A stretch of 64,000 nucleotides of DNA from Pseudohalocynthiibacter aestuariivivens (GTDB taxonomy: Bacteria; Pseudomonadota; Alphaproteobacteria; Rhodobacterales; Rhodobacteraceae), in contig NZ_JAGFNU010000002.1 of assembly GCF_018457175.1 (NCBI RefSeq), positions 310,001-374,000 of the forward strand, in the 5' to 3' direction. The notes beneath the pieces are model-generated. The model had not been told where the DNA came from and searched no databases. It saw only the letters and a program-made list of their open reading frames with translations. Below, piece by piece: positions 1 through 64,000 of the stretch; position 1 is the stretch's first letter, and the number at the start of each line of letters is the position of its first letter. Both the position numbers and the translations under genes were made by a program.

Positions 1-105
1 ACCACCGATGGCAAACGCCACCGGAAAGCCCGACAAGATGCCTCCAAAGAGGCAAAGGAAGACGATGATCAGCCCGACTTCGACGCCATCAAGTCCAAAT
101 AGCAT
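1..105 (-). CDS. TRAP transporter large permease (DctM family), N-terminal fragment
   Basis: Only the first 35 codons are in the window; the gene runs off the left edge. The start ATG is at 105-103. The peptide opens MLFGLDGVEVGL and continues as a hydrophobic helix ending in GFPVAFAIGG, a typical DctM amino terminus (first membrane helix and a conserved glycine-proline turn). The gene begins 17 bp after the stop of the small permease, in the order substrate-binding protein, small permease, large permease usual for TRAP operons. DctM forms the 12-helix inner-membrane channel that couples sodium to solute uptake. The call depends on context as well as this short stretch. Confidence 0.85.
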   Translation of the reverse strand, partial: MLFGLDGVEVGLIIVFLCLFGGILSGFPVAFAIGG

Positions 106-122
106 AGTTTCTGCCCCTAATA

Positions 123-1025
123 TTAGTGTGTGCCTTCAAAGGCTTCTTCGCCTTCACCAAGGCTGTCTTTGTCAAGGTATTTGCCAGCGCTTGCTTCGCC
201 TTCTTTCCACTCAAGGTATGAGCGGTAAAAGAAGCTTACAGCTTGCAGAAAGACCAGCCCGGCATAGCTCACAAGCAATATTTTGAAGAGGAAGTAGCCG
301 TTGAAACCGCTGGGTGAAAAGCCGATGGTTTCGACATTCCAGCGCAACGCTCGCGACTTGAGCATAAGCTTGTCCAGCGTGTCTGACGCTGAAGGGTTTG
401 GCACGACCAGATGCCGCCACATGAAAAACCAGCCATAGAGCCATGTCAGCATGGAAACCGGCATCATGAACAACAGAGACCCGACCATGTCGATAACCCG
501 CTTTGTGCGGAAGCTTACAACGGAATAGACGAGGTCGACCCTGACATGGCCGCCTTGCACGAAGGTGTAGGTGGCACAAAGTGTCACCACCAGCGCGTTG
601 TAAAGTTTCAGCTCTTCAGCCCACCAGCTGATGTCAAAGGTCAGCCCGGTTCCGAAACCAAACGAAATCGTTGCCTGCGTGAATATCCGCTGCATGAAAA
701 CAATAATGATCTGCTGAAGAACCATCAACAGACCCGCCCATGCCACAAAGCGGCCTATGGAATTTGCAAAACCTTCTAAAACACGTACGCAGCCCCACAT
801 GAAGCTGTTTTTGACAAAGCCAATTGCCGTGATCACGATGAAGGTTGTCAAAATGACGAATAGAAACTCGACCGAGGCGCCGTAATAGATAAAGCGCATG
901 ATCGATTCTTTATTTGACCAGTCCAGCCACAGCCCCGGATGTGTCACCGCGTAACCAAGGTTATAGAAAGACATCAATAGGTTCTGCGCGAACCAAACTA
1001 TGCCATCCAGCATCCCATCCCCCAC
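123..1025 (-). CDS. TRAP transporter small permease (DctQ-like, long form)
   Basis: This 300-residue protein has several hydrophobic helices (for example around residues 50-72, 95-113, 145-160, 182-202 and 245-265). It sits between the binding protein and the large permease. DctQ proteins are usually 160-200 residues with four helices, so this is a long form with an N-terminal extension and an acidic C-terminal tail (DKDSLGEGEEAFEG). Long DctQ subunits are known with TakP-type binding proteins, which matches the upstream gene. It would hold the membrane complex together and dock the binding protein. The separation from dctP is 91 bp. Confidence 0.85.
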   Translation of the reverse strand: MGDGMLDGIVWFAQNLLMSFYNLGYAVTHPGLWLDWSNKESIMRFIYYGASVEFLFVILTTFIVITAIGFVKNSFMWGCVRVLEGFANSIGRFVAWAGLLMVLQQIIIVFMQRIFTQATISFGFGTGLTFDISWWAEELKLYNALVVTLCATYTFVQGGHVRVDLVYSVVSFRTKRVIDMVGSLLFMMPVSMLTWLYGWFFMWRHLVVPNPSASDTLDKLMLKSRALRWNVETIGFSPSGFNGYFLFKILLVSYAGLVFLQAVSFFYRSYLEWKEGEASAGKYLDKDSLGEGEEAFEGTH

Positions 1026-1116
1026 TTTTCCGATTAGACCCTGCCTTATCTGGCAGATGTTTGATCAGGCCCCGCGTATTCGAAGGGCCTGACCAGAGTT
1101 GTACTCGTTTTAACGA

Positions 1117-2199
1117 TTAGCCAATTACTCGGTCGCGCTGTACACGGTATGTACCTTCAGACCGTTTGATCCAGCCGGATGATGCTTTCATCGAAGACTG
1201 CATACTGTCGTAAATCTTCTTGTACAGTTCATCGCCCATGTTTTCGTCATGCACTTCTTGTGACGCGGCACCGAAAGCGTCCCAAACTGAATCCGGGAAC
1301 TCAAGGATTTTCACGCCGGAAGACGACAGACGCTGAAGCGCTTCACCGTTGTTGGACATGAACTGAGCAAGGTTCCACTGGTGTGTTTCCCCAGAAGCAA
1401 TTTCGATCACTTTCTGATGCGCAGGCGAGAGCGATTCAAAAACTTCACGGTTGGTGGCAAGCGTCAAGGCTGCGCCTGGCTCGTGGAAACCAGCAGTGTA
1501 GTAGAACTTGGTGATTTCCTGGAAACCAGCTTTTTCATCAGCCCAAGGGCCGATCCACTCGGTTCCGTCAAGCGCACCAGATGCAAGCGCCTGATACACT
1601 TCGCCACCAGGAAGGTTCTGAACAGATGCGCCCAGCTTGCCAAGGGCTTTACCACCCAGACCCGGCATACGGAATTTCAGACCGTTGAAATCTTCTGGTC
1701 CGGAAATTTCCTTGCGATACCAACCGCCAGCCTGTGCGCCAGTGTTACCGGCGAGGAATGATTTCAGACCGAAAATCTGGCCAAGTTCGTCGTGAAGTTC
1801 GTGGCCACCAGCGTGGTGATACCAGTTGGTGAGCTCTTGAGCTGTCATCCCAAATGGAACGGCAGTAAAGAACGCAAATCCAGGATGCTGACCAACAAAG
1901 TAATAATCAGCACCGTGATACATATCAGCCTGACCAGAGGTCACAGCGTCAAATACTTCAAAAGCACCGACGAGTTCGCCAGCAGCTTTCAAATCAATTG
2001 TAAGATCGCCATCAGTCATGGCGGTGATGCTGTCAGCAGCGCGCTGAGCTGCATCATGAACACCTGCAAGGCCGCGGCCCCAGGTTGTAACCAAAGTCAG
2101 TGTGCGTTTGCCTTGTGCATACGCAGGTGCCGCAAGCGTCGTAGCTGCTGCTGCGGTTCCGCCGAGCGCGGATGTTCTCAAAAATGAGCGACGATCCAT
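1117..2199 (-). CDS. TRAP substrate-binding protein, TakP-like (2-oxoacid type)
   Basis: This 360-residue protein is a periplasmic binding protein with a twin-arginine signal (RRSFL at residues 3-7, Ala-rich stretch, probable cleavage after AYA near residue 28). The DctP fold is recognisable. The segments GGWYRKEI (158-165), LKFRMPGLGG (174-183) and DGTEWIGPW (211-219) closely resemble, from memory, TakP of Rhodobacter sphaeroides, which binds pyruvate and other 2-oxoacids together with Na+; the Arg in the first and second segments would hold the carboxylate. A strong ribosome binding site (GGGAGGA) precedes the ATG. The ligand is inferred from family resemblance only. Confidence 0.88.
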   Translation of the reverse strand: MDRRSFLRTSALGGTAAAATTLAAPAYAQGKRTLTLVTTWGRGLAGVHDAAQRAADSITAMTDGDLTIDLKAAGELVGAFEVFDAVTSGQADMYHGADYYFVGQHPGFAFFTAVPFGMTAQELTNWYHHAGGHELHDELGQIFGLKSFLAGNTGAQAGGWYRKEISGPEDFNGLKFRMPGLGGKALGKLGASVQNLPGGEVYQALASGALDGTEWIGPWADEKAGFQEITKFYYTAGFHEPGAALTLATNREVFESLSPAHQKVIEIASGETHQWNLAQFMSNNGEALQRLSSSGVKILEFPDSVWDAFGAASQEVHDENMGDELYKKIYDSMQSSMKASSGWIKRSEGTYRVQRDRVIG

Positions 2200-2219
2200 A
2201 TAGTAATCCTCCCATGGAA

Positions 2220-2318
2220 TTAGCGTCTGAACAAACGTGCAGACGGGTCGTTAAAGTAGGCGAACCCTAAACAGGCCGATACAATCAGGAAATACCAAAT
2301 TATGCGTAGATTGATCAT
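2220..2318 (-). CDS. possible 32-residue membrane microprotein upstream of the TRAP operon
   Basis: The ORF starts at the ATG at 2318-2316 and stops 20 bp before the binding-protein gene. The peptide begins MINLRIIWYFLIVSACLGFA, one predicted membrane helix with a positive N-terminus, and ends in a basic tail (RLFRR). The ribosome binding site is weak (CGAGAA). Nothing recognisable. It may instead be untranslated leader of the TRAP operon. Coding is supported only by composition and position. Confidence 0.25.
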   Translation of the reverse strand: MINLRIIWYFLIVSACLGFAYFNDPSARLFRR

Positions 2319-2438
2319 TTTTCTCGGCGAAGATTGTAGGTTTTTCCAATTATCCGGCCCATTTATTGGGAATTGACGGGCACCGGCGCGTCCTACATTT
2401 TGGCAATCACTGCGCGAGAATACGAAGGGAATCACCCA

Positions 2439-3866
2439 ATGGGCAGATGGATGTCCGGGTTAAGAAATATCCTGACACTCAATTACGGACAGAAGATTTT
2501 TTTTCTGGCCACCATCCCCCTGTTGCTGGCTGCCGTCGCAATATCCGCCATTGTAGCAAATCAGTCGCGGGAAACGGCAGAGCGTGAAATCGCGCTTTTG
2601 GAGCGTCAGTTGATTGAAGCAAAAAAGGCCGAGCTTCAAAATTACCTTTCGATCACGAGGACCGCGTTTGTAAACATCTACGGTCGCGCTTTGCCCGACG
2701 ATGAAGAGGCAAAGCTGCTGGTGACCCAGCTTTTGTCGGCAATGCTTTATGGTCAGGATGGCTATTTCTTTGTCTACGACTATGACGGCAACAATCTTGT
2801 CAGCCCTCGCCAGACAGACTTGATCACCAAAAACTGGATCGGCCTCACAGACCCGAACGGAGTTCCGATTGTTGACGAGTTGATCAGGATTGCGAAATCT
2901 GGCAGCGGATACCACAGTTACGACTGGACCAAACCATCGACCGGTGAAAGTGCACGAATGGTTGCCTTTGTCATTGGGCTTCAGGATTGGCGATGGGTTG
3001 TGGGAACCGGTATTTTTATCGACGAAGTGCTTGATACCGTTGCCGCAGCGCGAGCAGAGGTTGAAGCCCGCATTCAACGCACATTCATCTACATTGGTGG
3101 TATTACACTCGCGGCTTTGTTCCTGGTCTTTCTAAGCGGCCAGTTCATTAACATTCGTGAACGCCGGCTTGCCGATGCAAAGCTCAAGGAACTGACACAG
3201 CGGATTATTGACACACAGGAAGAGGAACGCGGACGCGTTGCACGCGAACTGCATGATAGCATCAGCCAAATTCTGGTCGGCGTTCGCTACGCGCTTGAAC
3301 TCGCCCGCAAACGGCTGCTTGCAGGTGACGAGCGTGCGGGCGAACACCTTGAGCGCGGTATCGACCATCTGAATGGCGCGATACAAGAAGTGCGCCGGAT
3401 CAGCCGGGATTTGCGCCCGGGAATTCTGGATGACCTTGGGCTTGGCCCTGCCCTAAAAGGTCTGATCGCTGAATTTGCCAACCGAACCGGTATCGAAACA
3501 GAATTCGAAACAGTTGTTTTCAGCAACCGGCTTGAGGCTGACGCTAAAATTGCTTTGTACAGAATTGCACAGGAAGCTCTGACCAATATTGAACGCCACG
3601 CGGACGCGACTGCTGTATCACTAAAGGTTTACGGCCACAGCAGCGGTGCGACGATGCGGATTGCCGACAATGGCCGCGGGATCGAACGGCAAAGCAAAGA
3701 CAAGCAGGCTGACAGTGGTCTCGGGCTCCGAAACATGCAAGAAAGAATGGAACAACTGAACGGAACCTTGCTGGTGCTTTCCACACGCCAGGGAACGGTG
3801 ATTGAAGCACGTGTTCCATTGTCGAGAATGTTACCACCGCAAGGCACAGCAAGGGCAACAGCATGA
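2439..3866 (+). CDS. sensor histidine kinase with periplasmic single-Cache domain, NarX/LiaS-like kinase core
   Basis: The protein has 475 residues from the chosen ATG, which has GAAGGGA nine bases upstream; an in-frame ATG 66 bases earlier has no such site. Order: membrane helix (about 20-42), sCache_2-type sensor domain (about 45-205, with the typical GSGYHSYDW at 155-163 and WRWVVGTGIFID at 184-195), second helix (about 215-235), HisKA_3 dimerisation domain with phospho-acceptor His272 in RELHDS, and a HATPase_c domain (IADNGRGI, GLGLRNMQER). Single-Cache domains of this class are known to bind small organic acids. It overlaps the regulator gene by four bases and is divergent from the TRAP operon, so control of that transporter is likely but unproven. 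Confidence 0.9.
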   Translation: MGRWMSGLRNILTLNYGQKIFFLATIPLLLAAVAISAIVANQSRETAEREIALLERQLIEAKKAELQNYLSITRTAFVNIYGRALPDDEEAKLLVTQLLSAMLYGQDGYFFVYDYDGNNLVSPRQTDLITKNWIGLTDPNGVPIVDELIRIAKSGSGYHSYDWTKPSTGESARMVAFVIGLQDWRWVVGTGIFIDEVLDTVAAARAEVEARIQRTFIYIGGITLAALFLVFLSGQFINIRERRLADAKLKELTQRIIDTQEEERGRVARELHDSISQILVGVRYALELARKRLLAGDERAGEHLERGIDHLNGAIQEVRRISRDLRPGILDDLGLGPALKGLIAEFANRTGIETEFETVVFSNRLEADAKIALYRIAQEALTNIERHADATAVSLKVYGHSSGATMRIADNGRGIERQSKDKQADSGLGLRNMQERMEQLNGTLLVLSTRQGTVIEARVPLSRMLPPQGTARATA

Positions 3867-4507
3867 CAGGTGCAACGCGCGTCTTGATCGTCGACGATCA
3901 TCCAATGGTCGCAGAAGGGATTCAGTCCATACTGGAAACCTATTCTGATATAGACGTCATCGGATCGCTGACCAACGGGCAAGAAGCGGTCGATCAGGTG
4001 CAAAACCTGAATCCCGATGTTATTTTACTTGACCTTAACATGCCCGTTCTTAATGGCCTCTCAGCCACCGAAATCATTCTGGAACGCCTGCCTCAGACGC
4101 GTATTGTCATTTTGTCGATGCATGACAGCAGCGAATACATCTCTTCCGCGCTCTCGCATGGCGCGCTTGGATATATCCTGAAAGACGTGCCAACTGAAGA
4201 AATCAAGACAGCGATTGATACCGTCATGCAAGGCAGCCGATATCTTTGTACGGGCGCAACCGAATCCTTGTCTCCAAAAACTCAGGATGGTCGCGAACCT
4301 CTTACCAGCAGAGAGCAGACCATTCTGCTTGAACTGGCACAGGGCAAATCCAACAAAGAGGTGGCGGCAAATCTCGATATTTCGGTTCGCACAGTCGAAA
4401 CGCATCGCAAGAACATCAAACGAAAACTCGGGATCAGCTCAACAGCAGGTCTTACACGCTATGCAATGGAGCATGGAGTTTTGCAAGGGACCGGCGTCGG
4501 GCTCTGA
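3863..4507 (+). CDS. LuxR/NarL-family response regulator
   Basis: This 214-residue protein has an N-terminal receiver domain (acidic pair D11-D12, phospho-acceptor D57 in LLDLNMP, conserved Lys in YILKDVP) and a C-terminal LuxR-type helix-turn-helix (SNKEVAANLDISVRTVETH, about residues 157-175). Its ATG overlaps the kinase stop codon, so the two are translationally coupled and form one two-component system. Target genes are not shown by the sequence; the divergent TRAP operon is the nearest candidate. Confidence 0.93.
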   Translation: MTGATRVLIVDDHPMVAEGIQSILETYSDIDVIGSLTNGQEAVDQVQNLNPDVILLDLNMPVLNGLSATEIILERLPQTRIVILSMHDSSEYISSALSHGALGYILKDVPTEEIKTAIDTVMQGSRYLCTGATESLSPKTQDGREPLTSREQTILLELAQGKSNKEVAANLDISVRTVETHRKNIKRKLGISSTAGLTRYAMEHGVLQGTGVGL

Positions 4508-4684
4508 GCTTGGTAAAAAATAACCTCAATAGCCTCTCTTTTTTCCAAAATGTCCCCAAATTCACGCCTGAACGCAACAATAGCAAAGAATTCCCTCGCC
4601 CTGCGACATAAAATACAGTGCATTCCCTGTTGACGACCTCTGATCCCGCCCCTAATCTCCGCGAACGCTTAAAGGAGTCTTCGG

Positions 4685-4735
4685 ATGCATTGCATTCTAG
4701 TCGTCGTGGTAAACAAGATGCGCATGGACCGGTAA
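4685..4735 (+). CDS. ilvL: ilv leader peptide
   Basis: The 16-residue ORF reads MHCILVVVVNKMRMDR. It has an excellent ribosome binding site (AAAGGAG, 4671-4677) and a run of Ile, Leu and four Val codons, exactly the amino acids made by the pathway that starts with the downstream ilvBN. It is followed by alternative RNA hairpins and an intrinsic terminator. This is the classical arrangement for attenuation: ribosome stalling at the Ile-Leu-Val codons when branched-chain aminoacyl-tRNAs are scarce would favour read-through. The peptide itself need have no function. Confidence 0.85.
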   Translation: MHCILVVVVNKMRMDR

Positions 4736-4762
4736 CCGGACGCCATAATTGGACCCATGCGC
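4720..4762 (+). promoter_or_regulatory. antiterminator hairpin of the ilv attenuator
   Basis: GCGCATGG (4720-4727, inside the leader ORF) pairs with CCATGCGC (4755-4762). A small nested hairpin CCGG-TAA-CCGG lies within the loop. The 3' arm shares its last two bases with the 5' arm of the terminator at 4761-4780, so the two structures should exclude each other. The assignment as antiterminator is an inference from this overlap. Confidence 0.65.
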
Positions 4763-4786
4763 CCCCGCCAGAACGGGGGCTTTTTT
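4761..4786 (+). terminator. intrinsic terminator (attenuator) before ilvB
   Basis: GCCCCCG, loop CCAGAA, CGGGGGC, then six T. It lies 26 bp after the leader-peptide stop and 46 bp before the ilvB start, so it would stop transcription before the structural genes unless the antiterminator forms. Confidence 0.9.
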
Positions 4787-4832
4787 ATGCGAGAACGATG
4801 CCCCACCGGGCGAGCGAAACGGAGTGAGTAAG

Positions 4833-6587
4833 ATGGCAGGCCAGATGACCGGCGCAAAAATGTTAGTTCAGGCTTTGAGAGATCAGGGCGTGGACACGAT
4901 CTTTGGGTATCCCGGTGGTGCAGTGCTACCGATCTATGACGAGATTTTTCTGCAAAATGATATTCGCCACATTCTTGTCCGGCACGAACAGGGCGCTGTG
5001 CATGCTGCCGAGGGCTATGCCCGCTCAACCGGAAAACCCGGTGTTGTTCTGGTAACCTCTGGCCCGGGCGCGACAAATGCCGTTACCGGCCTGACAGACG
5101 CATTAATGGATTCAATCCCGATTGTTGTTCTTTCGGGTCAGGTGCCTACCTTCATGATCGGCAATGACGCCTTTCAGGAAGCCGACACCGTTGGCATCAC
5201 CCGCCCCTGCACCAAGCACAACTGGCTGGTGAAAGAGACGGATAAACTGTCAGAGACAATTCATCAGGCCTTTCATGTTGCTACACATGGGCGGCCAGGT
5301 CCGGTCCTTGTCGACATCCCAAAGGATGTTCAGTTTGCAAACGGCACCTACACACCTAAGGTAAAAACCGTAACAAAACATTACGCGCCCAAGGTGAAGG
5401 GGGATATTGCCGACATTACCGAACTCGCTGCGATGATCGAAAAGGCGCAACGTCCTATCATCTATTCTGGCGGTGGCGTCATAAACTCCGGCCTTGCAGC
5501 AAGCCAGTTGTTGCGTGAACTGGTGGATGCGACCGGCTTTCCGATTACATCAACACTGATGGGCCTTGGCGCATACCCGGCGTCAGGCAAAAACTGGCTT
5601 GGAATGCTTGGTATGCACGGACTTTACGAAGCAAACCTTGCGATGCATGGTTGCGATCTTATGATCAATATAGGCGCCCGATTTGATGACCGTATCACCG
5701 GGCGGCTTGACGATTTCAGCCCAAAATCAAAAAAGGCGCACATCGATATTGATGCCTCCTCGATCAACAAGGTGATCCATGTCGATCTGCCAATTCTTGG
5801 CGACGTCGGCCATGTTCTTGAAGATCTTCTGAAAGTCTGGAAGTCGCGTGGCCGCAAGACCAACAAGGAAGCATTAGGCAAATGGTGGGCAAAGATCGAA
5901 GATTGGCGTGCCGTTAAGTGCCTTACCTACAAAAACAGCGATAACATCATCAAACCTCAATACGCGCTTGAGCGTCTTGAGGCCCTCACAAAAGACAAAG
6001 ACCGCTATATCTGTACAGAAGTCGGTCAGCATCAGATGTGGGCCGCGCAGTACTTGGGTTTTGAGGACCCGAACCGCTGGATGACCAGCGGCGGGCTTGG
6101 CACGATGGGGTATGGATTACCTGCCTCCGTTGGTGTTCAGGTTGCGCACCCCGATGCTTTGGTTATCAACGTTGCGGGTGAAGCAAGCTGGCTGATGAAC
6201 ATGCAGGAAATGGGAACCGCTATTCAGTACCGCCTGCCGGTAAAGCAGTTTATCCTCAACAACGAGCGCCTTGGCATGGTCCGTCAGTGGCAGGAATTGT
6301 TGCATGGTGAACGCTACAGCCATTCCTGGTCCGAAAGCTTGCCGGATTTTGTGAAGCTTGCCGAAGCCTTCGGTGGCAAAGGTATCCGATGTTCGGACCC
6401 GGCTGATCTTGATGACGCGATTATGGAAATGCTCGAATATGATGGTCCGGTGATTTTCGACTGCCTTGTTGAGAAACACGAAAATTGTTTCCCGATGATT
6501 CCGTCAGGCGCACCTCATAACGAAATGCTGATGGGCGAAGCGGACACACAGGACGCTATCGGTTCTTCCGGCGCAGTTTTGGTTTAA
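4833..6587 (+). CDS. ilvB: acetolactate synthase, large (catalytic) subunit
   Basis: This enzyme condenses two pyruvates, or pyruvate with 2-oxobutyrate, in the first common step of Val/Leu/Ile synthesis. The chosen ATG has GGAG eight bases upstream and gives 584 residues, normal for the family; longer frames would overlap the attenuator terminator. Visible features: catalytic Glu52 in HEQGAVHAAEGYAR, the FAD/central domain with GARFDDR, and the C-terminal thiamine diphosphate domain. In that domain the usual Gly-Asp-Gly/Ala motif reads AGEASWLMN, with Glu450 in place of Asp, followed by NNERLGM at the expected spacing. ilvN follows after 13 bp. Confidence 0.96.
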   Translation: MAGQMTGAKMLVQALRDQGVDTIFGYPGGAVLPIYDEIFLQNDIRHILVRHEQGAVHAAEGYARSTGKPGVVLVTSGPGATNAVTGLTDALMDSIPIVVLSGQVPTFMIGNDAFQEADTVGITRPCTKHNWLVKETDKLSETIHQAFHVATHGRPGPVLVDIPKDVQFANGTYTPKVKTVTKHYAPKVKGDIADITELAAMIEKAQRPIIYSGGGVINSGLAASQLLRELVDATGFPITSTLMGLGAYPASGKNWLGMLGMHGLYEANLAMHGCDLMINIGARFDDRITGRLDDFSPKSKKAHIDIDASSINKVIHVDLPILGDVGHVLEDLLKVWKSRGRKTNKEALGKWWAKIEDWRAVKCLTYKNSDNIIKPQYALERLEALTKDKDRYICTEVGQHQMWAAQYLGFEDPNRWMTSGGLGTMGYGLPASVGVQVAHPDALVINVAGEASWLMNMQEMGTAIQYRLPVKQFILNNERLGMVRQWQELLHGERYSHSWSESLPDFVKLAEAFGGKGIRCSDPADLDDAIMEMLEYDGPVIFDCLVEKHENCFPMIPSGAPHNEMLMGEADTQDAIGSSGAVLV

Positions 6588-6600
6588 GAAAGGTCATTAC

Positions 6601-7161
6601 ATGTCTGCTCTACGAATTAAAAAAGGCGCTTCAAAGCACTCAGCCTACGACCTTCGCGACCCAAATGCCGGAGCTTTGGAGTCCCATACATTGGCATGTA
6701 TTGTCGACAATGAAGCAGGTGTTCTGGCACGCGTCATCGGGCTTTTCTCGGGGCGCGGTTACAATATCGACAGTCTTACCGTTGCCGAAGTCGACCACGA
6801 GGGTCACAAATCACGCATCACCATCGTGACCACAGGAACACCTTCGGTGATTGAACAAATCAAGGCTCAGCTTGGTCGGATCGTGCCCGTGCACGAGGTT
6901 CACGATCTCACCGTCGAAGGTGACTCGGTGGAACGTGAACTTGCTCTGATGCGGGTACACGGCACCGGCGATAAAAGGGTCGAGGCGTTGCGCTTGGCAG
7001 ATATCTTCCGCGCACAGGTTATTGACTCGACACTGGAAAGCTTTGTCTTTGAACTGACAGGCGCCCCTTCCAAGATCGACGCGTTTGCCGACCTGATGCG
7101 GCCGCTGGGTCTGGGCCGGATCGCCCGTACCGGAGTCGCTGCACTTTCGCGCGGCGTCTGA
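6601..7161 (+). CDS. ilvN: acetolactate synthase, small (regulatory) subunit
   Basis: This 186-residue protein has an N-terminal ACT domain (about residues 25-100; IVDNEAGVLARVIGLFSGRGYNID is the hallmark, here spanning roughly 33-56) and the C-terminal small-subunit domain. It binds valine and confers feedback inhibition on IlvB. A ribosome binding site (GAAAGG) precedes the ATG. The gene is the last of the ilv operon and is followed by a strong terminator. Confidence 0.96.
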   Translation: MSALRIKKGASKHSAYDLRDPNAGALESHTLACIVDNEAGVLARVIGLFSGRGYNIDSLTVAEVDHEGHKSRITIVTTGTPSVIEQIKAQLGRIVPVHEVHDLTVEGDSVERELALMRVHGTGDKRVEALRLADIFRAQVIDSTLESFVFELTGAPSKIDAFADLMRPLGLGRIARTGVAALSRGV

Positions 7162-7176
7162 ACGTTCAAACAGAAA

Positions 7177-7203
7177 AGCGGCCCGCATCTGCGGGCCGCT
7201 TTC
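7177..7203 (+). terminator. terminator of ilvBN
   Basis: Perfect hairpin AGCGGCCCGC, loop ATCT, GCGGGCCGCT, followed by TTC, 15 bp after the ilvN stop. The T tract is short but the stem is ten GC-rich pairs. Confidence 0.8.
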
Positions 7204-7282
7204 AGGCTCAGGGCATCCCGGTCCTGAGGTGGGGATGGAGCTGAGACTCTCAGAACCGAGTGCTGGATGTCAGGCCCTGTCC

Positions 7283-7531
7283 TTAGCCATCCGTCGCCGG
7301 TAGCATCCCTGCTTCTTGCGCAGCGCTCAGCTCATCCGTGTCGACCATCCCGTCAGCGTTAGCATCCAGGGCGAGATAGCTTTCTTCGCTCAGTGTTGGG
7401 AAAAAGGCGGTCAGCTCAGGATATGACAGCATTCCGTCACCATCGGCATCCACCTCTGTTGCGGCCATGCCTGCAGTTGCTGTCAGAGTGGCAAGAACAA
7501 TTGATCCAAGCATCATTTTGGTCGGTTTCAT
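7283..7531 (-). CDS. secreted EF-hand calcium-binding protein
   Basis: This 82-residue protein has a signal peptide (MKPTKMMLGSIVLATLTATA, cleavage near GMA-AT) and two EF-hand loops, DADGDGMLSYPE and DANADGMVDTDE, both with the expected acidic ligands at positions 1, 3, 5 and 12. The ATG is preferred over a GTG four codons earlier, because AAGGTG sits nine bases upstream of it. It would bind calcium in the periplasm or outside the cell. It is divergent from the sigma-factor gene (257 bp between starts). Its function beyond Ca binding is unknown. Confidence 0.85.
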   Translation of the reverse strand: MKPTKMMLGSIVLATLTATAGMAATEVDADGDGMLSYPELTAFFPTLSEESYLALDANADGMVDTDELSAAQEAGMLPATDG

Positions 7532-7788
7532 TTTCGGTGTCACCTTAAAACATTTGTTTCAAAGGCGCATTTTTGCGTCCTTCACCTAACAAGACGCTGA
7601 AACCGCAGGTTTATTCCCTCCGCTTATCTGGCTTTCTGACGATTTACACTTCGCCGCCGACAGAACCCTGTGGTTTTCGCGGGAAGTTGCCGAAAAAGGC
7701 CCCAAACACCTGCTAGGCGAAATTCCCCCAGCTTGCTCCCTGCCCCGTTGTGGTGGCTTTTGGATCAAACGGAGATCGAACAGTCATC

Positions 7789-8304
7789 ATGCCAACAGAA
7801 AAAAATCCGACCGGAAAGGAACTTACAGCGCTGATGCCAGCTCTGCACCGCCTTGCCCGGAAGATAGCGCCCAGTAAAGCAATTGCCGATGATCTGATGC
7901 AGGAAGCGCTGCTTCGCGTATGGACACGGATTGACGCGGGTGAGCCAATTGACGAATTGCGCCCGTACTTGATGACAACCCTGCGCAACCTTTCGCGTCG
8001 CCCCGCCCGCGCACTTAGTCAACTCACGGATGAAAACATGCCCTGTACGATGGCAGAAGCACCGCGCCGGATAGCCACCCGCGATGTTCTGCTTGCTTTG
8101 GCACGCTTGCCTGAAAAAGACGCGTCATTGCTTGTTAAAGTCGCTTTCAACGGCGAAGGATATGCCGAGGTGGCCGATGTGATGGGCATCCCTGTTGGTA
8201 CCATTATGTCCCGCGTCGCCCGGGCGCGTGCGCGTCTGCGTGCTGATCTCGATTTGCCGGCCAGCCACGCGGTTGAAAGCCTTTTAGAGGACGAACCTGC
8301 GTGA
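7789..8304 (+). CDS. ECF-like RNA polymerase sigma factor
   Basis: This 171-residue protein has sigma region 2 (about residues 15-75; ADDLMQEALLRVWTRI is the core-binding helix) and region 4 (about 105-155; EVADVMGIPVGTIMSRVARAR is the helix-turn-helix contacting the -35 element). Regions 1 and 3 are absent, so it is ECF-type. The start used is an ATG; a GTG frame extends 13 codons upstream. The ribosome binding site (GGAG) is rather distant. No anti-sigma gene is adjacent: the divergent gene encodes an EF-hand protein and the next gene a Rieske oxygenase. Confidence 0.87.
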   Translation: MPTEKNPTGKELTALMPALHRLARKIAPSKAIADDLMQEALLRVWTRIDAGEPIDELRPYLMTTLRNLSRRPARALSQLTDENMPCTMAEAPRRIATRDVLLALARLPEKDASLLVKVAFNGEGYAEVADVMGIPVGTIMSRVARARARLRADLDLPASHAVESLLEDEPA

Positions 8305-8423
8305 CATATGCCAAAATGAAGGAAAATGTCGCGCTTAAGCAATCATGGTCGCTCTGAGATAGGAATCAAAGCAAAATTGACGCTAGTGTCGAGTTTAAAC
8401 TTACACCCACCCGAGAGTCTGCC

Positions 8424-9575
8424 ATGACAACGAATCTGCAATCCGTTCGCACCTCAATTGAAAATGCTCAGGGCCTGCCGAACGCGCATTACATTGATCC
8501 CGAGGTTTTTGCTGAAGAGCGTAACGCCGTGCTTTTTGCCACTTGGTCAGGGCTTGCGGTTGCTGCGGATGTGCCTGAAGCAGGCGATGCAAAACCAGTC
8601 GAATTCCTTGGAATCCCATTGCTTCTGATCCGCGGCAAAGACGACATCGTTCGCGTATTCCAGAATACCTGCCGTCATCGGGGCATGATTCTTGTGGAAG
8701 AACCCAAAAAGATTGAAGGTGCGATCCGCTGCCCCTACCACAGCTGGTGTTACAATCACAAAGGCGCGCTGGTTTCCACGCCTCATGTTGGCGGACCAGG
8801 CACCAACGTGCATGACGCGATCGACAAATCCACGCTTGGCCTAACGGAAATCCGCAGCCATATCTGGCGTGACGTTGTTTTCATCAATGTTTCAGGCGAC
8901 GCAGAACCTTTTGAGGTTGTTCATGCTGACCTTCTGAAACGCTGGGCCGAATTTGAGCAATCCCTGTACCATGGTGGCGCGGACAGCAGGTTTGAACTTG
9001 CGGTCAAAACCAACTGGAAACTTGCGGTCGAAAACTTCTGCGAAAGCTACCACCTGCCTTGGGTTCACCCGGGCTTAAACAGCTATTCGCGGCTGGAAGA
9101 CCACTACAACATTGCAGAGTACAATCAGTATTCCGGCCAAGGCACACTGGTTTACCGCCAGCTTAAAGGTGACACTGGTGAAGTCTTCCCTGATTTCGCA
9201 GGGCTTTCTGATAAATGGAATGAAGGGGCAGAATACATCACGGTCTACCCAAACGTGTTGCTCGGCGCGCAACGGGACCACGCCTTTGCAATTATTTTGG
9301 AACCCCAAAGCACCGAAGCGACGGTAGAGCACATTCATCTCTATTATGCCCAAGCCGAAACAAGCGACGCCATGCGCGCCAAGAACACCGCGCAATGGAA
9401 AGAGGTTTTCTACGAAGACGTGTTTGTTGTCCAAGGTATGCAAAAAGGTCGTCACGCGCCAAAGTTTGATGGTGGGCGGTTTTCCCCCGCAATGGATGGT
9501 CCAACCCATTGTTTTCACGATTGGGTCGCCGGACGCCTGCTGGCGCATCGTGCCAAGGTACAGGCCGCAGAGTGA
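8424..9575 (+). CDS. Rieske-type aromatic-ring-hydroxylating oxygenase, alpha subunit
   Basis: The protein has 383 residues. The N-terminal Rieske domain has ligands CRH (residue about 85) and CPYHSWC (about 106), so Cys-X-His and Cys-X2-His for the [2Fe-2S] cluster. The catalytic domain has the mononuclear iron motif in NWKLAVENFCESYHLPWVH (two His plus a distal acid). Close relatives include choline/carnitine/betaine monooxygenases as well as ring hydroxylases; the substrate cannot be told from sequence. A reductase partner is not nearby. The stop overlaps the GTG start of the next small gene. Confidence 0.88.
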   Translation: MTTNLQSVRTSIENAQGLPNAHYIDPEVFAEERNAVLFATWSGLAVAADVPEAGDAKPVEFLGIPLLLIRGKDDIVRVFQNTCRHRGMILVEEPKKIEGAIRCPYHSWCYNHKGALVSTPHVGGPGTNVHDAIDKSTLGLTEIRSHIWRDVVFINVSGDAEPFEVVHADLLKRWAEFEQSLYHGGADSRFELAVKTNWKLAVENFCESYHLPWVHPGLNSYSRLEDHYNIAEYNQYSGQGTLVYRQLKGDTGEVFPDFAGLSDKWNEGAEYITVYPNVLLGAQRDHAFAIILEPQSTEATVEHIHLYYAQAETSDAMRAKNTAQWKEVFYEDVFVVQGMQKGRHAPKFDGGRFSPAMDGPTHCFHDWVAGRLLAHRAKVQAAE

Positions 9576-9796
9576 CAAAACCACTTGACGAAGAACTGCT
9601 CGCCGCACATGCGCGCGACGACAAAACCGTTTTGGTTTTGCTCTATCGCGAAGCAGCAGACCTGGCAGAAGAAACAGGAGACATTGATGCCGCCTGTTTT
9701 TTCCTTGTTCACGCCTATATCTTTGGCCTTGAAACGGCACACCCGGAAACACCTGAACTGCATGCGCGCCTGAAAGCGCGCGGCCGGGAAAGCTGA
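9572..9796 (+). CDS. small hypothetical protein coupled to the Rieske oxygenase
   Basis: The start is a GTG overlapping the oxygenase stop (GTGA), giving 74 residues beginning MTKPLDEELLAAHARDDK. It is predicted all-helical, with Ala/Leu-rich segments (LYREAADLAEETGDIDAACFF) resembling a single TPR-like helix pair. Not recognised. Tight overlap suggests a product working with the oxygenase, perhaps in assembly or regulation; this is inference. Confidence 0.7.
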   Translation: MTKPLDEELLAAHARDDKTVLVLLYREAADLAEETGDIDAACFFLVHAYIFGLETAHPETPELHARLKARGRES

Positions 9797-9914
9797 ACGT
9801 TTAGTTCAGTCGACCTTTGAACTTGTAACTTCCAACCTCGCTAAGAATGGGGATTTGAGGGGTAGCAGCGGATGCCCATAAATCTGACACGAGGTTTTCA
9901 CCGTAATACGTTGA

Positions 9915-9947
9915 TAAAAAAGAAGAAGGGGAAGCCTAAGCTTCCCC
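9915..9947 (-). terminator. terminator downstream of nrdJ
   Basis: Read on the minus strand: GGGGAAGC, loop TTAG, GCTTCCCC, then TTCTTCTTTTTT. It lies about 95 bp past the nrdJ stop. Two further small hairpins (9999-10014 and 10013-10032) lie in the 3' untranslated stretch between. Nothing else is seen in 9797-9914. Confidence 0.85.
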
Positions 9948-10040
9948 AGTTTCGCTAATCAGGCTCATTATATGTACCGCCCGGTATTCTGCCTGCGGCC
10001 TGACCCGCGTCAGGGACGAGCGCACCCGTCCCGTGTTCTT

Positions 10041-13000
10041 TTAACTACACCCGCTTGTTCCGCCGCAGGTGTTGCATTTCATGCAGGTGCCGTTGCGCAC
10101 CAATGTGTAGTTTCCACAGTCACCACAGGGATCTCCCTCGTAGCCCTGCATTTTCGCTTTCGTTCGTGCATCCATTGTCTGTGTCGTGCTGGTCGATGCA
10201 GACAGCGTTGCCGTAGCCGTAGTTTGAACAGAGGTATTCGCGACTTCTGGAACCAGTGTTTGCAGCGCCGAAATCGGATCTTTTGCACTGTAAAACGCGG
10301 TTCCCCCGGCGCCCCCGCCTTGCAGAACCACCAACTCTTGCGGAACACGCTTGCGAAGATACCCGGTAGAAGAAATCTGCTTTAGGACTTCCAGCGATTT
10401 ATTCGCCGCCGTTTCGCTGACGGATGAGATATTGGGCTCTCCCCCATGAGAACCGCTTCCGATGTCATCAAACGAATGCCCCTCTGGTTTCACATGCGCA
10501 AGATCTGTCCGGTCCAGATAGCTGACCGCCAGTTCGCGGAAGATATAATCCAGAATGGAGGTCGCGTTTTTGATGCTGTCATTGCCCTGAACCATGCCGG
10601 CCGGTTCAAATTTGGTGAAAGTGAAGGCATCAACGAATTCTTCCAGCGGCACACCATATTGCAGACCAACGGACACCGCGATCGCAAAGTTGTTCATCAT
10701 TGCGCGAAAGCCAGCACCCTCTTTGTGCATATCAATAAAGATTTCGCCAAGATTACCGTCTTCATATTCGCCCGTGCGCAGATAGACCTTATGGCCGCCA
10801 ACCATGGCTTTCTGGGTGTAGCCTTTGCGTCGTTGAGGCATCTTTTCACGGTGAGATTTCATCACCTCTTTGACGATGATCTTTTCAACAATCTTTTCGG
10901 CCAACACAGTCGCCTTTTCGTGCGATGACCCGCTTGCAAGGATTTCCTCTGCTTCTTCGTCGTCTTCGACCAACGCTGCTGCCAGAGGCTGGGAGAGTTT
11001 CGAGCCATCACGGTAGAGCGCATTAGCCTTAACACCCAGGCTCCAAGAAAGCTCGTATGCCTCCTGACAGTCCTCGATAGTAGCGTCATTGGGCATATTA
11101 ATGGTTTTACTGATTGCCCCTGAAATAAACGACTGTGCCGCTGCCATCATGTAGATATGACTATCCACCGACAGGAACCTTTTACCTTTTTTGCCGCAAG
11201 GATTTGCGCAGTCGAAGACGTGGTAGTGTTGCGGATCCAGATGAGGCGCCCCTTCGAGCGTCATGGTGCCGCAGACATGGTCATTGGCCGCATCGATATC
11301 CGCCCGGGAGAACCCGAGGTGACGCAGCAGGTCGAAAGTCGGATCACTCAGTTTTTCGAGTGGAATACCCAATGGTCCCGTGCAGAATTCTTGTCCCAAA
11401 GTCCATTGGTTAAAGACAAACCGAATATCAAAGGCGCTCGCAAGCGCGGCTTCGATTTTTTCAAGCTCTGCAGAACCGAACCCGTGGCCGATCAGTGATG
11501 TATGGTTGATTCCCGGTGCGTTGCCGAGCGAAGCATGACCAACAGCATAGCTGATGATCTCTTCGATCTGTGCTGAACCGTAGCCCATCATCTCCAGCGC
11601 TGCAGGAACTGACTGGTTGATAATTTTAAAGTAACCACCACCTGCGAGTTTCTTGAATTTCACCAGAGCAAAATCAGGTTCAATCCCGGTTGTGTCACAG
11701 TCCATCACCAGACCGATTGTCCCTGTCGGTGCGACGACCGAGGTCTGCGCATTGCGATAGCCGTGTTTTTCACCAAGGCTCAGCGCCTCATCCCAGGCCG
11801 ATTTTGCGAGGGAAACAAGGCATTCGTCAGGGCAGCTCGTGTGATCAAGAGGGACAGGTTTAACTGCAAGTTCCTCGTAACCGTCGCTGTTGCCATAGGC
11901 CGCGTTGCGGTGATTCCGGATAACCCGCAGCATATGGTCTGCGTTGCGCTTGTAACCTGGGAACGGACCAAGCTCACTCGCAATTTCTGCTGAGGTGGCA
12001 TAGGCAGCGCCCGTCATGATCGCGGTCAGGGCGCCACACAACGCGCGGCCTTCGTCACTATCGTAACCATAGCCCATATTCATCAACAATCCGCCGATAT
12101 TGGCGTACCCTAGCCCCAAGGTGCGGAAGTCATAGCTTCTCTGAGCGATCTCTTTTGACGGGAATTGCGCCATTGTGACGGAAATTTCCAGCGTCAGCGT
12201 CCAAAGCCGCGAGGCGTGCATGTAGTCTTCTGCCTGAAATGCACCGTCTGAATAGAAGGTTAGCAGGTTCATCGAGGCCAGGTTACATGCGGTGTCATCA
12301 AGGAACATGTACTCAGAACAAGGGTTTGAGCCGCGAATCTCACCATCTGCGGGGCACGTGTGCCAAGAGTTGACAGTGTCGTGGTATTGAATGCCCGGAT
12401 CAGCACAGGCCCATGCCGCGTGACCAACCTGTTCCCAGAGATCACGCGCCTTGATGGTTTTCGATATCTTCCCGTCCGTGCGGCGGATCAAATCCCAATT
12501 TGCATCATCCTTGACGGCTTGCAAAAACGCATCTGTTACACGGATCGAGTTGTTCGAATTCTGACCCGACACAGAGCTATAGGCCTCTGAGTCCCAATCT
12601 GTATCATAGGTCGGGAATTCGATCTTGTCGTAACCCTGACGCGCGTAATCCAGGACCCTTTTCACATAAGTTTCTGGTATCGCGACCTTTTTCGCCGCCT
12701 TGATCGCTGATTTCAGGCTTTCGTTTATTTTTGGGTCATAAGCGTCTTCGACTTTTCCATCCCACGCTTTTATGGCCTCAAAAAGCAGGTTCAGCTTTTC
12801 TTCATGCATTTTGGAACCAGCGACGATAGAGGCAACTTTCTGCTCTTCAATCACCTTCCAATTGATGAAGTCTTCGATATCCGGATGGTCTGCATCAATG
12901 ATGACCATCTTTGCAGCGCGCCGCGTTGTGCCACCAGATTTAATCGCCCCGGCAGCGCGATCACCGATTTTCAGGAATCCCATGAGGCCAGACGACTTAC

Positions 13001-13745
13001 CACCGCCTGACAACGACTCACCGTCTGCACGCAACGAGGAAAAGTTTGTTCCGGTACCGGAACCGTACTTAAAGAGCCGCGCCTCACGAACCCACAAATC
13101 CATGATACCGCCATCAGAGACAAGATCGTCTTTCACGGACTGAATGAAACAGGCATGTGGTTGTGGGTGTTCATAAGAAGATTTTGAACGGGTCAGCTTG
13201 CCTGTTTTAAAATCAACATAGTAATGCCCCTGCCCCGGCCCATCGATTCCGTAGGCCCAGTGCAGACCCGTGTTAAACCACTGAGGGCTGTTGGGTGCGG
13301 CGCGCTGTGTCGCCAGCATATAACGCATCTCGTCAAAATAGGCGCGTGCGTCTTGTTCACTTGTAAAGTAACCACCCTTCCAGCCCCAATAAGCCCAGGC
13401 ACCTGCCAGACGATCAAACACCTGTTTCGCGCTCGTTTCGCCACCGGAACGGTCTTCCAGTGAAAGGTCCTTTAGCGCTGCTTCATCTGCAACCGAACGC
13501 CAGAGAAACTCAGGAACGCCCTTTTCTTTCACTTTTTTCAGACGCGCTGGAACGCCCGCTTTACGGAAATATTTTTGCGCAATTACATCTGACGCCACTT
13601 GGCTCCAGCTTGCTGGAATTTCAACATCATCCAGACGGAATACTATGGTTCCATCGGGATTTCTGATTTCGGATGTGGTCGTCACGAACTCCAGATCGGA
13701 ATAGGCATCCGTGGAGTTCGCTGTAAACTTGCGTTCGATTTTCAT
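10041..13745 (-). CDS. nrdJ: adenosylcobalamin-dependent (class II) ribonucleotide reductase
   Basis: This 1234-residue protein reduces ribonucleotides to deoxyribonucleotides using a radical made from coenzyme B12, so it works with or without oxygen. Visible: an N-terminal extension with the SPQWFNTG segment, the finger-loop region around [21 protein letters not shown], the radical-site strand ([22 protein letters not shown]), and a C-terminal Cys-rich tail ([18 protein letters not shown], then CGGTSGCS) as in the long proteobacterial NrdJ. GAGG precedes the ATG. Single gene flanked by its own terminator; a NrdR-like box lies about 200 bp upstream. Confidence 0.97.
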
Positions 13746-13942
13746 TTTTGTTCTGCCTCGTCGTTCTTCAAATATTCAACGCAACGTTTGGTTCGTTGAC
13801 CAATCAATGCATCGCACCCTTCACCAATCGCAGAGTCGAACGGACAGACTTCGCAGCTCGGAAAAATAGATATTCTTCCGAAAACAGCTGTTATTATTCA
13901 GATCAGCCTAAGTTGTGCTTTTGTCCCTGTTCGATCGTCCCG

Positions 13943-13960
13943 GCCACTATATGTTGTGGC
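13943..13960. promoter_or_regulatory. NrdR-like box upstream of nrdJ
   Basis: Palindrome GCCACTATATGTTGTGGC. It fits the general form of NrdR operators (ACAC-AT-rich-TGTG-like, 16 bp). NrdR represses ribonucleotide reductase genes in most bacteria. Usually two boxes lie in tandem; no second clear box is seen at the usual 31-bp spacing, which lowers confidence. The rest of 13746-14251 holds no gene I can support; one near-consensus DnaA box (TTATCCACT, about 14024) is present. Confidence 0.5.
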
Positions 13961-14251
13961 GTTTTGATCGGTCTGCACAAGGTGACGTAGAAACACACAA
14001 CTGGTCAATGCCTAAAATTGATTTATCCACTGGTAATTTTCATTGACCTAAACCGGTCTTTCTGAACCGAGCTCGCATCAACTGATTCATCAACAAATTA
14101 ACCGCTGTGAATTTTTCTTTATGTCAGCGGGTTTAGCCAGCGACCTTGAAGAATCACACGAAGAAGTCGTCGAAAAATTAGATCAAAAGATCAAAACACG
14201 ACTGTGTGAACATGATCACAGCATGTCTGACGAAATAATATATTTTTAAAG

Positions 14252-14296
14252 TGGTCGGGACGGCAAGATTCGAACTTGCGACCTACGGTACCCAAA
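14252..14296. repeat. 45-bp direct repeat, copy of tRNA-Pro 3' part (distal attachment site)
   Basis: These 45 bases are identical to 15990-16034, the 3' part of the tRNA-Pro gene from CCA through the anticodon loop. After the last shared base the sequence diverges completely (GCCATAAG here, ACCGTCGC in the tRNA). This is the standard footprint of a tyrosine-recombinase element inserted at a tRNA 3' end: the intact gene is kept at one end and a fragment marks the other. Confidence 0.8.
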
Positions 14297-14730
14297 GCCA
14301 TAAGATTTCACTGAGTCGTAAAGACAAATTTGTAAACCTACACACTAAACGGGGGGTAACTATCAACAGCTTACGGGTTTTTTGTAAACCGAGTTACAAA
14401 ACAACCTTCATCCCAAAGCAAAACCATAGGTTGCATCCGAAGCGTTTTTACGTTTTTTGATGGATGCCCAATGACTCACTTTTGGAGATTACTCTTCCTT
14501 AAGGCAAAACAAAAGCAACATGGACAATCCTCCTGTCGCCCATGAATCACGTTGCCATAACGAATGGAGTTAACCATCACAATGTCCGCTTACCAGGGCG
14601 AACCAGTCATCCGACAAATACGGTCAGATGACCGCAACGAGCCCTTAGTGACCACCTCTCTTCTATGACCAATTGACATGAACCGATGATTTCTCAGAAG
14701 CTGTGACTTGAGCACAAAGGGAGATTTTCA

Positions 14731-15525
14731 ATGGAAACTACAGGCAATACCATAGGTATCATCGGTGGTTCAGGAATGCTCGGATCGACGATTTTGAGTG
14801 CACTTCTTGGAAGCGAGGCGTTTGAACAATCGAATTTCTGGGTTTCGAACAGAAGTGGCAATGCCTCTAACGTCGAACAAAGTTCAATCATTCACTTCAC
14901 AAAAGACAATCAGGAGTTGGTGGACGCCTGCGATGTCATCATTCTATGCGTTCCGCCTGCTCGATTTCCTGACATCGACATCCACGCAGCCAACAGGTTG
15001 GTAATTTCAGTTGTGGCCGGTGTGACGATTGATGAAATGAAATCCAAGACAGCATCTGTTCGTGTTGTACGGGCCATGAGCAGTCCTGCCGCTTCTTTGT
15101 CCATGGCGTATTCACCTTGGATAGCAAGCACAGAAATCGTGTCGGACGACAGAGATATCGTGAGGAAAATCTTTGGGGCGTGCGGGACAACGGATGAGAT
15201 TTTCGACGAGCAACAGCTCGATCACTTCACCGCAATGACTGGCCCGGTACCCGGTTTTGTCGCCTATTTTGCCCAATGCATGGTGGATCATGCCACAAGC
15301 CAAGGTATTGCACCTGATGTCGCGGACCGGGCCATTCGTCAACTTTTCGTTGCTGGCGGAACAATGTTAGCTGCCGACAGAGCCAGCCCTGCCGATCACG
15401 TTCGTTGGATGATTGAATATGCTGGGACAACTGCCGCTGGGCTAATTGCAATGGAGCGTTCAACCTTGTCCAAGACAATCAGTGATGGGCTTCTGGCAGC
15501 AGCAGACAAGGCAAGATCGATTTAG
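14731..15525 (+). CDS. pyrroline-5-carboxylate reductase-like NAD(P)-binding protein
   Basis: This 264-residue protein has an N-terminal Rossmann fold (IGIIGGSGMLGSTIL, residues 8-22) and a C-terminal helical domain like the P5CR dimerisation domain (MTGPVPGFVAYFAQ near 170-183, then FVAGGTML and YAGTTAAGLIAMER, matching the family's closing segment). A ribosome binding site (AGGGAG) precedes the ATG. It lies inside the tRNA-Pro element. It differs from canonical ProC at the dimer-domain start (MTGPVPGF rather than SGSGPAY), so it may act on another substrate; proline synthesis should not be assumed. Confidence 0.75.
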   Translation: METTGNTIGIIGGSGMLGSTILSALLGSEAFEQSNFWVSNRSGNASNVEQSSIIHFTKDNQELVDACDVIILCVPPARFPDIDIHAANRLVISVVAGVTIDEMKSKTASVRVVRAMSSPAASLSMAYSPWIASTEIVSDDRDIVRKIFGACGTTDEIFDEQQLDHFTAMTGPVPGFVAYFAQCMVDHATSQGIAPDVADRAIRQLFVAGGTMLAADRASPADHVRWMIEYAGTTAAGLIAMERSTLSKTISDGLLAAADKARSI

Positions 15526-15712
15526 CAGACTATGGCTATTTGAATTGGTGTTTTGGAATGCACCACAAACCATCGAATAATTTTCGAAGTCCACTTCGTC
15601 CGCAGTGCGGGCATTGCCCGGTACTCGGCCAACGTCTGCTACACTAAGAACATTCGTTGGGGTTACCGGCTATTTACAGGTTCAGAGCCAAGGATTCGCT
15701 TAGGAATTCGAC

Positions 15713-15940
15713 ATGATCACTGACGAGGAAAGGCGTCGCTGCATCACGGGAGAATATGCTGTGAGGAGAGGGAAACTCTACAGAGGTTCCCAGCCATCGA
15801 TCAAACTCAGCAAAGGGCGCAAACAAGACATCCTCATCAGTCAGATACGAGACAATCGAATCCTATATGAGGCTTCATCCAGACATGACAGATCGCTTTG
15901 GAGCCAAGATAGAACGGTTCGAAAAAACCGAAAACTGTAA
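15713..15940 (+). CDS. hypothetical 75-residue basic protein
   Basis: The ORF begins MITDEERRRCITGEYAVRRG and is rich in Arg and Lys throughout. TAGGA sits eight to nine bases before the ATG. It resembles no family I know. It lies inside the tRNA-Pro element, 50 bp from the tRNA. The high basic content could fit a nucleic-acid-binding protein, but this is only suggestive and it may not be expressed. Confidence 0.4.
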   Translation: MITDEERRRCITGEYAVRRGKLYRGSQPSIKLSKGRKQDILISQIRDNRILYEASSRHDRSLWSQDRTVRKNRKL

Positions 15941-15989
15941 ACCACACCACCTAAGGTAGAGTCGATGATAGCTAAGTTATTGGAATTTA

Positions 15990-16034
15990 TGGTCGGGACG
16001 GCAAGATTCGAACTTGCGACCTACGGTACCCAAA
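15990..16034. repeat. 45-bp direct repeat within tRNA-Pro (tRNA-side attachment site)
   Basis: Identical to 14252-14296. It spans the encoded CCA end, acceptor 3' strand, T arm, variable loop and anticodon 3' stem up to the anticodon loop. Ending a crossover region in the anticodon loop is typical for tRNA-targeting integrases. Confidence 0.8.
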
Positions 16035-16066
16035 ACCGTCGCGCTACCAGGCTGCGCTACGCCCCG
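15990..16066 (-). tRNA. tRNA-Pro (anticodon TGG)
   Basis: 77 bases including an encoded CCA. On the minus strand the acceptor 5' strand is CGGGGCG, pairing with CGTCCCG (one G-U). The D arm is GCGCAGCCTGGTAGCGC, the anticodon stem ACGGT/ACCGT encloses the loop TTTGGGT with anticodon TGG, and the T arm carries TTCGAAT. It is intact, and its 3' part is duplicated at 14252-14296. Confidence 0.95.
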
Positions 16067-16108
16067 AACGAGGGTCTCTCTACAATCACTCGAAGATAAA
16101 GAAAAGCC

Positions 16109-16582
16109 CTAAGGTGCATCACAAGGCCAACTAATTTTGTCTCCGGCAAAAAATGGGTGCCTAAGCTCAGATCCGACTGTGATTCCAAACGCCTGCGCCA
16201 AACCGGCATTAATTTCCAGAACCGCGACAACGCCTTCGCCACCATCAATTTGTGTCAAATCCTGCGGAATGGCGTCCTCATGAATATAGCTCACGCGTCC
16301 CGTTGCATCGAGAAACAGCATATCTAACGGAATCAGAGTGTTTTTCATCCAAAAGGTTGCCCGGTGCGGAGAGTCGTACAAAAACAACATTCCCGCGCCC
16401 GATGCCATCTGCGAGCGATGCATCAGCCCTTGCGCCCGTTCGGCGGGATCATCCGCGACTTCCACCGTGAATCGCGCTTTTCCCCAGTCGCCTCGCAAAT
16501 CGACCTGAGTGTCCGAACAGTCAGCGATTGCTGCGGTAGCGTAAACCGAAGACGCAAGGAAGCAAAGGAAAGCACGCCTCAT
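16109..16582 (-). CDS. DUF192 family exported protein
   Basis: This 157-residue protein has a signal peptide ([20 protein letters not shown]) and a DUF192 domain ([19 protein letters not shown], then [14 protein letters not shown] and VLEINAG). The family is widespread and small; its function is not established. It overlaps the upstream cold-shock gene by four bases (ATGA), so the two are co-translated. It ends 42 bp before the tRNA-Pro gene. Confidence 0.88.
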
Positions 16583-17112
16583 TCGTTTTCACGCAAAGCA
16601 TTCTCCCATGAGACAACATGAGTCGCCATCCGGCCACGACTGCCATCTGTCACCCGCAGACCGACAGCCTCGCCCGGCATTAAATCTGCAAGACCGGAGC
16701 GTCGCAGAATCTCAATGTGGATAAAAACATCTTCCGGTCGGCCAAAAACATTGGCAAATCCAAAACCCTTGGTTTTATCGAACCATTTGACGCGCGCCGG
16801 TTCGAGTGGTGCAGACATATTGTCAGCCTGCAACAACGCATCTTGCTCTGAAAACGCAGTCTCATAACCCGATTCAGGCGGTAGAATATCTGTAATCTCT
16901 ACGGCCTGAATGCCCCGCTCCGTTTCTTGCACAACAACAATAATGCTTGCCATATCTGCAACAGAGCTTTGTCCAAAATTGCGCAGGACATTTGCATGGA
17001 GCAAAATATCAGGGCCACCTTCATCGGCGACAACAAACCCGAACCCTTTTGTCGGATCAAACCACTTTATCGTACCCTGAACGGTGCGTCCTTCTGGATT
17101 TTCTTCAGTCAT
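16579..17112 (-). CDS. double cold-shock-domain protein
   Basis: The 177-residue protein has two cold-shock domains: residues about 8-75 ([23 protein letters not shown]) and about 105-172 ([23 protein letters not shown]). Both keep RNP1 (KGFGF) and an RNP2-like strand, so both may bind single-stranded RNA or DNA. A less conserved linker joins them. Two-domain proteins of this type are common in alphaproteobacteria. It is co-translated with the DUF192 gene. Confidence 0.92.
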
Positions 17113-17234
17113 ACCCGTTACGCTCTTCGTATTCTAAAAACACCCACCGCGATCCAAGTTGTGGCCACACAAATCTGTAGTTGCAAGGTGCAAAACGTAG
17201 ATTTTACACCATTGTGATTCACGAAGCGCGAAAT

Positions 17235-17840
17235 TCAGGGGTTCAGACGCGCTATTTTCCACTCAGAATTCCCGTCTGGGCGGGTCCATTTGAAACGATC
17301 ATGCAACCTGAACGGTCCATCGGCCCAGAATTCAATTTCAACCGGCAAAATTCTGAAACCGCCCCAAAATGGCGGGCGCTCTGGGTTTATGCCGTGCTTC
17401 GCGGTCATTTTTGCAACTTCCCCAACCAGTTCTGTTCGGGAACTCAGTGGCCGTGATTGTTTAGATGCCCAAGCCCCAAGTCGGCTTTTGAGTGAGCGTG
17501 AGGCGTAATATTCATCCGCCTTGGGGCCTTCTTCCTTCTCAACCAACCCGCGCACCCGAATTTGGCGTCGCAGTGATTTCCAGTGTATCACAAAGGCCGC
17601 TTTGCCCGAATGTTTGATTTCAGAACTCTTCTGGCTTTCATAATTCGTATAGAAAACAAAGGCATCTGTTTCGATGTCCTTGAGCAACACCATACGCGCG
17701 TTTGGCAAACCATTCTGGTCCGCGGTTGCCAGTGCAATTGCGTTTGCATCATTTGGCTCTTGCTTTTCAGCCTCCTCCAGCCAGCTTCGCGCTATTTCAA
17801 AAGGGTCGTCCCCAGCAAAAATTCCCGTTCTATCGGTCAT
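17235..17840 (-). CDS. pdxH: pyridoxamine 5'-phosphate oxidase
   Basis: This 201-residue protein oxidises pyridoxine or pyridoxamine 5'-phosphate to pyridoxal 5'-phosphate with FMN. Family segments present: [39 protein letters not shown], and the C-terminal signature ([24 protein letters not shown]), ending in ARLNP as usual. It is divergent from fabI, with 141 bp between start codons. Confidence 0.96.
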
Positions 17841-17981
17841 AAGCGGCCTCTTTAATCTAGTTTCAGTTTCTCACCTCACCTTGTCAGAACCTCTCTTCGG
17901 AGTCGGACTGAGGCTTGAAGCGCCAAACGCAATCGCCTACACGTCTTCCCTTATAGTTTATTGCGTGGCAAGGGACCGGAA

Positions 17982-18800
17982 ATGGCAAAAAAAATAATGG
18001 AAGGCAAACGTGGCCTAATTATGGGCGTGGCGAACGATAAATCAATCGCCTGGGGTATTGCCAAGGCCTGTGCGGAACATGGTGCGGAACTTGGTTTGAC
18101 TTACATGGGCGATGCCTTCAAGAAACGGGTCGAACCTTTGGGTGCCGAACTTGGCGTTACACAACTCATTGACTGTGACGTTTCGGACCCCGACTCAATC
18201 GATGCGGCCTTCGCGCAGATTGAACGCGAGTGGGGCAAGCTGGATTTTCTTGTACACGCTATCGGTTTTTCTGACAAAAACGAATTGCGCGGCCGCTATG
18301 TTGATACAAGCCCGGAAAACTTCAGAATGACGATGGATGTGTCAGTCTATTCCTTCACGGCAGTTGCCCAACGCGCCGAAAAACTGATGACTGACGGGGG
18401 CTCCATGCTAACGCTGACCTACTACGGCGCAGAGCAGGTCATGCCACATTACAATGTCATGGGTGTTGCAAAAGCCGCGCTGGAAGCCTCGGTCAAATAT
18501 CTGGCTGAAGATCTGGGTAAGGACAATATCCGCGTCAATGCAATCTCTGCCGGGCCAATCAAAACCCTGGCCGCAAGCGGTATTGGTGATTTCCGTTACA
18601 TCATGAAATGGAACGAACTGAACTCTCCTCTGCGCCGGAATGTAACACAGGACGAAGTTGGCAAATCAGCCGTTTATCTACTGTCTGATCTTGGGTCGGG
18701 GGTGACTGGCGAAAACCTGCACGTCGACGCCGGGTATCACATTGTTGGCATGAAAGCTGTCGACGCGCCCGATATTGATGCTGTTTCCGGCCGCAAATAA
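17982..18800 (+). CDS. fabI: enoyl-[acyl-carrier-protein] reductase (NADH)
   Basis: The 272-residue protein catalyses the last reduction step of fatty-acid elongation. The ATG follows AGGGA at a good distance; a TTG seven codons earlier is less likely. Visible: the FabI-type nucleotide site ([13 protein letters not shown], near residue 14), the AIGF segment, and the catalytic Tyr-X6-Lys (YNVMGVAK near residues 158-165). [14 protein letters not shown] is typical of FabI. The gpt gene follows after 11 bp. Confidence 0.96.
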
Positions 18801-18811
18801 GGAAGACAGAG

Positions 18812-19312
18812 ATGACCGAACGTTTGCCCCACGAAAAAGGCTTTCATATCAGCTGGGATCAAATTCACCGGGATGCGCGCGCGCTTGCCTGGCGGCTTGA
18901 TGGGCAAGGCCCTTTTGACGGAGCCTGGAAAGCGATTGTCGCAATCACCCGCGGTGGTATGGCCCCTGCAATGATCATCGCGCGTGAACTCGATGTTCGG
19001 ACCGTCGATACGATTTCAGTTAAATCTTATGACCACCAGACACAGGCAGATGCGAAAGTTTTGAAATCTCCTGATCTGGAACTGGTGGGGGATGGCGAAG
19101 GTATTCTGATCATCGATGATCTGGTTGATACCGGAAAAACACTGAAAGTTGTGCGCGACCTGCTGCCAAAAGCGCATTTCGCAACAGTTTACGCAAAGCC
19201 CAAAGGCCGACCAATGGTGGATTCATTCATCACCGAGGTTAGCCAGGACACATGGATTTTCTTCCCGTGGGATATGGCTTTGCAATATGTAGAACCTTAC
19301 CGCGGAGCATAG
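18812..19312 (+). CDS. gpt: xanthine-guanine phosphoribosyltransferase
   Basis: The 166-residue protein salvages xanthine/guanine to the monophosphate. The PRPP-binding loop is [13 protein letters not shown] (about 108-120), and the N-terminal half has [20 protein letters not shown]; both match the Gpt family, including the C-terminal WIFFPWD. GGAAGA lies in front of the ATG. It is the second gene of a short unit with fabI. Confidence 0.93.
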
Positions 19313-19389
19313 TTGCTCTAAGACTTTATGCAGTTACCTTCTACCCGAACTGGCCTGCGTAATACGGTGGACTCTTTAAGGAGTATTAA

Positions 19390-20571
19390 ATGATGTCGCT
19401 CCCCCTCAATCCACGTTTTGCCGCAACTTTCCCCCCGCCCGTGATGGAAGCACGCCGTTGGCTAGAGGCGGCAACCTTCAGCAAAGATCGTCCCCTCATC
19501 AATGTGAGCCAGGCCGCCCCAGTGGATGCGCCACCACCCGCGTTGTGCAAGGTGATTGCGGAAGCCGCGCTCACCCAACCCGAAAGCCATCTCTATGGCC
19601 CGGTTCTTGGATTGCCGGAACTGAGAGCGGAGGTTGCTAACCAATGGTCGGTTGCCTATGGCGGAGACATTCGTGCCGACGAAGTTGCAATTACATCAGG
19701 GTGCAATCAGGCCTTTGCAGCAACAATTACCACTCTGGCCGGCGAAGGGGACGAGGTGATTCTTCCGACCCCTTGGTATTTTAATCACAAAATGTGGCTC
19801 GATATGCAGGGGGTAAAAACGGTGCCGCTGCCCACAGGTGAAACCCTGTTGCCTGAGCCGGATCAGGCGGCCAAACTTGTTACGCCGCGGACCCGCGCAA
19901 TTGTGCTTGTCACACCGAACAATCCGGGCGGCGTTGAATACCCCGCGGCATTAGTGCGTGCCTATGCAAACCTTTGCCGCAGGAACAACATCGCACTGAT
20001 CGTCGACGAAACCTACCGCGATTTTGATTCCCGGACCGGCGCGCCGCATGATCTGTTCACTGACCCGGACTGGCAGGATACGCTGATACAACTTTATTCA
20101 TTCTCTAAGGCCTATCGACTCACCGGCCACAGGGTTGGCGCGATGGTCGCTGCGCCTTCACGCCTGGCCGAGGCGGAAAAATTTCTCGATACCGTTACCA
20201 TCTGCCCAAACCAGCTTGGCCAGATTGCGGCCCTTTGGGGGATGCGCAATCTTGGAGACTGGCTCGCGGGTGAGCGGCTCGAGATTCTTGACAGGCGCAC
20301 GGCGATCACGGAGGGGTTTTCTGTTTTGACGGGCTGGCGTTTGTTAGGATGTGGCGCATATTTCGCCTATGTTGAGCATCCTTTTGAAATGAATTCAGAT
20401 GTTGTGGCGCGAAAATTGGTAGAAGACGCCGCTGTTTTGCTGCTGCCCGGCACGATGTTTACGCCCGAAAATAATCCTGCGGGAAAGCGCCAATTGCGTA
20501 TCGCATTTGCCAATATAGACCGTGCCGGAATAGGTGCTCTTTTCGACAGGCTGAAATCGGTCGCACTCTGA
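19390..20571 (+). CDS. PLP-dependent aminotransferase, class I/II
   Basis: The 393-residue protein has the aminotransferase fold type I: VTPNNPGG (Asn contact), IVDETYRDF (Asp for the pyridine nitrogen) and SFSKAYRLTGHRVG with the PLP-binding Lys (about residue 240). The amino-acid specificity cannot be assigned. AAGGAG precedes the start (two ATG codons in tandem). It is a single gene between gpt and ppiD, with 77 bp before and 60 bp after. Confidence 0.9.
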   Translation: MMSLPLNPRFAATFPPPVMEARRWLEAATFSKDRPLINVSQAAPVDAPPPALCKVIAEAALTQPESHLYGPVLGLPELRAEVANQWSVAYGGDIRADEVAITSGCNQAFAATITTLAGEGDEVILPTPWYFNHKMWLDMQGVKTVPLPTGETLLPEPDQAAKLVTPRTRAIVLVTPNNPGGVEYPAALVRAYANLCRRNNIALIVDETYRDFDSRTGAPHDLFTDPDWQDTLIQLYSFSKAYRLTGHRVGAMVAAPSRLAEAEKFLDTVTICPNQLGQIAALWGMRNLGDWLAGERLEILDRRTAITEGFSVLTGWRLLGCGAYFAYVEHPFEMNSDVVARKLVEDAAVLLLPGTMFTPENNPAGKRQLRIAFANIDRAGIGALFDRLKSVAL

Positions 20572-20631
20572 GCCTTGCCCCCCTGCGTTGAACCGCCTAA
20601 ACAACCTCAATCGATTTTGCAGGAGTGACTT

Positions 20632-22482
20632 ATGACGGGCGGTAAAACAGGCAGTGTTTCCAAACTATTTGTCTGGATCATCCTTCTTCTTCTGATTGTT
20701 GGGCTAGGTGGCTTTGGCGTCAGTAACTTCGGCGGCTCTGTGCGCAGTATCGGGGCTGTTGGAGACAAAGAAATCAGCGTTGATGACTATGCGCGGGCAC
20801 TCCAGCAGGAATTGCGCGCCTTTCAAGCACAAACAGGCCAGACCCTGCCGCTTCAACAAGCCCGGGTTTTTGGCCTTGATCAGAACGTCATTCAGCGGCT
20901 CATTGCAACTGCCGCCCTTGATAACGAAACAGCACGGATCGGTTTATCAGTCGGAGATGAGCAAGTACGCCGCCAGTTACTTGATATTGCCGCGTTTCAA
21001 GGGATCGACGGGCAGTTTGACCGCGACGCGTATAGATTTGCCTTACAACAGTCGAATCTGAACGAGCGGGAATACGAAACCAGAATAAGAGAAGAAACCG
21101 CGCGTACCTTATTGCAAGGCGCCGTGATTGGCGGGGTCGAACCGTCAGAGACCTTTGCGAACAGCATTTTGAATTACGTTGCTGAAAGACGGACCTTTAC
21201 GTGGATCAGACTGGACGAGTCGTCTTTGGTTTCGCCTTTACAAGAACCGTCAGAAGAAGATCTTACCACCTACTATCAGGCGAACACTGCCGATTTTACC
21301 GAGCCCGAGAAAAAGCGCATCAGTTATGTCTGGATTGCGCCTGATATGATTTTGGACACAATCGAAATTGATGATGAAGCATTGCGCGCGCTTTACGACT
21401 CGCGGATCGAGGAATTTGTCATTCCAGAACGCCGCCTGATAGAACGCCTTGTTTTTGCAAACCAATCTGACGCGGATGCAGCAGACCAACGCTTGAATTC
21501 CGGCGAAATCAGTTTCGACGATTTGGTCGCAGAACGCGGCCTTTCCTTGACGGATATTGACCTTGGGGACGTTACAAAAAGCGAACTCGGCGCAGCAGGA
21601 GAAACCCTTTTTGAACTGACGGAACCGGGTGTTACGAATCCCCTGTCATCATCGTTGGGGCCAGCGATTTTCCGCATGAACGGAATTCTTCCGGCGCAAG
21701 AAACGACCTTTGAAGAAGCCCGCAGATCATTGGTCGACGAATTTGCGCTTGATCGTGCCAGACGGATCATTGCTGATGGCGCCACCAACATCGACGATCT
21801 GTTGGCAGGCGGTGCCTCGCTCGAGGAAATTGCGGAAGAAACCGAAATGCGCTTGGAAAAAATCGACTGGTGGGATGGTTTGGGTGAACGGATCGCCTCC
21901 TACAACAGCTTTCGCGATGCAGCCAGAGACGTGAACGACGGGGATTTCCCAGAACTCCTCGAACTGGAAGATGGCGGATATTTCGCACTGCGTCTGGATG
22001 ACCTTATCGACCCAACGCTAAGCCCTATTGATGAAGTGCGTGACAAGGTTGTCAGCGGTTGGGAAAACCAACAGACAGAAGCGCGCTTGCTCGAGCTTGC
22101 AGAACAGTTGAGCGGCCAGATTGCAGAAGGTGTTCTTCCTGAAAGCCTTGGCCTGAGCGGGACCCTTGCCAGCGACCTCACACGCGATGGTTTCATTGAA
22201 GGTGCGCCCGACAGCTTTGTGACCGATGTCTTCGGTATGGCAAAAGGTGATGTAACGATTATCGAGGGTTTTGGCGCGGTTTACATCGTGCGGCTTGATT
22301 CGATCGACCCGCCAGATCAGACATCACCCGATACCGAGTCGCTGCAGGCAAACCTTGATCAGCAAATTGTGCAATCCGTTTCACAGGACATCTTCGAGGC
22401 TTACGCGCGTGCCTTGCAAAACTCTGCTGGTCTAAGCCTTAACCAAACGGCAATCACCGCCGTGAACGCACAGTTTCCGTAG
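20632..22482 (+). CDS. ppiD: periplasmic peptidyl-prolyl isomerase / chaperone, PpiD-like
   Basis: This 616-residue protein has one N-terminal membrane helix (LFVWIILLLLIVGLGGFGVS, residues 12-31), then the SurA/PpiD N-terminal chaperone region (VGDKEISVDDYARALQQELR onward) and a parvulin-type region in the middle that is weakly conserved. It would be anchored in the inner membrane and assist folding of exported proteins. AGGAG precedes the ATG. trpE follows after 10 bp, so the two are co-transcribed. Confidence 0.9.
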   Translation: MTGGKTGSVSKLFVWIILLLLIVGLGGFGVSNFGGSVRSIGAVGDKEISVDDYARALQQELRAFQAQTGQTLPLQQARVFGLDQNVIQRLIATAALDNETARIGLSVGDEQVRRQLLDIAAFQGIDGQFDRDAYRFALQQSNLNEREYETRIREETARTLLQGAVIGGVEPSETFANSILNYVAERRTFTWIRLDESSLVSPLQEPSEEDLTTYYQANTADFTEPEKKRISYVWIAPDMILDTIEIDDEALRALYDSRIEEFVIPERRLIERLVFANQSDADAADQRLNSGEISFDDLVAERGLSLTDIDLGDVTKSELGAAGETLFELTEPGVTNPLSSSLGPAIFRMNGILPAQETTFEEARRSLVDEFALDRARRIIADGATNIDDLLAGGASLEEIAEETEMRLEKIDWWDGLGERIASYNSFRDAARDVNDGDFPELLELEDGGYFALRLDDLIDPTLSPIDEVRDKVVSGWENQQTEARLLELAEQLSGQIAEGVLPESLGLSGTLASDLTRDGFIEGAPDSFVTDVFGMAKGDVTIIEGFGAVYIVRLDSIDPPDQTSPDTESLQANLDQQIVQSVSQDIFEAYARALQNSAGLSLNQTAITAVNAQFP

Positions 22483-22492
22483 AGGACTGATT

Positions 22493-24004
22493 GTGACGCT
22501 GACACCCTCTTTTTCGGACTTCGAAACCGGATATAACGAAGGCCACAATCAGGTGGTCTACACACGGCTTGCGGCAGATCTCGATACTCCTGTGTCTTTG
22601 ATGCTGAAACTCGCTGGTGCGCGCAAAGACAGCTTTATGCTTGAAAGCGTGACAGGTGGCGAAATTCGCGGGCGTTACTCGATCGTTGGCTTGAAACCGG
22701 ACCTGATCTGGGAATGTCGCGGAACATCTGCACGCATAAACCGCGAAGCGCGCTTTGAGACAGATAATTTTCAGGAAATACCCGAAGAACCGCTTGCAAG
22801 CCTTCGGTCGCTGATTGCCGAAAGCCGCATTGATATGCCTGATGATCTGCCCTCTTCGGCGGCGGGGCTGTTTGGCTACCTTGGTTACGACATGATCCGG
22901 CTTGTCGAACATCTGCCCAACGTCAATCCTGATCCGCTTGGCCTGCCCGATGCTATGATGCTGCGTCCGTCTGTTGTGGCGGTGCTGGATGGTGTTAAGG
23001 GCGAGGTCACCGTGGTGTCACCCGCCTGGGTCGCGTCTGGCATGAGCGCGCGCGCAGCCTATGCACAAGCCGCTGAACGCGTGATGGACGCCGTGCGCGA
23101 CCTTGAACGCACGGCATCTGGTGAAACTCGCAATCTGGGGGGCGAAGCAGAACTTGGCCCCCTCACTTCGAATTTCACCCACGATGGGTATTTGGCAGCC
23201 GTCGACAAGGCCAAGGAATACATCCGTGCGGGGGATATTTTTCAGGTTGTGCCAGCACAGCGCTGGACCCAGGACTTTCCACTGCCGCCTTTTGCGCTTT
23301 ACCGCAGTCTGCGCCGCACCAACCCGTCGCCCTTTATGTTCTATTTCAATTTTGGCGGCTTTCAGGTCGTCGGGGCCAGCCCCGAAATTCTCGTCCGGGT
23401 TTTTGGGCGTGAGGTTACGATCCGCCCCATAGCAGGAACACGCCCGCGCGGGGCCACGCCAGCGCAAGATAAAGCGCTCGAGGCCGACTTGCTTTCAGAT
23501 CAGAAAGAGTTGGCAGAACATCTGATGCTGCTGGATCTTGGGCGTAATGACGTGGGCCGCGTTGCCAAGGTTGGTACGGTACGCCCCACCGAAGAATTCA
23601 TCGTTGAACATTACAGCCACGTCATGCACATCGTTTCCAACGTTGTGGGTGAACTGGCCGATGACCAGGATGCGCTTTCCGCGTTTTTCGCCGGGATGCC
23701 AGCAGGCACAGTTTCAGGCGCCCCTAAAGTGCGCGCAATGGAAATTATTGACGAGCTGGAACCTGAAAAGCGTGGTGTCTATGGTGGTGGCTGCGGTTAC
23801 TTCGCCGCCAATGGTGACATGGATATGTGTATCGCATTGCGAACAGCGGTGGTGAAAGACGAAAAGCTTTATATTCAGGCAGGTGGCGGCGTTGTCTACG
23901 ACAGCGACCCGGAGGCCGAGTATCAGGAAACCGTCAACAAATCCAAAGCCATACGTAAGGCCGCTGAAGACGCAGGCCGCTTTACCCGCACCACAAACAA
24001 CTGA
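22493..24004 (+). CDS. trpE: anthranilate synthase component I
   Basis: The 503-residue protein converts chorismate and ammonia (from TrpG) to anthranilate. It starts with GTG preceded by AGAGGA. Visible: the N-terminal regulatory segment with LLESVTGGEIRGRYS-like residues (ESVTGGEIRGRYSIVG), and chorismate-binding motifs IRPIAGTRPRGAT, LLDLGRNDVGRVA, GTVSGAPKVRAME and QAGGGVVYDSDPEAEYQET. It sits directly behind ppiD, apart from trpGDC, which are 1.7 kb downstream beyond a gene on the other strand. Confidence 0.97.
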   Translation: MTLTPSFSDFETGYNEGHNQVVYTRLAADLDTPVSLMLKLAGARKDSFMLESVTGGEIRGRYSIVGLKPDLIWECRGTSARINREARFETDNFQEIPEEPLASLRSLIAESRIDMPDDLPSSAAGLFGYLGYDMIRLVEHLPNVNPDPLGLPDAMMLRPSVVAVLDGVKGEVTVVSPAWVASGMSARAAYAQAAERVMDAVRDLERTASGETRNLGGEAELGPLTSNFTHDGYLAAVDKAKEYIRAGDIFQVVPAQRWTQDFPLPPFALYRSLRRTNPSPFMFYFNFGGFQVVGASPEILVRVFGREVTIRPIAGTRPRGATPAQDKALEADLLSDQKELAEHLMLLDLGRNDVGRVAKVGTVRPTEEFIVEHYSHVMHIVSNVVGELADDQDALSAFFAGMPAGTVSGAPKVRAMEIIDELEPEKRGVYGGGCGYFAANGDMDMCIALRTAVVKDEKLYIQAGGGVVYDSDPEAEYQETVNKSKAIRKAAEDAGRFTRTTNN

Positions 24005-24081
24005 TTAGCGCATTGTTCTGGCGCGATTAACTGTCCAAGCAACACCTCATAGCCGCATCATTCACGCCATTCCGCGCCAGT

Positions 24082-25593
24082 CTAAGATTGTGACTTCAGG
24101 ATAGCCGAGATGGGTGCGATTGCCATGTTGGCAGCCTTGTCTTCCAAGCCCCAGGACAGCAACCCGGAAATGCTGTCACTGTAAAGATGTCCAACCATAA
24201 TAACCGAACCTTCCTGCTGAGCGCGGAACGCTGCCCTGTCCATGTAGCGCCGGATGACCGGGCCGCTTTCGCGGTTACTGTCAAATTCCCGAAAGGCAAG
24301 TGCCACCGGAACTTCGTTTCGCGCTGCGACCTGTTCGATCGCATTCAAACCCTTGCTGAGGGCAACAAGACCATGGCCGCTTTCGGCAAGTATCTGCGCA
24401 ACCTGCTGTGCCCGGTTTCGGTCAGACCCGATCTGTCCCGCGTCAAACACCGCAACCGCGTCAGGCAGGGCTGAGAGCGCACTTTGTAGGACAATTTCCA
24501 CATCGCTGTTGGTCGCACCCTCGGGCAACCGAAGATACAACATCACCTCGAAACCAGCCTCTCTGTAGCGTGCAGAACGTGCGCCCGCATCGGGCAGCGC
24601 GCCATCCACAGCGAAACTAACGGGAAACGGCAAACGCGCGGCCAGATCCGCGTCGATGCCTTCGTTCCCGTCGTCTATCAATATGATAGAGAATAGCGGT
24701 TTATTGTCCGGGTTCTCAAAAGGAATTGAGTTTGCCTCCAAAGCGCTTTTCGGCAATTCTTCCGTTGCTTCGCTGGCTGTTTCATCTGTGTTGTCCGCAT
24801 CTTCTCCGATACGAGGCAGTCTGTTTGTTGTCACGTTTGGCGCCAGATCGCTGATCTCGGGGACTGGCATACGGATAACGGGAGGATCAACAACAGTTGG
24901 TGCCTCGCTCACCTCTGGGGTTTGAGGCTCAGCAATTTCAGGTGCCGGCTCCTCACTGATCTCAGGCTGTACGACGGCGATGTCTTCGCCTTCTTGCAAA
25001 TCCGTAGGTTGGCTTGCAGCTTCTTCCGAAACGGAAGGTTCCTCGATCTGTGGAATCACAGCCTCTTGAACTTCAGGGGCTGGTACGGTTTCCTGATCTA
25101 TTTCCTCTTCAACTTGCGTCACAGATGGCGGTTCAGAAGATTCGTTCGAAACATTCGGAACCGCAGTTTCTGCCGGTGTCACCGGAACCGCAGAAACCGT
25201 CGGCTGATTTGCAACATTATCCTGTTCAACACTTACGCCGGTTTCAGACGCTCCTTCTTCAGGCACCGTAAGGCTGGCCTGAGGACTGCTCACTTCACTC
25301 GGAGCGGCGACAGACTCCTGCTCCAGGCTTGGCGCGCTTCGATCTTCTTCTACCAATGGAGGCGACAGGCTTGGCCCGGTAGCAATATCTTCCACATGTT
25401 CGGTTTGCGGAACCACTGGTTCCGTCTCGGGTTTTGCCTGATCAAATTCGGACCCTGCGGGCACTTCCACCTCGCGCGCCTGCGGCGCGCCGGCCACGCC
25501 GGGTGGTAAATCTGCCAACTGAGAAACGATCACCATCAAAAAGCAACCGATTGCGGTTCCCCACAAAATACCTGAAATAAATCCGCGTCCCAC
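24082..25593 (-). CDS. divergent polysaccharide deacetylase-family protein with long acidic linker
   Basis: This 503-residue protein begins with a membrane anchor (GILWGTAIGCFLMVIVSQL, about 9-27). Residues about 35-285 are a low-complexity Pro/Glu/Val/Ser-rich stretch with short repeats of the type EEP-APE-EPQTPE, predicted disordered. The C-terminal 200 residues are a divergent polysaccharide deacetylase domain (DUF610 type; FSIILIDDGNEGIDADLA, GFEVMLYLRLPEG, VMVGHLYSDSISGLLSW-like end). The catalytic status is unknown. In this clade it sits opposite the trp genes, facing trpE tail to tail. Confidence 0.85.
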   Translation of the reverse strand: MGRGFISGILWGTAIGCFLMVIVSQLADLPPGVAGAPQAREVEVPAGSEFDQAKPETEPVVPQTEHVEDIATGPSLSPPLVEEDRSAPSLEQESVAAPSEVSSPQASLTVPEEGASETGVSVEQDNVANQPTVSAVPVTPAETAVPNVSNESSEPPSVTQVEEEIDQETVPAPEVQEAVIPQIEEPSVSEEAASQPTDLQEGEDIAVVQPEISEEPAPEIAEPQTPEVSEAPTVVDPPVIRMPVPEISDLAPNVTTNRLPRIGEDADNTDETASEATEELPKSALEANSIPFENPDNKPLFSIILIDDGNEGIDADLAARLPFPVSFAVDGALPDAGARSARYREAGFEVMLYLRLPEGATNSDVEIVLQSALSALPDAVAVFDAGQIGSDRNRAQQVAQILAESGHGLVALSKGLNAIEQVAARNEVPVALAFREFDSNRESGPVIRRYMDRAAFRAQQEGSVIMVGHLYSDSISGLLSWGLEDKAANMAIAPISAILKSQS

Positions 25594-25716
25594 AGCATTC
25601 TCCGTCTGTTTCTGCTCAATTCACATACCGCTCAGGTCTTGACCCTATTGCAGCACTCTGAACATGTATACCTCGACTGAAGCGGGTGTTCACCCCTAAT
25701 TGATGAAAGCCGGACA

Positions 25717-26298
25717 ATGCTGCTCCTAATCGACAACTATGACAGCTTTACTTACAACCTTGTTCACTATCTAGGCGAACTTGGTGCCGAAGTTGTTGTA
25801 CGCCGAAATGATGCTCTTGATGTTCAAGAGGCGATGGCCATGCGCGCTGATGCGATTCTCTTGTCACCCGGGCCTTGCGATCCCGCGCAGGCAGGCATTT
25901 GCCTTGCCCTGACCGAGGCGGCAGCAGAAACCAAAATCCCATTACTTGGTGTTTGTCTTGGCCATCAGACGATTGGCGAAGCCTTCGGTGGCAAAGTTGT
26001 GCGCTGCCACGAAATCGTGCATGGGAAGATGGGCACGATGCACCACGCTGGAACAGGCGTATTTGCAGGGCTACCCTCGCCGTTTGAAGCGACACGATAC
26101 CATTCCCTTGTCGTTGAACGTGAAAGCCTGCCAGAGTGCCTCGAGGTGAACGCATGGCTTGAAGATGGGACGATCATGGGACTCAGGCACAAGTCGCTAC
26201 CAATCCACGGTGTCCAGTTTCACCCGGAATCAATTGCTTCAGAACATGGCCATAAGTTGCTGCAAAACTTTCTAAACACGGTAAAGGTGGCCGCATGA
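25717..26298 (+). CDS. trpG: anthranilate synthase component II (glutamine amidotransferase)
   Basis: The 193-residue protein supplies ammonia to TrpE. Class-I amidotransferase triad: Cys in [17 protein letters not shown] (about residue 80), His and Glu in GVQFHPESI (about 170). [20 protein letters not shown] opens the protein, as in TrpG/PabA. It overlaps trpD by four bases (ATGA). With PabA-type dual use possible, trp context still favours TrpG. Confidence 0.96.
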
Positions 26299-27314
26299 GC
26301 GACGCATTAAAACCTCTTATCGGCGCTGCCGCTGACCGGGCTTTGACGCGCGCCGAAGCAGAGATCGCCTTTCAGATTTTATTTGAAGGTGAAGCAACGC
26401 CCAGCCAGATTGGCGGGTTGCTAATGGCGATGCGTACGCGGGGCGAAACGGTTGAGGAATTTGCCGCTGCCGCCGCCGTAATGCGCTCTAAATGCCTTGC
26501 TGTGAATGCGCCCGAAGGTGCGATGGACATTGTCGGTACCGGTGGGGATGGCAAAGGCACGCTGAATATTTCCACTGCGACAGCGTTTGTTGTGGCTGGT
26601 GCTGGTGTCTGTGTTGCAAAGCACGGCAACCGCAACCTGAGCTCCAAATCAGGGGCTGCTGATGCGCTTGGTCAGCTTGGCATCAATGTCATGGTTGGCC
26701 CGCCAGTTGTAGAGCGCGCCCTGAAGGAGGTCGGCATCGGATTTATGATGGCCCCGATGCACCACCCGGCAATGGCGCATGTTATGCCGACCCGCACAGA
26801 ACTTGGCACGCGCACAATTTTCAACATTCTTGGCCCGCTGACCAACCCTGCCGGGGTGAAACGCCAGTTAACCGGGGCCTTTTCGCGCGATCTGATTCGG
26901 CCAATGGCCGAAACATTGTTAGCACTCGGATCTGAAAAGGCATGGCTCGTGCATGGCGCTGACGGAACAGACGAACTGTCAATCGCAGGCACAAGCTGGG
27001 TCGCCGCGCTTGAGGATGGCGCGGTATTTGACCGTGAATTACACCCCGAAGAAGCAGGGTTACCTCTTCATCCGTTTGAAGCAATCCTTGGCGGCACGCC
27101 CGAAGAAAACGGGCGGGCGTTTAACGCGCTGCTTGATGGTGCGCCTTCCGCGTATCGCGACGCCGTTTTGCTTAACGCCGCCGCAGCACTTGTTGTAGCC
27201 GGAGTGGCGCATGATCTCCCAGAAGGGGTCGATATGGCCCGGGCTTCTATCGATTCAGGCGCGGCCAAATCCAAGGTTATTGGCCTTGCGCACATTACAT
27301 CGGAGCCCCAATGA
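26295..27314 (+). CDS. trpD: anthranilate phosphoribosyltransferase
   Basis: This 339-residue protein transfers phosphoribose from PRPP to anthranilate. Signature segments: [17 protein letters not shown] (about 79-95), [18 protein letters not shown] (about 109-126), [17 protein letters not shown] and [14 protein letters not shown]. It overlaps both neighbours (trpG before, trpC after) by four bases each. Confidence 0.97.
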
Positions 27315-28123
27315 CAGGAACCGTTCTTGATAAGATCAAAGCTTACAAGCTTGAAGAAGTCGCCGCGCGCAAGGCCGAGCGTCCATTTGCCGAGGTCGAG
27401 GCAGCCGCACGCGAAGCTTCGCCAACGCGCGGATTTGCGCAGTCGTTGGTACGGGCAACGCACACTGGTTATGGTTTAATCGCCGAAATTAAGAAAGCGA
27501 GCCCGTCCAAGGGCCTGATCCGCGCGGATTTTGACCCGCCTACGCTTGCAAAAGCCTATGAGGCGGGCGGCGCGACCTGTTTGAGTGTTCTGACCGACGC
27601 ACCGTCCTTTCAGGGGGCTGACGCCTTTCTTACGGCCGCGCGAAATGCGACCTCCCTGCCCGCTTTGCGCAAAGATTTCATGTATGACCCGTATCAGGTC
27701 GCAGAGGCGCGCGCGCTCCACGCGGACTGTATATTGATCATCATGGCCAGCGTAAGTGACGCCCAGGCCACCGAACTTGAAGATGCAGCCATAGGCTGGG
27801 ATATGGACGTTCTCGTCGAAGTTCATAACGAGGAAGAACTTGACCGCGCTGCCACGCTTAAATCTTCGCTGTTGGGTATTAACAATCGAGACCTCAAAAC
27901 ATTTGAAACATCGCTCGACACAACACGGCGCCTGTCGCGTCTCGCGCCAGCCGAAAAGGTTCTTGTGTCTGAGAGCGGCCTGAATTCGCCCGCTGATCTT
28001 GCAGATATGGCGCGGTACGGGGCGCGCGTGTTTTTGATTGGCGAGAGCCTGATGCGGCAGGAAGATGTGGCTACGGCGACTCGTGCGCTGCTCGCGAACC
28101 CGTTAATGCCCGGGGGGATGTAG
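27311..28123 (+). CDS. trpC: indole-3-glycerol phosphate synthase
   Basis: The 270-residue (beta/alpha)8 enzyme has the family motifs [15 protein letters not shown] (about 57-71), [31 protein letters not shown] and SESGL. It catalyses ring closure to indole-3-glycerol phosphate. The moaC ATG follows its TAG directly. No trpF, trpB or trpA is in the window. Confidence 0.97.
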
Positions 28124-28600
28124 ATGAGTGGATTGACCCATTTTGATGGCAAGGGTGACGCCCATATGGTCGACGTGTCTGAAAAGGCCGTCACAACGCG
28201 CGTTGCTATTGCGGCTGGTTACGTTAAGATGTCACGTGAAACCCTTGAAACTATTATAGAAGGTCGAGCGAAAAAAGGCGATGTTCTTGGAGTCGCACGA
28301 CTTGCCGGTATCATGGGGGCGAAAAAAACCTCTGAACTGATCCCGCTCTGTCACCCTTTGCCCATAACGAAAGTTGCGGTTGAGCTTTCACCAGACAGTG
28401 ATTTGCCAGGTATAATGATCGAGGCAACCGTAAAAACAACCGGCCAGACCGGCGTTGAAATGGAAGCCCTTACAGCGGTTACGACAGCCGCGCTGACCCT
28501 TTATGACATGGTAAAAGCCGTTGATAAGTCCATGGTCATTTCCGATGTCCGCCTGATCCTGAAAGAAGGCGGAAAATCAGGGCGTTACGAGGCAAAATAA
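28124..28600 (+). CDS. moaC: cyclic pyranopterin monophosphate synthase
   Basis: The 158-residue protein acts in molybdenum cofactor synthesis. Family features: [21 protein letters not shown] at the N-terminus (first 22 residues), [43 protein letters not shown] and [19 protein letters not shown]. It starts immediately after trpC and overlaps moeA by one base (TAATG). Confidence 0.97.
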
Positions 28601-29772
28601 TGATTACTGTCGCTGAGGCGCTTGAACGGGTCTTATCTCTTTTTGAACCGCTTGAACCTGAAATCGTACCATTGGCAGCAACCTGTGGACGCGTTCTTGC
28701 CCAGCCGGTAACCGCAAACCGTAGTCAGCCGCCATTCGCAGCCTCGGCAATGGATGGTTACGCCCTTATGGGTGTTGAGGCAGAACCAGACGCAATGTTC
28801 AAAGTGATCGGGGAATCTGCGGCCGGACACGGATTTGACGGGGTCGTTAAAGCGGGTCAGGCAGTGCGTATTTTTACCGGCGCTCCGCTTCCAACCGGTG
28901 CGACGCGCGTCATCATTCAGGAAGATGTCAATCGAAGCGGTGATGTCATCACCTTGAAACACGAACTGGATCAGAAAGATTATATTCGCCCTGCCGGTGC
29001 TGATTTCAGCAAAGGTGATACAATCAAGGCGCCCCGTCTCATTTCGCCCAGCGATGTTGCCCTGTTTGCATCGATGAACCTTCCTGCTGTTCCTGTGGCA
29101 CGGCGACCTGTCGTAGCGCTGATTGCGACAGGTGATGAACTGGTCATGCCAGGCGATGTTCCAAATCAGGATCAGATCATCGCATCGAACAGTTTCGGGT
29201 TGAAAGCGTTGTTCGAACAGCACGGTGCTGAGGTTCGTATGCTTCCGATTGCAAGCGATACAGAAGGTTCGCTCCGCACAGCATTTGAATTGACCAAAGG
29301 TGCTGATCTTATCGTCACAATCGGTGGAGCCTCGGTCGGTGACCACGATCTTGTTGGGAAAGTTGCAACCGATCTTGGAATGGAACGCGCATTTTACAAG
29401 GTGGCCATGCGCCCCGGAAAACCCCTGATGGCGGGTAAACTTTCTCGCACCCCAATGGTTGGCTTGCCGGGAAACCCGGTTTCGTCAATGGTTTGTGGTC
29501 ATATCTTCATCTTACCAGCTTTGCGCAAACTACAGGGGCTTCCGGAACAACCCGCAGCATTGTTAAAAGCAGAGCTCGCCGCGCCTTTGGGCCAAAACGG
29601 CCCTCGGGAACATTATATGCGTGCCAAGGTAAGTGACGGAGAAATCACCGCTTTTGCGCGTCAGGACAGTTCCCTGCTAACAGTTCTGGCAGACGCCAAT
29701 GCGCTTTTGGTACGTGAACCCCATGATCCGGCAAAAGAAGTTGGAGCAATGGTCAGCTACCTGCTGCTCTAG
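28600..29772 (+). CDS. moeA: molybdopterin molybdenumtransferase
   Basis: The 390-residue protein inserts molybdenum into molybdopterin. Seen: FAASAMDGYALMG near residue 46, TGAPLPTGATRVIIQED, the MoCF-binding core (VALIATGDELV, TIGGASVGDHDLV, MRPGKPLMAG, GLPGNPVSSMV) and the C-terminal domain. It is the last gene of the trpGDC-moaC-moeA run. Confidence 0.97.
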   Translation: MITVAEALERVLSLFEPLEPEIVPLAATCGRVLAQPVTANRSQPPFAASAMDGYALMGVEAEPDAMFKVIGESAAGHGFDGVVKAGQAVRIFTGAPLPTGATRVIIQEDVNRSGDVITLKHELDQKDYIRPAGADFSKGDTIKAPRLISPSDVALFASMNLPAVPVARRPVVALIATGDELVMPGDVPNQDQIIASNSFGLKALFEQHGAEVRMLPIASDTEGSLRTAFELTKGADLIVTIGGASVGDHDLVGKVATDLGMERAFYKVAMRPGKPLMAGKLSRTPMVGLPGNPVSSMVCGHIFILPALRKLQGLPEQPAALLKAELAAPLGQNGPREHYMRAKVSDGEITAFARQDSSLLTVLADANALLVREPHDPAKEVGAMVSYLLL

Positions 29773-29805
29773 CGTATTTCCATTAGAAATGTTGACACAA
29801 AAAGG

Positions 29806-29844
29806 GAACATGGGTAGAACATGTCCTGAACACCCATGAGGAAC
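29806..29844. promoter_or_regulatory. LexA operator cluster upstream of lexA
   Basis: GAAC occurs at 29806-29809, 29817-29820 and 29828-29831, giving two overlapping GAAC-N7-GAAC sites, the LexA box of alphaproteobacteria. A fourth GAAC lies at 29841-29844 with a spacing of nine. The cluster ends 30 bp before the lexA start and would give SOS autoregulation. Confidence 0.88.
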
Positions 29845-29874
29845 ATGGGGTATTCGGGCGAGAGGATTATTGAG

Positions 29875-30564
29875 ATGCTTACCAAGAAGCAATTGGAATT
29901 GCTCAGTTTTATCAACAAGCGGGTACAGCGCGATGGCGTTCCACCTTCTTTTGACGAAATGAAAGAGGCGCTGGACCTCCGATCAAAGTCAGGTATTCAC
30001 CGTTTGATCACCGCGCTGGAAGAGCGTGGCTTTATCCGGCGACTTGCCCACCGTGCCCGTGCAATAGAAATCGTGAAACTGCCCGAAACTCTTGGCGGAA
30101 CAGGGTTTCAACCTCGGGTGATCGAAGGTGACAAACCTGAAGCGACACCCGCTTTGGCGATGCAAATTGAAAAAACACATGCCCTTGAGCTGCCCGTTTT
30201 AGGGCGTATTGCTGCAGGTGTCCCGATCGAAGCGATAAGCGAAGCGTCCCGCAGTGTTGCGGTCCCGGGCCAGATGCTAACAAGCAAAGACCCGCATTAC
30301 GCGCTTGAAGTCAAAGGCGACTCGATGATCGACGCCGGGATCAACGATGGTGATGTTGTCGTTATTCGGGAAACGAACACCGCTGATAATGGGGATATCA
30401 TTGTCGCGTTGATCGAAGGATATGAGGCGACTCTCAAAAGGTTCCGTCGCAAAGGTAATATGATCGCGCTTGAAGCGGCGAACCCAGCCTATGAAACGCG
30501 TGTGCTGCCGCAGAACCAGGTTAAAGTTCAGGGACGGCTCGTCGGATTGATCCGCACCTACTAG
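29875..30564 (+). CDS. lexA: SOS repressor LexA
   Basis: This 229-residue protein is the self-cleaving SOS repressor. It has an N-terminal winged helix ([20 protein letters not shown] onward, [21 protein letters not shown] is the recognition region), the Ala-Gly cleavage site in [11 protein letters not shown], catalytic Ser in GDSMIDAGI and catalytic Lys in [10 protein letters not shown]. The chosen ATG follows a GAGAGGA site; an ORF extension 13 codons upstream would run into the operator. Operators are at 29806-29844. Confidence 0.96.
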
Positions 30565-30569
30565 GCACA

Positions 30570-32609
30570 TCAACGCCGGGTCCAAAGCCTGTTTCCAGCG
30601 CGTTCTGCTGCCGTGACGCGCCTTACGCCAGTCGGCTCTACATAAATCGCAATGCTGCCGTTCTGAGCAAAGTAACCCGCATCCAGAAATTCGCAATCTC
30701 CGCCCGGCTTTTCCTGGGCAATCATGGTTATTACCCATCGACCGCCAGAGCATGCGCTTTCAATATGCGGTGTTGCCGCTTTACCAGGGAGATGAAGAAA
30801 CGCCACACCGCCAAGCGTAAAGCGTGTCCCATTCTCAGAAAATTCAAAACCTCTACGCGCATATGCCGCGTCCTGATCTGCGGCGTCGCCATCATTCTCA
30901 AGCCAGCTTAGCGTAGTAAAACCGTCGCCTCGCGGCTTGTTCAGTGCGCGCCCCTGATCGGTCATCAGCCCAATCAAGCCACCCGTCTCTGATATTAACA
31001 ACTGAGGTCGTTCAGTTTCTGCCCAAAGGAAAAAGCCAGCGGCAAGGCCCAAAATTCCGAGCAAGCGCGGCTTTCCAGCCCACAGAACCAGAAACAATGC
31101 ACCAAGTACAATGAGCGGCAGAACGATAGGGTCCGGCGTTACGATTTGAATGGCCGCGCCTTCCAGATTTGCCACCCAATCCGCGACAGCAAGAATCCAC
31201 TTTATCCCAAGCCGCATGACGACAAGGCCAACCCAACTAAGCCCAAATGGCGTTAGCAGCAACGCAACAACCGCAGACGGGATCACAACACTACCCATCA
31301 TCGGAACCGTAAGCAGATTGGCGAGCAGCCCATACTGCGCAATTTGGTTGAAATGCGCGGCCGCAATTGGCGCGGTTGCAACGCCAGCAACGGCCGAGGA
31401 CACAAGCAACGCCAGAACAGGACGCAACGCTTTTGGAATCTTCCAAGTCTGCCAGTTCTGTAGTGTTCCAAAAACAGCGACCAGCGCGGTTGTCGCGGCA
31501 AATGACATTTGGAAACCCGGGCCAATCAGGCTTTGGGGATACAGAACCAGCACGATCATCGCTGCAACGGCCACAGCCCGCAACGTCAGCGCACGCCTGT
31601 CAAAACAAACGGCAGTCAACATAACCGCGACCATAATGTAGGCGCGCACCGTTGCAATACTTCCGCCCGAAAGCAAAAGATACCCTGTCGCAACGCAAAG
31701 TGCCGCGACCGCCGAGATTTTCTTGACCAGCAGCCGCAGCGCTAAGAATGGTAACGGTGCCAACCCATACCGTAGGAACGCAAATACAAAAGCCGTAAGC
31801 AAACCCATGTGAAGCCTCGATATCGCGAGCAGATGTGCAAGGTTCGAGCGGCGCAGGTTCTCCATCGTTTCGGTGCTGATAGCACTTCGGTCCCCGGTCA
31901 TGATCGCAGCCGCGAACGCGCCCGCCTCACCTGGAACCGCGTTCTGGATGGCGTGCGAATAGTCTTGCCGAAGCTTTCTGATCTTCAGTGCGGCATTCCC
32001 GGGCGTCGGCGGGCTAAGAACCAGAACTGGGCTGCGCGTGTATCCCACCGCACCAAGGCGCTCGAACCACGCCTTGCGTCGAAAGTCAAAACCACCCGGC
32101 TCTGCCGGACCCTGTGGTGGCGAAAGATGCCCCGTCAAAATGACTGTTGCGCCAATTTCGCCAAGAAAGATGCTGTTTCTGTCATGGAGCGATACACGCA
32201 CCCGGTGCGGGGTATGCGTTACGTTTTCCAGAACAACATGATCGAGTGTTATCCGTAACTTATTGCTTTGTGATCGGTCGATGTTAACGACCCGGCCCTC
32301 AATCGGTCCGTAATACCGAAATCCAAGTTTTGGTGCGTCTGCTCTGTGGGCGTGAACCCCCGCCACAACCACACCGGCAAGTATCAACGCAAGGCTGAGG
32401 ATTACGGGGGACATTTCTTCGTTTGACAGGCGCGCCAGGCCCAGCAAAAACAGGACCCCGAGGGTGAGCAAAAGAAAGGCGATACCCTGTGGCTCTTCTG
32501 ACAAACCAAAGTAAGTACCAATTCCAACACCCAGACAAACCGGGGTCCAGGGAAACAAATACCCCCTTTGCGTCGCCAACAGATGAAAGGGGTTGAGAAC
32601 GCGGCGCAC
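30570..32609 (-). CDS. comEC: ComEC/Rec2 family DNA-uptake channel protein, without a metallo-beta-lactamase domain
   Basis: The 679-residue protein has N-terminal helices, a DUF4131-like OB domain (about 105-190), and the Competence membrane domain with the core segment LLAISRLHMGLLTAFVFAF (family: ...SGLHxxL...; Ser-Arg-Leu-His here). The C-terminal about 140 residues are soluble and lack the HxHxDH metal motif of full-length ComEC. Such truncation is common in alphaproteobacteria. It is predicted to move single-stranded DNA across the inner membrane. It converges with lexA (5 bp) and is divergent from gltX. Confidence 0.88.
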   Translation of the reverse strand: MRRVLNPFHLLATQRGYLFPWTPVCLGVGIGTYFGLSEEPQGIAFLLLTLGVLFLLGLARLSNEEMSPVILSLALILAGVVVAGVHAHRADAPKLGFRYYGPIEGRVVNIDRSQSNKLRITLDHVVLENVTHTPHRVRVSLHDRNSIFLGEIGATVILTGHLSPPQGPAEPGGFDFRRKAWFERLGAVGYTRSPVLVLSPPTPGNAALKIRKLRQDYSHAIQNAVPGEAGAFAAAIMTGDRSAISTETMENLRRSNLAHLLAISRLHMGLLTAFVFAFLRYGLAPLPFLALRLLVKKISAVAALCVATGYLLLSGGSIATVRAYIMVAVMLTAVCFDRRALTLRAVAVAAMIVLVLYPQSLIGPGFQMSFAATTALVAVFGTLQNWQTWKIPKALRPVLALLVSSAVAGVATAPIAAAHFNQIAQYGLLANLLTVPMMGSVVIPSAVVALLLTPFGLSWVGLVVMRLGIKWILAVADWVANLEGAAIQIVTPDPIVLPLIVLGALFLVLWAGKPRLLGILGLAAGFFLWAETERPQLLISETGGLIGLMTDQGRALNKPRGDGFTTLSWLENDGDAADQDAAYARRGFEFSENGTRFTLGGVAFLHLPGKAATPHIESACSGGRWVITMIAQEKPGGDCEFLDAGYFAQNGSIAIYVEPTGVRRVTAAERAGNRLWTRR

Positions 32610-32686
32610 CCTTGTCCTAAGCCTCCGGTCTCACTAAAACAGCCTGAACGCTAATCTCCTTTTGGTTTCCAGAAAGTTAACGCCCA

Positions 32687-34102
32687 ATGTCAGAGCGCCC
32701 AGTCGTTACCCGTTTTGCCCCGTCGCCCACTGGATCTTTGCATATCGGTGGTGCGCGAACGGCGTTGTTTAACTGGCTATATGCGCGTGGTCGCGGCGGA
32801 AAGTTTCTGCTTCGCATAGAAGATACTGATCGGGCACGCTCTACCCCAGAAGCAACCGCAGCAATCTTACATGGGCTGGAATGGCTTGGGCTGGATTATG
32901 ACGGTGAAGCCGTTAGCCAATTTGAATGCGCAGACCGCCACGCCGAAGTTGCACATGCGATGCTTGCCTCCGGCCATGCTTACAAGTGTTTTTCTACCCA
33001 GGAAGAAATCGCTGCCTTTCGTGAACAGGCAAAAGCAGCAGGGACATCAACGCTGTTTCAAAGCCCGTGGCGGGACGCAGATCCATCAACGCACCCGGAT
33101 GCGCCATTTGTCATTCGCGTCAAAGCGCCCCGCGAAGGGGAAACCGTGATCGATGATCGGGTGCAGGGCCGTGTCACTTTTCGAAACAGCACACTCGACG
33201 ACATGATTTGTTTACGTTCAGATGGCACACCGACCTACATGCTGGCAGTTGTTGTTGATGATCACGACATGGGAGTGACCCATATCATACGCGGGGATGA
33301 TCACCTGGCTAACGCTGCGCGTCAGACGATGGTCTACAATGCGATGGGGTGGGATGTGCCTGTCTGGGCGCATATCCCGCTTATTCACGGTGCCGATGGC
33401 AAGAAACTCTCAAAACGCCACGGCGCACTAGGTGTCGGAGAGTATCAGGCGATGGGGTATTCTGCCGCTGGCATGCGCAACTATCTGGCGCGCCTTGGCT
33501 GGAGCCATGGGGATGACGAGTTTTTCACAGACGAACAGGCAATATCCTGGTTCAATCTGGAGGGAATTGGCAAATCCCCTGCCCGCTTTGATTTCAAAAA
33601 ACTTGAAAATCTTTCAGGTCAGCACATCGCAAAAACAGAAAATGCTGCACTGCTGCATGAAATCGCCTCTTATTTGGACGCAAAAGAAGAGCAACCGCTC
33701 ACAGCGGATCAAATGACTGCGCTCAGTCGTGCATTATACTGTGTAAAGGAAAGGGCCAAAACCTTTGGCGAACTCATTGATAAAGCTCATTTTGTTTTAG
33801 GATCACGTCCGTTTATCCCCGATGAAAAAGCACAGAAATCGCTTGATAATGTATCCCATAGTATACTGTTTGAATTGACGCCGCAGCTGCAAAATGCTAC
33901 ATGGTCCCGAGACGACTTGGAAGCCGCAGTGACGCATACCGCTGAGCAGCATGACCTTACACTTGGAAAGCTAGCAGCCCCTCTTCGGGCGGTACTAACC
34001 GGAAGGGCTGTGTCGCCGAGCGTTTTCGATATTATGCTCGTGATAGGGCGCGAAGAAACCCTTGCGCGGTTGCAAGACGCGATAAGCGCAAAAGCGCACT
34101 AA
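32687..34102 (+). CDS. gltX: glutamyl-tRNA synthetase
   Basis: This 471-residue class I synthetase has the HIGH-type motif in [19 protein letters not shown] (residues 10-28; HIGG) and the KMSKS-type motif as [10 protein letters not shown] (about 243-252). The anticodon-binding domain follows. The length is normal. Divergent from comEC with 77 bp between starts; gltA follows after 56 bp. Confidence 0.97.
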
Positions 34103-34158
34103 ATGATAAACAAAGAGCCCACCCGATCCGCGGTCTGGGCGATATGAGAGGGAATTAC

Positions 34159-35454
34159 ATGGCCGAAAATAAGAAAACCGCAACGCTGAGTTTCGGCGAC
34201 AAGACATTAGAATTACCGATCTATTCCCCCACTGCCGGACCAGATGTAATCGACATTCGCAAGCTCTATGCGCAGGGCAATGTTTTCACCTATGATCCTG
34301 GCTTCACCTCGACCGCGTCTTGCGATTCAACAATTACCTTCATCGATGGTGACAAAGGTGAACTGCTGCACCGCGGATATCCTATCGATCAGCTTGCAGA
34401 AAAATCGCATTACCTAGAGGTCTGTTATCTGCTGCTCTACGGCGAACTGCCAACCGCCGACGAGCTTGAAGATTTTGAGGCACGCGTCACCAACCACACG
34501 ATGGTGCACGAACAGATGCACAATTTTTTCCGTGGGTTCCGGCGCGATGCGCATCCAATGGCGACAATGGTCGGGGTCGTTGGCGCGATGTCTGCCTTTT
34601 ACCATGACTCAACCGATATCAACGACGAGTATCAACGCGAAGTTGCCTCAGTCCGGATGATCGCAAAACTGCCGACAATTGCGGCGATGGCTTTTAAATA
34701 CTCGATTGGACAACCCTTTGTTTATCCGCGCAACGACCTGGACTATGCGTCAAACTTCCTGCGGATGTGTTTTTCCGTTCCGGCGGAAGACTATGAAGTA
34801 GATCCGATCCTGGCGCGCGCAATGGACCGGATTTTCACACTGCACGCCGACCACGAGCAAAACGCATCGACCTCTACAGTGCGTCTGGCCGGGTCTTCGG
34901 GCGCGAACCCATTTGCCTGTATTGCTGCTGGTATCGCATGTCTCTGGGGGCCAGCGCACGGTGGCGCAAACCAGGCATGTCTTGAAATGTTAAGGAATAT
35001 TGGCACAGTTGACCGCATTCCGGAATTTATCGCGCGGGCAAAAGACAAGAATGATCCGTTCCGCCTAATGGGCTTTGGTCACCGGGTTTACAAAAACTTT
35101 GACCCGCGCGCCAAAGTGCTAAAACAATCCGCTGACGAAGTTTTGGAGCTTCTAGGTGTTGAAAACAACGAGACGCTGAAAGTCGCGAAGGAACTGGAAA
35201 AGATTGCATTGGAAGACAGCTATTTCGCCGAGAAAAAGCTCTACCCCAACGTTGATTTCTATTCTGGCATTATTCTGGATGCGATGGGTTTCCCCACTTC
35301 GATGTTCACGCCAATTTTCGCTTTGTCGCGCACCGTTGGCTGGATTTCGCAGTGGAAAGAAATGCTTGGCGATCCACAACTGAAGATCGGCCGGCCACGC
35401 CAGCTTTATCTTGGCGACACAAAGCGTAATTATGTGGATGTCGAAGAACGTTGA
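34159..35454 (+). CDS. gltA: citrate synthase
   Basis: The 431-residue protein condenses acetyl-CoA and oxaloacetate. GAGAGGG lies before the chosen ATG. Key residues: catalytic His in [12 protein letters not shown] (about 265) and in [15 protein letters not shown] (about 306), and catalytic Asp in [17 protein letters not shown] (about 363). It has the length and sequence type of the hexameric Gram-negative citrate synthases. A terminator follows at once. Confidence 0.97.
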
Positions 35455-35461
35455 TAGAACA

Positions 35462-35490
35462 AAGGCCGCCTTTCTGGCGGCCTTTTCATT
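35462..35490 (+). terminator. terminator of gltA
   Basis: AAGGCCGCC, loop TTTCT, GGCGGCCTT, then TT-CATTTCT, starting 7 bp past the gltA stop. Confidence 0.88.
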
Positions 35491-35548
35491 TCTGTTTCTA
35501 TAAGTTTACAGATGACTCTGCGTTCCTTGCTATGCACCGAACCCGCTC

Positions 35549-35872
35549 CTAGGGGTGAAAAACGATCATGATAGCAATAGCGATTGGGGCCAACCCGATG
35601 GCAGCGAGATAGGTTCCGACAACCGGAAGCCGCATTTTTCGGGCAAACTGAACGGCGCCAGGATCTGGTATTTCCTCAAAACGCTTGAACAGAAGATACT
35701 TGTTTAACGGCCAGGCGCGAACCAAATCACCATTCCCCATCACTGTCGGGCATCCTGCATGGTGCCAAAGCTTTGGATGGTTTTTCCTTGAGCGCGTTAT
35801 AAATATCCACGATGTCAGGCTTTCGAGAACCACACAGAAAAAGAGTAGGCCTGCGAATGTCCAGAAAATCAT
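35549..35872 (-). CDS. hypothetical small membrane protein
   Basis: This 107-residue protein has two predicted helices, at 3-26 (FWTFAGLLFFCVVLESLTSW) and 85-104 (GTYLAAIGLAPIAIAIMIV). The loop between contains LWHHAGCPTVMGNGDLVRAW. It is not a family I can name. AGGAAG is 14 bases before the ATG. It is the last of the minus-strand run ccmF-ccmH-enoyl-CoA hydratase, 50 bp after the latter. Confidence 0.6.
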   Translation of the reverse strand: MIFWTFAGLLFFCVVLESLTSWIFITRSRKNHPKLWHHAGCPTVMGNGDLVRAWPLNKYLLFKRFEEIPDPGAVQFARKMRLPVVGTYLAAIGLAPIAIAIMIVFHP

Positions 35873-35922
35873 TTTAAAACCCGTTTTCTTCCTGGCTCAT
35901 TCTTTCAGTGACCGACCGATTT

Positions 35923-36699
35923 TCAACGCCCTTCGTAGCGTGCTGGCCGTTTTTCCAGAAATGCGAGAACACCTTCCTTGAAATCCCGGGTCTCACCGCA
36001 TTCCCCTTGCAAATGCGCCTCAAGAGCCAGTTGTTCATCAAGGTTGTTGTCAAATGACCCGCGGATTGCCTTTTTAGCGTTTGAGTAGGCCACAGTTGGC
36101 CCCGCCGCGAGCTTTGCAGCGCGCCCATACCAATGATCTGCAAACTCTTCGTCTGACACCGCTTCCCAGATCATGCCCCAGTCACTGGCCTGACGTGCTG
36201 TAACCGGCTCTGCAAATAGTGCGGCACCCATTGCCTTGGCGGAACCCATCTGACGCGGCAACCAATATGTGCCACCAGCATCCGGGATAAGCCCGATCCG
36301 TGCAAAGGCCTGTAGGAATACAGCGCTTTCCGTTGCGATGACCACATCACAGGCCAAGGCAAGATTGGCCCCTGCCCCTGCCGCCGCACCGTTTACGGCG
36401 GCGATCGTGGGAATCGCGCAGTCAAAGATCGCCTTTAGCATCGGTACATATTCGTCCCTCAAGGTCCGTTCCAAATCGATATTGGCCGCGCTTCCACCAT
36501 CGCCAAGATCCTGGCCGGAACAAAAGGCGCGTCCCTTGCCGGTCATCACAAGCACCCGCGCATTTTTTTCCGCCTCTTTCACCGCATGGGTAATTTCCGC
36601 ACGCATTTGCGTGTTCAGCGCATTCATGACGTCGGGTCGATTGAGAGTCAGCACAGCCAGATCATCACGCACTGTCAGACGAATGGTTTGGTAATTCAT
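35923..36699 (-). CDS. enoyl-CoA hydratase/isomerase family protein
   Basis: The 258-residue crotonase-fold protein has oxyanion-hole segments GKGRAFCSGQDLGD (about 55-68) and AVNGAAAGAGANLALACD (about 100-117), and the catalytic-Glu region EPVTARQASDWGMIWEAVS. The arrangement FCSGQDL with AGAGANLALACD is like PaaG-type 1,2-epoxyphenylacetyl-CoA isomerases, but no paa genes are nearby. The ATG is preferred over a TTG two codons earlier because GGAGA sits six bases upstream of it. Confidence 0.88.
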   Translation of the reverse strand: MNYQTIRLTVRDDLAVLTLNRPDVMNALNTQMRAEITHAVKEAEKNARVLVMTGKGRAFCSGQDLGDGGSAANIDLERTLRDEYVPMLKAIFDCAIPTIAAVNGAAAGAGANLALACDVVIATESAVFLQAFARIGLIPDAGGTYWLPRQMGSAKAMGAALFAEPVTARQASDWGMIWEAVSDEEFADHWYGRAAKLAAGPTVAYSNAKKAIRGSFDNNLDEQLALEAHLQGECGETRDFKEGVLAFLEKRPARYEGR

Positions 36700-36765
36700 C
36701 AGCAATCTCCCATATCTGATTGGATTTATATCCAGACGTACGGCCCTAGAAACAGTTACCTGACG

Positions 36766-37212
36766 TCACTCTTCCAGTATTTCCCGTAACCGGGCTTCAT
36801 CTGCTTCTGACAGGGGGGCTTGCACCACTGTTTGACGCCTACGACGCAGATACAGGCCGCCTACGCCAAGCGACAAAAGAAGCATCACAGGGCCTGCAAT
36901 CCATAGAATAATATTTGCACCGTCACTTTTGGGGCGCATCAGGACAACATCACCATAACGCGCCAAAAAGAAATCAAGAACCTCTGTATCTGTGTTGCCG
37001 CCTGAAACAAGCTCCCGCACCATCAAGCGTGCGTCCCGCGCCCAATCGGCGTTAGAAGAGGCGATGCTTTCAGACTGGCACTGTACGCAACGGATTTCAT
37101 GATCAAGCGCTTGTGCACGTTCTTCCAAAACCGGATCAGCAAGCATCTCGTCTGGCTCCACAGCCCAGATCGGGCTCGCCAATAAGACCAATACAAGAAT
37201 GATCCGTTTCAT
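36766..37212 (-). CDS. ccmH: cytochrome c maturation protein CcmH
   Basis: The 148-residue protein has a signal peptide (MKRIILVLVLLASPIWA), the redox motif RCVQCQ (family LRCxxCQ, about residue 40), a helix at about 100-120 (IILWIAGPVMLLLSLGVGGLYL) and a basic/acidic tail. It reduces the apocytochrome c CXXCH thiols before heme ligation. Only four bases separate it from ccmF, so the two are co-transcribed. Confidence 0.95.
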   Translation of the reverse strand: MKRIILVLVLLASPIWAVEPDEMLADPVLEERAQALDHEIRCVQCQSESIASSNADWARDARLMVRELVSGGNTDTEVLDFFLARYGDVVLMRPKSDGANIILWIAGPVMLLLSLGVGGLYLRRRRQTVVQAPLSEADEARLREILEE

Positions 37213-37216
37213 ATAC

Positions 37217-39187
37217 CTACTCCGCCGCGACGGGTACCGCTGATTTGCGTGCCCCCGCAGCCACACGGTAGCGCCTGTCACTCAGGCTGAGAAAGCCACC
37301 AAGCGCCATGATAATTGCGCCAGCCCAGATCCAGTTTGCGAATGGCTTAATATAGGTTCGCACCGCATAGCCTCCGCCGTCCTGCACATCCCCAATCACC
37401 AGATAGATATCGCGCAGCACACCGTTGTCGATTGCAGCTTCTGTTGTTGGCATCGCCGCCACAGGATAAACTCGCTTTTCGGGGAATAGTGTTGAGACAT
37501 GCTTACCATTCCGAGTCACCGTCATTTCAGCCTGGGTGCTGAAATAATTCGGTCCCTGAACCTGCTCCACCTTTTCTAGTGTGATCTCATATTTCCCAAC
37601 GGTGAAACCCTCGCCAATATTCGCAACGCGAATGTCTTCGATATCCCAGGCTGTCAACGCCGCAATTCCAAAGATCGTGACTCCCATCCCGGCATGCGCC
37701 ACCGCTTTTCCCCAATCCGCACGCGGCAGTCTCGACATCCGTGCAAAACGCGCCCCAATCGCACCACGCCCGCTGCGCAGCCATAAATCCACGCAAGCAC
37801 CAGAGACCAACCAGACACCCAGGAAAATCCCAACCGGTGCCAGCATCGACCTTTCAGTCTGCATAACCCAGACCAAAGCACCAATAGCAAAAGACAGGGC
37901 CAGAATGCCCCATAGTTTTTGCATTGCGCGACCAATCAAGGCCCTCTTCCATGGCAAGATCGCACCAATCGGCATAACTACGGCAAGTGCTACTATAAAC
38001 GGTGTAAAAGCCAGATTGAAAAAGGGTGGGCCAACAGAAAGCGGGCGGTCAAACAAAAGCTCTGCCACCAAGGGCCAGATCGTTCCTACAAACACCACAA
38101 AGGCCGCAACGGCCAGCAGGATGTTGTTTAGCAGCAACGCACTTTCCCGGCTAACGACGGAGAAGACACCCTTCGCTTCCATGACACCCGCGCGCGCCGC
38201 GTAAAGGGTAAGCGCGCCCCCCATGAAAACACCCAGAATGATCAGAATAAAGACACCACGTTCCGGGTCATTCGCGAAAGCATGGACAGAGGTTAGAACG
38301 CCCGAACGTACGATGAATGTACCAATCAATGAAAAACCGAAGGCAAGGATCGCCAACAAAATCGTCCAGCTTTTTAAGCTTTCACGCTTTTCCACTACGA
38401 TCGCCGAATGCAACAGCGCCGCCGCGATCAGCCATGGCATGAAGCTCGCGTTTTCAACCGGGTCCCAGAACCAGAAACCGCCCCAACCCAGTTCATAATA
38501 TGCCCACCAACTGCCTAGCGCTATGCCGATGGTCAGAAAAACCCAGGCTGCAAGTGTCCAGGGACGCACCCAACGCGCCCAAGCGGCGTCAACACGGCCC
38601 TCGATAAGTGCCGCGACGGCAAAGCTAAAGGACATCGATAGCCCAACATAGCCGAGATACAGAAACGGTGGATGAAAGGCCAAACCAGGGTCTTGCAGCA
38701 GCGGGTTCAGATCCTGACCATTCATCGGTGGAACCGCAAGACGCATAAACGGGTTTGAGGTAAACAAGATGAACGCGAGGAACGCGACCCCAATTGATGA
38801 TTGCACCGCCAAAACCCGTGCTCGCAAACTTGGCGGAAGATTCCCTCCAAACCAAGCAGCACAAGCCCCGAATAGCGTCAGGATAAGCACCCAAAGAAGC
38901 ATTGACCCTTCGTGGTTCCCCCAAACGCCCGAAATTTTGTAAAGCAGCGGTTTTGCTGTGTGGGAATTTGAGACCACCAACAACAATGAAAAATCCGAAC
39001 TGACAAAAGCGTAGGTCAATGCAGCGAAGGAATATGCAATCAGCAAGAATTGAACCGTCGCAGCCGGTTCCGCCAGCGCCATCCAGCCTGACCATCCCTT
39101 TTGCGCCCCGATCATTGGAACAATCGTTTGCACGATAGCAACGGCGAAGGCGAGTATCAGTGCGAAATGGCCAAGTTCAATAAACAT
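37217..39187 (-). CDS. ccmF: heme lyase subunit CcmF
   Basis: This 656-residue polytopic protein carries the WWD heme-handling segment WGGFWFWDPVENASFMPW (about 222-239) and the CcmF_C domain. The start MFIELGHFALI matches the family; the 18-codon extension upstream does not. It joins heme (from CcmE) to apocytochrome c with CcmH. ccmE lies 1.3 kb upstream, separated from ccmF by two phage-type lysis genes. Confidence 0.95.
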   Translation of the reverse strand: MFIELGHFALILAFAVAIVQTIVPMIGAQKGWSGWMALAEPAATVQFLLIAYSFAALTYAFVSSDFSLLLVVSNSHTAKPLLYKISGVWGNHEGSMLLWVLILTLFGACAAWFGGNLPPSLRARVLAVQSSIGVAFLAFILFTSNPFMRLAVPPMNGQDLNPLLQDPGLAFHPPFLYLGYVGLSMSFSFAVAALIEGRVDAAWARWVRPWTLAAWVFLTIGIALGSWWAYYELGWGGFWFWDPVENASFMPWLIAAALLHSAIVVEKRESLKSWTILLAILAFGFSLIGTFIVRSGVLTSVHAFANDPERGVFILIILGVFMGGALTLYAARAGVMEAKGVFSVVSRESALLLNNILLAVAAFVVFVGTIWPLVAELLFDRPLSVGPPFFNLAFTPFIVALAVVMPIGAILPWKRALIGRAMQKLWGILALSFAIGALVWVMQTERSMLAPVGIFLGVWLVSGACVDLWLRSGRGAIGARFARMSRLPRADWGKAVAHAGMGVTIFGIAALTAWDIEDIRVANIGEGFTVGKYEITLEKVEQVQGPNYFSTQAEMTVTRNGKHVSTLFPEKRVYPVAAMPTTEAAIDNGVLRDIYLVIGDVQDGGGYAVRTYIKPFANWIWAGAIIMALGGFLSLSDRRYRVAAGARKSAVPVAAE

Positions 39188-39254
39188 GAGGCGATCATAG
39201 GCGGCTTTGACAGGCGGGCCAACCGAATTGCGCAACACCAAATGGCGCGAAATG

Positions 39255-39833
39255 TCACAACTTTGTCAGGCGGCGCCATTCTTCGAGGGCGGGATTATTT
39301 GACGCGACAATAGCCCCTAATTCGAAACTTTGCTCTGAATCGGTTTTGGCGACACCGTTGGTTTGCGTTGCAAGCGTCTGCAATGCGCGGTTGTTTTCGA
39401 CAACCTGCGGCACGCGGGCCAGAGATTGTGCTATCGAACGCTGAAACTCCTGCCCGACAAACTGATGCCGTGCACCGAAATAGAACGACACAATCGCGCC
39501 CAAAAGCCACCATAGCGGTTCTGGCACCAGGCTTAGGCCCTGCATTCGGGAAGCAAACCAAACAGGGTCTGTCATCGACAGGGTGAAGAGGAGCAGTATT
39601 CCAAAGGCCATAGCCGGACGTGGCATCCGGTTCACGCCGTCCATAACCCTGTCAAACCGCCCCTTTTCACGATCCGAGAATTCTTTCGCAAGTTGGTCTA
39701 ATGCGCGCTCTTGCGCTTCGGCATCTCTTTTAGCACCGGCCTCTGCATTTTCGCGAAACACCTCAGCCGTTTCACGAACAACGTTTCGGCCTCCCCCAAA
39801 AACCAGCTCTAACAGATTTCCAATCAGTCCCAT
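39255..39833 (-). CDS. three-TM holin, gene-transfer-agent type
   Basis: The 192-residue protein starts MGLIGNLLELVFGGGRNVV with an amphipathic N-terminus, then a charged helix (residues about 20-65), two strong membrane segments (about 70-88 MAFGILLLFTLSMTDPVW, and 101-117 LWWLLGAIVSFYFGA) and a soluble tail. It fits the GTA_holin_3TM family. AAAGGA precedes the ATG, and it overlaps the endolysin gene by ten bases, giving a holin/endolysin pair. In Rhodobacter capsulatus such a pair releases gene transfer agent particles; the function here is inferred. Confidence 0.8.
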   Translation of the reverse strand: MGLIGNLLELVFGGGRNVVRETAEVFRENAEAGAKRDAEAQERALDQLAKEFSDREKGRFDRVMDGVNRMPRPAMAFGILLLFTLSMTDPVWFASRMQGLSLVPEPLWWLLGAIVSFYFGARHQFVGQEFQRSIAQSLARVPQVVENNRALQTLATQTNGVAKTDSEQSFELGAIVASNNPALEEWRRLTKL

Positions 39834-40435
39834 GCTGCTGTCCTTTCCTGATGTTTCTGTGCCGAAAGGTGGTATTTTGCGGAAATGAATTCTTCGGCCC
39901 TGACGATCCATCCCCCTTTTCCACCGTCCCTTCGACGCGCGTATTTGCGGCTTTTCGGGCGCACGTCAGCAAGGCTGTAATAGTAATTTCGCCTGGCGAT
40001 CCCGTAGGCCTCATTAAGGAAGTTTTGTGCGGACTGTTGCGCTGCATTTGCGGCGCGTGACGTTTCTGAGCCAATAATCCCATCAACCTGTACAGAATGC
40101 CCCATTTCGACGAGCAAACGTTGAAGGATTTTAACCGCATTTGCGCCTGCGTTCACATGCATATCAAACACGCTGGCCTGAATTTGCGCAGGTAGGTTAT
40201 CAATCCCGGGGCGTTTGAAGTAGTGTTCCAGAAAAATATCAACCGCCTGACGGCGACTTAACTGCGCAACGTCAACACTTGTGACCTGCCCATCTCCAGT
40301 CAGATCAATGCCAAGTCTGCGCATCGTGTGAAGGGTTACGCCAAATTTGGTCGCGCCACCTGGGTCATCCCGGTCATTCACATAGCCGCCTTCACGGGCG
40401 ACGATGCTTTCTGCAATTTCTTTGGCGGTTCGCAT
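39824..40435 (-). CDS. endolysin, GH108-family N-acetylmuramidase with peptidoglycan-binding domain
   Basis: The 203-residue protein has a GH108 domain with the catalytic Glu15 in REGGYVNDRDDPGGATKFGV (14-33), and a loop DLTGDGQVTSVD (about 45-56) that looks like a calcium-binding EF-hand/dockerin loop. The C-terminal half is the predicted peptidoglycan-binding domain (GVDGIIGSET-like VQVDGIIGSETSRA). There is no signal peptide, so it needs the holin to reach the wall. It lies between ccmE (87 bp) and the holin (overlap). Confidence 0.87.
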   Translation of the reverse strand: MRTAKEIAESIVAREGGYVNDRDDPGGATKFGVTLHTMRRLGIDLTGDGQVTSVDVAQLSRRQAVDIFLEHYFKRPGIDNLPAQIQASVFDMHVNAGANAVKILQRLLVEMGHSVQVDGIIGSETSRAANAAQQSAQNFLNEAYGIARRNYYYSLADVRPKSRKYARRRDGGKGGWIVRAEEFISAKYHLSAQKHQERTAAWD

Positions 40436-40522
40436 AGTGCCTCCGTTGCTAAATTCGCATCAGAGGATGTTCAACCTGGGTTAACGAACGCCTTTTTCAC
40501 AGTTCGCTGCGTTAGACTCCGT

Positions 40523-40963
40523 TTACTCCGGTTCCTGGTAAACGCCCTGCTCCTTCAGTGCATCAACAACTTCTTTTGGCATATAGGTTTCGTCGTGTTT
40601 CGCTAATATTTCAGTGGCTTCAAAGACACCATTCATGTATGTGCCGGTGCCAATCATACCCTGACCTTCCGAGAAAAGATCAGGCAACACACCCTTGTAA
40701 ACCACGTCAACCGTTGCACCACCGTCGGTCACACGGAACCGGATGACTTCGCCCTGTCCGCGTTCAATCGAACCTTCTTCGACCAAGCCACCTAGGCGAA
40801 ACACTTCGCTCTCAACCGGAGGCGTTTCGACCACCTGCGAAGGTGATCGGAAAAAATTTATTCCATCTCGCATTGCGTAACCGATCAGGGCAGTCGACAA
40901 CGCCAGCGCCACGACCGCGACCAAAATAACCTGAATTCTGCGTGTTTTTTTAAGTGATTTCAT
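40523..40963 (-). CDS. ccmE: periplasmic heme chaperone CcmE
   Basis: This 146-residue protein has an N-terminal anchor (about 10-29) and an OB-fold domain with the heme-binding His123 and Tyr127 in AKHDETYMP. It receives heme from CcmC/CcmABD and passes it to CcmF. It starts four bases after the argC stop. Confidence 0.96.
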   Translation of the reverse strand: MKSLKKTRRIQVILVAVVALALSTALIGYAMRDGINFFRSPSQVVETPPVESEVFRLGGLVEEGSIERGQGEVIRFRVTDGGATVDVVYKGVLPDLFSEGQGMIGTGTYMNGVFEATEILAKHDETYMPKEVVDALKEQGVYQEPE

Positions 40964-40967
40964 ATCT

Positions 40968-41996
40968 TTATGGGAAAACCGGGGCCAGCATTAACCCGGC
41001 GGTTTCATCCTCTCCAAGCATAAGGTTTGCGTTTTGAAGCGCCTGACCAGATGACCCTTTGGTCAGGTTGTCCAGTGCAGCTATGACAATCGTCCGCCCC
41101 GCAATACGGTCACCAACAACGCCGACGTGGCAGAAATTTGAACCCCGTACATGGCGTGTCGACGGATGTTCGCCGAATGGCAGCATTACGATAAAGGGCT
41201 CATTCTTATAAGCGTCTGCGAGCGTCTTGTGGATGACCTTCGGATCGCCTTTTACATAGACCGTCGCGACAATTCCCCGATTTGCAGGCAATAGATGTGG
41301 CGTAAACTGGACTTTGACAGGCCGTCCGGCCACTGCCGAAAACTCCTGATCAAATTCTGCCAGATGCCGATGCGCCCCACCCACTGCATAAGCATGCGCG
41401 CCTTCAGACAACTCGGCATGCAATAGGTTTTCCTTCAGTGACCTTCCCGCACCACTGACACCGGTCTTCAGATCAATAATAATCTCGTCGAGATCTATTA
41501 TCCCGGCCGCAATCAATGGCCGCAGTGCAAACTGCCCGGTTGCCGCATTGCACCCGGTTCCGGCCACAAGGCGTGCCGCTGAAATGTCATCACGGTAAAA
41601 CTCGGTCAGCCCGTAAACCGCTTCGCCCTGCAATTCAGGTGCGGAATGGGGTTTACCATACCATTTTTCGTATTCCGCCAGATCGCGCAGCCGAAAATCA
41701 GCGGACAGGTCAACAACCTTAATTTTACTTGGCAATTTTTTTATGACGGCCTGGCTCGTTGCATGCGGCAAAGCGCAAAACACGAGATCGACATGCGTAA
41801 AATCAATCTCGTCAATTTTGACAAGTTTAGGTAATGACAAGTGCCGTAGATGGGGAAAAACATCTCCCATTTGCATGCCCGCCTTACGATCAGCAGATAG
41901 CGCAGTAATTTCCATGCTGGGATGGGTTGCGATTAACCGGATCAGTTCTGCACCGGTGTAACCAGAAGCGCCAAGAATAGCGATTTTATGAGTCAT
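40968..41996 (-). CDS. argC: N-acetyl-gamma-glutamyl-phosphate reductase
   Basis: The 342-residue protein is the third enzyme of arginine synthesis. It has the NADP-binding start [18 protein letters not shown] (4-21), catalytic Cys in [11 protein letters not shown] (about 150) and the C-terminal [14 protein letters not shown] segment. The ATG at 41996 is chosen because the Rossmann fold starts there; the ORF extension of 51 codons has no family resemblance. Confidence 0.96.
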
Positions 41997-42081
41997 GTCG
42001 GACTTTCGTGCGTTTTGTACAAAATGCATTTCTAAATTGCGCATTCTGTAGAGAATTAGGGATAAAAAGGCGGGTCCGCAA

Positions 42082-42894
42082 TCACGCGGGTTGAAACGCG
42101 ATTTTTCGTCGCAGGAATTGCGTGGCTTTGTTAGAAACACGCGCCGCATCCCCTGTGGTCAGAAAGGCGGACTCCTGCCCTTCCCCAAGCATCTTTGGGT
42201 GCCGTGTCAGATAATCTGCAAGGCTTTCCGCGACCAGATTTGCCTGGCTATAAACAGCGACATCCGGCCCCAATGCCTCTTGAAACGCGGCGTCCATAAG
42301 CGGGTAATGAGTGCAGCCCAAAATTGCGGCCTCGGGGTTTGGCATTCTGCGTTTCAGCGCCTCTACGTGGCTTCTGACCAGCGCTTCCGCCAAAATTTCA
42401 TCACCTTCTTCAATGGCATCGACCAGCCCACCGCAGGGCTGTGCTTCGACATCAACACCAATCGCACGAAACGCAAGTTCACGCTGAAACGCACGGCTTG
42501 AAACGGTTGCTGGTGTTGCAAACAATGCGACGTGCTTCACCGCGACCTCACGTGGGGGCGAATTGTCACCCCACTGCCGCTCCGTCAGCGCTTCAATTAA
42601 CGGGACGAAAACGCCCAGTACACGTTTATCTGTGGGGATCCAGCTTTCCTGCATCCGCCGCAACGCCGCCGCAGAGGCCGTATTGCAGGCCAAAACCACA
42701 AGGTCACACCCGGCATCCCACAGCCGTTGGACCCCGGCACAGGTCAATTCATAAACATCGTCGGCATCCCGCACCCCATAAGGTGCATGGGCATTATCTC
42801 CATAGTAAACAAACGGAACATCTGGCAGCCGTTTTGTCACAGCTTCCATCACGGTCAACCCGCCCAGACCAGAATCAAATATGCCGACCGCCAT
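42082..42894 (-). CDS. murI: glutamate racemase
   Basis: The 270-residue protein makes D-glutamate for peptidoglycan. It has both catalytic cysteines, in [14 protein letters not shown] (about 70) and [14 protein letters not shown] (about 190), and opens with [19 protein letters not shown] is five bases upstream of the ATG. It is 85 bp upstream of argC on the same strand. Confidence 0.95.
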
Positions 42895-43043
42895 TTCAGC
42901 CTCGTGTTTGCGTCTTTCGGAGTTCAAACTTAATCACTCTGGGTCTGAGCCCGATTTAAGATAGCTCATACGTCGCTTTGCACAGGAAATCCACTGTGCC
43001 TTTTCTTCAATTGCATCTGAGGACGTTGGCAAATCAGATTGAT

Positions 43044-46000
43044 CTACTCTGCTGCTTGTTCCATCGGGGCCCCACCTGCCCTGAACATTGCCAAAAGCTC
43101 TTCACGTCTTTTCGCAGCCTTCGCTTCATTTGCTACTTTGACCGGCCCAAAACCACGGATATCCAATGGTAGGCGCGCGCGCGCGATGGCAACTTCCAGA
43201 GTCTCTGAAGTCACTTTTTCCAGAATTTCTTTTATATCCGCCTCGTACTGGCGGATCAGGGCGCGTTCCATTTTTCTTTCTGCAGCATAACCGAAAGGGT
43301 CAAAAGGAGTTCCTCGAAGCCGCTTAAGGCGTGCCAAAACGCCGAAGACCCGCACCATCCAGCCCCCGAATTCGCGTTTTTTTGGCCGCCCGTTCGCACC
43401 CTTACCGCCAAATATTGGCGGTGCGAGATGGAACTGCGGTTTGAAATCGCCTTCAAATTCAGTCTTTGCTTTGGCTTCAGTTTCCAGCAGCAGACGCGCG
43501 ACTTCGTATTCGTCCTTGTAGGCCAGTAATTTGTAATATCCTTCAGCCAAAGCTTCTTTCAGTGCTGGTTCGGACGCTCTTTCAACAAACTTGCGATACC
43601 GCCTTGCCAGCTGGGCAGACTGATACGCTATCAAATGATCCGCGCGAAAATTTATCTTTTCGTCCAGTGTTTTTGGAAGTTCAACAATATCGCTTTTGCC
43701 CAAGCTTGCCACCTCGTCAGGGGCGTGAGCGGCCCAGCGACCCAGTTCAAAGGCACGTTTATTGCCCTCAACCGCAGTGCCGTTCAACTCGATTGCGTCG
43801 AGTATTGCTTCATAGCTAAGTGGCACCAAGCCACGCTGCCACGCGGCACCAAGCATCATCATGTTTGAAAAGATCGAATCCCCCAGCAGGCGTTTTGCAA
43901 TTTCAGACGCATCAAAGAGGTGCAGGTTTCCCTGCAGGCGCGCCTCCAGTGCAAGTTGCAACTGATCTGTCGGCAAGCGGAATTCTGTGTCTTTCGTGAA
44001 ATCCCCCGTCATGATTTCGTGGCTGTTGACGACAGCGCCTGTGCGGCCGGTTTTCATCAAACCAAGTGTTTTTGCCCCGGCTGTGGTAACCAGATCGCCG
44101 CCAATGACCGCGTCTGCCTCACCGGTCGCAACCCGGATCGCGCTGATGTCTGCCGGGGTGTTGGCAAGCCTGCAATGGATGTGGACTGCCCCGCCTTTTT
44201 GCGCCAGACCGGCCATTTCCATCATCCCGGCACCCTTTCCGTCGATATGTGCCGCCATCGCCATGATTGCGCCGATCGTTACAACGCCCGTGCCGCCGAC
44301 GCCTGTGATCACCACGTTATGTGTTTGCTCAATCTCGGGCAATTTTGGTAACGGCAGACTCGGAATCTCGAATTCTGCTGCTGCCTGTTTGCGCGGTTTG
44401 GCTCCCTCAAGCGTCACGAAAGACGGGCAAAACCCGTTTACGCAGGAAAAATCCTTGTTGCAGGACGATTGATCAATCGCCCGCTTACGGCCGAGTTCGG
44501 TTTCGACCGGAACAATTGACACGCAGTTTGATTGCACTCCGCAGTCCCCACAGCCTTCGCATACATCTGTGTTGATAAAGACGCGCTTATCCGGATCTGG
44601 AAACAGCCCACGTTTTCTGCGGCGGCGTTTTTCAGCAGCACAGGTTTGCACATAAAGGATGACGGATACACCTTTGACTTCGCGTAGCTTTTTCTGAACC
44701 TGCATCAACTCTTCGCGCGGGTGAATGCGTATGCCTTTTGGGAATGCCGCAAAATCAACATCCTCTTTCTCGTCATAGACCAATGCGATGTCTTTCGCAC
44801 CCATTGCCATGACTTCGCGGGCAATTCTTTGCGCAGTCAGCCCACCTTCGTTGGTCTGGCCACCGGTCATTGCAACCGCGTCATTGAACAGGATTTTGTA
44901 TGTAATGTTCGTGCCTGACGCCAAAGCTGCCCGGATCGCCATAATGCCTGAGTGATTGTAGGTACCGTCGCCCAAATTCTGAAACACATGTTCGCGTTTT
45001 GAAAATGGCGCTTCACCAACCCAATTCGCACCCTCGCCCCCCATCTGCGTGAAACCCACGGTGTCACGGTCCATCCATTGCACCATGTAGTGGCAGCCGA
45101 TACCCGCATATGCACGGCTTCCGTCTGGCAGTTTGGTCGAAGAGTTGTGCGGACAACCTGAACAAAAATACGGCAAGCGCGAGGCGATTTCCTTGGCATT
45201 GTCGGCCTTTTTTGCATCGCTCAGCATTTCAAGACCGGCCTTAATTCGATCTGTCCCCCGGCCTTCCTCGACCAGTATTTTTCCGAGGTTTCCAGCGATC
45301 ATGATCGGATCAAGCGCGAAACGCGTTGGGAACAGTTCCTCTCCCTCTTTGTGCCAGCCATAGACGCGCCGCCCTTGCCGGTCATCAAAGATCGCCTCTT
45401 TAACCTGCACTTCAATCAGTTTACGTTTTTCCTCTACCACAACAATCAGGTCGAGCCCCTCGGCCCAATCATGAAAACCGTCCATGTCCAGCGGCCAGAC
45501 CTGCCCGACCTTGTATGTCGTAATACCCAGTCTTTCGGCCTCATTGGCATCCAGGCCCAGCAGATCAAGCGCATGAACCAGATCAAGCCAGTTTTTACCT
45601 GCTGCGACAAAACCTATTTTTGCGCCGGACTTACCCCAGACACGGTGATTTATTTTATTCGCTTTAGCAAAGGCTTCTGCAGCGAACCTCTTGTAATCAA
45701 TCATCCGGGTTTCCTGGGCAACCGGTGTGTCAGCCAGCCGAATATTCAAACCACCATCGGGTGTTGAAAATTCTGGTATCACAAAATTCATTCTGTTTGG
45801 ATTTCCATCAATGACGGCGGTCGCCTCGACAGTGTCTTTCATTGTCTTGAGTCCAACCCAAACACCTGCAAACCGGCTAAGCGCCCAGCCATAAAGCCCG
45901 TAGTCCAGGATTTCCTGCACTCCCGCAGGGGATACGATTGGCATATAGGCATCAACCATCGCCCAGTCAGACTGGTGCAATGTGGTTGAGCTTTCGCCGG

Positions 46001-46445
46001 TATGGTCGTCACCCATTGCCATCAGCACACCGCCGTTTGGTGATGTACCGGCCATATTCGCGTGACGCATCACATCGCCGGAACGGTCGACCCCCGGCCC
46101 TTTGCCGTACCAAAGCCCAAAAACGCCGTCATATTTGCCTTCGCCACGCAATTCGGCCTGCTGGCTTCCCCAGAGCGCAGTGGCTGCGAGGTCTTCGTTA
46201 AGGCCCGGCTCAAACCGAACGTCAGCCGCATCAAGAACCTTTTTGGCCTTGCTCATCTGCTGATCAACTGCTCCTAAAGGGGAGCCACGATATCCGGTGA
46301 CATAACCAGCAGTCTTTAACCCTGCGGCCGCATCCCGTGCTTTTTGAGTCAAAACCAGACGAACCAATGCCTGTGTCCCATTTAGCAACACGGGCGATTT
46401 ATTCAGATCAAAGCGGTCCTTAAGACTTACATTTTGGCGACCCAT
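43044..46445 (-). CDS. indolepyruvate ferredoxin oxidoreductase, fused alpha/beta/gamma
   Basis: The 1133-residue protein oxidatively decarboxylates aryl-pyruvates from aromatic amino acids to acyl-CoA. Order: N-terminal pyrimidine-type thiamine domain (about 20-220, TGYRGSPLGAVDQQM), C-terminal thiamine domain (GIGCHYM-VQWMDRDT region), a ferredoxin-like cluster segment (CEGCGDCGVQSNCVSIVP, about 655-672), and a gamma domain (GVGGTGVVTIGAIMAMAAH) with helical tail. A very strong ribosome binding site (GGAGGTG) fixes the ATG. It is divergent from a LysR gene over a palindromic operator. Confidence 0.95.
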   Translation of the reverse strand: MGRQNVSLKDRFDLNKSPVLLNGTQALVRLVLTQKARDAAAGLKTAGYVTGYRGSPLGAVDQQMSKAKKVLDAADVRFEPGLNEDLAATALWGSQQAELRGEGKYDGVFGLWYGKGPGVDRSGDVMRHANMAGTSPNGGVLMAMGDDHTGESSTTLHQSDWAMVDAYMPIVSPAGVQEILDYGLYGWALSRFAGVWVGLKTMKDTVEATAVIDGNPNRMNFVIPEFSTPDGGLNIRLADTPVAQETRMIDYKRFAAEAFAKANKINHRVWGKSGAKIGFVAAGKNWLDLVHALDLLGLDANEAERLGITTYKVGQVWPLDMDGFHDWAEGLDLIVVVEEKRKLIEVQVKEAIFDDRQGRRVYGWHKEGEELFPTRFALDPIMIAGNLGKILVEEGRGTDRIKAGLEMLSDAKKADNAKEIASRLPYFCSGCPHNSSTKLPDGSRAYAGIGCHYMVQWMDRDTVGFTQMGGEGANWVGEAPFSKREHVFQNLGDGTYNHSGIMAIRAALASGTNITYKILFNDAVAMTGGQTNEGGLTAQRIAREVMAMGAKDIALVYDEKEDVDFAAFPKGIRIHPREELMQVQKKLREVKGVSVILYVQTCAAEKRRRRKRGLFPDPDKRVFINTDVCEGCGDCGVQSNCVSIVPVETELGRKRAIDQSSCNKDFSCVNGFCPSFVTLEGAKPRKQAAAEFEIPSLPLPKLPEIEQTHNVVITGVGGTGVVTIGAIMAMAAHIDGKGAGMMEMAGLAQKGGAVHIHCRLANTPADISAIRVATGEADAVIGGDLVTTAGAKTLGLMKTGRTGAVVNSHEIMTGDFTKDTEFRLPTDQLQLALEARLQGNLHLFDASEIAKRLLGDSIFSNMMMLGAAWQRGLVPLSYEAILDAIELNGTAVEGNKRAFELGRWAAHAPDEVASLGKSDIVELPKTLDEKINFRADHLIAYQSAQLARRYRKFVERASEPALKEALAEGYYKLLAYKDEYEVARLLLETEAKAKTEFEGDFKPQFHLAPPIFGGKGANGRPKKREFGGWMVRVFGVLARLKRLRGTPFDPFGYAAERKMERALIRQYEADIKEILEKVTSETLEVAIARARLPLDIRGFGPVKVANEAKAAKRREELLAMFRAGGAPMEQAAE

Positions 46446-46481
46446 CGCGCACCTCCATCGGATATATTCTAACACGGATAA

Positions 46482-46502
46482 TAGGTCATAATTAGTGACC
46501 TA
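46482..46502. promoter_or_regulatory. LysR-type operator between IOR and the LysR gene
   Basis: Perfect inverted repeat TAGGTCA (46482-46488), spacer TAATTAG, TGACCTA (46496-46502). Inside it is T-N11-A (T46486, A46498), the form recognised by LysR regulators. It lies 37 bp upstream of the oxidoreductase start and 100 bp upstream of the LysR ATG. Confidence 0.7.
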
Positions 46503-46602
46503 CAAAGCGAATTTTGTTTCGATTTTGGTGTTTTGGCGCTAAAAGTCGCAGTTTGAAACTCTGGCCAACATTTTGGCCGATTTTGTATATGGTTCGGAAA
46601 GT

Positions 46603-47520
46603 ATGGATTGGGATAAGCTAAGAATATTTCACGCGGTAGCAGACGCAGGCAGCCTAACCCATGCTGGTGAGGCTCTTCATCTGTCTCAATCTGCGGTTAG
46701 CCGGCAGATTCGTGCTCTGGAAGAAAGCCTGAACGCTACTCTTTTCCATCGCCACGCCCGTGGGCTGATTCTTACCGAGCAAGGTGAACTCCTGTTTGAT
46801 GCGACCAATGCCATGAACAAACGGCTTGACGCAGCGGCCGCGCGCATTCGCGACAGCGAAGAAGAAGTGTTTGGCGAGTTGCGTGTCACGACCACCACCG
46901 GATTTGGCTTGCTCTGGCTCGCGCCGCGCCTGCCCCATCTTTACAGAAAGTACCCCGAACTCAAAATCGACCTTATGCTTGAGGAAAAGGTGCTCGATCT
47001 GCCGATGCGTGAAGCAGACGTTGCGATCCGGATGAAAGAACCAAGTCAGGCTGACCTCGTTCGCAAACGTCTGATGACGGTAAAAATGAAACTCTATGCC
47101 TCCAAAGAATATCTGGAGAAAACTGGCGTTCCTGAAAAACTAGAGGATCTGCACGCGCACCGACTGCTTTGTCAAAGCACGACAAGCGCTCAGGTTTCCG
47201 CTGGCTCAAGCTTTGTTCAGCGTCTTTTGACTTATGATATTCCATCGCTCTTAACTGTGAATAACTACTTCGGCGTTCTTCAAGGGGTATTGCATCATCT
47301 TGGTATCGGCGTTTTGCCGGACTATGTGATTGAAGATTTTCCAGCACTTATTCCAGTACTGCCCGAAATCGAATCAAACGAGATTCCAGTCTATCTGGCC
47401 TACCCGGAAGAACTGCGCCAATCACAGCGCATTGCTGCGTTTCGTGACTTTGTTCAGGATGAAATTATCACCTATCGCAAGAACCAACGAAAAATCGCTG
47501 AAAACGCCGCTATGCAATAG
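46603..47520 (+). CDS. LysR-family transcriptional regulator
   Basis: The 305-residue protein has an N-terminal winged helix-turn-helix (SLTHAGEALHLSQSAVSRQIRALE, about 17-40) and a LysR substrate-binding domain (about 85-290). The start MDWDKLRIFHAV is the family's usual opening; an ORF extension 10 codons upstream does not match. The divergent indolepyruvate oxidoreductase gene, with a T-N11-A palindrome between, is its likely target. Confidence 0.92.
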   Translation: MDWDKLRIFHAVADAGSLTHAGEALHLSQSAVSRQIRALEESLNATLFHRHARGLILTEQGELLFDATNAMNKRLDAAAARIRDSEEEVFGELRVTTTTGFGLLWLAPRLPHLYRKYPELKIDLMLEEKVLDLPMREADVAIRMKEPSQADLVRKRLMTVKMKLYASKEYLEKTGVPEKLEDLHAHRLLCQSTTSAQVSAGSSFVQRLLTYDIPSLLTVNNYFGVLQGVLHHLGIGVLPDYVIEDFPALIPVLPEIESNEIPVYLAYPEELRQSQRIAAFRDFVQDEIITYRKNQRKIAENAAMQ

Positions 47521-47556
47521 GCGCATAGCGGCATTGCTGCTGTGCGGCATTTTTTC
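47506..47556 (+). terminator. possible terminator at the end of the LysR gene
   Basis: Hairpin GCCGCTATGC, loop AATAGGC, GCATAGCGGC overlaps the stop codon. A T tract (six T) appears about 17 bases later at 47550, so the structure is not a textbook intrinsic terminator. Confidence 0.4.
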
Positions 47557-47558
47557 CC

Positions 47559-47587
47559 TTGAAAGAAACACACTCCGCCCATAAATC
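47559..47587 (+). promoter_or_regulatory. sigma-70-like promoter for the candidate sRNA
   Basis: TTGAAA (47559-47564), 16-17 bp spacer, ATAAAT/TAAATC (47581-47587). The predicted start is about 47593. Confidence 0.55.
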
Positions 47588-47592
47588 AAGCA

Positions 47593-47675
47593 TCGAAGTC
47601 GGTGATTGAGCATTCTCTCATCACTTCAACCTCCCTGTTGGACTTCGGCCGAGCTTTTAGCTCGGCCTTTTTTTT
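47593..47675 (+). ncRNA. candidate small RNA, MmgR/suhB (alpha-r8)-like
   Basis: About 83 nt between a promoter-like element and a strong terminator. A 5' hairpin with one bulge (GTGATTGAG...CTCATCAC, 47602-47624) is followed by a single-stranded stretch with CCTCCCT (47630-47636), then the terminator hairpin. This hairpin / CU-rich linker / terminator order is that of the MmgR family of alphaproteobacterial Hfq-dependent RNAs, known in Sinorhizobium for a role in polyhydroxybutyrate control. The family name is from memory and rests on this short motif. Confidence 0.55.
47647..47675 (+). terminator. strong intrinsic terminator before purL
   Basis: GGCCGAGC, loop TTTTA, GCTCGGCC, then eight T. 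It lies about 100 bp upstream of the purL start and belongs to the sRNA-like transcript. It could otherwise be a leader terminator for purL. Confidence 0.92.
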
Positions 47676-47773
47676 CGCCCTTACAAAACCCCTGTGCTTC
47701 TTTGGCTCTTTCCCCGTCAGGCGCATTCCCTTATGAGATGCGCCATCCAATGCCGTTAGGGGACAACCTTTTC

Positions 47774-49933
47774 ATGCAAGAGCCAGCCATCACCAAAGAC
47801 CTGATCGCCGCACATGGTCTGAAACCGGATGAATACGAGCGGCTTCTAAAAACAATCGGACGAGAACCAAGTTTTACAGAACTTGGTATTTTCTCTGCCA
47901 TGTGGAACGAGCACTGTTCCTACAAGTCATCAAAGAAATGGCTGCGCACCCTGCCTACGACTGGCCCACAAGTTATTTGCGGTCCTGGCGAAAATGCCGG
48001 AATTGTTGATATTGGTGACGGGCAATGCGTGGTGTTCAAAATGGAAAGCCACAACCACCCTTCATATATTGAGCCCTACCAGGGGGCTGCTACCGGAGTT
48101 GGCGGCATTCTGCGTGATGTCTTTACCATGGGCGCAAGACCAATCGCGGCAATGAATTCCCTTTCATTCGGAGAATTATCGCATCCGAAAACACGGCAAC
48201 TGGTGAATGGTGTTGTTGCGGGCATCGGTGGATACGGTAACTGTTTTGGCGTTCCCACGGTTGGGGGTGAAGTGCGTTTTGATGCCGCTTACAATGGCAA
48301 CTGTCTGGTCAACGCCTTTGCTGCAGGCCTCGCTGATACGGATAAGATTTTTTACTCTGCTGCGTCCGGCGTTGGAATGCCGGTTGTTTATCTTGGAGCT
48401 AAAACCGGGCGTGATGGCGTTGGTGGCGCCACAATGGCCTCTGCCGAATTTGATGACACGATTGAGGAAAAGCGCCCAACCGTTCAGGTGGGAGACCCGT
48501 TCACCGAAAAACGCCTGATGGAAGCAACACTGGAACTTATGGCGACGGGAGCCGTGATTTCCATTCAGGACATGGGCGCAGCTGGTCTTACGTGTTCCGC
48601 CGTGGAAATGGGTGACAAAGGCAATCTTGGCGTTCGGCTTGATCTGGAAAAAGTACCAACGCGCGAGCCAAACATGACCGCCTATGAGATGATGTTGTCA
48701 GAATCTCAGGAACGGATGCTGATGGTTCTGAAGCCAGAACTTGAGGCCGAAGCAAAAGCCGTGTTCGACAAATGGGACCTTGATTTTGCGATTGTCGGCG
48801 AAACTATCGCCGAAGACCGGTTTGTCGTGATGCTGAACAACGAAGTCAAAGCAGACCTGCCGCTTAAGGCCCTGTCCGGAACAGCGCCCGAATATGACCG
48901 CCCATGGGTCGAAACGCCGCGCGCAGCCCCGCTGGACGATGTGCCCGAGATTGACCCGATTGACGGGCTTCGCGCGCTGCTCGCTTCGCCAAACTATGCC
49001 GCGAAAAACTGGGTGTTTGAACAGTATGACACAATGGTCATGGCCGACACGATAAAATTGCCGGGGCTTGGCGCAGGTGTAATCCGTGTTCACGGAACCC
49101 GCAAAGCGTTGGCTTTCACCTCTGACGTGACGCCACGCTATGTTATGGCCAATCCGACGGAAGGCGGCAAACAAGCCGTGGCCGAAGCCTACCGTAACCT
49201 GACAGCGGTTGGCGCAAAGCCTTTGGCGACGACGGACAACATGAACTTTGGTAATCCGGAAAAACCGGAAATCATGGGCCAGTTCGTGGGCGCGATTAAA
49301 GGTATTGGTGAAGCAGTCAGCGCACTTGATATGCCGATCGTATCCGGAAACGTCAGCCTCTACAACGAAACGGATGGAACTGGCATCTTGCCGACACCAA
49401 CGATCGGTGCCGTGGGCCTGATTGATGATATTGATCACATCATCGCAGGCGAAGCGCGGGAAGGTCACGTTGCGCTGCTTGTTGGCAAAACCAAAGGCCA
49501 CCTTGGACAATCCGCACTGCTTGCCGAGGTCTTCCACCGCAAAGACGGAGACGCACCGCACGTTGATCTGGATGCCGAGAAACGTAACGGTGATTTCATC
49601 CGCGACAATCGCCATTACATCAAAGCTTGCACTGACCTTTCCGATGGCGGCCTGATTGTTGCAGCCTTTGAAATAGCCGAGACGGCAGGCGTTGGTGTTT
49701 CTCTGGATGCTGCTGATACGGCAAAGTTGTTTGGTGAAGATCAGGCGCGCTATCTGGTTGCCTGCAACTTTGATCAGGCCGAAGCATTGATCACCGAAGC
49801 AGGAAAAACAGGCGTACACGTAGAGGCCGTTGGCCGGTTTGGTGGCCACAATGTCTCTATTGACGGCACCTCTGCGCCGCTTTCAGAATTGTCAGGAATT
49901 TATCGGTCTGCTTTCGCAAGCGCAGTCGCCTGA
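47774..49933 (+). CDS. purL: phosphoribosylformylglycinamidine synthase, PurL subunit
   Basis: This 719-residue protein is the ATP-dependent synthetase of step four of purine synthesis, in the small form that works with PurQ and PurS (not in this window). Motifs: [15 protein letters not shown] (about 38-52), [49 protein letters not shown] and [26 protein letters not shown] is ten bases before the ATG. A 56-codon ORF extension upstream overlaps the terminator and is discounted. Confidence 0.96.
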
Positions 49934-49992
49934 CCTTGCAAGGGCGCGATTGCATCTCTACATCTTGAGGCAGAACACAAAGGACACGACAC

Positions 49993-50235
49993 ATGGCCAT
50001 GCAAGCTCAGGAAATCGAAGACCTGATACGCGTTAGCTTTCCAGACGCCAAGATCACAATCACTGATCTTGCCGGCGACGGGAATCACTATGCCGCCGAG
50101 GTTATCGACGAAAGCTTCCGTGGCCAAAACCGCGTGCAGCAGCAACGCGCTGTCTATGCAGCGCTGAAGGGTAAAATGGATGGGGCGAATGGCGAGTTGC
50201 ATGCACTTGCGCTGACGACGAAAGCGCCAGAGTGA
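49993..50235 (+). CDS. BolA-family protein
   Basis: The 80-residue BolA fold has IEDLIRVSFPDAKITITDL, the DGNHYAAEVI loop and FRGQNRVQQQRAVYAAL (conserved RxxxHrxVY-type helix, Gln in place of His). BolA proteins bind a [2Fe-2S] cluster with monothiol glutaredoxins; a Grx4-like gene lies three genes downstream in the same direction. It overlaps the next gene by four bases. Confidence 0.92.
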   Translation: MAMQAQEIEDLIRVSFPDAKITITDLAGDGNHYAAEVIDESFRGQNRVQQQRAVYAALKGKMDGANGELHALALTTKAPE

Positions 50236-50480
50236 GTACCTTTTGGATCATATTCCTTGGACTTGGAGCAGCCGTAGTTGCGACGTTTATCTACGCACTC
50301 ACACGACCTAAATCAGGATTGGCGCGGCGCGGAACAAAGTCCGGTCAAGGTGATATTATCGCAGAAGGCGGGGGTTCTGCTACCTTCGAAGGTGGACAAC
50401 AACACATCACACATGTGACCCGCGATCCGCAAAAATACGCAGAGGCGTTTGCTCCTAAGACACCAAGGACTAAGAAATGA
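50232..50480 (+). CDS. hypothetical small membrane protein between bolA and grxD (first)
   Basis: The start is GTG overlapping the bolA stop (GTGA). The 82 residues have one N-terminal helix (FWIIFLGLGAAVVATFIYAL, 4-23) and a soluble Gly-rich tail. Not a recognised family. Overlap on both sides (four bases each) suggests co-translation with bolA and the next gene. Confidence 0.7.
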   Translation: MSTFWIIFLGLGAAVVATFIYALTRPKSGLARRGTKSGQGDIIAEGGGSATFEGGQQHITHVTRDPQKYAEAFAPKTPRTKK

Positions 50481-50707
50481 GTTGGGGTTGGTTCTTTATT
50501 GTTCTGATCCTGATGGTTGCAGCGGCAGCGCTCTACGAAATCTGGGCAAAACGGGGAATCTACCGCCCCCTGTCCCGCCACCACGTAGACACACCGCCTG
50601 CTAGCAAACGACTTGGAACAGGATCTGTTGATCTGAGCATTGCAGAACCTATCTCGAAAGATGATGACACGCACAAAAACCCAAAAAACCGCCGTAATCG
50701 CAATTAG
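50477..50707 (+). CDS. hypothetical small membrane protein between bolA and grxD (second)
   Basis: The 76-residue protein has one helix (WFFIVLILMVAAAALYEIW, about 5-23) and a basic, Asn/Lys/Arg-rich tail (KNPKNRRNRN). It overlaps the preceding gene by four bases. Not recognised. grxD follows after 45 bp. Confidence 0.65.
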   Translation: MSWGWFFIVLILMVAAAALYEIWAKRGIYRPLSRHHVDTPPASKRLGTGSVDLSIAEPISKDDDTHKNPKNRRNRN

Positions 50708-50752
50708 GGCGCGACTTACACACCAAACACCCCGACGACATCGGAGAAGAAC

Positions 50753-51115
50753 ATGACAGACACAAACACGCAAATCAAAGAAACCGTTACAGATAACGAA
50801 GTTGTCCTTTTCATGAAGGGCACAAAATCAATGCCGCAATGCGGGTTCTCAAGCCGCGTTGCGGGCGTTCTGAATTTCATGGGTGTTGAGTTTGCCGATG
50901 TGAATGTTCTGGCAGACGAAGCGCTCCGCCAGGGTATCAAGGATTATTCTGACTGGCCGACCGTTCCGCAGCTCTATGTTAAGGGCGAATTCGTCGGCGG
51001 TTGCGACATCGTGACAGAAATGACCCTGTCGGGCGAATTGGACGCGCTTTTCGCTAAAGAAGGTATCACCTTCAACAAGGAAGCGGCAGAAAAGATCCGC
51101 GAAGCCAACGCCTGA
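50753..51115 (+). CDS. grxD: monothiol glutaredoxin (Grx4/GrxD family)
   Basis: The 120-residue protein has the CGFS active site (Cys30), the WPTVPQLYVKGEFVGGCDIV segment (cis-Pro and GG) and a conserved C-terminal helix. Such proteins carry a [2Fe-2S] cluster in a dimer or with BolA, and move it to targets. GGAGAA precedes the ATG. Confidence 0.95.
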   Translation: MTDTNTQIKETVTDNEVVLFMKGTKSMPQCGFSSRVAGVLNFMGVEFADVNVLADEALRQGIKDYSDWPTVPQLYVKGEFVGGCDIVTEMTLSGELDALFAKEGITFNKEAAEKIREANA

Positions 51116-51140
51116 TTGCGCAAAAATCTGAAAAGAACAA

Positions 51141-51165
51141 AGCCCGCCTTCCCGGCGGGCTTTTC
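51141..51165 (+). terminator. terminator of grxD
   Basis: AGCCCGCC, loop TTCCC, GGCGGGCT, followed by TTTTC, 25 bp past the stop. No 6S-RNA-like sequence fits in the 56 bases between this and zapA. Confidence 0.85.
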
Positions 51166-51221
51166 TATTGGATCATTCCCGCTTTGTCGCAGGCAACGCG
51201 TTCAGAGCAATCAACGGAAGA

Positions 51222-51614
51222 TCAGCCAACTCTTTCCTCTGCCTGTTCAGCAAGCGCTTCTGCACGCGCAGCAATTTCTGCGAGCGTATCCACTACGTTG
51301 GGCGGAATAACCGCAACCTCTACTCGTTCGGGTTCTGGTTCAGGTCTATTGCGCAGTTCCTCAAGCAAGATATCCTGGGTTTCCAGTTTTTCTTTCAGGC
51401 TTCTGAGCTGTTCTTCAACACCTGCTGTTTTGTCAGCGAGCATAAGCCCCGCCATCAATAGCATACGGGATTCTGGCAACCGGCCAATCTGATCGGTCAA
51501 AACCGATGCTTCAGTATCCAAAAGCTTGGCTGCCGATTGAAGGAAATGCTCTTCGCCTTCCTGACAGGCCACCTCAAAATTACGACCCCCAATGGAAACA
51601 TTTACATCTGGCAT
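51222..51614 (-). CDS. zapA: cell division protein ZapA
   Basis: The 130-residue protein has an N-terminal ZapA domain (VNVSIGGRNFEVACQEGEE) and a coiled coil (about 65-95), and a longer C-terminal tail (EPEPERVEVAVIPPN) than E. coli ZapA. ZapA bundles FtsZ. It overlaps the upstream coiled-coil gene by one base (TAATG). Confidence 0.88.
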   Translation of the reverse strand: MPDVNVSIGGRNFEVACQEGEEHFLQSAAKLLDTEASVLTDQIGRLPESRMLLMAGLMLADKTAGVEEQLRSLKEKLETQDILLEELRNRPEPEPERVEVAVIPPNVVDTLAEIAARAEALAEQAEERVG

Positions 51615-52096
51615 TACGCGTCCTCCCCGACAAAGGGTTTCAACTCGTTCAGAACTGCATCCATTTCTGCGCGGTCGCTGCTTTGTGTCGCGCGCAGCGC
51701 CTCAAGCTCGGCCATCATAGCTTTGTTGATGAGATGCGAATCCCCGACACCTTCCTGATTTGCGTCACGAAGCTTTTGGTTTGACTCACGCATCTGGGCG
51801 TTTGCCTGCTTCATTTGCTGCAAACCGGTGGTTTGGGCGGCGAGCTCTTCTGTTAACTGACTGTTGCTCGTCTCAAGCTCTGCAATCTTGGCTTCCAGCT
51901 TTTCATGTACTGTACGCAACCGTTCCTGCAATTGGGCATTCGCTGTTTTTTCAGCCTCAAGCTCTTCACTCAGACGTGCCACTTCTTCGGTGTCATCTGT
52001 CGTGCCAGGCTCTGACTGGTCAATCGCCTCAACGCTTTGTCCGATCCTGTCCAGCGCCGCAGTGATACGGCGTTCGAGATCTGCTATGTCGCTCAT
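51614..52096 (-). CDS. coiled-coil protein co-expressed with zapA
   Basis: This 160-residue protein is nearly all heptad-like coiled coil (EEVARLSEELEAEKTANAQ onward to about residue 125), without membrane segments. The ATG is used because GGGGA is upstream; the track extension of 17 codons has no site. Always coupled to zapA here; a role in division as a ZapB-like partner is a guess from context. Confidence 0.75.
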   Translation of the reverse strand: MSDIADLERRITAALDRIGQSVEAIDQSEPGTTDDTEEVARLSEELEAEKTANAQLQERLRTVHEKLEAKIAELETSNSQLTEELAAQTTGLQQMKQANAQMRESNQKLRDANQEGVGDSHLINKAMMAELEALRATQSSDRAEMDAVLNELKPFVGEDA

Positions 52097-52316
52097 ACTG
52101 CCAATCCCCTTTTTATTCTTTGTGCCGTTTGTACGAAACGGATGCAACCGGGATGGCTCCCGAATCGCACATGCGGCCTGTCTGATTAGATTTTAGCCAA
52201 GGAAGTTGTGAATTTCGCCCCTAAATCACCCTTAGCCGTAGTTGCCTAGCTTGAACTTCGTGGGAACACTGCTAAGAAACGAGCGCAATCTCGCTCTAGC
52301 CAAAGGATAGCGCACC

Positions 52317-54332
52317 GTGGATATCTCCGCCCTTCGCGACAAACACCCTTCTCATTGGATGAAAGCTGCCGCAATCCGCGCGCTGACATTGGACGCCATT
52401 GCCGCCGCCAACTCGGGCCATTCAGGAATGCCGATGGGCATGGCCGACGTGGCCACTGTTCTGTTTGAAAAGCATCTGAAGTTCGACGCATCCGCGCCAA
52501 ACTGGCCCGACCGTGACAGGTTCATCCTGTCAGCAGGGCATGGTTCGATGCTGCTCTATTCGCTGCTGCATCTGACCGGCTATTCCGACATGACGCTGGA
52601 AGAAATCAAAAACTTCCGCCAATGGGGCGCACGCACTGCTGGCCACCCGGAATACGGCCACGCATCAGGTATTGAGACCACAACTGGCCCGTTAGGCCAA
52701 GGCATAACCAACGCCGTTGGATTCGCTATGGCAGAAGAAATCCAGCGCGCGCGTTTCGGCAAGAAAATCGTAGACCACCATACTTATGTCATCGTTGGCG
52801 ACGGTTGTCTGATGGAAGGTGTGAGCCAGGAAGCGATCGGCCTAGCTGGACGACACGAACTTTCTAAGCTGATTGTGCTTTGGGACAATAACAACATCAC
52901 CATCGACGGCACCGTGGACATCGCGGACCGTACAAATCAGCTGAAACGCTTCGCCGCGTCTGGCTGGTCTATCCATGAGTGTGACGGCCATGATCCTGAT
53001 GCGATTGACCGCGCCCTGACCGACGCAAAGAAAACTGGCAAACCTGCCCTGGTTGCCTGCAAGACCCATATCGCACTTGGGTCCGCCGCACAGGACACAT
53101 CAAAAGGGCACGGCGCACTGACCGACCCAAAAGTTGTCGCTGACGCTAAAGCCGCCTATGGCTGGACCGCTGGTACATTTGAAGTCCCCGCAGATATCAA
53201 ATCTCAGTGGGAAACCATCGGCAGCCGCGGCGGTGCAGCACGCGCTGAATGGGAGGCGCGTTTCGCCTCTGTTTCGCAAAATAAGCAAAATGAATTCAAC
53301 CGCGCCTACGCGCTGGATGTGCCGAACAAACTGTCAGCGGCGATCAAAGCGCTCAAAAAGAAGATTTCTGAAGAACAGCCAAAGGTCGCTACGCGGAAAT
53401 CTAGTGAACTGGCCCTGGGCGTGATCAACCCAATCATGGGCGAAACTGTTGGCGGATCGGCCGACCTGACCGGGTCCAACAACACGAAAACCGCCGATCT
53501 TGGGGTTTTCCTTCCTGAAAATCGTGCAGGTCGTTATCTGCACTGGGGAATCCGTGAACATGGGATGGCCTCGGCAATGAACGGGATGGTGCTGCACGGT
53601 GGTATCCGCGCCTACGGCGGCACCTTCATGTGCTTTACAGACTACGCCCGCCCGGCAATGCGTCTGGCTGCGCTGATGAAAATTCCAACCGTTTTTGTTA
53701 TGACCCACGATTCTATCGGTCTTGGCGAAGACGGACCAACCCACCAGCCGGTTGAACATCTGGCAATTTCACGCGCGACACCGAACACCTATGTATTCCG
53801 CCCTGCTGACACCATAGAAACAGCAGAAGCATGGGAAGTCGCAATCAGCACAAAAACAACGCCGTCTGTCCTTGCTCTGTCTCGCCAGAACCTGCCAACC
53901 GTTCGGACAGAGCATAAAACCAAGAACCTGACCTCTCAGGGCGCTTATGTTCTTGCTGATGCCGAGGGTAAGCGTCAGGCGATCATCATGGCGACCGGCT
54001 CTGAGGTGGAAATCGCGTTGAACGCGCGTGACCTGCTACAAGCCGAAGGTATTGGCACCCGCGTCGTCTCTATGCCCTGCATGGAGCTGTTTGAGGCGCA
54101 GGAAGAACGCTATCGCAAACGCGTGCTTCCCGGTGGTCCCGTACGTGTTGCTGTCGAAGCGGGTGTCCAAATGGGCTGGGACAAGTGGCTGACAGGAGAA
54201 CGCGGTAAAAACAACAAAGCCGGATTCGTAGGTATGGACAGTTTCGGCGCTTCCGCCCCTGCAGAGGTGCTGTACGAAAAATTCGGCATCACAGCAGAAG
54301 CCGTGGCCGAAAAAGTTAAGTCACTTCTCTGA
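52317..54332 (+). CDS. tkt: transketolase
   Basis: The 671-residue protein starts with GTG and AAGGA upstream. Thiamine site: [13 protein letters not shown] (about 162-174) with NNITIDG; N-terminal [14 protein letters not shown] (about 30-43); pyrimidine domain [14 protein letters not shown]. It moves two-carbon units in the pentose phosphate and Calvin routes. Divergent from the zapA pair; terminator downstream; the two gap genes follow. Confidence 0.97.
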
Positions 54333-54353
54333 CGTTAATCAGTTCAATCGACA

Positions 54354-54390
54354 GTACGGCACGCGCCAAAATCGCGTGCCGTACTTGTTT
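54354..54390 (+). terminator. terminator of tkt
   Basis: GTACGGCACGCG, loop CCAAAAT, CGCGTGCCGTAC, then TTGTTTCT. Perfect 12-bp stem. Confidence 0.88.
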
Positions 54391-54480
54391 CTAGCGAAGT
54401 GAGTCGTTCCGGGGCTGGCGCACTGTTATTTCAGAAACATTCCTTTTTCTCGTCGCGTTTTGGTTCCATTCCATCCGAAG

Positions 54481-54494
54481 CGGTATCGCTAACA
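54481..54494. promoter_or_regulatory. palindromic operator half-site cluster upstream of gap, copy 1
   Basis: CGGTATCGCTAACA, ending in the same CGCTAACA as copy 2, 31 bp away (three helical turns). Imperfect version of the palindrome TGTTA-GCGC-TAACA. Confidence 0.5.
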
Positions 54495-54511
54495 GGAGAC
54501 CCATCCGCATA

Positions 54512-54525
54512 GGTTTGCGCTAACA
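54512..54525. promoter_or_regulatory. palindromic operator upstream of gap, copy 2
   Basis: GGTTTGCGCTAACA, a 12-of-14 match to TGTTA-GCGC-TAACA. The central CG and inverted half-sites are typical of LacI-family operators. It lies 112 bp upstream of the first gap start. Confidence 0.55.
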
Positions 54526-54637
54526 GTCTGTTACACAACGGATTTTCCCTTGGCGCGCCTCTTTCGCGCGTCTATATCAGACGCAACTTCTGGCCCGCGC
54601 ACCAATGTTTTGCGCGACTGAATAAGGAGAGCGTGCT

Positions 54638-55636
54638 TTGACTGTCACCGTAGGTATCAATGGATTTGGCCGGATTGGCCGTTCAACCCTGGCTCATATT
54701 GCCGAAAGCGCGCGCAACGATGTTCAGGTTGTCAAAGTGAATGCCACCGGCCCGCTTGAAACTGCGGCGCACCTGATGCGCTACGACTCTGTACATGGGC
54801 GCTTTCCAAACGAGATTAAAACCGACGAAGGCATGCTTGATGTTGGGCGTGGCCCAATCAAGATGTTTTCCACCTATGATCTGAACGAGCTTGACTGGAC
54901 GGGTGTCGATGTTGTGCTGGAATGCACAGGCAACTTTAACGATGGTAAAAAATCGGCCGCACATATCGAGCGCGGCGCCAAGAAAGTCCTGATCTCGGCC
55001 CCTGCTAAAAATGTCGATAAAACCGTTGTCTTTGGCGTAAACCACCGTGATCTGCTTGCCGAACACACCATAGTTTCAAATGGATCCTGCACAACGAACT
55101 GTCTCGCACCATTGGCTAAGGTACTGCATGAAGCGATCGGTATCGAACGCGGTATCATGACCACAATCCACAGCTATACCGGTGATCAACCCACGCTGGA
55201 CCGACGCCACAAAGACCTTTATCGCGCACGCGCTGCTGCGATGGCAATAATTCCGACATCAACTGGTGCAGCCGCTGCACTTGGCGAGGTCCTGCCAGCC
55301 CTGAAAGGTAAGCTTGACGGGACAGCAATGCGGGTGCCGACACCGAATGTATCCGCCGTTGATCTGACCTTTGAGGCAAGCAAAGACGTCACCGTTGACG
55401 ATGTGAACGAAGTCATGCGTGAAGCTGCGGAGGGTCATATGCGATCTGTCCTGTCATATGATCCGGAACCCAAGGTCTCTATTGACTTCAACCACACTCC
55501 CCATTCCTGTATCTTCGCACCGGAACAAACCAAAGTGATCGGTGGGCGCACCGTTCGTGTTTTGGCTTGGTACGATAATGAATGGGGCTTTTCTGTCCGC
55601 ATGGCAGACGTAGCAGCGGCAATGGGGCGCCTCTAA
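54638..55636 (+). CDS. glyceraldehyde-3-phosphate dehydrogenase, paralogue 1 (Asp-to-Ala at the cofactor site)
   Basis: This 332-residue protein is type I GAPDH: VGINGFGRIGR at the start, catalytic Cys in SNGSCTTNCLAP (about 152), and WYDNEWGF at the end. AAGGAGAG precedes the ATG. The position where NAD-specific enzymes have Asp after Asn (VNA, N35-A36) is Ala here, and the LDRRHKDL segment carries two Arg where others have Leu-Pro or Thr-Met. Both changes point towards use of NADP(H), but this needs testing. Forms a unit with a microprotein and the second gap gene. Confidence 0.93.
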   Translation: MTVTVGINGFGRIGRSTLAHIAESARNDVQVVKVNATGPLETAAHLMRYDSVHGRFPNEIKTDEGMLDVGRGPIKMFSTYDLNELDWTGVDVVLECTGNFNDGKKSAAHIERGAKKVLISAPAKNVDKTVVFGVNHRDLLAEHTIVSNGSCTTNCLAPLAKVLHEAIGIERGIMTTIHSYTGDQPTLDRRHKDLYRARAAAMAIIPTSTGAAAALGEVLPALKGKLDGTAMRVPTPNVSAVDLTFEASKDVTVDDVNEVMREAAEGHMRSVLSYDPEPKVSIDFNHTPHSCIFAPEQTKVIGGRTVRVLAWYDNEWGFSVRMADVAAAMGRL

Positions 55637-55670
55637 AAAGAGGAGACGGGGGCAATATCTGTCTCCAAAA

Positions 55671-55820
55671 ATGCCTATGACTAATTCTATAGCCTTGGTT
55701 TTGGGTTTCCTGATAATCGCGCTTTTTGTCGTTGATTACTTTTTCCTCCATTGGGGCATCCCGCTTTTTGTCGGCAAAAAATTCGCTGAACTTTCTGAAT
55801 TTGTAGCATTCTGGCGATAA
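55671..55820 (+). CDS. 49-residue membrane microprotein between the two gap genes
   Basis: The ORF (ATG at 55671, or the third-codon ATG at 55677) encodes a peptide with one membrane helix (SIALVLGFLIIALFVVDYFF, residues 6-25) and a C-terminal amphipathic part (GKKFAELSEFVAFWR). I recall a similar short protein at the same spot in other Rhodobacteraceae, which argues for coding. No good ribosome binding site is visible; the gap stop is 34 bases upstream and hairpins lie between. Function unknown. Confidence 0.68.
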   Translation: MPMTNSIALVLGFLIIALFVVDYFFLHWGIPLFVGKKFAELSEFVAFWR

Positions 55821-55860
55821 GCCGCTCATTTTGCGGTTGACCTTCTGAATTAAATACACA

Positions 55861-55874
55861 TGTTAGCGATAACA
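55861..55874. promoter_or_regulatory. palindromic operator upstream of the second gap gene
   Basis: TGTTAGCGATAACA, a 13-of-14 match to TGTTA-GCGC-TAACA, 52 bp before the gap ATG. It matches the two copies upstream of the first gap gene, so one regulator probably controls both. Confidence 0.65.
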
Positions 55875-55925
55875 TTTTCAGGTAGCGCACGGAACTGCGA
55901 TGCCAACAAGAAAAGGGATCGCGTC

Positions 55926-56927
55926 ATGTCAGTTAAAGTAGCAATCAATGGTTTTGGGCGAATTGGCCGGAACATTCTTCGCGCAATTGTTGAATCCGGC
56001 CGTACTGACATCGAAGTTGTCGCAATCAATGACCTTGGACCGGTCGAAACCAATGCACATCTTTTACAGTACGACTCGGTCCACGGCCGTTTCCCAGTCA
56101 AAGTTAAAACAACAGACGGCTCCATTGACGTTGGATATGGCCCAATCAAAGTCACAGCGTTGCGAAACCCGGCAGACTTGCCTTGGGGGCATATTGATAT
56201 CGTTCTGGAATGCACAGGCCTATTTAGCGACAAAGACGATGCGGTGGTCCATCTCAAGAATGGCGCAAGCCGGGTGCTGGTATCCACCACATCAAAGGGT
56301 TCCGATAAAACAATCGTTTATGGCGTGAATCACAACACCCTGAACGGCGATGACGAGATCGTATCAAACGCGTCCTGCACCACGAACTGCCTTGCTCCAG
56401 TCGCGAAAGTTCTTCACGAAGCCTTTGGTATCAAACGCGGGTTCATGACAACGGTGCACAGCTATACCGGTGACCAACCCGTTCTGGATACGATGCACCG
56501 CGATCTTTATCGTGCGCGCGCGGCCGGGCTTTCAATGATACCAACGACCACGGGGGCTGCACGCGCGGTCGGGTTGGTCCTGCCCGAACTCGACGGAAAA
56601 CTTGATGGCGTCGCAATCCGTGTGCCGACACCAAATGTGTCCGCAGTAGACTTTACCTTTGATGCGGGACGAGACGTGACACCCGATCAAATCAATGAAG
56701 CGATGCGCAATGCCGCTGCAGGGCCGCTCAAGGGTGTGTTGGATATTACCGATCACAAGCTTGTATCAATGGATTTTAACCATAACGCGCACTCATCTAT
56801 TTTTGCGACAGATCAAACCCGGGTTTTGGACGGCAATATGGTGCGCGTTCTCGCGTGGTACGACAATGAATGGGGCTTTTCCAACCGTATGGCAGACACT
56901 GCTGTTGAGATGGGAAAATATCTCTAA
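55926..56927 (+). CDS. gap: glyceraldehyde-3-phosphate dehydrogenase, paralogue 2
   Basis: The 333-residue type I GAPDH has VAINGFGRIGR, AINDLGPVET (N35-D36, the usual NAD-type Asp), catalytic Cys in SNASCTTNCLAP and WYDNEWGF. AAGGGA is before the chosen ATG; the 22-codon extension would overlap the palindromic operator. It shares clear but not close identity with paralogue 1. It converges with coaD. Confidence 0.95.
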   Translation: MSVKVAINGFGRIGRNILRAIVESGRTDIEVVAINDLGPVETNAHLLQYDSVHGRFPVKVKTTDGSIDVGYGPIKVTALRNPADLPWGHIDIVLECTGLFSDKDDAVVHLKNGASRVLVSTTSKGSDKTIVYGVNHNTLNGDDEIVSNASCTTNCLAPVAKVLHEAFGIKRGFMTTVHSYTGDQPVLDTMHRDLYRARAAGLSMIPTTTGAARAVGLVLPELDGKLDGVAIRVPTPNVSAVDFTFDAGRDVTPDQINEAMRNAAAGPLKGVLDITDHKLVSMDFNHNAHSSIFATDQTRVLDGNMVRVLAWYDNEWGFSNRMADTAVEMGKYL

Positions 56928-56990
56928 CCTGAAAAGCATCCTACAAAATGGAACGATATTTCCACTTTTCCTTTTCAAAACAGTATTCTG

Positions 56991-57488
56991 TTAGCCATTG
57001 TTAAACTTTGACTTCAATGCCAGATTCACCTCGGGCGGAACGAATTTCGAAACATCACCATCAAGACGGGCAATCTCTTTGACCAGTTTCGATGCAATCG
57101 CCTGATGGCGCGCTTCTGCCATTAGAAAAACTGTTTCTACGGTGTTATCCAGTGCACGGTTCATGCCCACCATCTGGTATTCATATTCAAAATCAGCGAC
57201 AGCGCGCAGGCCACGAATGATGATTTGCGCACCAACGTCATGAGCGCAATCAATCAGAAGGTTTTCAAAAGGGTGCGCAACAATCTCAATTCCCGTTGTC
57301 TTCATCAACTCGGCGCATTCCGCTTCAATCATCACCACACGCTCTTCAAGCGTAAACAAAGGCCCTTTATCACGATTAATGGCAATACCAATCACCAGGC
57401 GGTCAACCAAAGCCGCCGCGCGCCGAATGATATCCAGATGGCCAAGTGTGACCGGATCAAACGTTCCAGGATAAAGACCGATACGCAT
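56991..57488 (-). CDS. coaD: pantetheine-phosphate adenylyltransferase
   Basis: The 165-residue protein catalyses the fourth step of coenzyme A synthesis. Nucleotidyltransferase motifs YPGTFDPVTLGHLDII (6-21; TLGH) and the C-terminal SKLVKEIARLDGDVSKFVP are typical. Normal length. Confidence 0.97.
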   Translation of the reverse strand: MRIGLYPGTFDPVTLGHLDIIRRAAALVDRLVIGIAINRDKGPLFTLEERVVMIEAECAELMKTTGIEIVAHPFENLLIDCAHDVGAQIIIRGLRAVADFEYEYQMVGMNRALDNTVETVFLMAEARHQAIASKLVKEIARLDGDVSKFVPPEVNLALKSKFNNG

Positions 57489-57576
57489 AGTGGCGCCCCT
57501 TTATTGCTCGCCGCACGCAACAATATTGCGAACAGGATTGCAAGAGCATTCGGCAACGCAGCAAAAACGTTGTAAA

Positions 57577-58011
57577 TCAGTGACCCATAATCATGCCCTG
57601 AAGCGCTTCCTTCTCCATTGCAAGTTCTGCTAATTGCGCTTTGACCACATCGCCGATCGAAATTACTCCGATCATTTTGCCGCCTTCCAAAACAGGCATA
57701 TGGCGGAACCGGCCTTCGGTCATCATCTGCAAAATCGCATCCACCTTGTCACCGGGTGCGCAAGTTACGATATCGCGGGTCATCAAGTCGTCCACCTTGT
57801 CAGACATGCAGCTCGGCCCTCTTTTGCCCAACTCTCGCACTATATCTCGCTCTGAAAGAATGCCTTCGGCTTTGTTGCCATCTTTGGACACCACGACCGT
57901 CCCGATCTTTCGCTCTGACAGAATGGTTGCAGCATCGGACACTTTTGAACCCGGTTCGATAGAAACTACGTCCTGTCCGGTTTTGGATTTGAGTATCTGA
58001 TGAACAAGCAT
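57577..58011 (-). CDS. CBS-domain protein
   Basis: The 144-residue protein has two CBS domains (about 8-60 and 75-128; DDLMTRDIVTCAPGDKVDAIL marks the second) and nothing else. Such pairs bind adenine nucleotides and regulate or sense; the partner is not evident. GGAGGT precedes the ATG. Confidence 0.9.
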   Translation of the reverse strand: MLVHQILKSKTGQDVVSIEPGSKVSDAATILSERKIGTVVVSKDGNKAEGILSERDIVRELGKRGPSCMSDKVDDLMTRDIVTCAPGDKVDAILQMMTEGRFRHMPVLEGGKMIGVISIGDVVKAQLAELAMEKEALQGMIMGH

Positions 58012-58068
58012 TCGTAACCTCCTGATGCAAAAATTCTTACCTCAGCGTCGCCGCGCATTTGTGATCTG

Positions 58069-58971
58069 TCAAGTAAGCGCTTCTAATCGCGTCACTTCGC
58101 GCCGAATCCCCTGCCCTAAAAGGTCTGCAAAACGGTTTAATCGCTCTACCCGGCGGTCATCAGCGTGGCGCACAAGGTAAAAAGATCGCGTTAAACTTAT
58201 CTGGTCTGTCAATATTTTCCGTATTCCCGTGGTCGAGGGAATCGCAAAATCATGCACAATCGCCACCCCTGCGCCTTGCCGAACGAAGTTGAACTGGACC
58301 GAGAATGAGTTTGAGGTGAGCGTCGCAGTGTTCGTCTTCAACTCGCCCAGATAATCCAGTTCCTTGTCAAAAATCATATCCGAAATATACCCGATGACAC
58401 GGTGATTTTTCAGGTCAGCCACAGCGTTGATTGGTGGGTGCGTCCCAAGATAGCTTTCCGAGGCAGCAAGATGTAAGCGATAGTCTGAGACTTTCTGAAC
58501 AAGCAGCCGACCGGCTGTTGGAGGTGACACCGTAACGGCCATATCCGCTTCGCGTTTTGACAGGTTAAACACCCTTGGCAACGCAACGATCTGCACCTCA
58601 AGCCCCGGATTATCATCACAAATTTCAGCACACACCTGGGGCAACAGGTAGTTCGCGCTGCCGTCAGGCGCCCCGATGCGGATGCTACCGGTCAATTGCC
58701 CCGCCTGCCCGCGTAAATCCTCGACCGCCATTGTCAGGCTTTGCTCGGCGCGCGCAGCGTGGTGTTGCAGCCGCTCCCCATCTTCGGTCAACCGATAGCC
58801 TTGCGGCGACTTCGCAAAAAGGGTTGCGCCAAGATCTTCTTCCAATCTTGCAACACGCCGACCAACAGTTGCAGGATCGACTTTAAGGGCGGCTCCTGCA
58901 CGCGAAAGGCTTTCTGTTCGCGCCACCGCCAGAAAAATTCGCATGTCATCCCAGTGTAGTTTCACCGCCAT
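58069..58971 (-). CDS. LysR-family transcriptional regulator divergent from mmsA
   Basis: The 300-residue protein has a winged helix-turn-helix (SLSRAGAALKVDPATVGRRVARLE, about 17-40) and a LysR-type effector domain. An internal ATG nine codons on (MRIFLAVART) is an alternative start. Divergent from the semialdehyde dehydrogenase gene with palindromes in the 97-bp gap, so probably its regulator. Confidence 0.9.
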   Translation of the reverse strand: MAVKLHWDDMRIFLAVARTESLSRAGAALKVDPATVGRRVARLEEDLGATLFAKSPQGYRLTEDGERLQHHAARAEQSLTMAVEDLRGQAGQLTGSIRIGAPDGSANYLLPQVCAEICDDNPGLEVQIVALPRVFNLSKREADMAVTVSPPTAGRLLVQKVSDYRLHLAASESYLGTHPPINAVADLKNHRVIGYISDMIFDKELDYLGELKTNTATLTSNSFSVQFNFVRQGAGVAIVHDFAIPSTTGIRKILTDQISLTRSFYLVRHADDRRVERLNRFADLLGQGIRREVTRLEALT

Positions 58972-58980
58972 ACCAACAAA

Positions 58981-59029
58981 TTTGCAAAACGCTTTTGTAA
59001 AACTACCTCTTTTCCTTACAAAATTGCAA
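58981..59029. promoter_or_regulatory. LysR-type operators between the LysR gene and mmsA
   Basis: TTTGCAAAA (58981-58989), CGC, TTTTGTAAA (58993-59001) form an inverted repeat with one mismatch. A related TTACAAAATTGCAA lies at 59016-59029. Confidence 0.45.
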
Positions 59030-59068
59030 GCCTATCCTCAACTGAAATTTAAAAAGGAGGAGGGCTCC

Positions 59069-60565
59069 ATGGAACTTTCGCATTGGATTAATGGTAAACA
59101 CGTTAAAGGCACGTCAGGACGTTTTGCTGATGTTTTCAACCCGGCCACTGGCGAAGTACAGGCAAAGGTGCCGCTTGCATCCAAAGCTGAACTTGATGCC
59201 GCCGTCGCTGATGCAGCCAAAGCACAAGTCGGCTGGGCCGCCCAGAACCCGCAAAAACGCGCACGCGTCATGATGGCACTGGTACAACTCATCAATCGCG
59301 ACATGGACAAGCTTGCCGAGGCACTAAGCCGCGAACACGGGAAAACCTTTGTCGACGCCAAGGGTGACGTTCAGCGTGGCCTCGAAGTAATTGAATACTG
59401 CATTGGTGCGCCTCAAATGCTGAAAGGCGAATTCACTGACAGTGCTGGTCCTGGCATCGATATGTATTCGATGAAACAGGCATTGGGTGTTGTCGCCGGT
59501 ATAACGCCCTTCAACTTTCCTGCAATGATCCCTCTCTGGAAAATGGGCCCTGCCCTGTCCTGCGGCAACTCAATGATCCTGAAACCATCAGAGCGTGACC
59601 CTTCAGTTCCGCTTATGCTGGCAGAACTCTGTAAAGAAGCTGGACTGCCAGATGGTGTGCTGCAGGTTGTGAATGGTGACAAAGAAGTTGTTGACGCGAT
59701 TCTTGACAACGAAACCATCCAGGCTGTCGGTTTTGTGGGCTCAACCCCAATCGCGCAGTACATCTATTCGCGCAGCACGGCGAACGGCAAGCGTTGCCAG
59801 TGTTTCGGTGGCGCGAAAAACCACATGATCATCATGCCGGACGCTGACCTTGATCAGGCGGCGGATGCACTGTTGGGTGCTGGTTATGGGGCCGCAGGCG
59901 AACGCTGCATGGCCATTTCAGTGGCGGTCCCGGTTGGTGATGAAACGGCTGACAAGCTGATCGCAAAACTGGTTCCACGCGTCGAAGCGCTCAAAGTTGG
60001 CCCATATACCGCTGGCGATGATGTGGACTACGGCCCTGTCGTGACGGCTGCCGCCAAAGAAAACATTCTGCGCCTCGTTGAGACCGGTGTTGATCAGGGT
60101 GCGACACTTGTCGTCGACGGTCGTAACTTCAACTTGCAAGGCTATGAAGATGGCTTTTTTGTTGGACCGCATCTTTTCGACAACGTGACAACTGACATGG
60201 ATATCTACCAACAAGAGATTTTTGGACCTGTCCTGTCCACTGTCCGTGCTAAAACTTACGAAGAAGCAATCGGTTACGCCATGGATAACCAATATGGCAA
60301 TGGTACAGCAATTTTCACCCGCGATGGTGATACGGCACGTGATTTTGCGAACCGGATCAACGTCGGCATGGTCGGCGTTAACGTTCCGATTCCTGTCCCT
60401 CTTGCCTATCACACGTTTGGTGGATGGAAAAAATCCGGTTTTGGTGATCTGAACCAACATGGCCCGGATGCGTTCAAGTTTTACACCCGTACGAAAACAG
60501 TGACCTCTCGCTGGCCATCGGGCATTAAAGAAGGCGGCGAATTCTCTATTCCCGTTATGGAGTAA
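59069..60565 (+). CDS. mmsA: CoA-acylating methylmalonate-semialdehyde dehydrogenase
   Basis: The 498-residue protein of the aldehyde dehydrogenase family converts methylmalonate (or malonate) semialdehyde to propionyl- (or acetyl-) CoA, in valine and inositol breakdown. A strong site (GGAGGAGGG) fixes the ATG, 42 codons into the ORF. Cofactor site: GITPFNFPAMIPLWK (about 144-158), GFVGSTPIAQYIY, and catalytic Cys in GAAGERCMAIS (about 285). mmsB is not nearby. Confidence 0.95.
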   Translation: MELSHWINGKHVKGTSGRFADVFNPATGEVQAKVPLASKAELDAAVADAAKAQVGWAAQNPQKRARVMMALVQLINRDMDKLAEALSREHGKTFVDAKGDVQRGLEVIEYCIGAPQMLKGEFTDSAGPGIDMYSMKQALGVVAGITPFNFPAMIPLWKMGPALSCGNSMILKPSERDPSVPLMLAELCKEAGLPDGVLQVVNGDKEVVDAILDNETIQAVGFVGSTPIAQYIYSRSTANGKRCQCFGGAKNHMIIMPDADLDQAADALLGAGYGAAGERCMAISVAVPVGDETADKLIAKLVPRVEALKVGPYTAGDDVDYGPVVTAAAKENILRLVETGVDQGATLVVDGRNFNLQGYEDGFFVGPHLFDNVTTDMDIYQQEIFGPVLSTVRAKTYEEAIGYAMDNQYGNGTAIFTRDGDTARDFANRINVGMVGVNVPIPVPLAYHTFGGWKKSGFGDLNQHGPDAFKFYTRTKTVTSRWPSGIKEGGEFSIPVME

Positions 60566-60620
60566 TCGCAGAAATTGCTTTATACAAATCTATAGCTGCA
60601 AAATTCGGCAATTGGTCAAG

Positions 60621-60651
60621 GCCCGGTACGCACTGCGTGTCGGGCTTTTTC
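60621..60651 (+). terminator. terminator of mmsA
   Basis: GCCCG-GT-ACGC, loop ACT, GCGT-GT-CGGGC, followed by five T. Confidence 0.8.
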
Positions 60652-60956
60652 TTCCATTCGCCCTTGCAAGGCTAGATTAAAATTTGCGGATTTATGTGAG
60701 CCAATTCTGCGAAACTTAAATCTATATAGTACAAAATTTCTGCAACTTAGCGGGGCATGACAGGCGAAATTCACAGATCTTCGTAACATCTTTTGCCAAC
60801 TCAATTGTGGCAAAGAAAGGCGGAAAAAACAAAACGGTCATAAAATAACCTCAGGAGGGGTAAAATTAAGACTGTTTCCCCGATTTATATTTTAATGCTA
60901 GCGTAGTTCGAAACAATCGCTCTACAACCCAGAGGCGGGTATCGGCAAAGGGAAGA
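60652..60956. other. intergenic region before the CHASE kinase
   Basis: The 305 bp hold no gene I can support. They include an inverted repeat TTTGCCA / TGGCAAA (60792-60798 and 60808-60814, nine-base spacer). Confidence 0.5.
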
Positions 60957-63026
60957 ATGAAGAGTTCACTGGGATCATTTTTGCGAAAACGGGGGCATCT
61001 ACTGCTCTATTTTGTTGTTTGTTGTCTGATCCTTTCTTTTGGCTTTGCGCTTGACAGGTTGAATGCCAAAAATGCCGTTGTTGATCTTCGAATTTCTCTT
61101 ATCGAAAAAGGCGCGACACTGCGCGCTCAGCTTGAGCGTGAGCTTATCGGAAAGATATTGATGTCGCGCGGGCTTGTCGTCGCAGTTATTACGAACCCCG
61201 GCATTTCTCAATCACAGTTTTCTGAAATTGCCGAACAACTTAAGCGTAACAATCCGGATATTATTAACATTGCTGCAGCACCGGATATGGTCGTCAAACT
61301 TGTATATCCCTATGCCGAGAATTCTGCGGTAATCGGGTTTGACTACCGTAGTTCCGAAGCACAATTAACCAGTGTGGAAATGGCCCAGGAAACAGGGATG
61401 CCAATTGTCTCAGGTCCGGTCAACCTCATACAGGGTGGAACGGGTTTTATCATACGGACACCGGTATTCATTTCTGATGAGGAAAGTGACTCTGAATCTT
61501 TTTGGGGGATTGTTTCCATCGTTGTAGACGATACCCTCTTTTACAAAAACGCCGGCTTGCTTGACGGTATCGCAACAGCAAACATTGCCTTGCGGGGCCA
61601 TGATGGTAAAGGCGCACAAGGGGCTGTTATTTTTGGAGATGAAGCTACGTTTTCAACCGACCCGGTCATCCTTCCTGTCGCGCTTCCTTATGGGTCTTGG
61701 CAACTTGCTTTGGCACCCAAGGGTGGCTGGCCTCTTCACGCGGACAACTATCTGAAAACCTGGCGCGACGTCATTTTGTTTGGCTCTTTGTTTTTATTTC
61801 TGTTGGTCGCTTTGCGGAATTTTTGGGTGCGCAAGGAAGAAGCAGAGCAACAGTTGGTTCAGGCAATTGAATCAATTGATGACGGATTCGCCCTTTATGA
61901 TGAGCAAGACAGATTTGTAATGTGCAACTCAAAATATCGCCAGATCTATGCAAAAACTGCCGACATGTTCAGACCCGGTGTTCCGTTTGAAGACATTATC
62001 CGGGAAGGTGTCAGGCGCGGGCAATATTCTGATGCGATTGGAAATGAAACAGAGTGGATACGAAAAAGGTTAGAAGATCACAGGGCCGCCAGCTCGGTCG
62101 TCGTTCAACAACTTGAAAACGAGCGTTGGCTGAAAATTTCAGAACGTAAAACACCTAACGGAAGTACCGTTGGGTTCCGGGTTGATATTTCGGAACTCAT
62201 GCTCGCCAGAAATTCTGCAGAACGAGCGAATAATGAAAAAACGAACTTTATTAATAATATCAGCCACGAACTGAGAACCCCGTTAACAGTTATACTCGGA
62301 TATAATTCCTTTTTGGCAAAGCCCGAGTTCCTGCCATCTCACAAAATACTAAGCGCGGCTCTGGAAAATTCGCGATCTAAAAAAGATGATTTGAAACAAG
62401 CTATTAAAGGCTTTCTTGATGATGTCGTAAATTACGCTGGCCAAATGAACACCGCTGGCCAGCATCTTCTTGCTCTGATCAATGACATTTTGGATATCTC
62501 GAAAATCGAAGAAGGTAAGATGGAACTCAATCGACAACGGATTGATGTTGATACGATCGTTAAATCCGTTGCAGAGCAGTTCAAACATCATTCCGGTGCG
62601 AAGAAAATCGAAATTTTCAGAGAGACCCACAATGAATTCGTACTAGCAGATGAAACAAGGCTGCGGCAGACGCTCATTAATCTGGTTGGAAATGCTATCA
62701 AATTTACGGACCGAGGGTTTGTAAAAATTTACACAAAGGCCAAGGGTGACTTTGTCCATTTTTACGTTGAAGATACCGGTGTCGGCATAACCGAGAAAGA
62801 TCAAAAAACTTTGTTCCAACGTTTCAGCCAGATCGACTCTTCAGTCACAAGATCTTTTGGAGGCACGGGCTTGGGGCTTTCGATCTGCAAATTCCTGGTC
62901 GAAATACACGGCGGTGAGATCAGTGTAGTAAGTACATATGGCGTGGGCAGCACGTTCAGTTTTTCTATTCCGTCCTGGACCGAGATCGGCGAAAAAGGCG
63001 TTGCCGAAGAAGCGTTGCAAGGCTGA
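60957..63026 (+). CDS. CHASE-PAS sensor histidine kinase
   Basis: The 689-residue protein has a membrane helix (15-33), a periplasmic CHASE-type domain (about 55-235; PVSGP-like IVSGPVNLIQGGTGFIIRTPVF), a second helix (about 270-287), a PAS domain (about 297-410; QAIESIDDGFALYDEQDRF), HisKA with His437 in NISHELRTPL, and HATPase_c (DTGVGITEKD, GTGLGLSICK). It lacks a receiver domain. The HisKA segment between LRTPL and LINDILDIS is longer than usual by about 25 residues. AAGGGAAG precedes the ATG. Signal unknown. Confidence 0.9.
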   Translation: MKSSLGSFLRKRGHLLLYFVVCCLILSFGFALDRLNAKNAVVDLRISLIEKGATLRAQLERELIGKILMSRGLVVAVITNPGISQSQFSEIAEQLKRNNPDIINIAAAPDMVVKLVYPYAENSAVIGFDYRSSEAQLTSVEMAQETGMPIVSGPVNLIQGGTGFIIRTPVFISDEESDSESFWGIVSIVVDDTLFYKNAGLLDGIATANIALRGHDGKGAQGAVIFGDEATFSTDPVILPVALPYGSWQLALAPKGGWPLHADNYLKTWRDVILFGSLFLFLLVALRNFWVRKEEAEQQLVQAIESIDDGFALYDEQDRFVMCNSKYRQIYAKTADMFRPGVPFEDIIREGVRRGQYSDAIGNETEWIRKRLEDHRAASSVVVQQLENERWLKISERKTPNGSTVGFRVDISELMLARNSAERANNEKTNFINNISHELRTPLTVILGYNSFLAKPEFLPSHKILSAALENSRSKKDDLKQAIKGFLDDVVNYAGQMNTAGQHLLALINDILDISKIEEGKMELNRQRIDVDTIVKSVAEQFKHHSGAKKIEIFRETHNEFVLADETRLRQTLINLVGNAIKFTDRGFVKIYTKAKGDFVHFYVEDTGVGITEKDQKTLFQRFSQIDSSVTRSFGGTGLGLSICKFLVEIHGGEISVVSTYGVGSTFSFSIPSWTEIGEKGVAEEALQG

Positions 63027-63228
63027 TTGGTTTGGATTTTTTCTAAAACCTTATTTCTAAAGGTTTTGCCAGCCAACATGATCAAATTAAATAAGACGTT
63101 TGCCCAAAGAAAATCACAATTGGGTCAAAAAATAATACGACTTCCCACCTGATAGTACATCAAAGGTTTTGAGCATAACCGAATGCGGGTTTTGAAACAT
63201 TCGGCTAAACGCGACGATGGGAAAAAAA

Positions 63229-64000
63229 ATGTTACAGAGCATCAGGCGAAATCAGATAGCAATTGGGGTCTTAATGCTCGCTATTGGTGTTGCGTTTGGA
63301 ATTTATTCGCTAGGCTTTGGGAGCGTTCTTGTCGCAGCAGAAACCTGGAGTTTCTACAGCGGCCAGCTTCCAATAGGAACGGCTGCGCTTCTTGGTTTGT
63401 TGCTGGGGTCCTTGGTACTTGCCCTGACCCGCCGGGGAAAAATTGCAAAACTTCAATCGCTGGTAATGGATAAACAGGCTCGGGAAATTTATTTTCAGGA
63501 TCGCGCACTGAACGCACATGCGATCGTCAGCATCACGGATCCGGATTCAAAAATCCTGAGCGTGAACGACAACTTCCTTAAAACGTTTGAATACGAACGC
63601 GATGAAATAATTGGCCAAACGCACGAACTTATCCACCCAAGCCCCTATAGCGGCGCGGTTTCGGTGTTCAACGATATTTTTGAAGCCGTCAAACAAAACA
63701 AAGTTTGGAGCGGCGAGCATAAAGCTATCACGAAAACAGGCAAAACGCTGTTCATGCAATGCACTGTTGTACCGCTTCATGACGAAGATGGTAATCACGT
63801 TAAAAATGTCTCCATGCGAACGGACGTAACAGAAACACGCCTTGCTGAGGCAGATCGTTATCTGACATCTATGTTGGATAAGCTTCAGGACGAAGTGTAC
63901 ATCTACAACACCGACGATCTTCGGATCTCTTACATGAACGAAACGGCGCTGAACCGGTGTGAGTGGACACTTAAACTCGCGCGCACAAAACGCATTACGC
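63229..64000 (+). CDS. PAS-domain sensor protein, N-terminal part (runs off the right edge)
   Basis: 257 codons are open to the edge. Two membrane helices are seen (about 10-32 and 48-66), then a PAS domain (about 90-205; SITDPDSKILSVNDNFLKTF with DEIIGQTHELIHP), followed by the beginning of another PAS (DKLQDEVYIYNTDD). The output domain is cut off: histidine kinase or GGDEF cannot be told apart. It follows the CHASE kinase by 202 bp and may be a related signalling protein. Confidence 0.8.
   Translation, partial: MLQSIRRNQIAIGVLMLAIGVAFGIYSLGFGSVLVAAETWSFYSGQLPIGTAALLGLLLGSLVLALTRRGKIAKLQSLVMDKQAREIYFQDRALNAHAIVSITDPDSKILSVNDNFLKTFEYERDEIIGQTHELIHPSPYSGAVSVFNDIFEAVKQNKVWSGEHKAITKTGKTLFMQCTVVPLHDEDGNHVKNVSMRTDVTETRLAEADRYLTSMLDKLQDEVYIYNTDDLRISYMNETALNRCEWTLKLARTKRIT

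Follow-up and report, generated by a model that had tools for sequence, protein, structure and literature searches.

The tRNA-Pro(TGG) gene in the window, as we call the 64-kb stretch of DNA analysed here, borders a unit of 1,738 bp (core to core) that we read as a tRNA-integrated element reduced by internal deletion, with both attachment sites kept and a build like that of the CIMEs described in Streptococcus. We put the probability of this reading at roughly 0.8. Judging from their counterparts in related elements and viral contigs, the DNA sites that the unit has kept at exact spacing are probably those once used by the integration enzyme that it has lost.

Attachment site and gene content of the unit

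The unit is bracketed by an exact 45-bp repeat, recognized in the original prediction and borne out by sequence comparison within the window: the distal copy (Table 1) is identical to bases 15990-16034 of the tRNA gene, and ungapped extension gives 98% identity over 48 positions. ARAGORN finds a single tRNA in the whole window and places its anticodon at position 35, so that the repeat, which starts at the encoded CCA and extends through the anticodon and two bases past it on the 5' side, reaches into the anticodon loop, as had been proposed. Exact identity over 45 bp at a distance of 1.7 kb, together with the register of the arm-type sites described below, rules out a chance origin of the repeat. 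A partial tRNA alone could arise by duplication, and the distal copy might then be an unrelated tRNA pseudogene, old enough to have nothing to do with the segment beside it, or the product of a segmental duplication. We consider this extremely improbable: the 45-bp identity ends within the anticodon loop, and arm-type sites placed from both copies fall in the register seen in viral contigs. The distal core, the TGG of which lies exactly 79 bp ahead of the first right-arm site, would instead be the original chromosomal 3' end of the tRNA gene, displaced by integration.

Table 1. Coordinates in the window of the features of the tRNA-Pro(TGG) unit
Feature	Position	Strand	Details
Distal att core copy	14252..14296	-	Last 45 nt of tRNA-Pro(TGG), exact repeat
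Right arm	14297..14389	+	TGTAAAC at 14331-14337 and 14383-14389; TTAC at 14371-14374, preceding the second site by 12 bp
Probable insertion-sequence end fragment	14502..14647		73% identity to L166 over 146 bp
Mobile cargo block	14636..15608	+	The P5CR-like gene with flanks of ~95 bp (upstream) and ~80 bp (downstream)
P5C-reductase-like protein, 264 aa	14731..15525	+	PF14748 and PF03807 above cut-off
Integrase fossil	15846..15959	+	37 codons and stop, against the left arm
Left-arm site TGTAAAC, offset -54	15936..15942	+	Within the fossil frame
TAAGTTATTG adjoining the core	15973..15982	+	By alignment, TAAGTCATTG equally distant in G135 and G112
Intact tRNA-Pro(TGG)	15990..16066	-	ARAGORN; last 45 nt form the proximal core

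The 1,693 bp between the repeat copies contain no integrase ORF, by the ORF list and by family search, and to this extent the original account of the interval stands; what it had overlooked is a C-terminal integrase fossil. Four ORFs of the element were searched, and the only one with a significant family match encodes the P5C-reductase-like (P5CR-like) protein. A 75-aa ORF (15713-15940), which overlaps the integrase fossil in a different frame, gave no match in the family searches. The unit is single-copy in the genome (44 contigs, 3.9 Mb), within a 401-kb contig, and the one other genomic match to it is 77% identical over 70 bp. Judging from gene content and from the named carriers of the cargo, the host is probably a Rhodobacterales-type bacterium. 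Next to the cargo block, on its upstream side, lies a probable fragment of an IS5-type insertion sequence, which may have helped to capture the block. The matching stretch of L166 covers the start of an ORF and sequence ahead of it, and the product of this ORF resembles an IS5-type transposase by eye.

Gene order around the tRNA in relatives

A search for relatives compared 61 genomes, of which 36 belong to the same family and to other genera, no genome of the window's genus being among those returned. Twenty of the 36, mostly with long contigs, were taken, with ~17.5 kb around the best tRNA match. None of these 20 stretches contains a second copy of the last 50 nt of its own tRNA-Pro. The nrdJ gene lies on the 3' side of the tRNA in 12 of them, with gaps of 393 to 2,812 bp (less than 1.3 kb in 11 of the 12), and the other eight have no nrdJ within the fetched stretch. 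These other genera match the single tRNA 3' end that the original prediction expected of relatives, and the outcome that it had named as telling against it, close relatives all sharing the segment and both copies, was not seen among these genera. In the window nrdJ lies 506 bp from position 14252, or 2,244 bp counting the unit. Compared with eight relatives and with G135, the one genome of its genus, the nrdJ-tRNA spacer of the window gives short matches only; the spacers thus align poorly across genera, and the empty site is defined by gene order, not base by base.

Arm-type sites on both sides of the core

Read as a circle, the unit carries the heptamer TGTAAAC at -54, +79 and +131 from the start of the core and nowhere else on either strand. 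The two right-arm offsets equal those of viral contigs L093-L100 and of an element in G135, and the left-arm offset recurs in G135 and in an element of G112, becoming -55 in the viral contigs. Given the base composition of the unit, the chance of two prespecified heptamer positions matching is ~5e-9, and a pair of TGTAAAC sites spaced by 52 bp occurs once, in the unit, among the 822,210 positions of the window and the 20 relatives' loci (both strands). The TTAC lying 12 bp before the second right-arm site is common to the window, G135, G112 and six of the eight contigs L093-L100 (there at +119; L096 and L099 have TTAT). On the left side the unit has one of the two sites present in G112 and the viral contigs, and DNA alignment pairs its -54 site with the -66 site of G112, which implies that one left-arm repeat has been lost from the unit or was never present in it. 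All three heptamers and their spacing are exact, though much of the intervening sequence differs from G112. TGTAAAC very probably serves the integrase family as its arm-type site.

An integrase fossil at the left arm

The fossil frame reads YETIESYMRLHPDMTDRFGAKIERFEKTENCKPHHLR-stop, and 17 of its first 26 residues equal those of the C-terminus of the G112 integrase. The tblastn match has E=1.75e-8 in a database of two short elements only, and its alignment of 65 columns is weaker in the first half, with gaps and a stop. With 34 integrases as queries, only the G112 integrase (present twice) matched the fossil; the same search found no fossil in the G135 element. At the DNA level, 15872-15944 aligns to -132..-57 of G112, the end of the integrase region, and the fossil runs into the -54 site of the unit as the G112 integrase end runs into its own -66 site. 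A unit with no integrase gene that keeps approximately the last 37 codons of one at its left arm is most likely an internal-deletion derivative. The original prediction had offered either a heavily deleted remnant or a passenger mobilized in trans: the fossil favors the deletion origin, and mobilization in trans is compatible with the arms on both sides. These arms would be equally compatible with mobilization in cis by accretion, and are proof of neither.

The integrase family is found in 55 of 394 family genomes at E<=1e-20. The same query finds no member in the genome of the window, and none of the 14 integrase loci of that genome resembles the family at E<=1e-4. Since the right-arm signature described below also occurs there only once, no resident helper is known.

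Viral contigs and elements with the same sites

The exact 45-bp core is present in ten viral contigs, which fall into two groups of near-identical sequence around the core and so count as fewer than ten independent cases. No tRNA is detected by ARAGORN in any of the ten. In every one of them the core is preceded, at a distance of 153-713 bp, by the end of a tyrosine-integrase ORF (that of L098 is partial), and an integrase search of the viral contigs returned 15 loci, with all ten core-bearing contigs among them. Eight of the ten (L093-L100) carry TGTAAAC at -67, -55, +79 and +131, plus an inverted copy at +61; in L091 and L092 only the inverted copy is exact, with AGTAAAA and TGTAAAA at +79 and +131. 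Terminase and head-tail adaptor genes are additionally present in L095. When a pattern of two arms was required together with the Pro core, nine contigs matched, namely these eight and L168, which was set aside. The involvement of a tyrosine recombinase acting at the tRNA, originally proposed from the repeat, gains support from the repeat itself, from the viral contigs with core plus integrase and from the in-register arms. The Paracoccus phage vB_PyeM_Pyei1 (MK291445) likewise has an attachment site annotated in tRNA-Pro(TGG), and its integrase is 48% identical to that of L093; it differs from the unit in being a 50-kb phage with its own integrase.

G135, from another genus, holds at the same tRNA-Pro a 2,564-bp unit with TGTAAAC at -54, +79 and +131 and CGTAAAC at -66, in which nothing matches the integrase family. 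The principal cargo gene of this unit encodes 616 aa; the protein contains an Mrr catalytic domain (PF04471, E=1.6e-29) and is recognized by the type IV restriction model of PADLOC (E=2e-61). A 77-aa ORF beside the restriction gene has no family match. G112 has at the same tRNA-Pro a prophage-type element with the same core, arms at -66, -54, +79 and +130, and CII-like, replication-initiator and HNH/terminase-like genes; what we presume to be its two ends are on different contigs. The C-terminus of its integrase is the one that matches the fossil, and the element differs from the unit in that this integrase is present. In G457 (L242/L246, G457:C26), a left-arm/core/right-arm site of the tRNA-Cys type, where no tRNA is detected by ARAGORN, comes after a 67% identical integrase match that covers 61 residues at the C-terminus. 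This site may be where two tandem elements join, or else an episomal attP.

The integrase family also occurs in contigs of ~11-13 kb with tRNA-Cys-type cores (L178, of 11.4 kb, L183, L191 and L201). The viral contig L178 encodes capsid, portal and terminase, and in this resembles capsid-forming satellites. A ~15-kb element with the same integrase family (L222, G111:C3:537000-556000) encodes a TrbL/VirB6 protein and has a relaxase match just below cut-off, which suggests that the family may also serve conjugation-type elements. Elsewhere, TIR-domain and KAP-NTPase genes, possibly for defence, lie inside elements of the same integrase family (L223, G069:C60; L158, G112:C118).

A right-arm signature across genomes

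From the window, G135, G112 and L093 we drew the signature TGTAAAC-N31..35-TTAC-N8-TGTAAAC. Of 394 family genomes 7 contain it, as do 15 of 346 genomes sampled at the level of the order; the two sets overlap and together give 17 different genomes, and the reversed signature, used as a control, has zero matches in both sets. At all 17 places the 3' end of a tRNA, either tRNA-Pro or one that resembles tRNA-Cys, lies 77-79 bp before the first site; G000, G135 and G112 helped to build the signature, and the other 14 are independent. TCAR precedes TTAC in 16 of the 17, the exception being G135.

Every independent signature genome of the 394-genome set (G067, G331, G069 and G111) contains the integrase family (P=3e-4), as do all five once G112 is added (P=5e-5), where co-occurrence is counted per genome and involves different contigs in G067 and G112. 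Of 49 signature loci, 7 from genomes and 42 from viral contigs and many of them short or cut off, no more than 9 include an integrase match at E<=1e-5. By a rough pattern, a T-loop-like motif lies <=100 bp upstream in 23 of 48 viral signature contigs, and the remaining 25 are without it.

When 12 signature places were extended inward, four reached an intact tRNA and a second core within 20 kb. These complete units, of 10.1, 15.2, 18.1 and 19.0 kb, all hold a family integrase, and three of the four have left arms at -66 and -54. L234 (G422:C25:52400-72300) is an 18.1-kb tRNA-Pro element with the integrase at the end away from the tRNA and with left-arm sites at -123 and -111, not -66 and -54. 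A single-arm pattern matched nine of the 394 genomes (one with the reversed control), with a tRNA-Pro core recognizable by eye in G000, G135 and G112; the six other matches are likely due to chance. For two of these six, G164 and G181, longer stretches around the match contain neither a tRNA nor an integrase match.

Remnant or passenger

The deletion derivative might be dead, fixed in place and recombined by nothing, its arms surviving as the deletion is young; both arms and fossil could be young debris. To this we give slightly less than an even chance. The fossil is still in frame, no helper was found in the genome, and of the 17 signature genomes only that of the window and G135 have a unit of which both ends are visible and which lacks an integrase. 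Such a history is harder to reconcile with arm heptamers and spacing that remain exact amid sequence diverged from G112, and with the existence of viral contigs that have matching core and arms. Alternatively, the unit may be a passenger currently moved by the integrases of phages or islands, in trans or by accretion. This is what arms on both sides would provide for, and it is in keeping with G135, where a different genus has an integrase-less unit with the same arm offsets and different cargo, and with the tRNA-less site of G457, which reads like a tandem junction or episomal attP. Against this, neither an excision product nor a read across the empty site was seen as a direct sign of movement, and the whole unit was not found elsewhere, its outside matches being the tRNA and flanking genes, the 146-bp piece and the cargo block. 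Judged from sequence, a mobilized passenger likewise falls a little short of even odds, so that we weigh about equally a unit that is dead yet still in good condition and one that awaits a helper.

The cargo gene

The cargo protein matches P5CR_dimer (PF14748) with E=1e-17 and scores 146 bits against the TIGR00112 proC equivalog, for which the cut-off of 197 is not reached; on these profile matches we call it P5CR-like only, and not ProC. Its best solved structural relative is 2ahr (E=8e-19) and its next relative in the genome is 26% identical. A viral origin was considered and rejected: a pattern search of the viral contigs gave two pattern matches only and confirmed no close relative, and the sole PHROG match of the protein has E=0.03.

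The block of ~0.97 kb that contains the gene recurs in six other places. Four genome contigs (L035-L038) match it at 89-94% identity over 935-972 bp and a Roseovarius pelagicus plasmid (L075) at 89% over 964 bp; the match in L153 (G078:C1, 8480-9196) is shortened, at 90.5% over 812 bp, and has an in-frame stop. These places share only the block with the window, and the neighboring genes differ where ORFs are listed. ARAGORN finds no tRNA around the block in the five of the six places that were scanned. Among the six stop-free copies, the window's included, dN/dS is 0.08-0.19, and between the gene of the window and the five others it is 0.12-0.19, indicating purifying selection on the gene. The recurrence of the block, and the lack of a tRNA in the five places scanned, would suit a history in which the block is itself the mobile unit and was inserted next to an existing duplication. 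That history leaves the repeat, the arms and the fossil unexplained, and we judge it improbable, although mobility of the block may still account for the entry of the cargo.

Discussion

Under the deletion-derivative reading, an element with a tyrosine integrase of the family, specific for tRNA 3' ends, would have integrated at tRNA-Pro(TGG); the tRNA would thereby have been restored and its old 3' end moved out to 14252, as the anatomy of the site and the relatives without the duplication suggest. It would have gained the P5CR-like block, known also in other surroundings, and then, in the order of events that we infer, internal deletion in one or more steps would have removed the integrase bar its last ~37 codons and everything else except the cargo and both arms. 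The remainder would be a non-autonomous element with core and arm-type sites in register at both ends. An incoming phage or island with a matching integrase could excise it, or an incoming element could integrate beside it and both could leave together, as described for CIMEs.

In the accounts of Streptococcus CIMEs on which we draw, these elements have lost their integration and transfer genes and kept attL and attR; classical CIMEs of S. salivarius are 1.2-13 kb long and carry cargo genes, and in S. agalactiae solitary or tandem CIMEs lie at the tRNA-Lys 3' end (PMC5704250, PMC7563491). The unit retains attL and attR in the form of core repeats and arms on both sides; of recombination genes it has no integrase ORF and only the C-terminal fossil, and transfer genes are likewise gone, the P5CR-like ORF being the only one of those searched with a significant family match. 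CIMEs derive by definition from ICEs or IMEs, whereas the parent of the unit may equally be a phage, a satellite or another island, because the integrase family occurs in several such elements: the prophage-type one of G112, the capsid-bearing 11-kb contig and the one with TrbL and a weak relaxase match. We accordingly describe the unit as apparently built like a CIME and claim no membership in the strict sense.

Phage satellites of the PICI-like kind are defined by their own integrase and by regulatory or packaging genes; there is no integrase, regulatory or packaging gene among the ORFs of the unit. An autonomous island or prophage would have an integrase gene in cis, and the unit has none. 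Tycheposons resemble the unit in integrating at tRNA ends and carrying cargo genes, but they carry a recombinase. The ssrA islands of Dehalococcoides, as far as the published account cited here goes, are like the unit islands with a repeated RNA-gene 3' end, some without an integration module, which their authors regard as possibly cis-mobilizable elements; they differ from it in their serine recombinase system and tandem arrays (PMC3146451). Among the literature matches listed for the heptamer and integrases, for cis-mobilizable elements of the order and for roseobacter tRNA-Pro/attP prophages, there is no account of this unit, which is weak evidence of absence.

What the window holds is a single gene parked at a tRNA together with the sites required for its renewed uptake by an integrase from outside. 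In draft genomes the signature, at its distance of 77-79 bp from a tRNA 3' end, points to the far end of the elements of one integrase family, and it also finds integrase-less elements, which integrase-based searches miss. We suggest tentatively, and with more doubt than belief, that this order harbors a recurrent and still mobile class of integrase-less mini-elements, reduced to phage-type attachment arms and one main cargo gene. If so, the window, with a metabolic cargo, and G135, with a restriction enzyme, would be two members of a class comparable to what MITEs are for transposases: gene cassettes that reach tRNA ends with the help of integrases of one family, borrowed from phages, satellites and islands.
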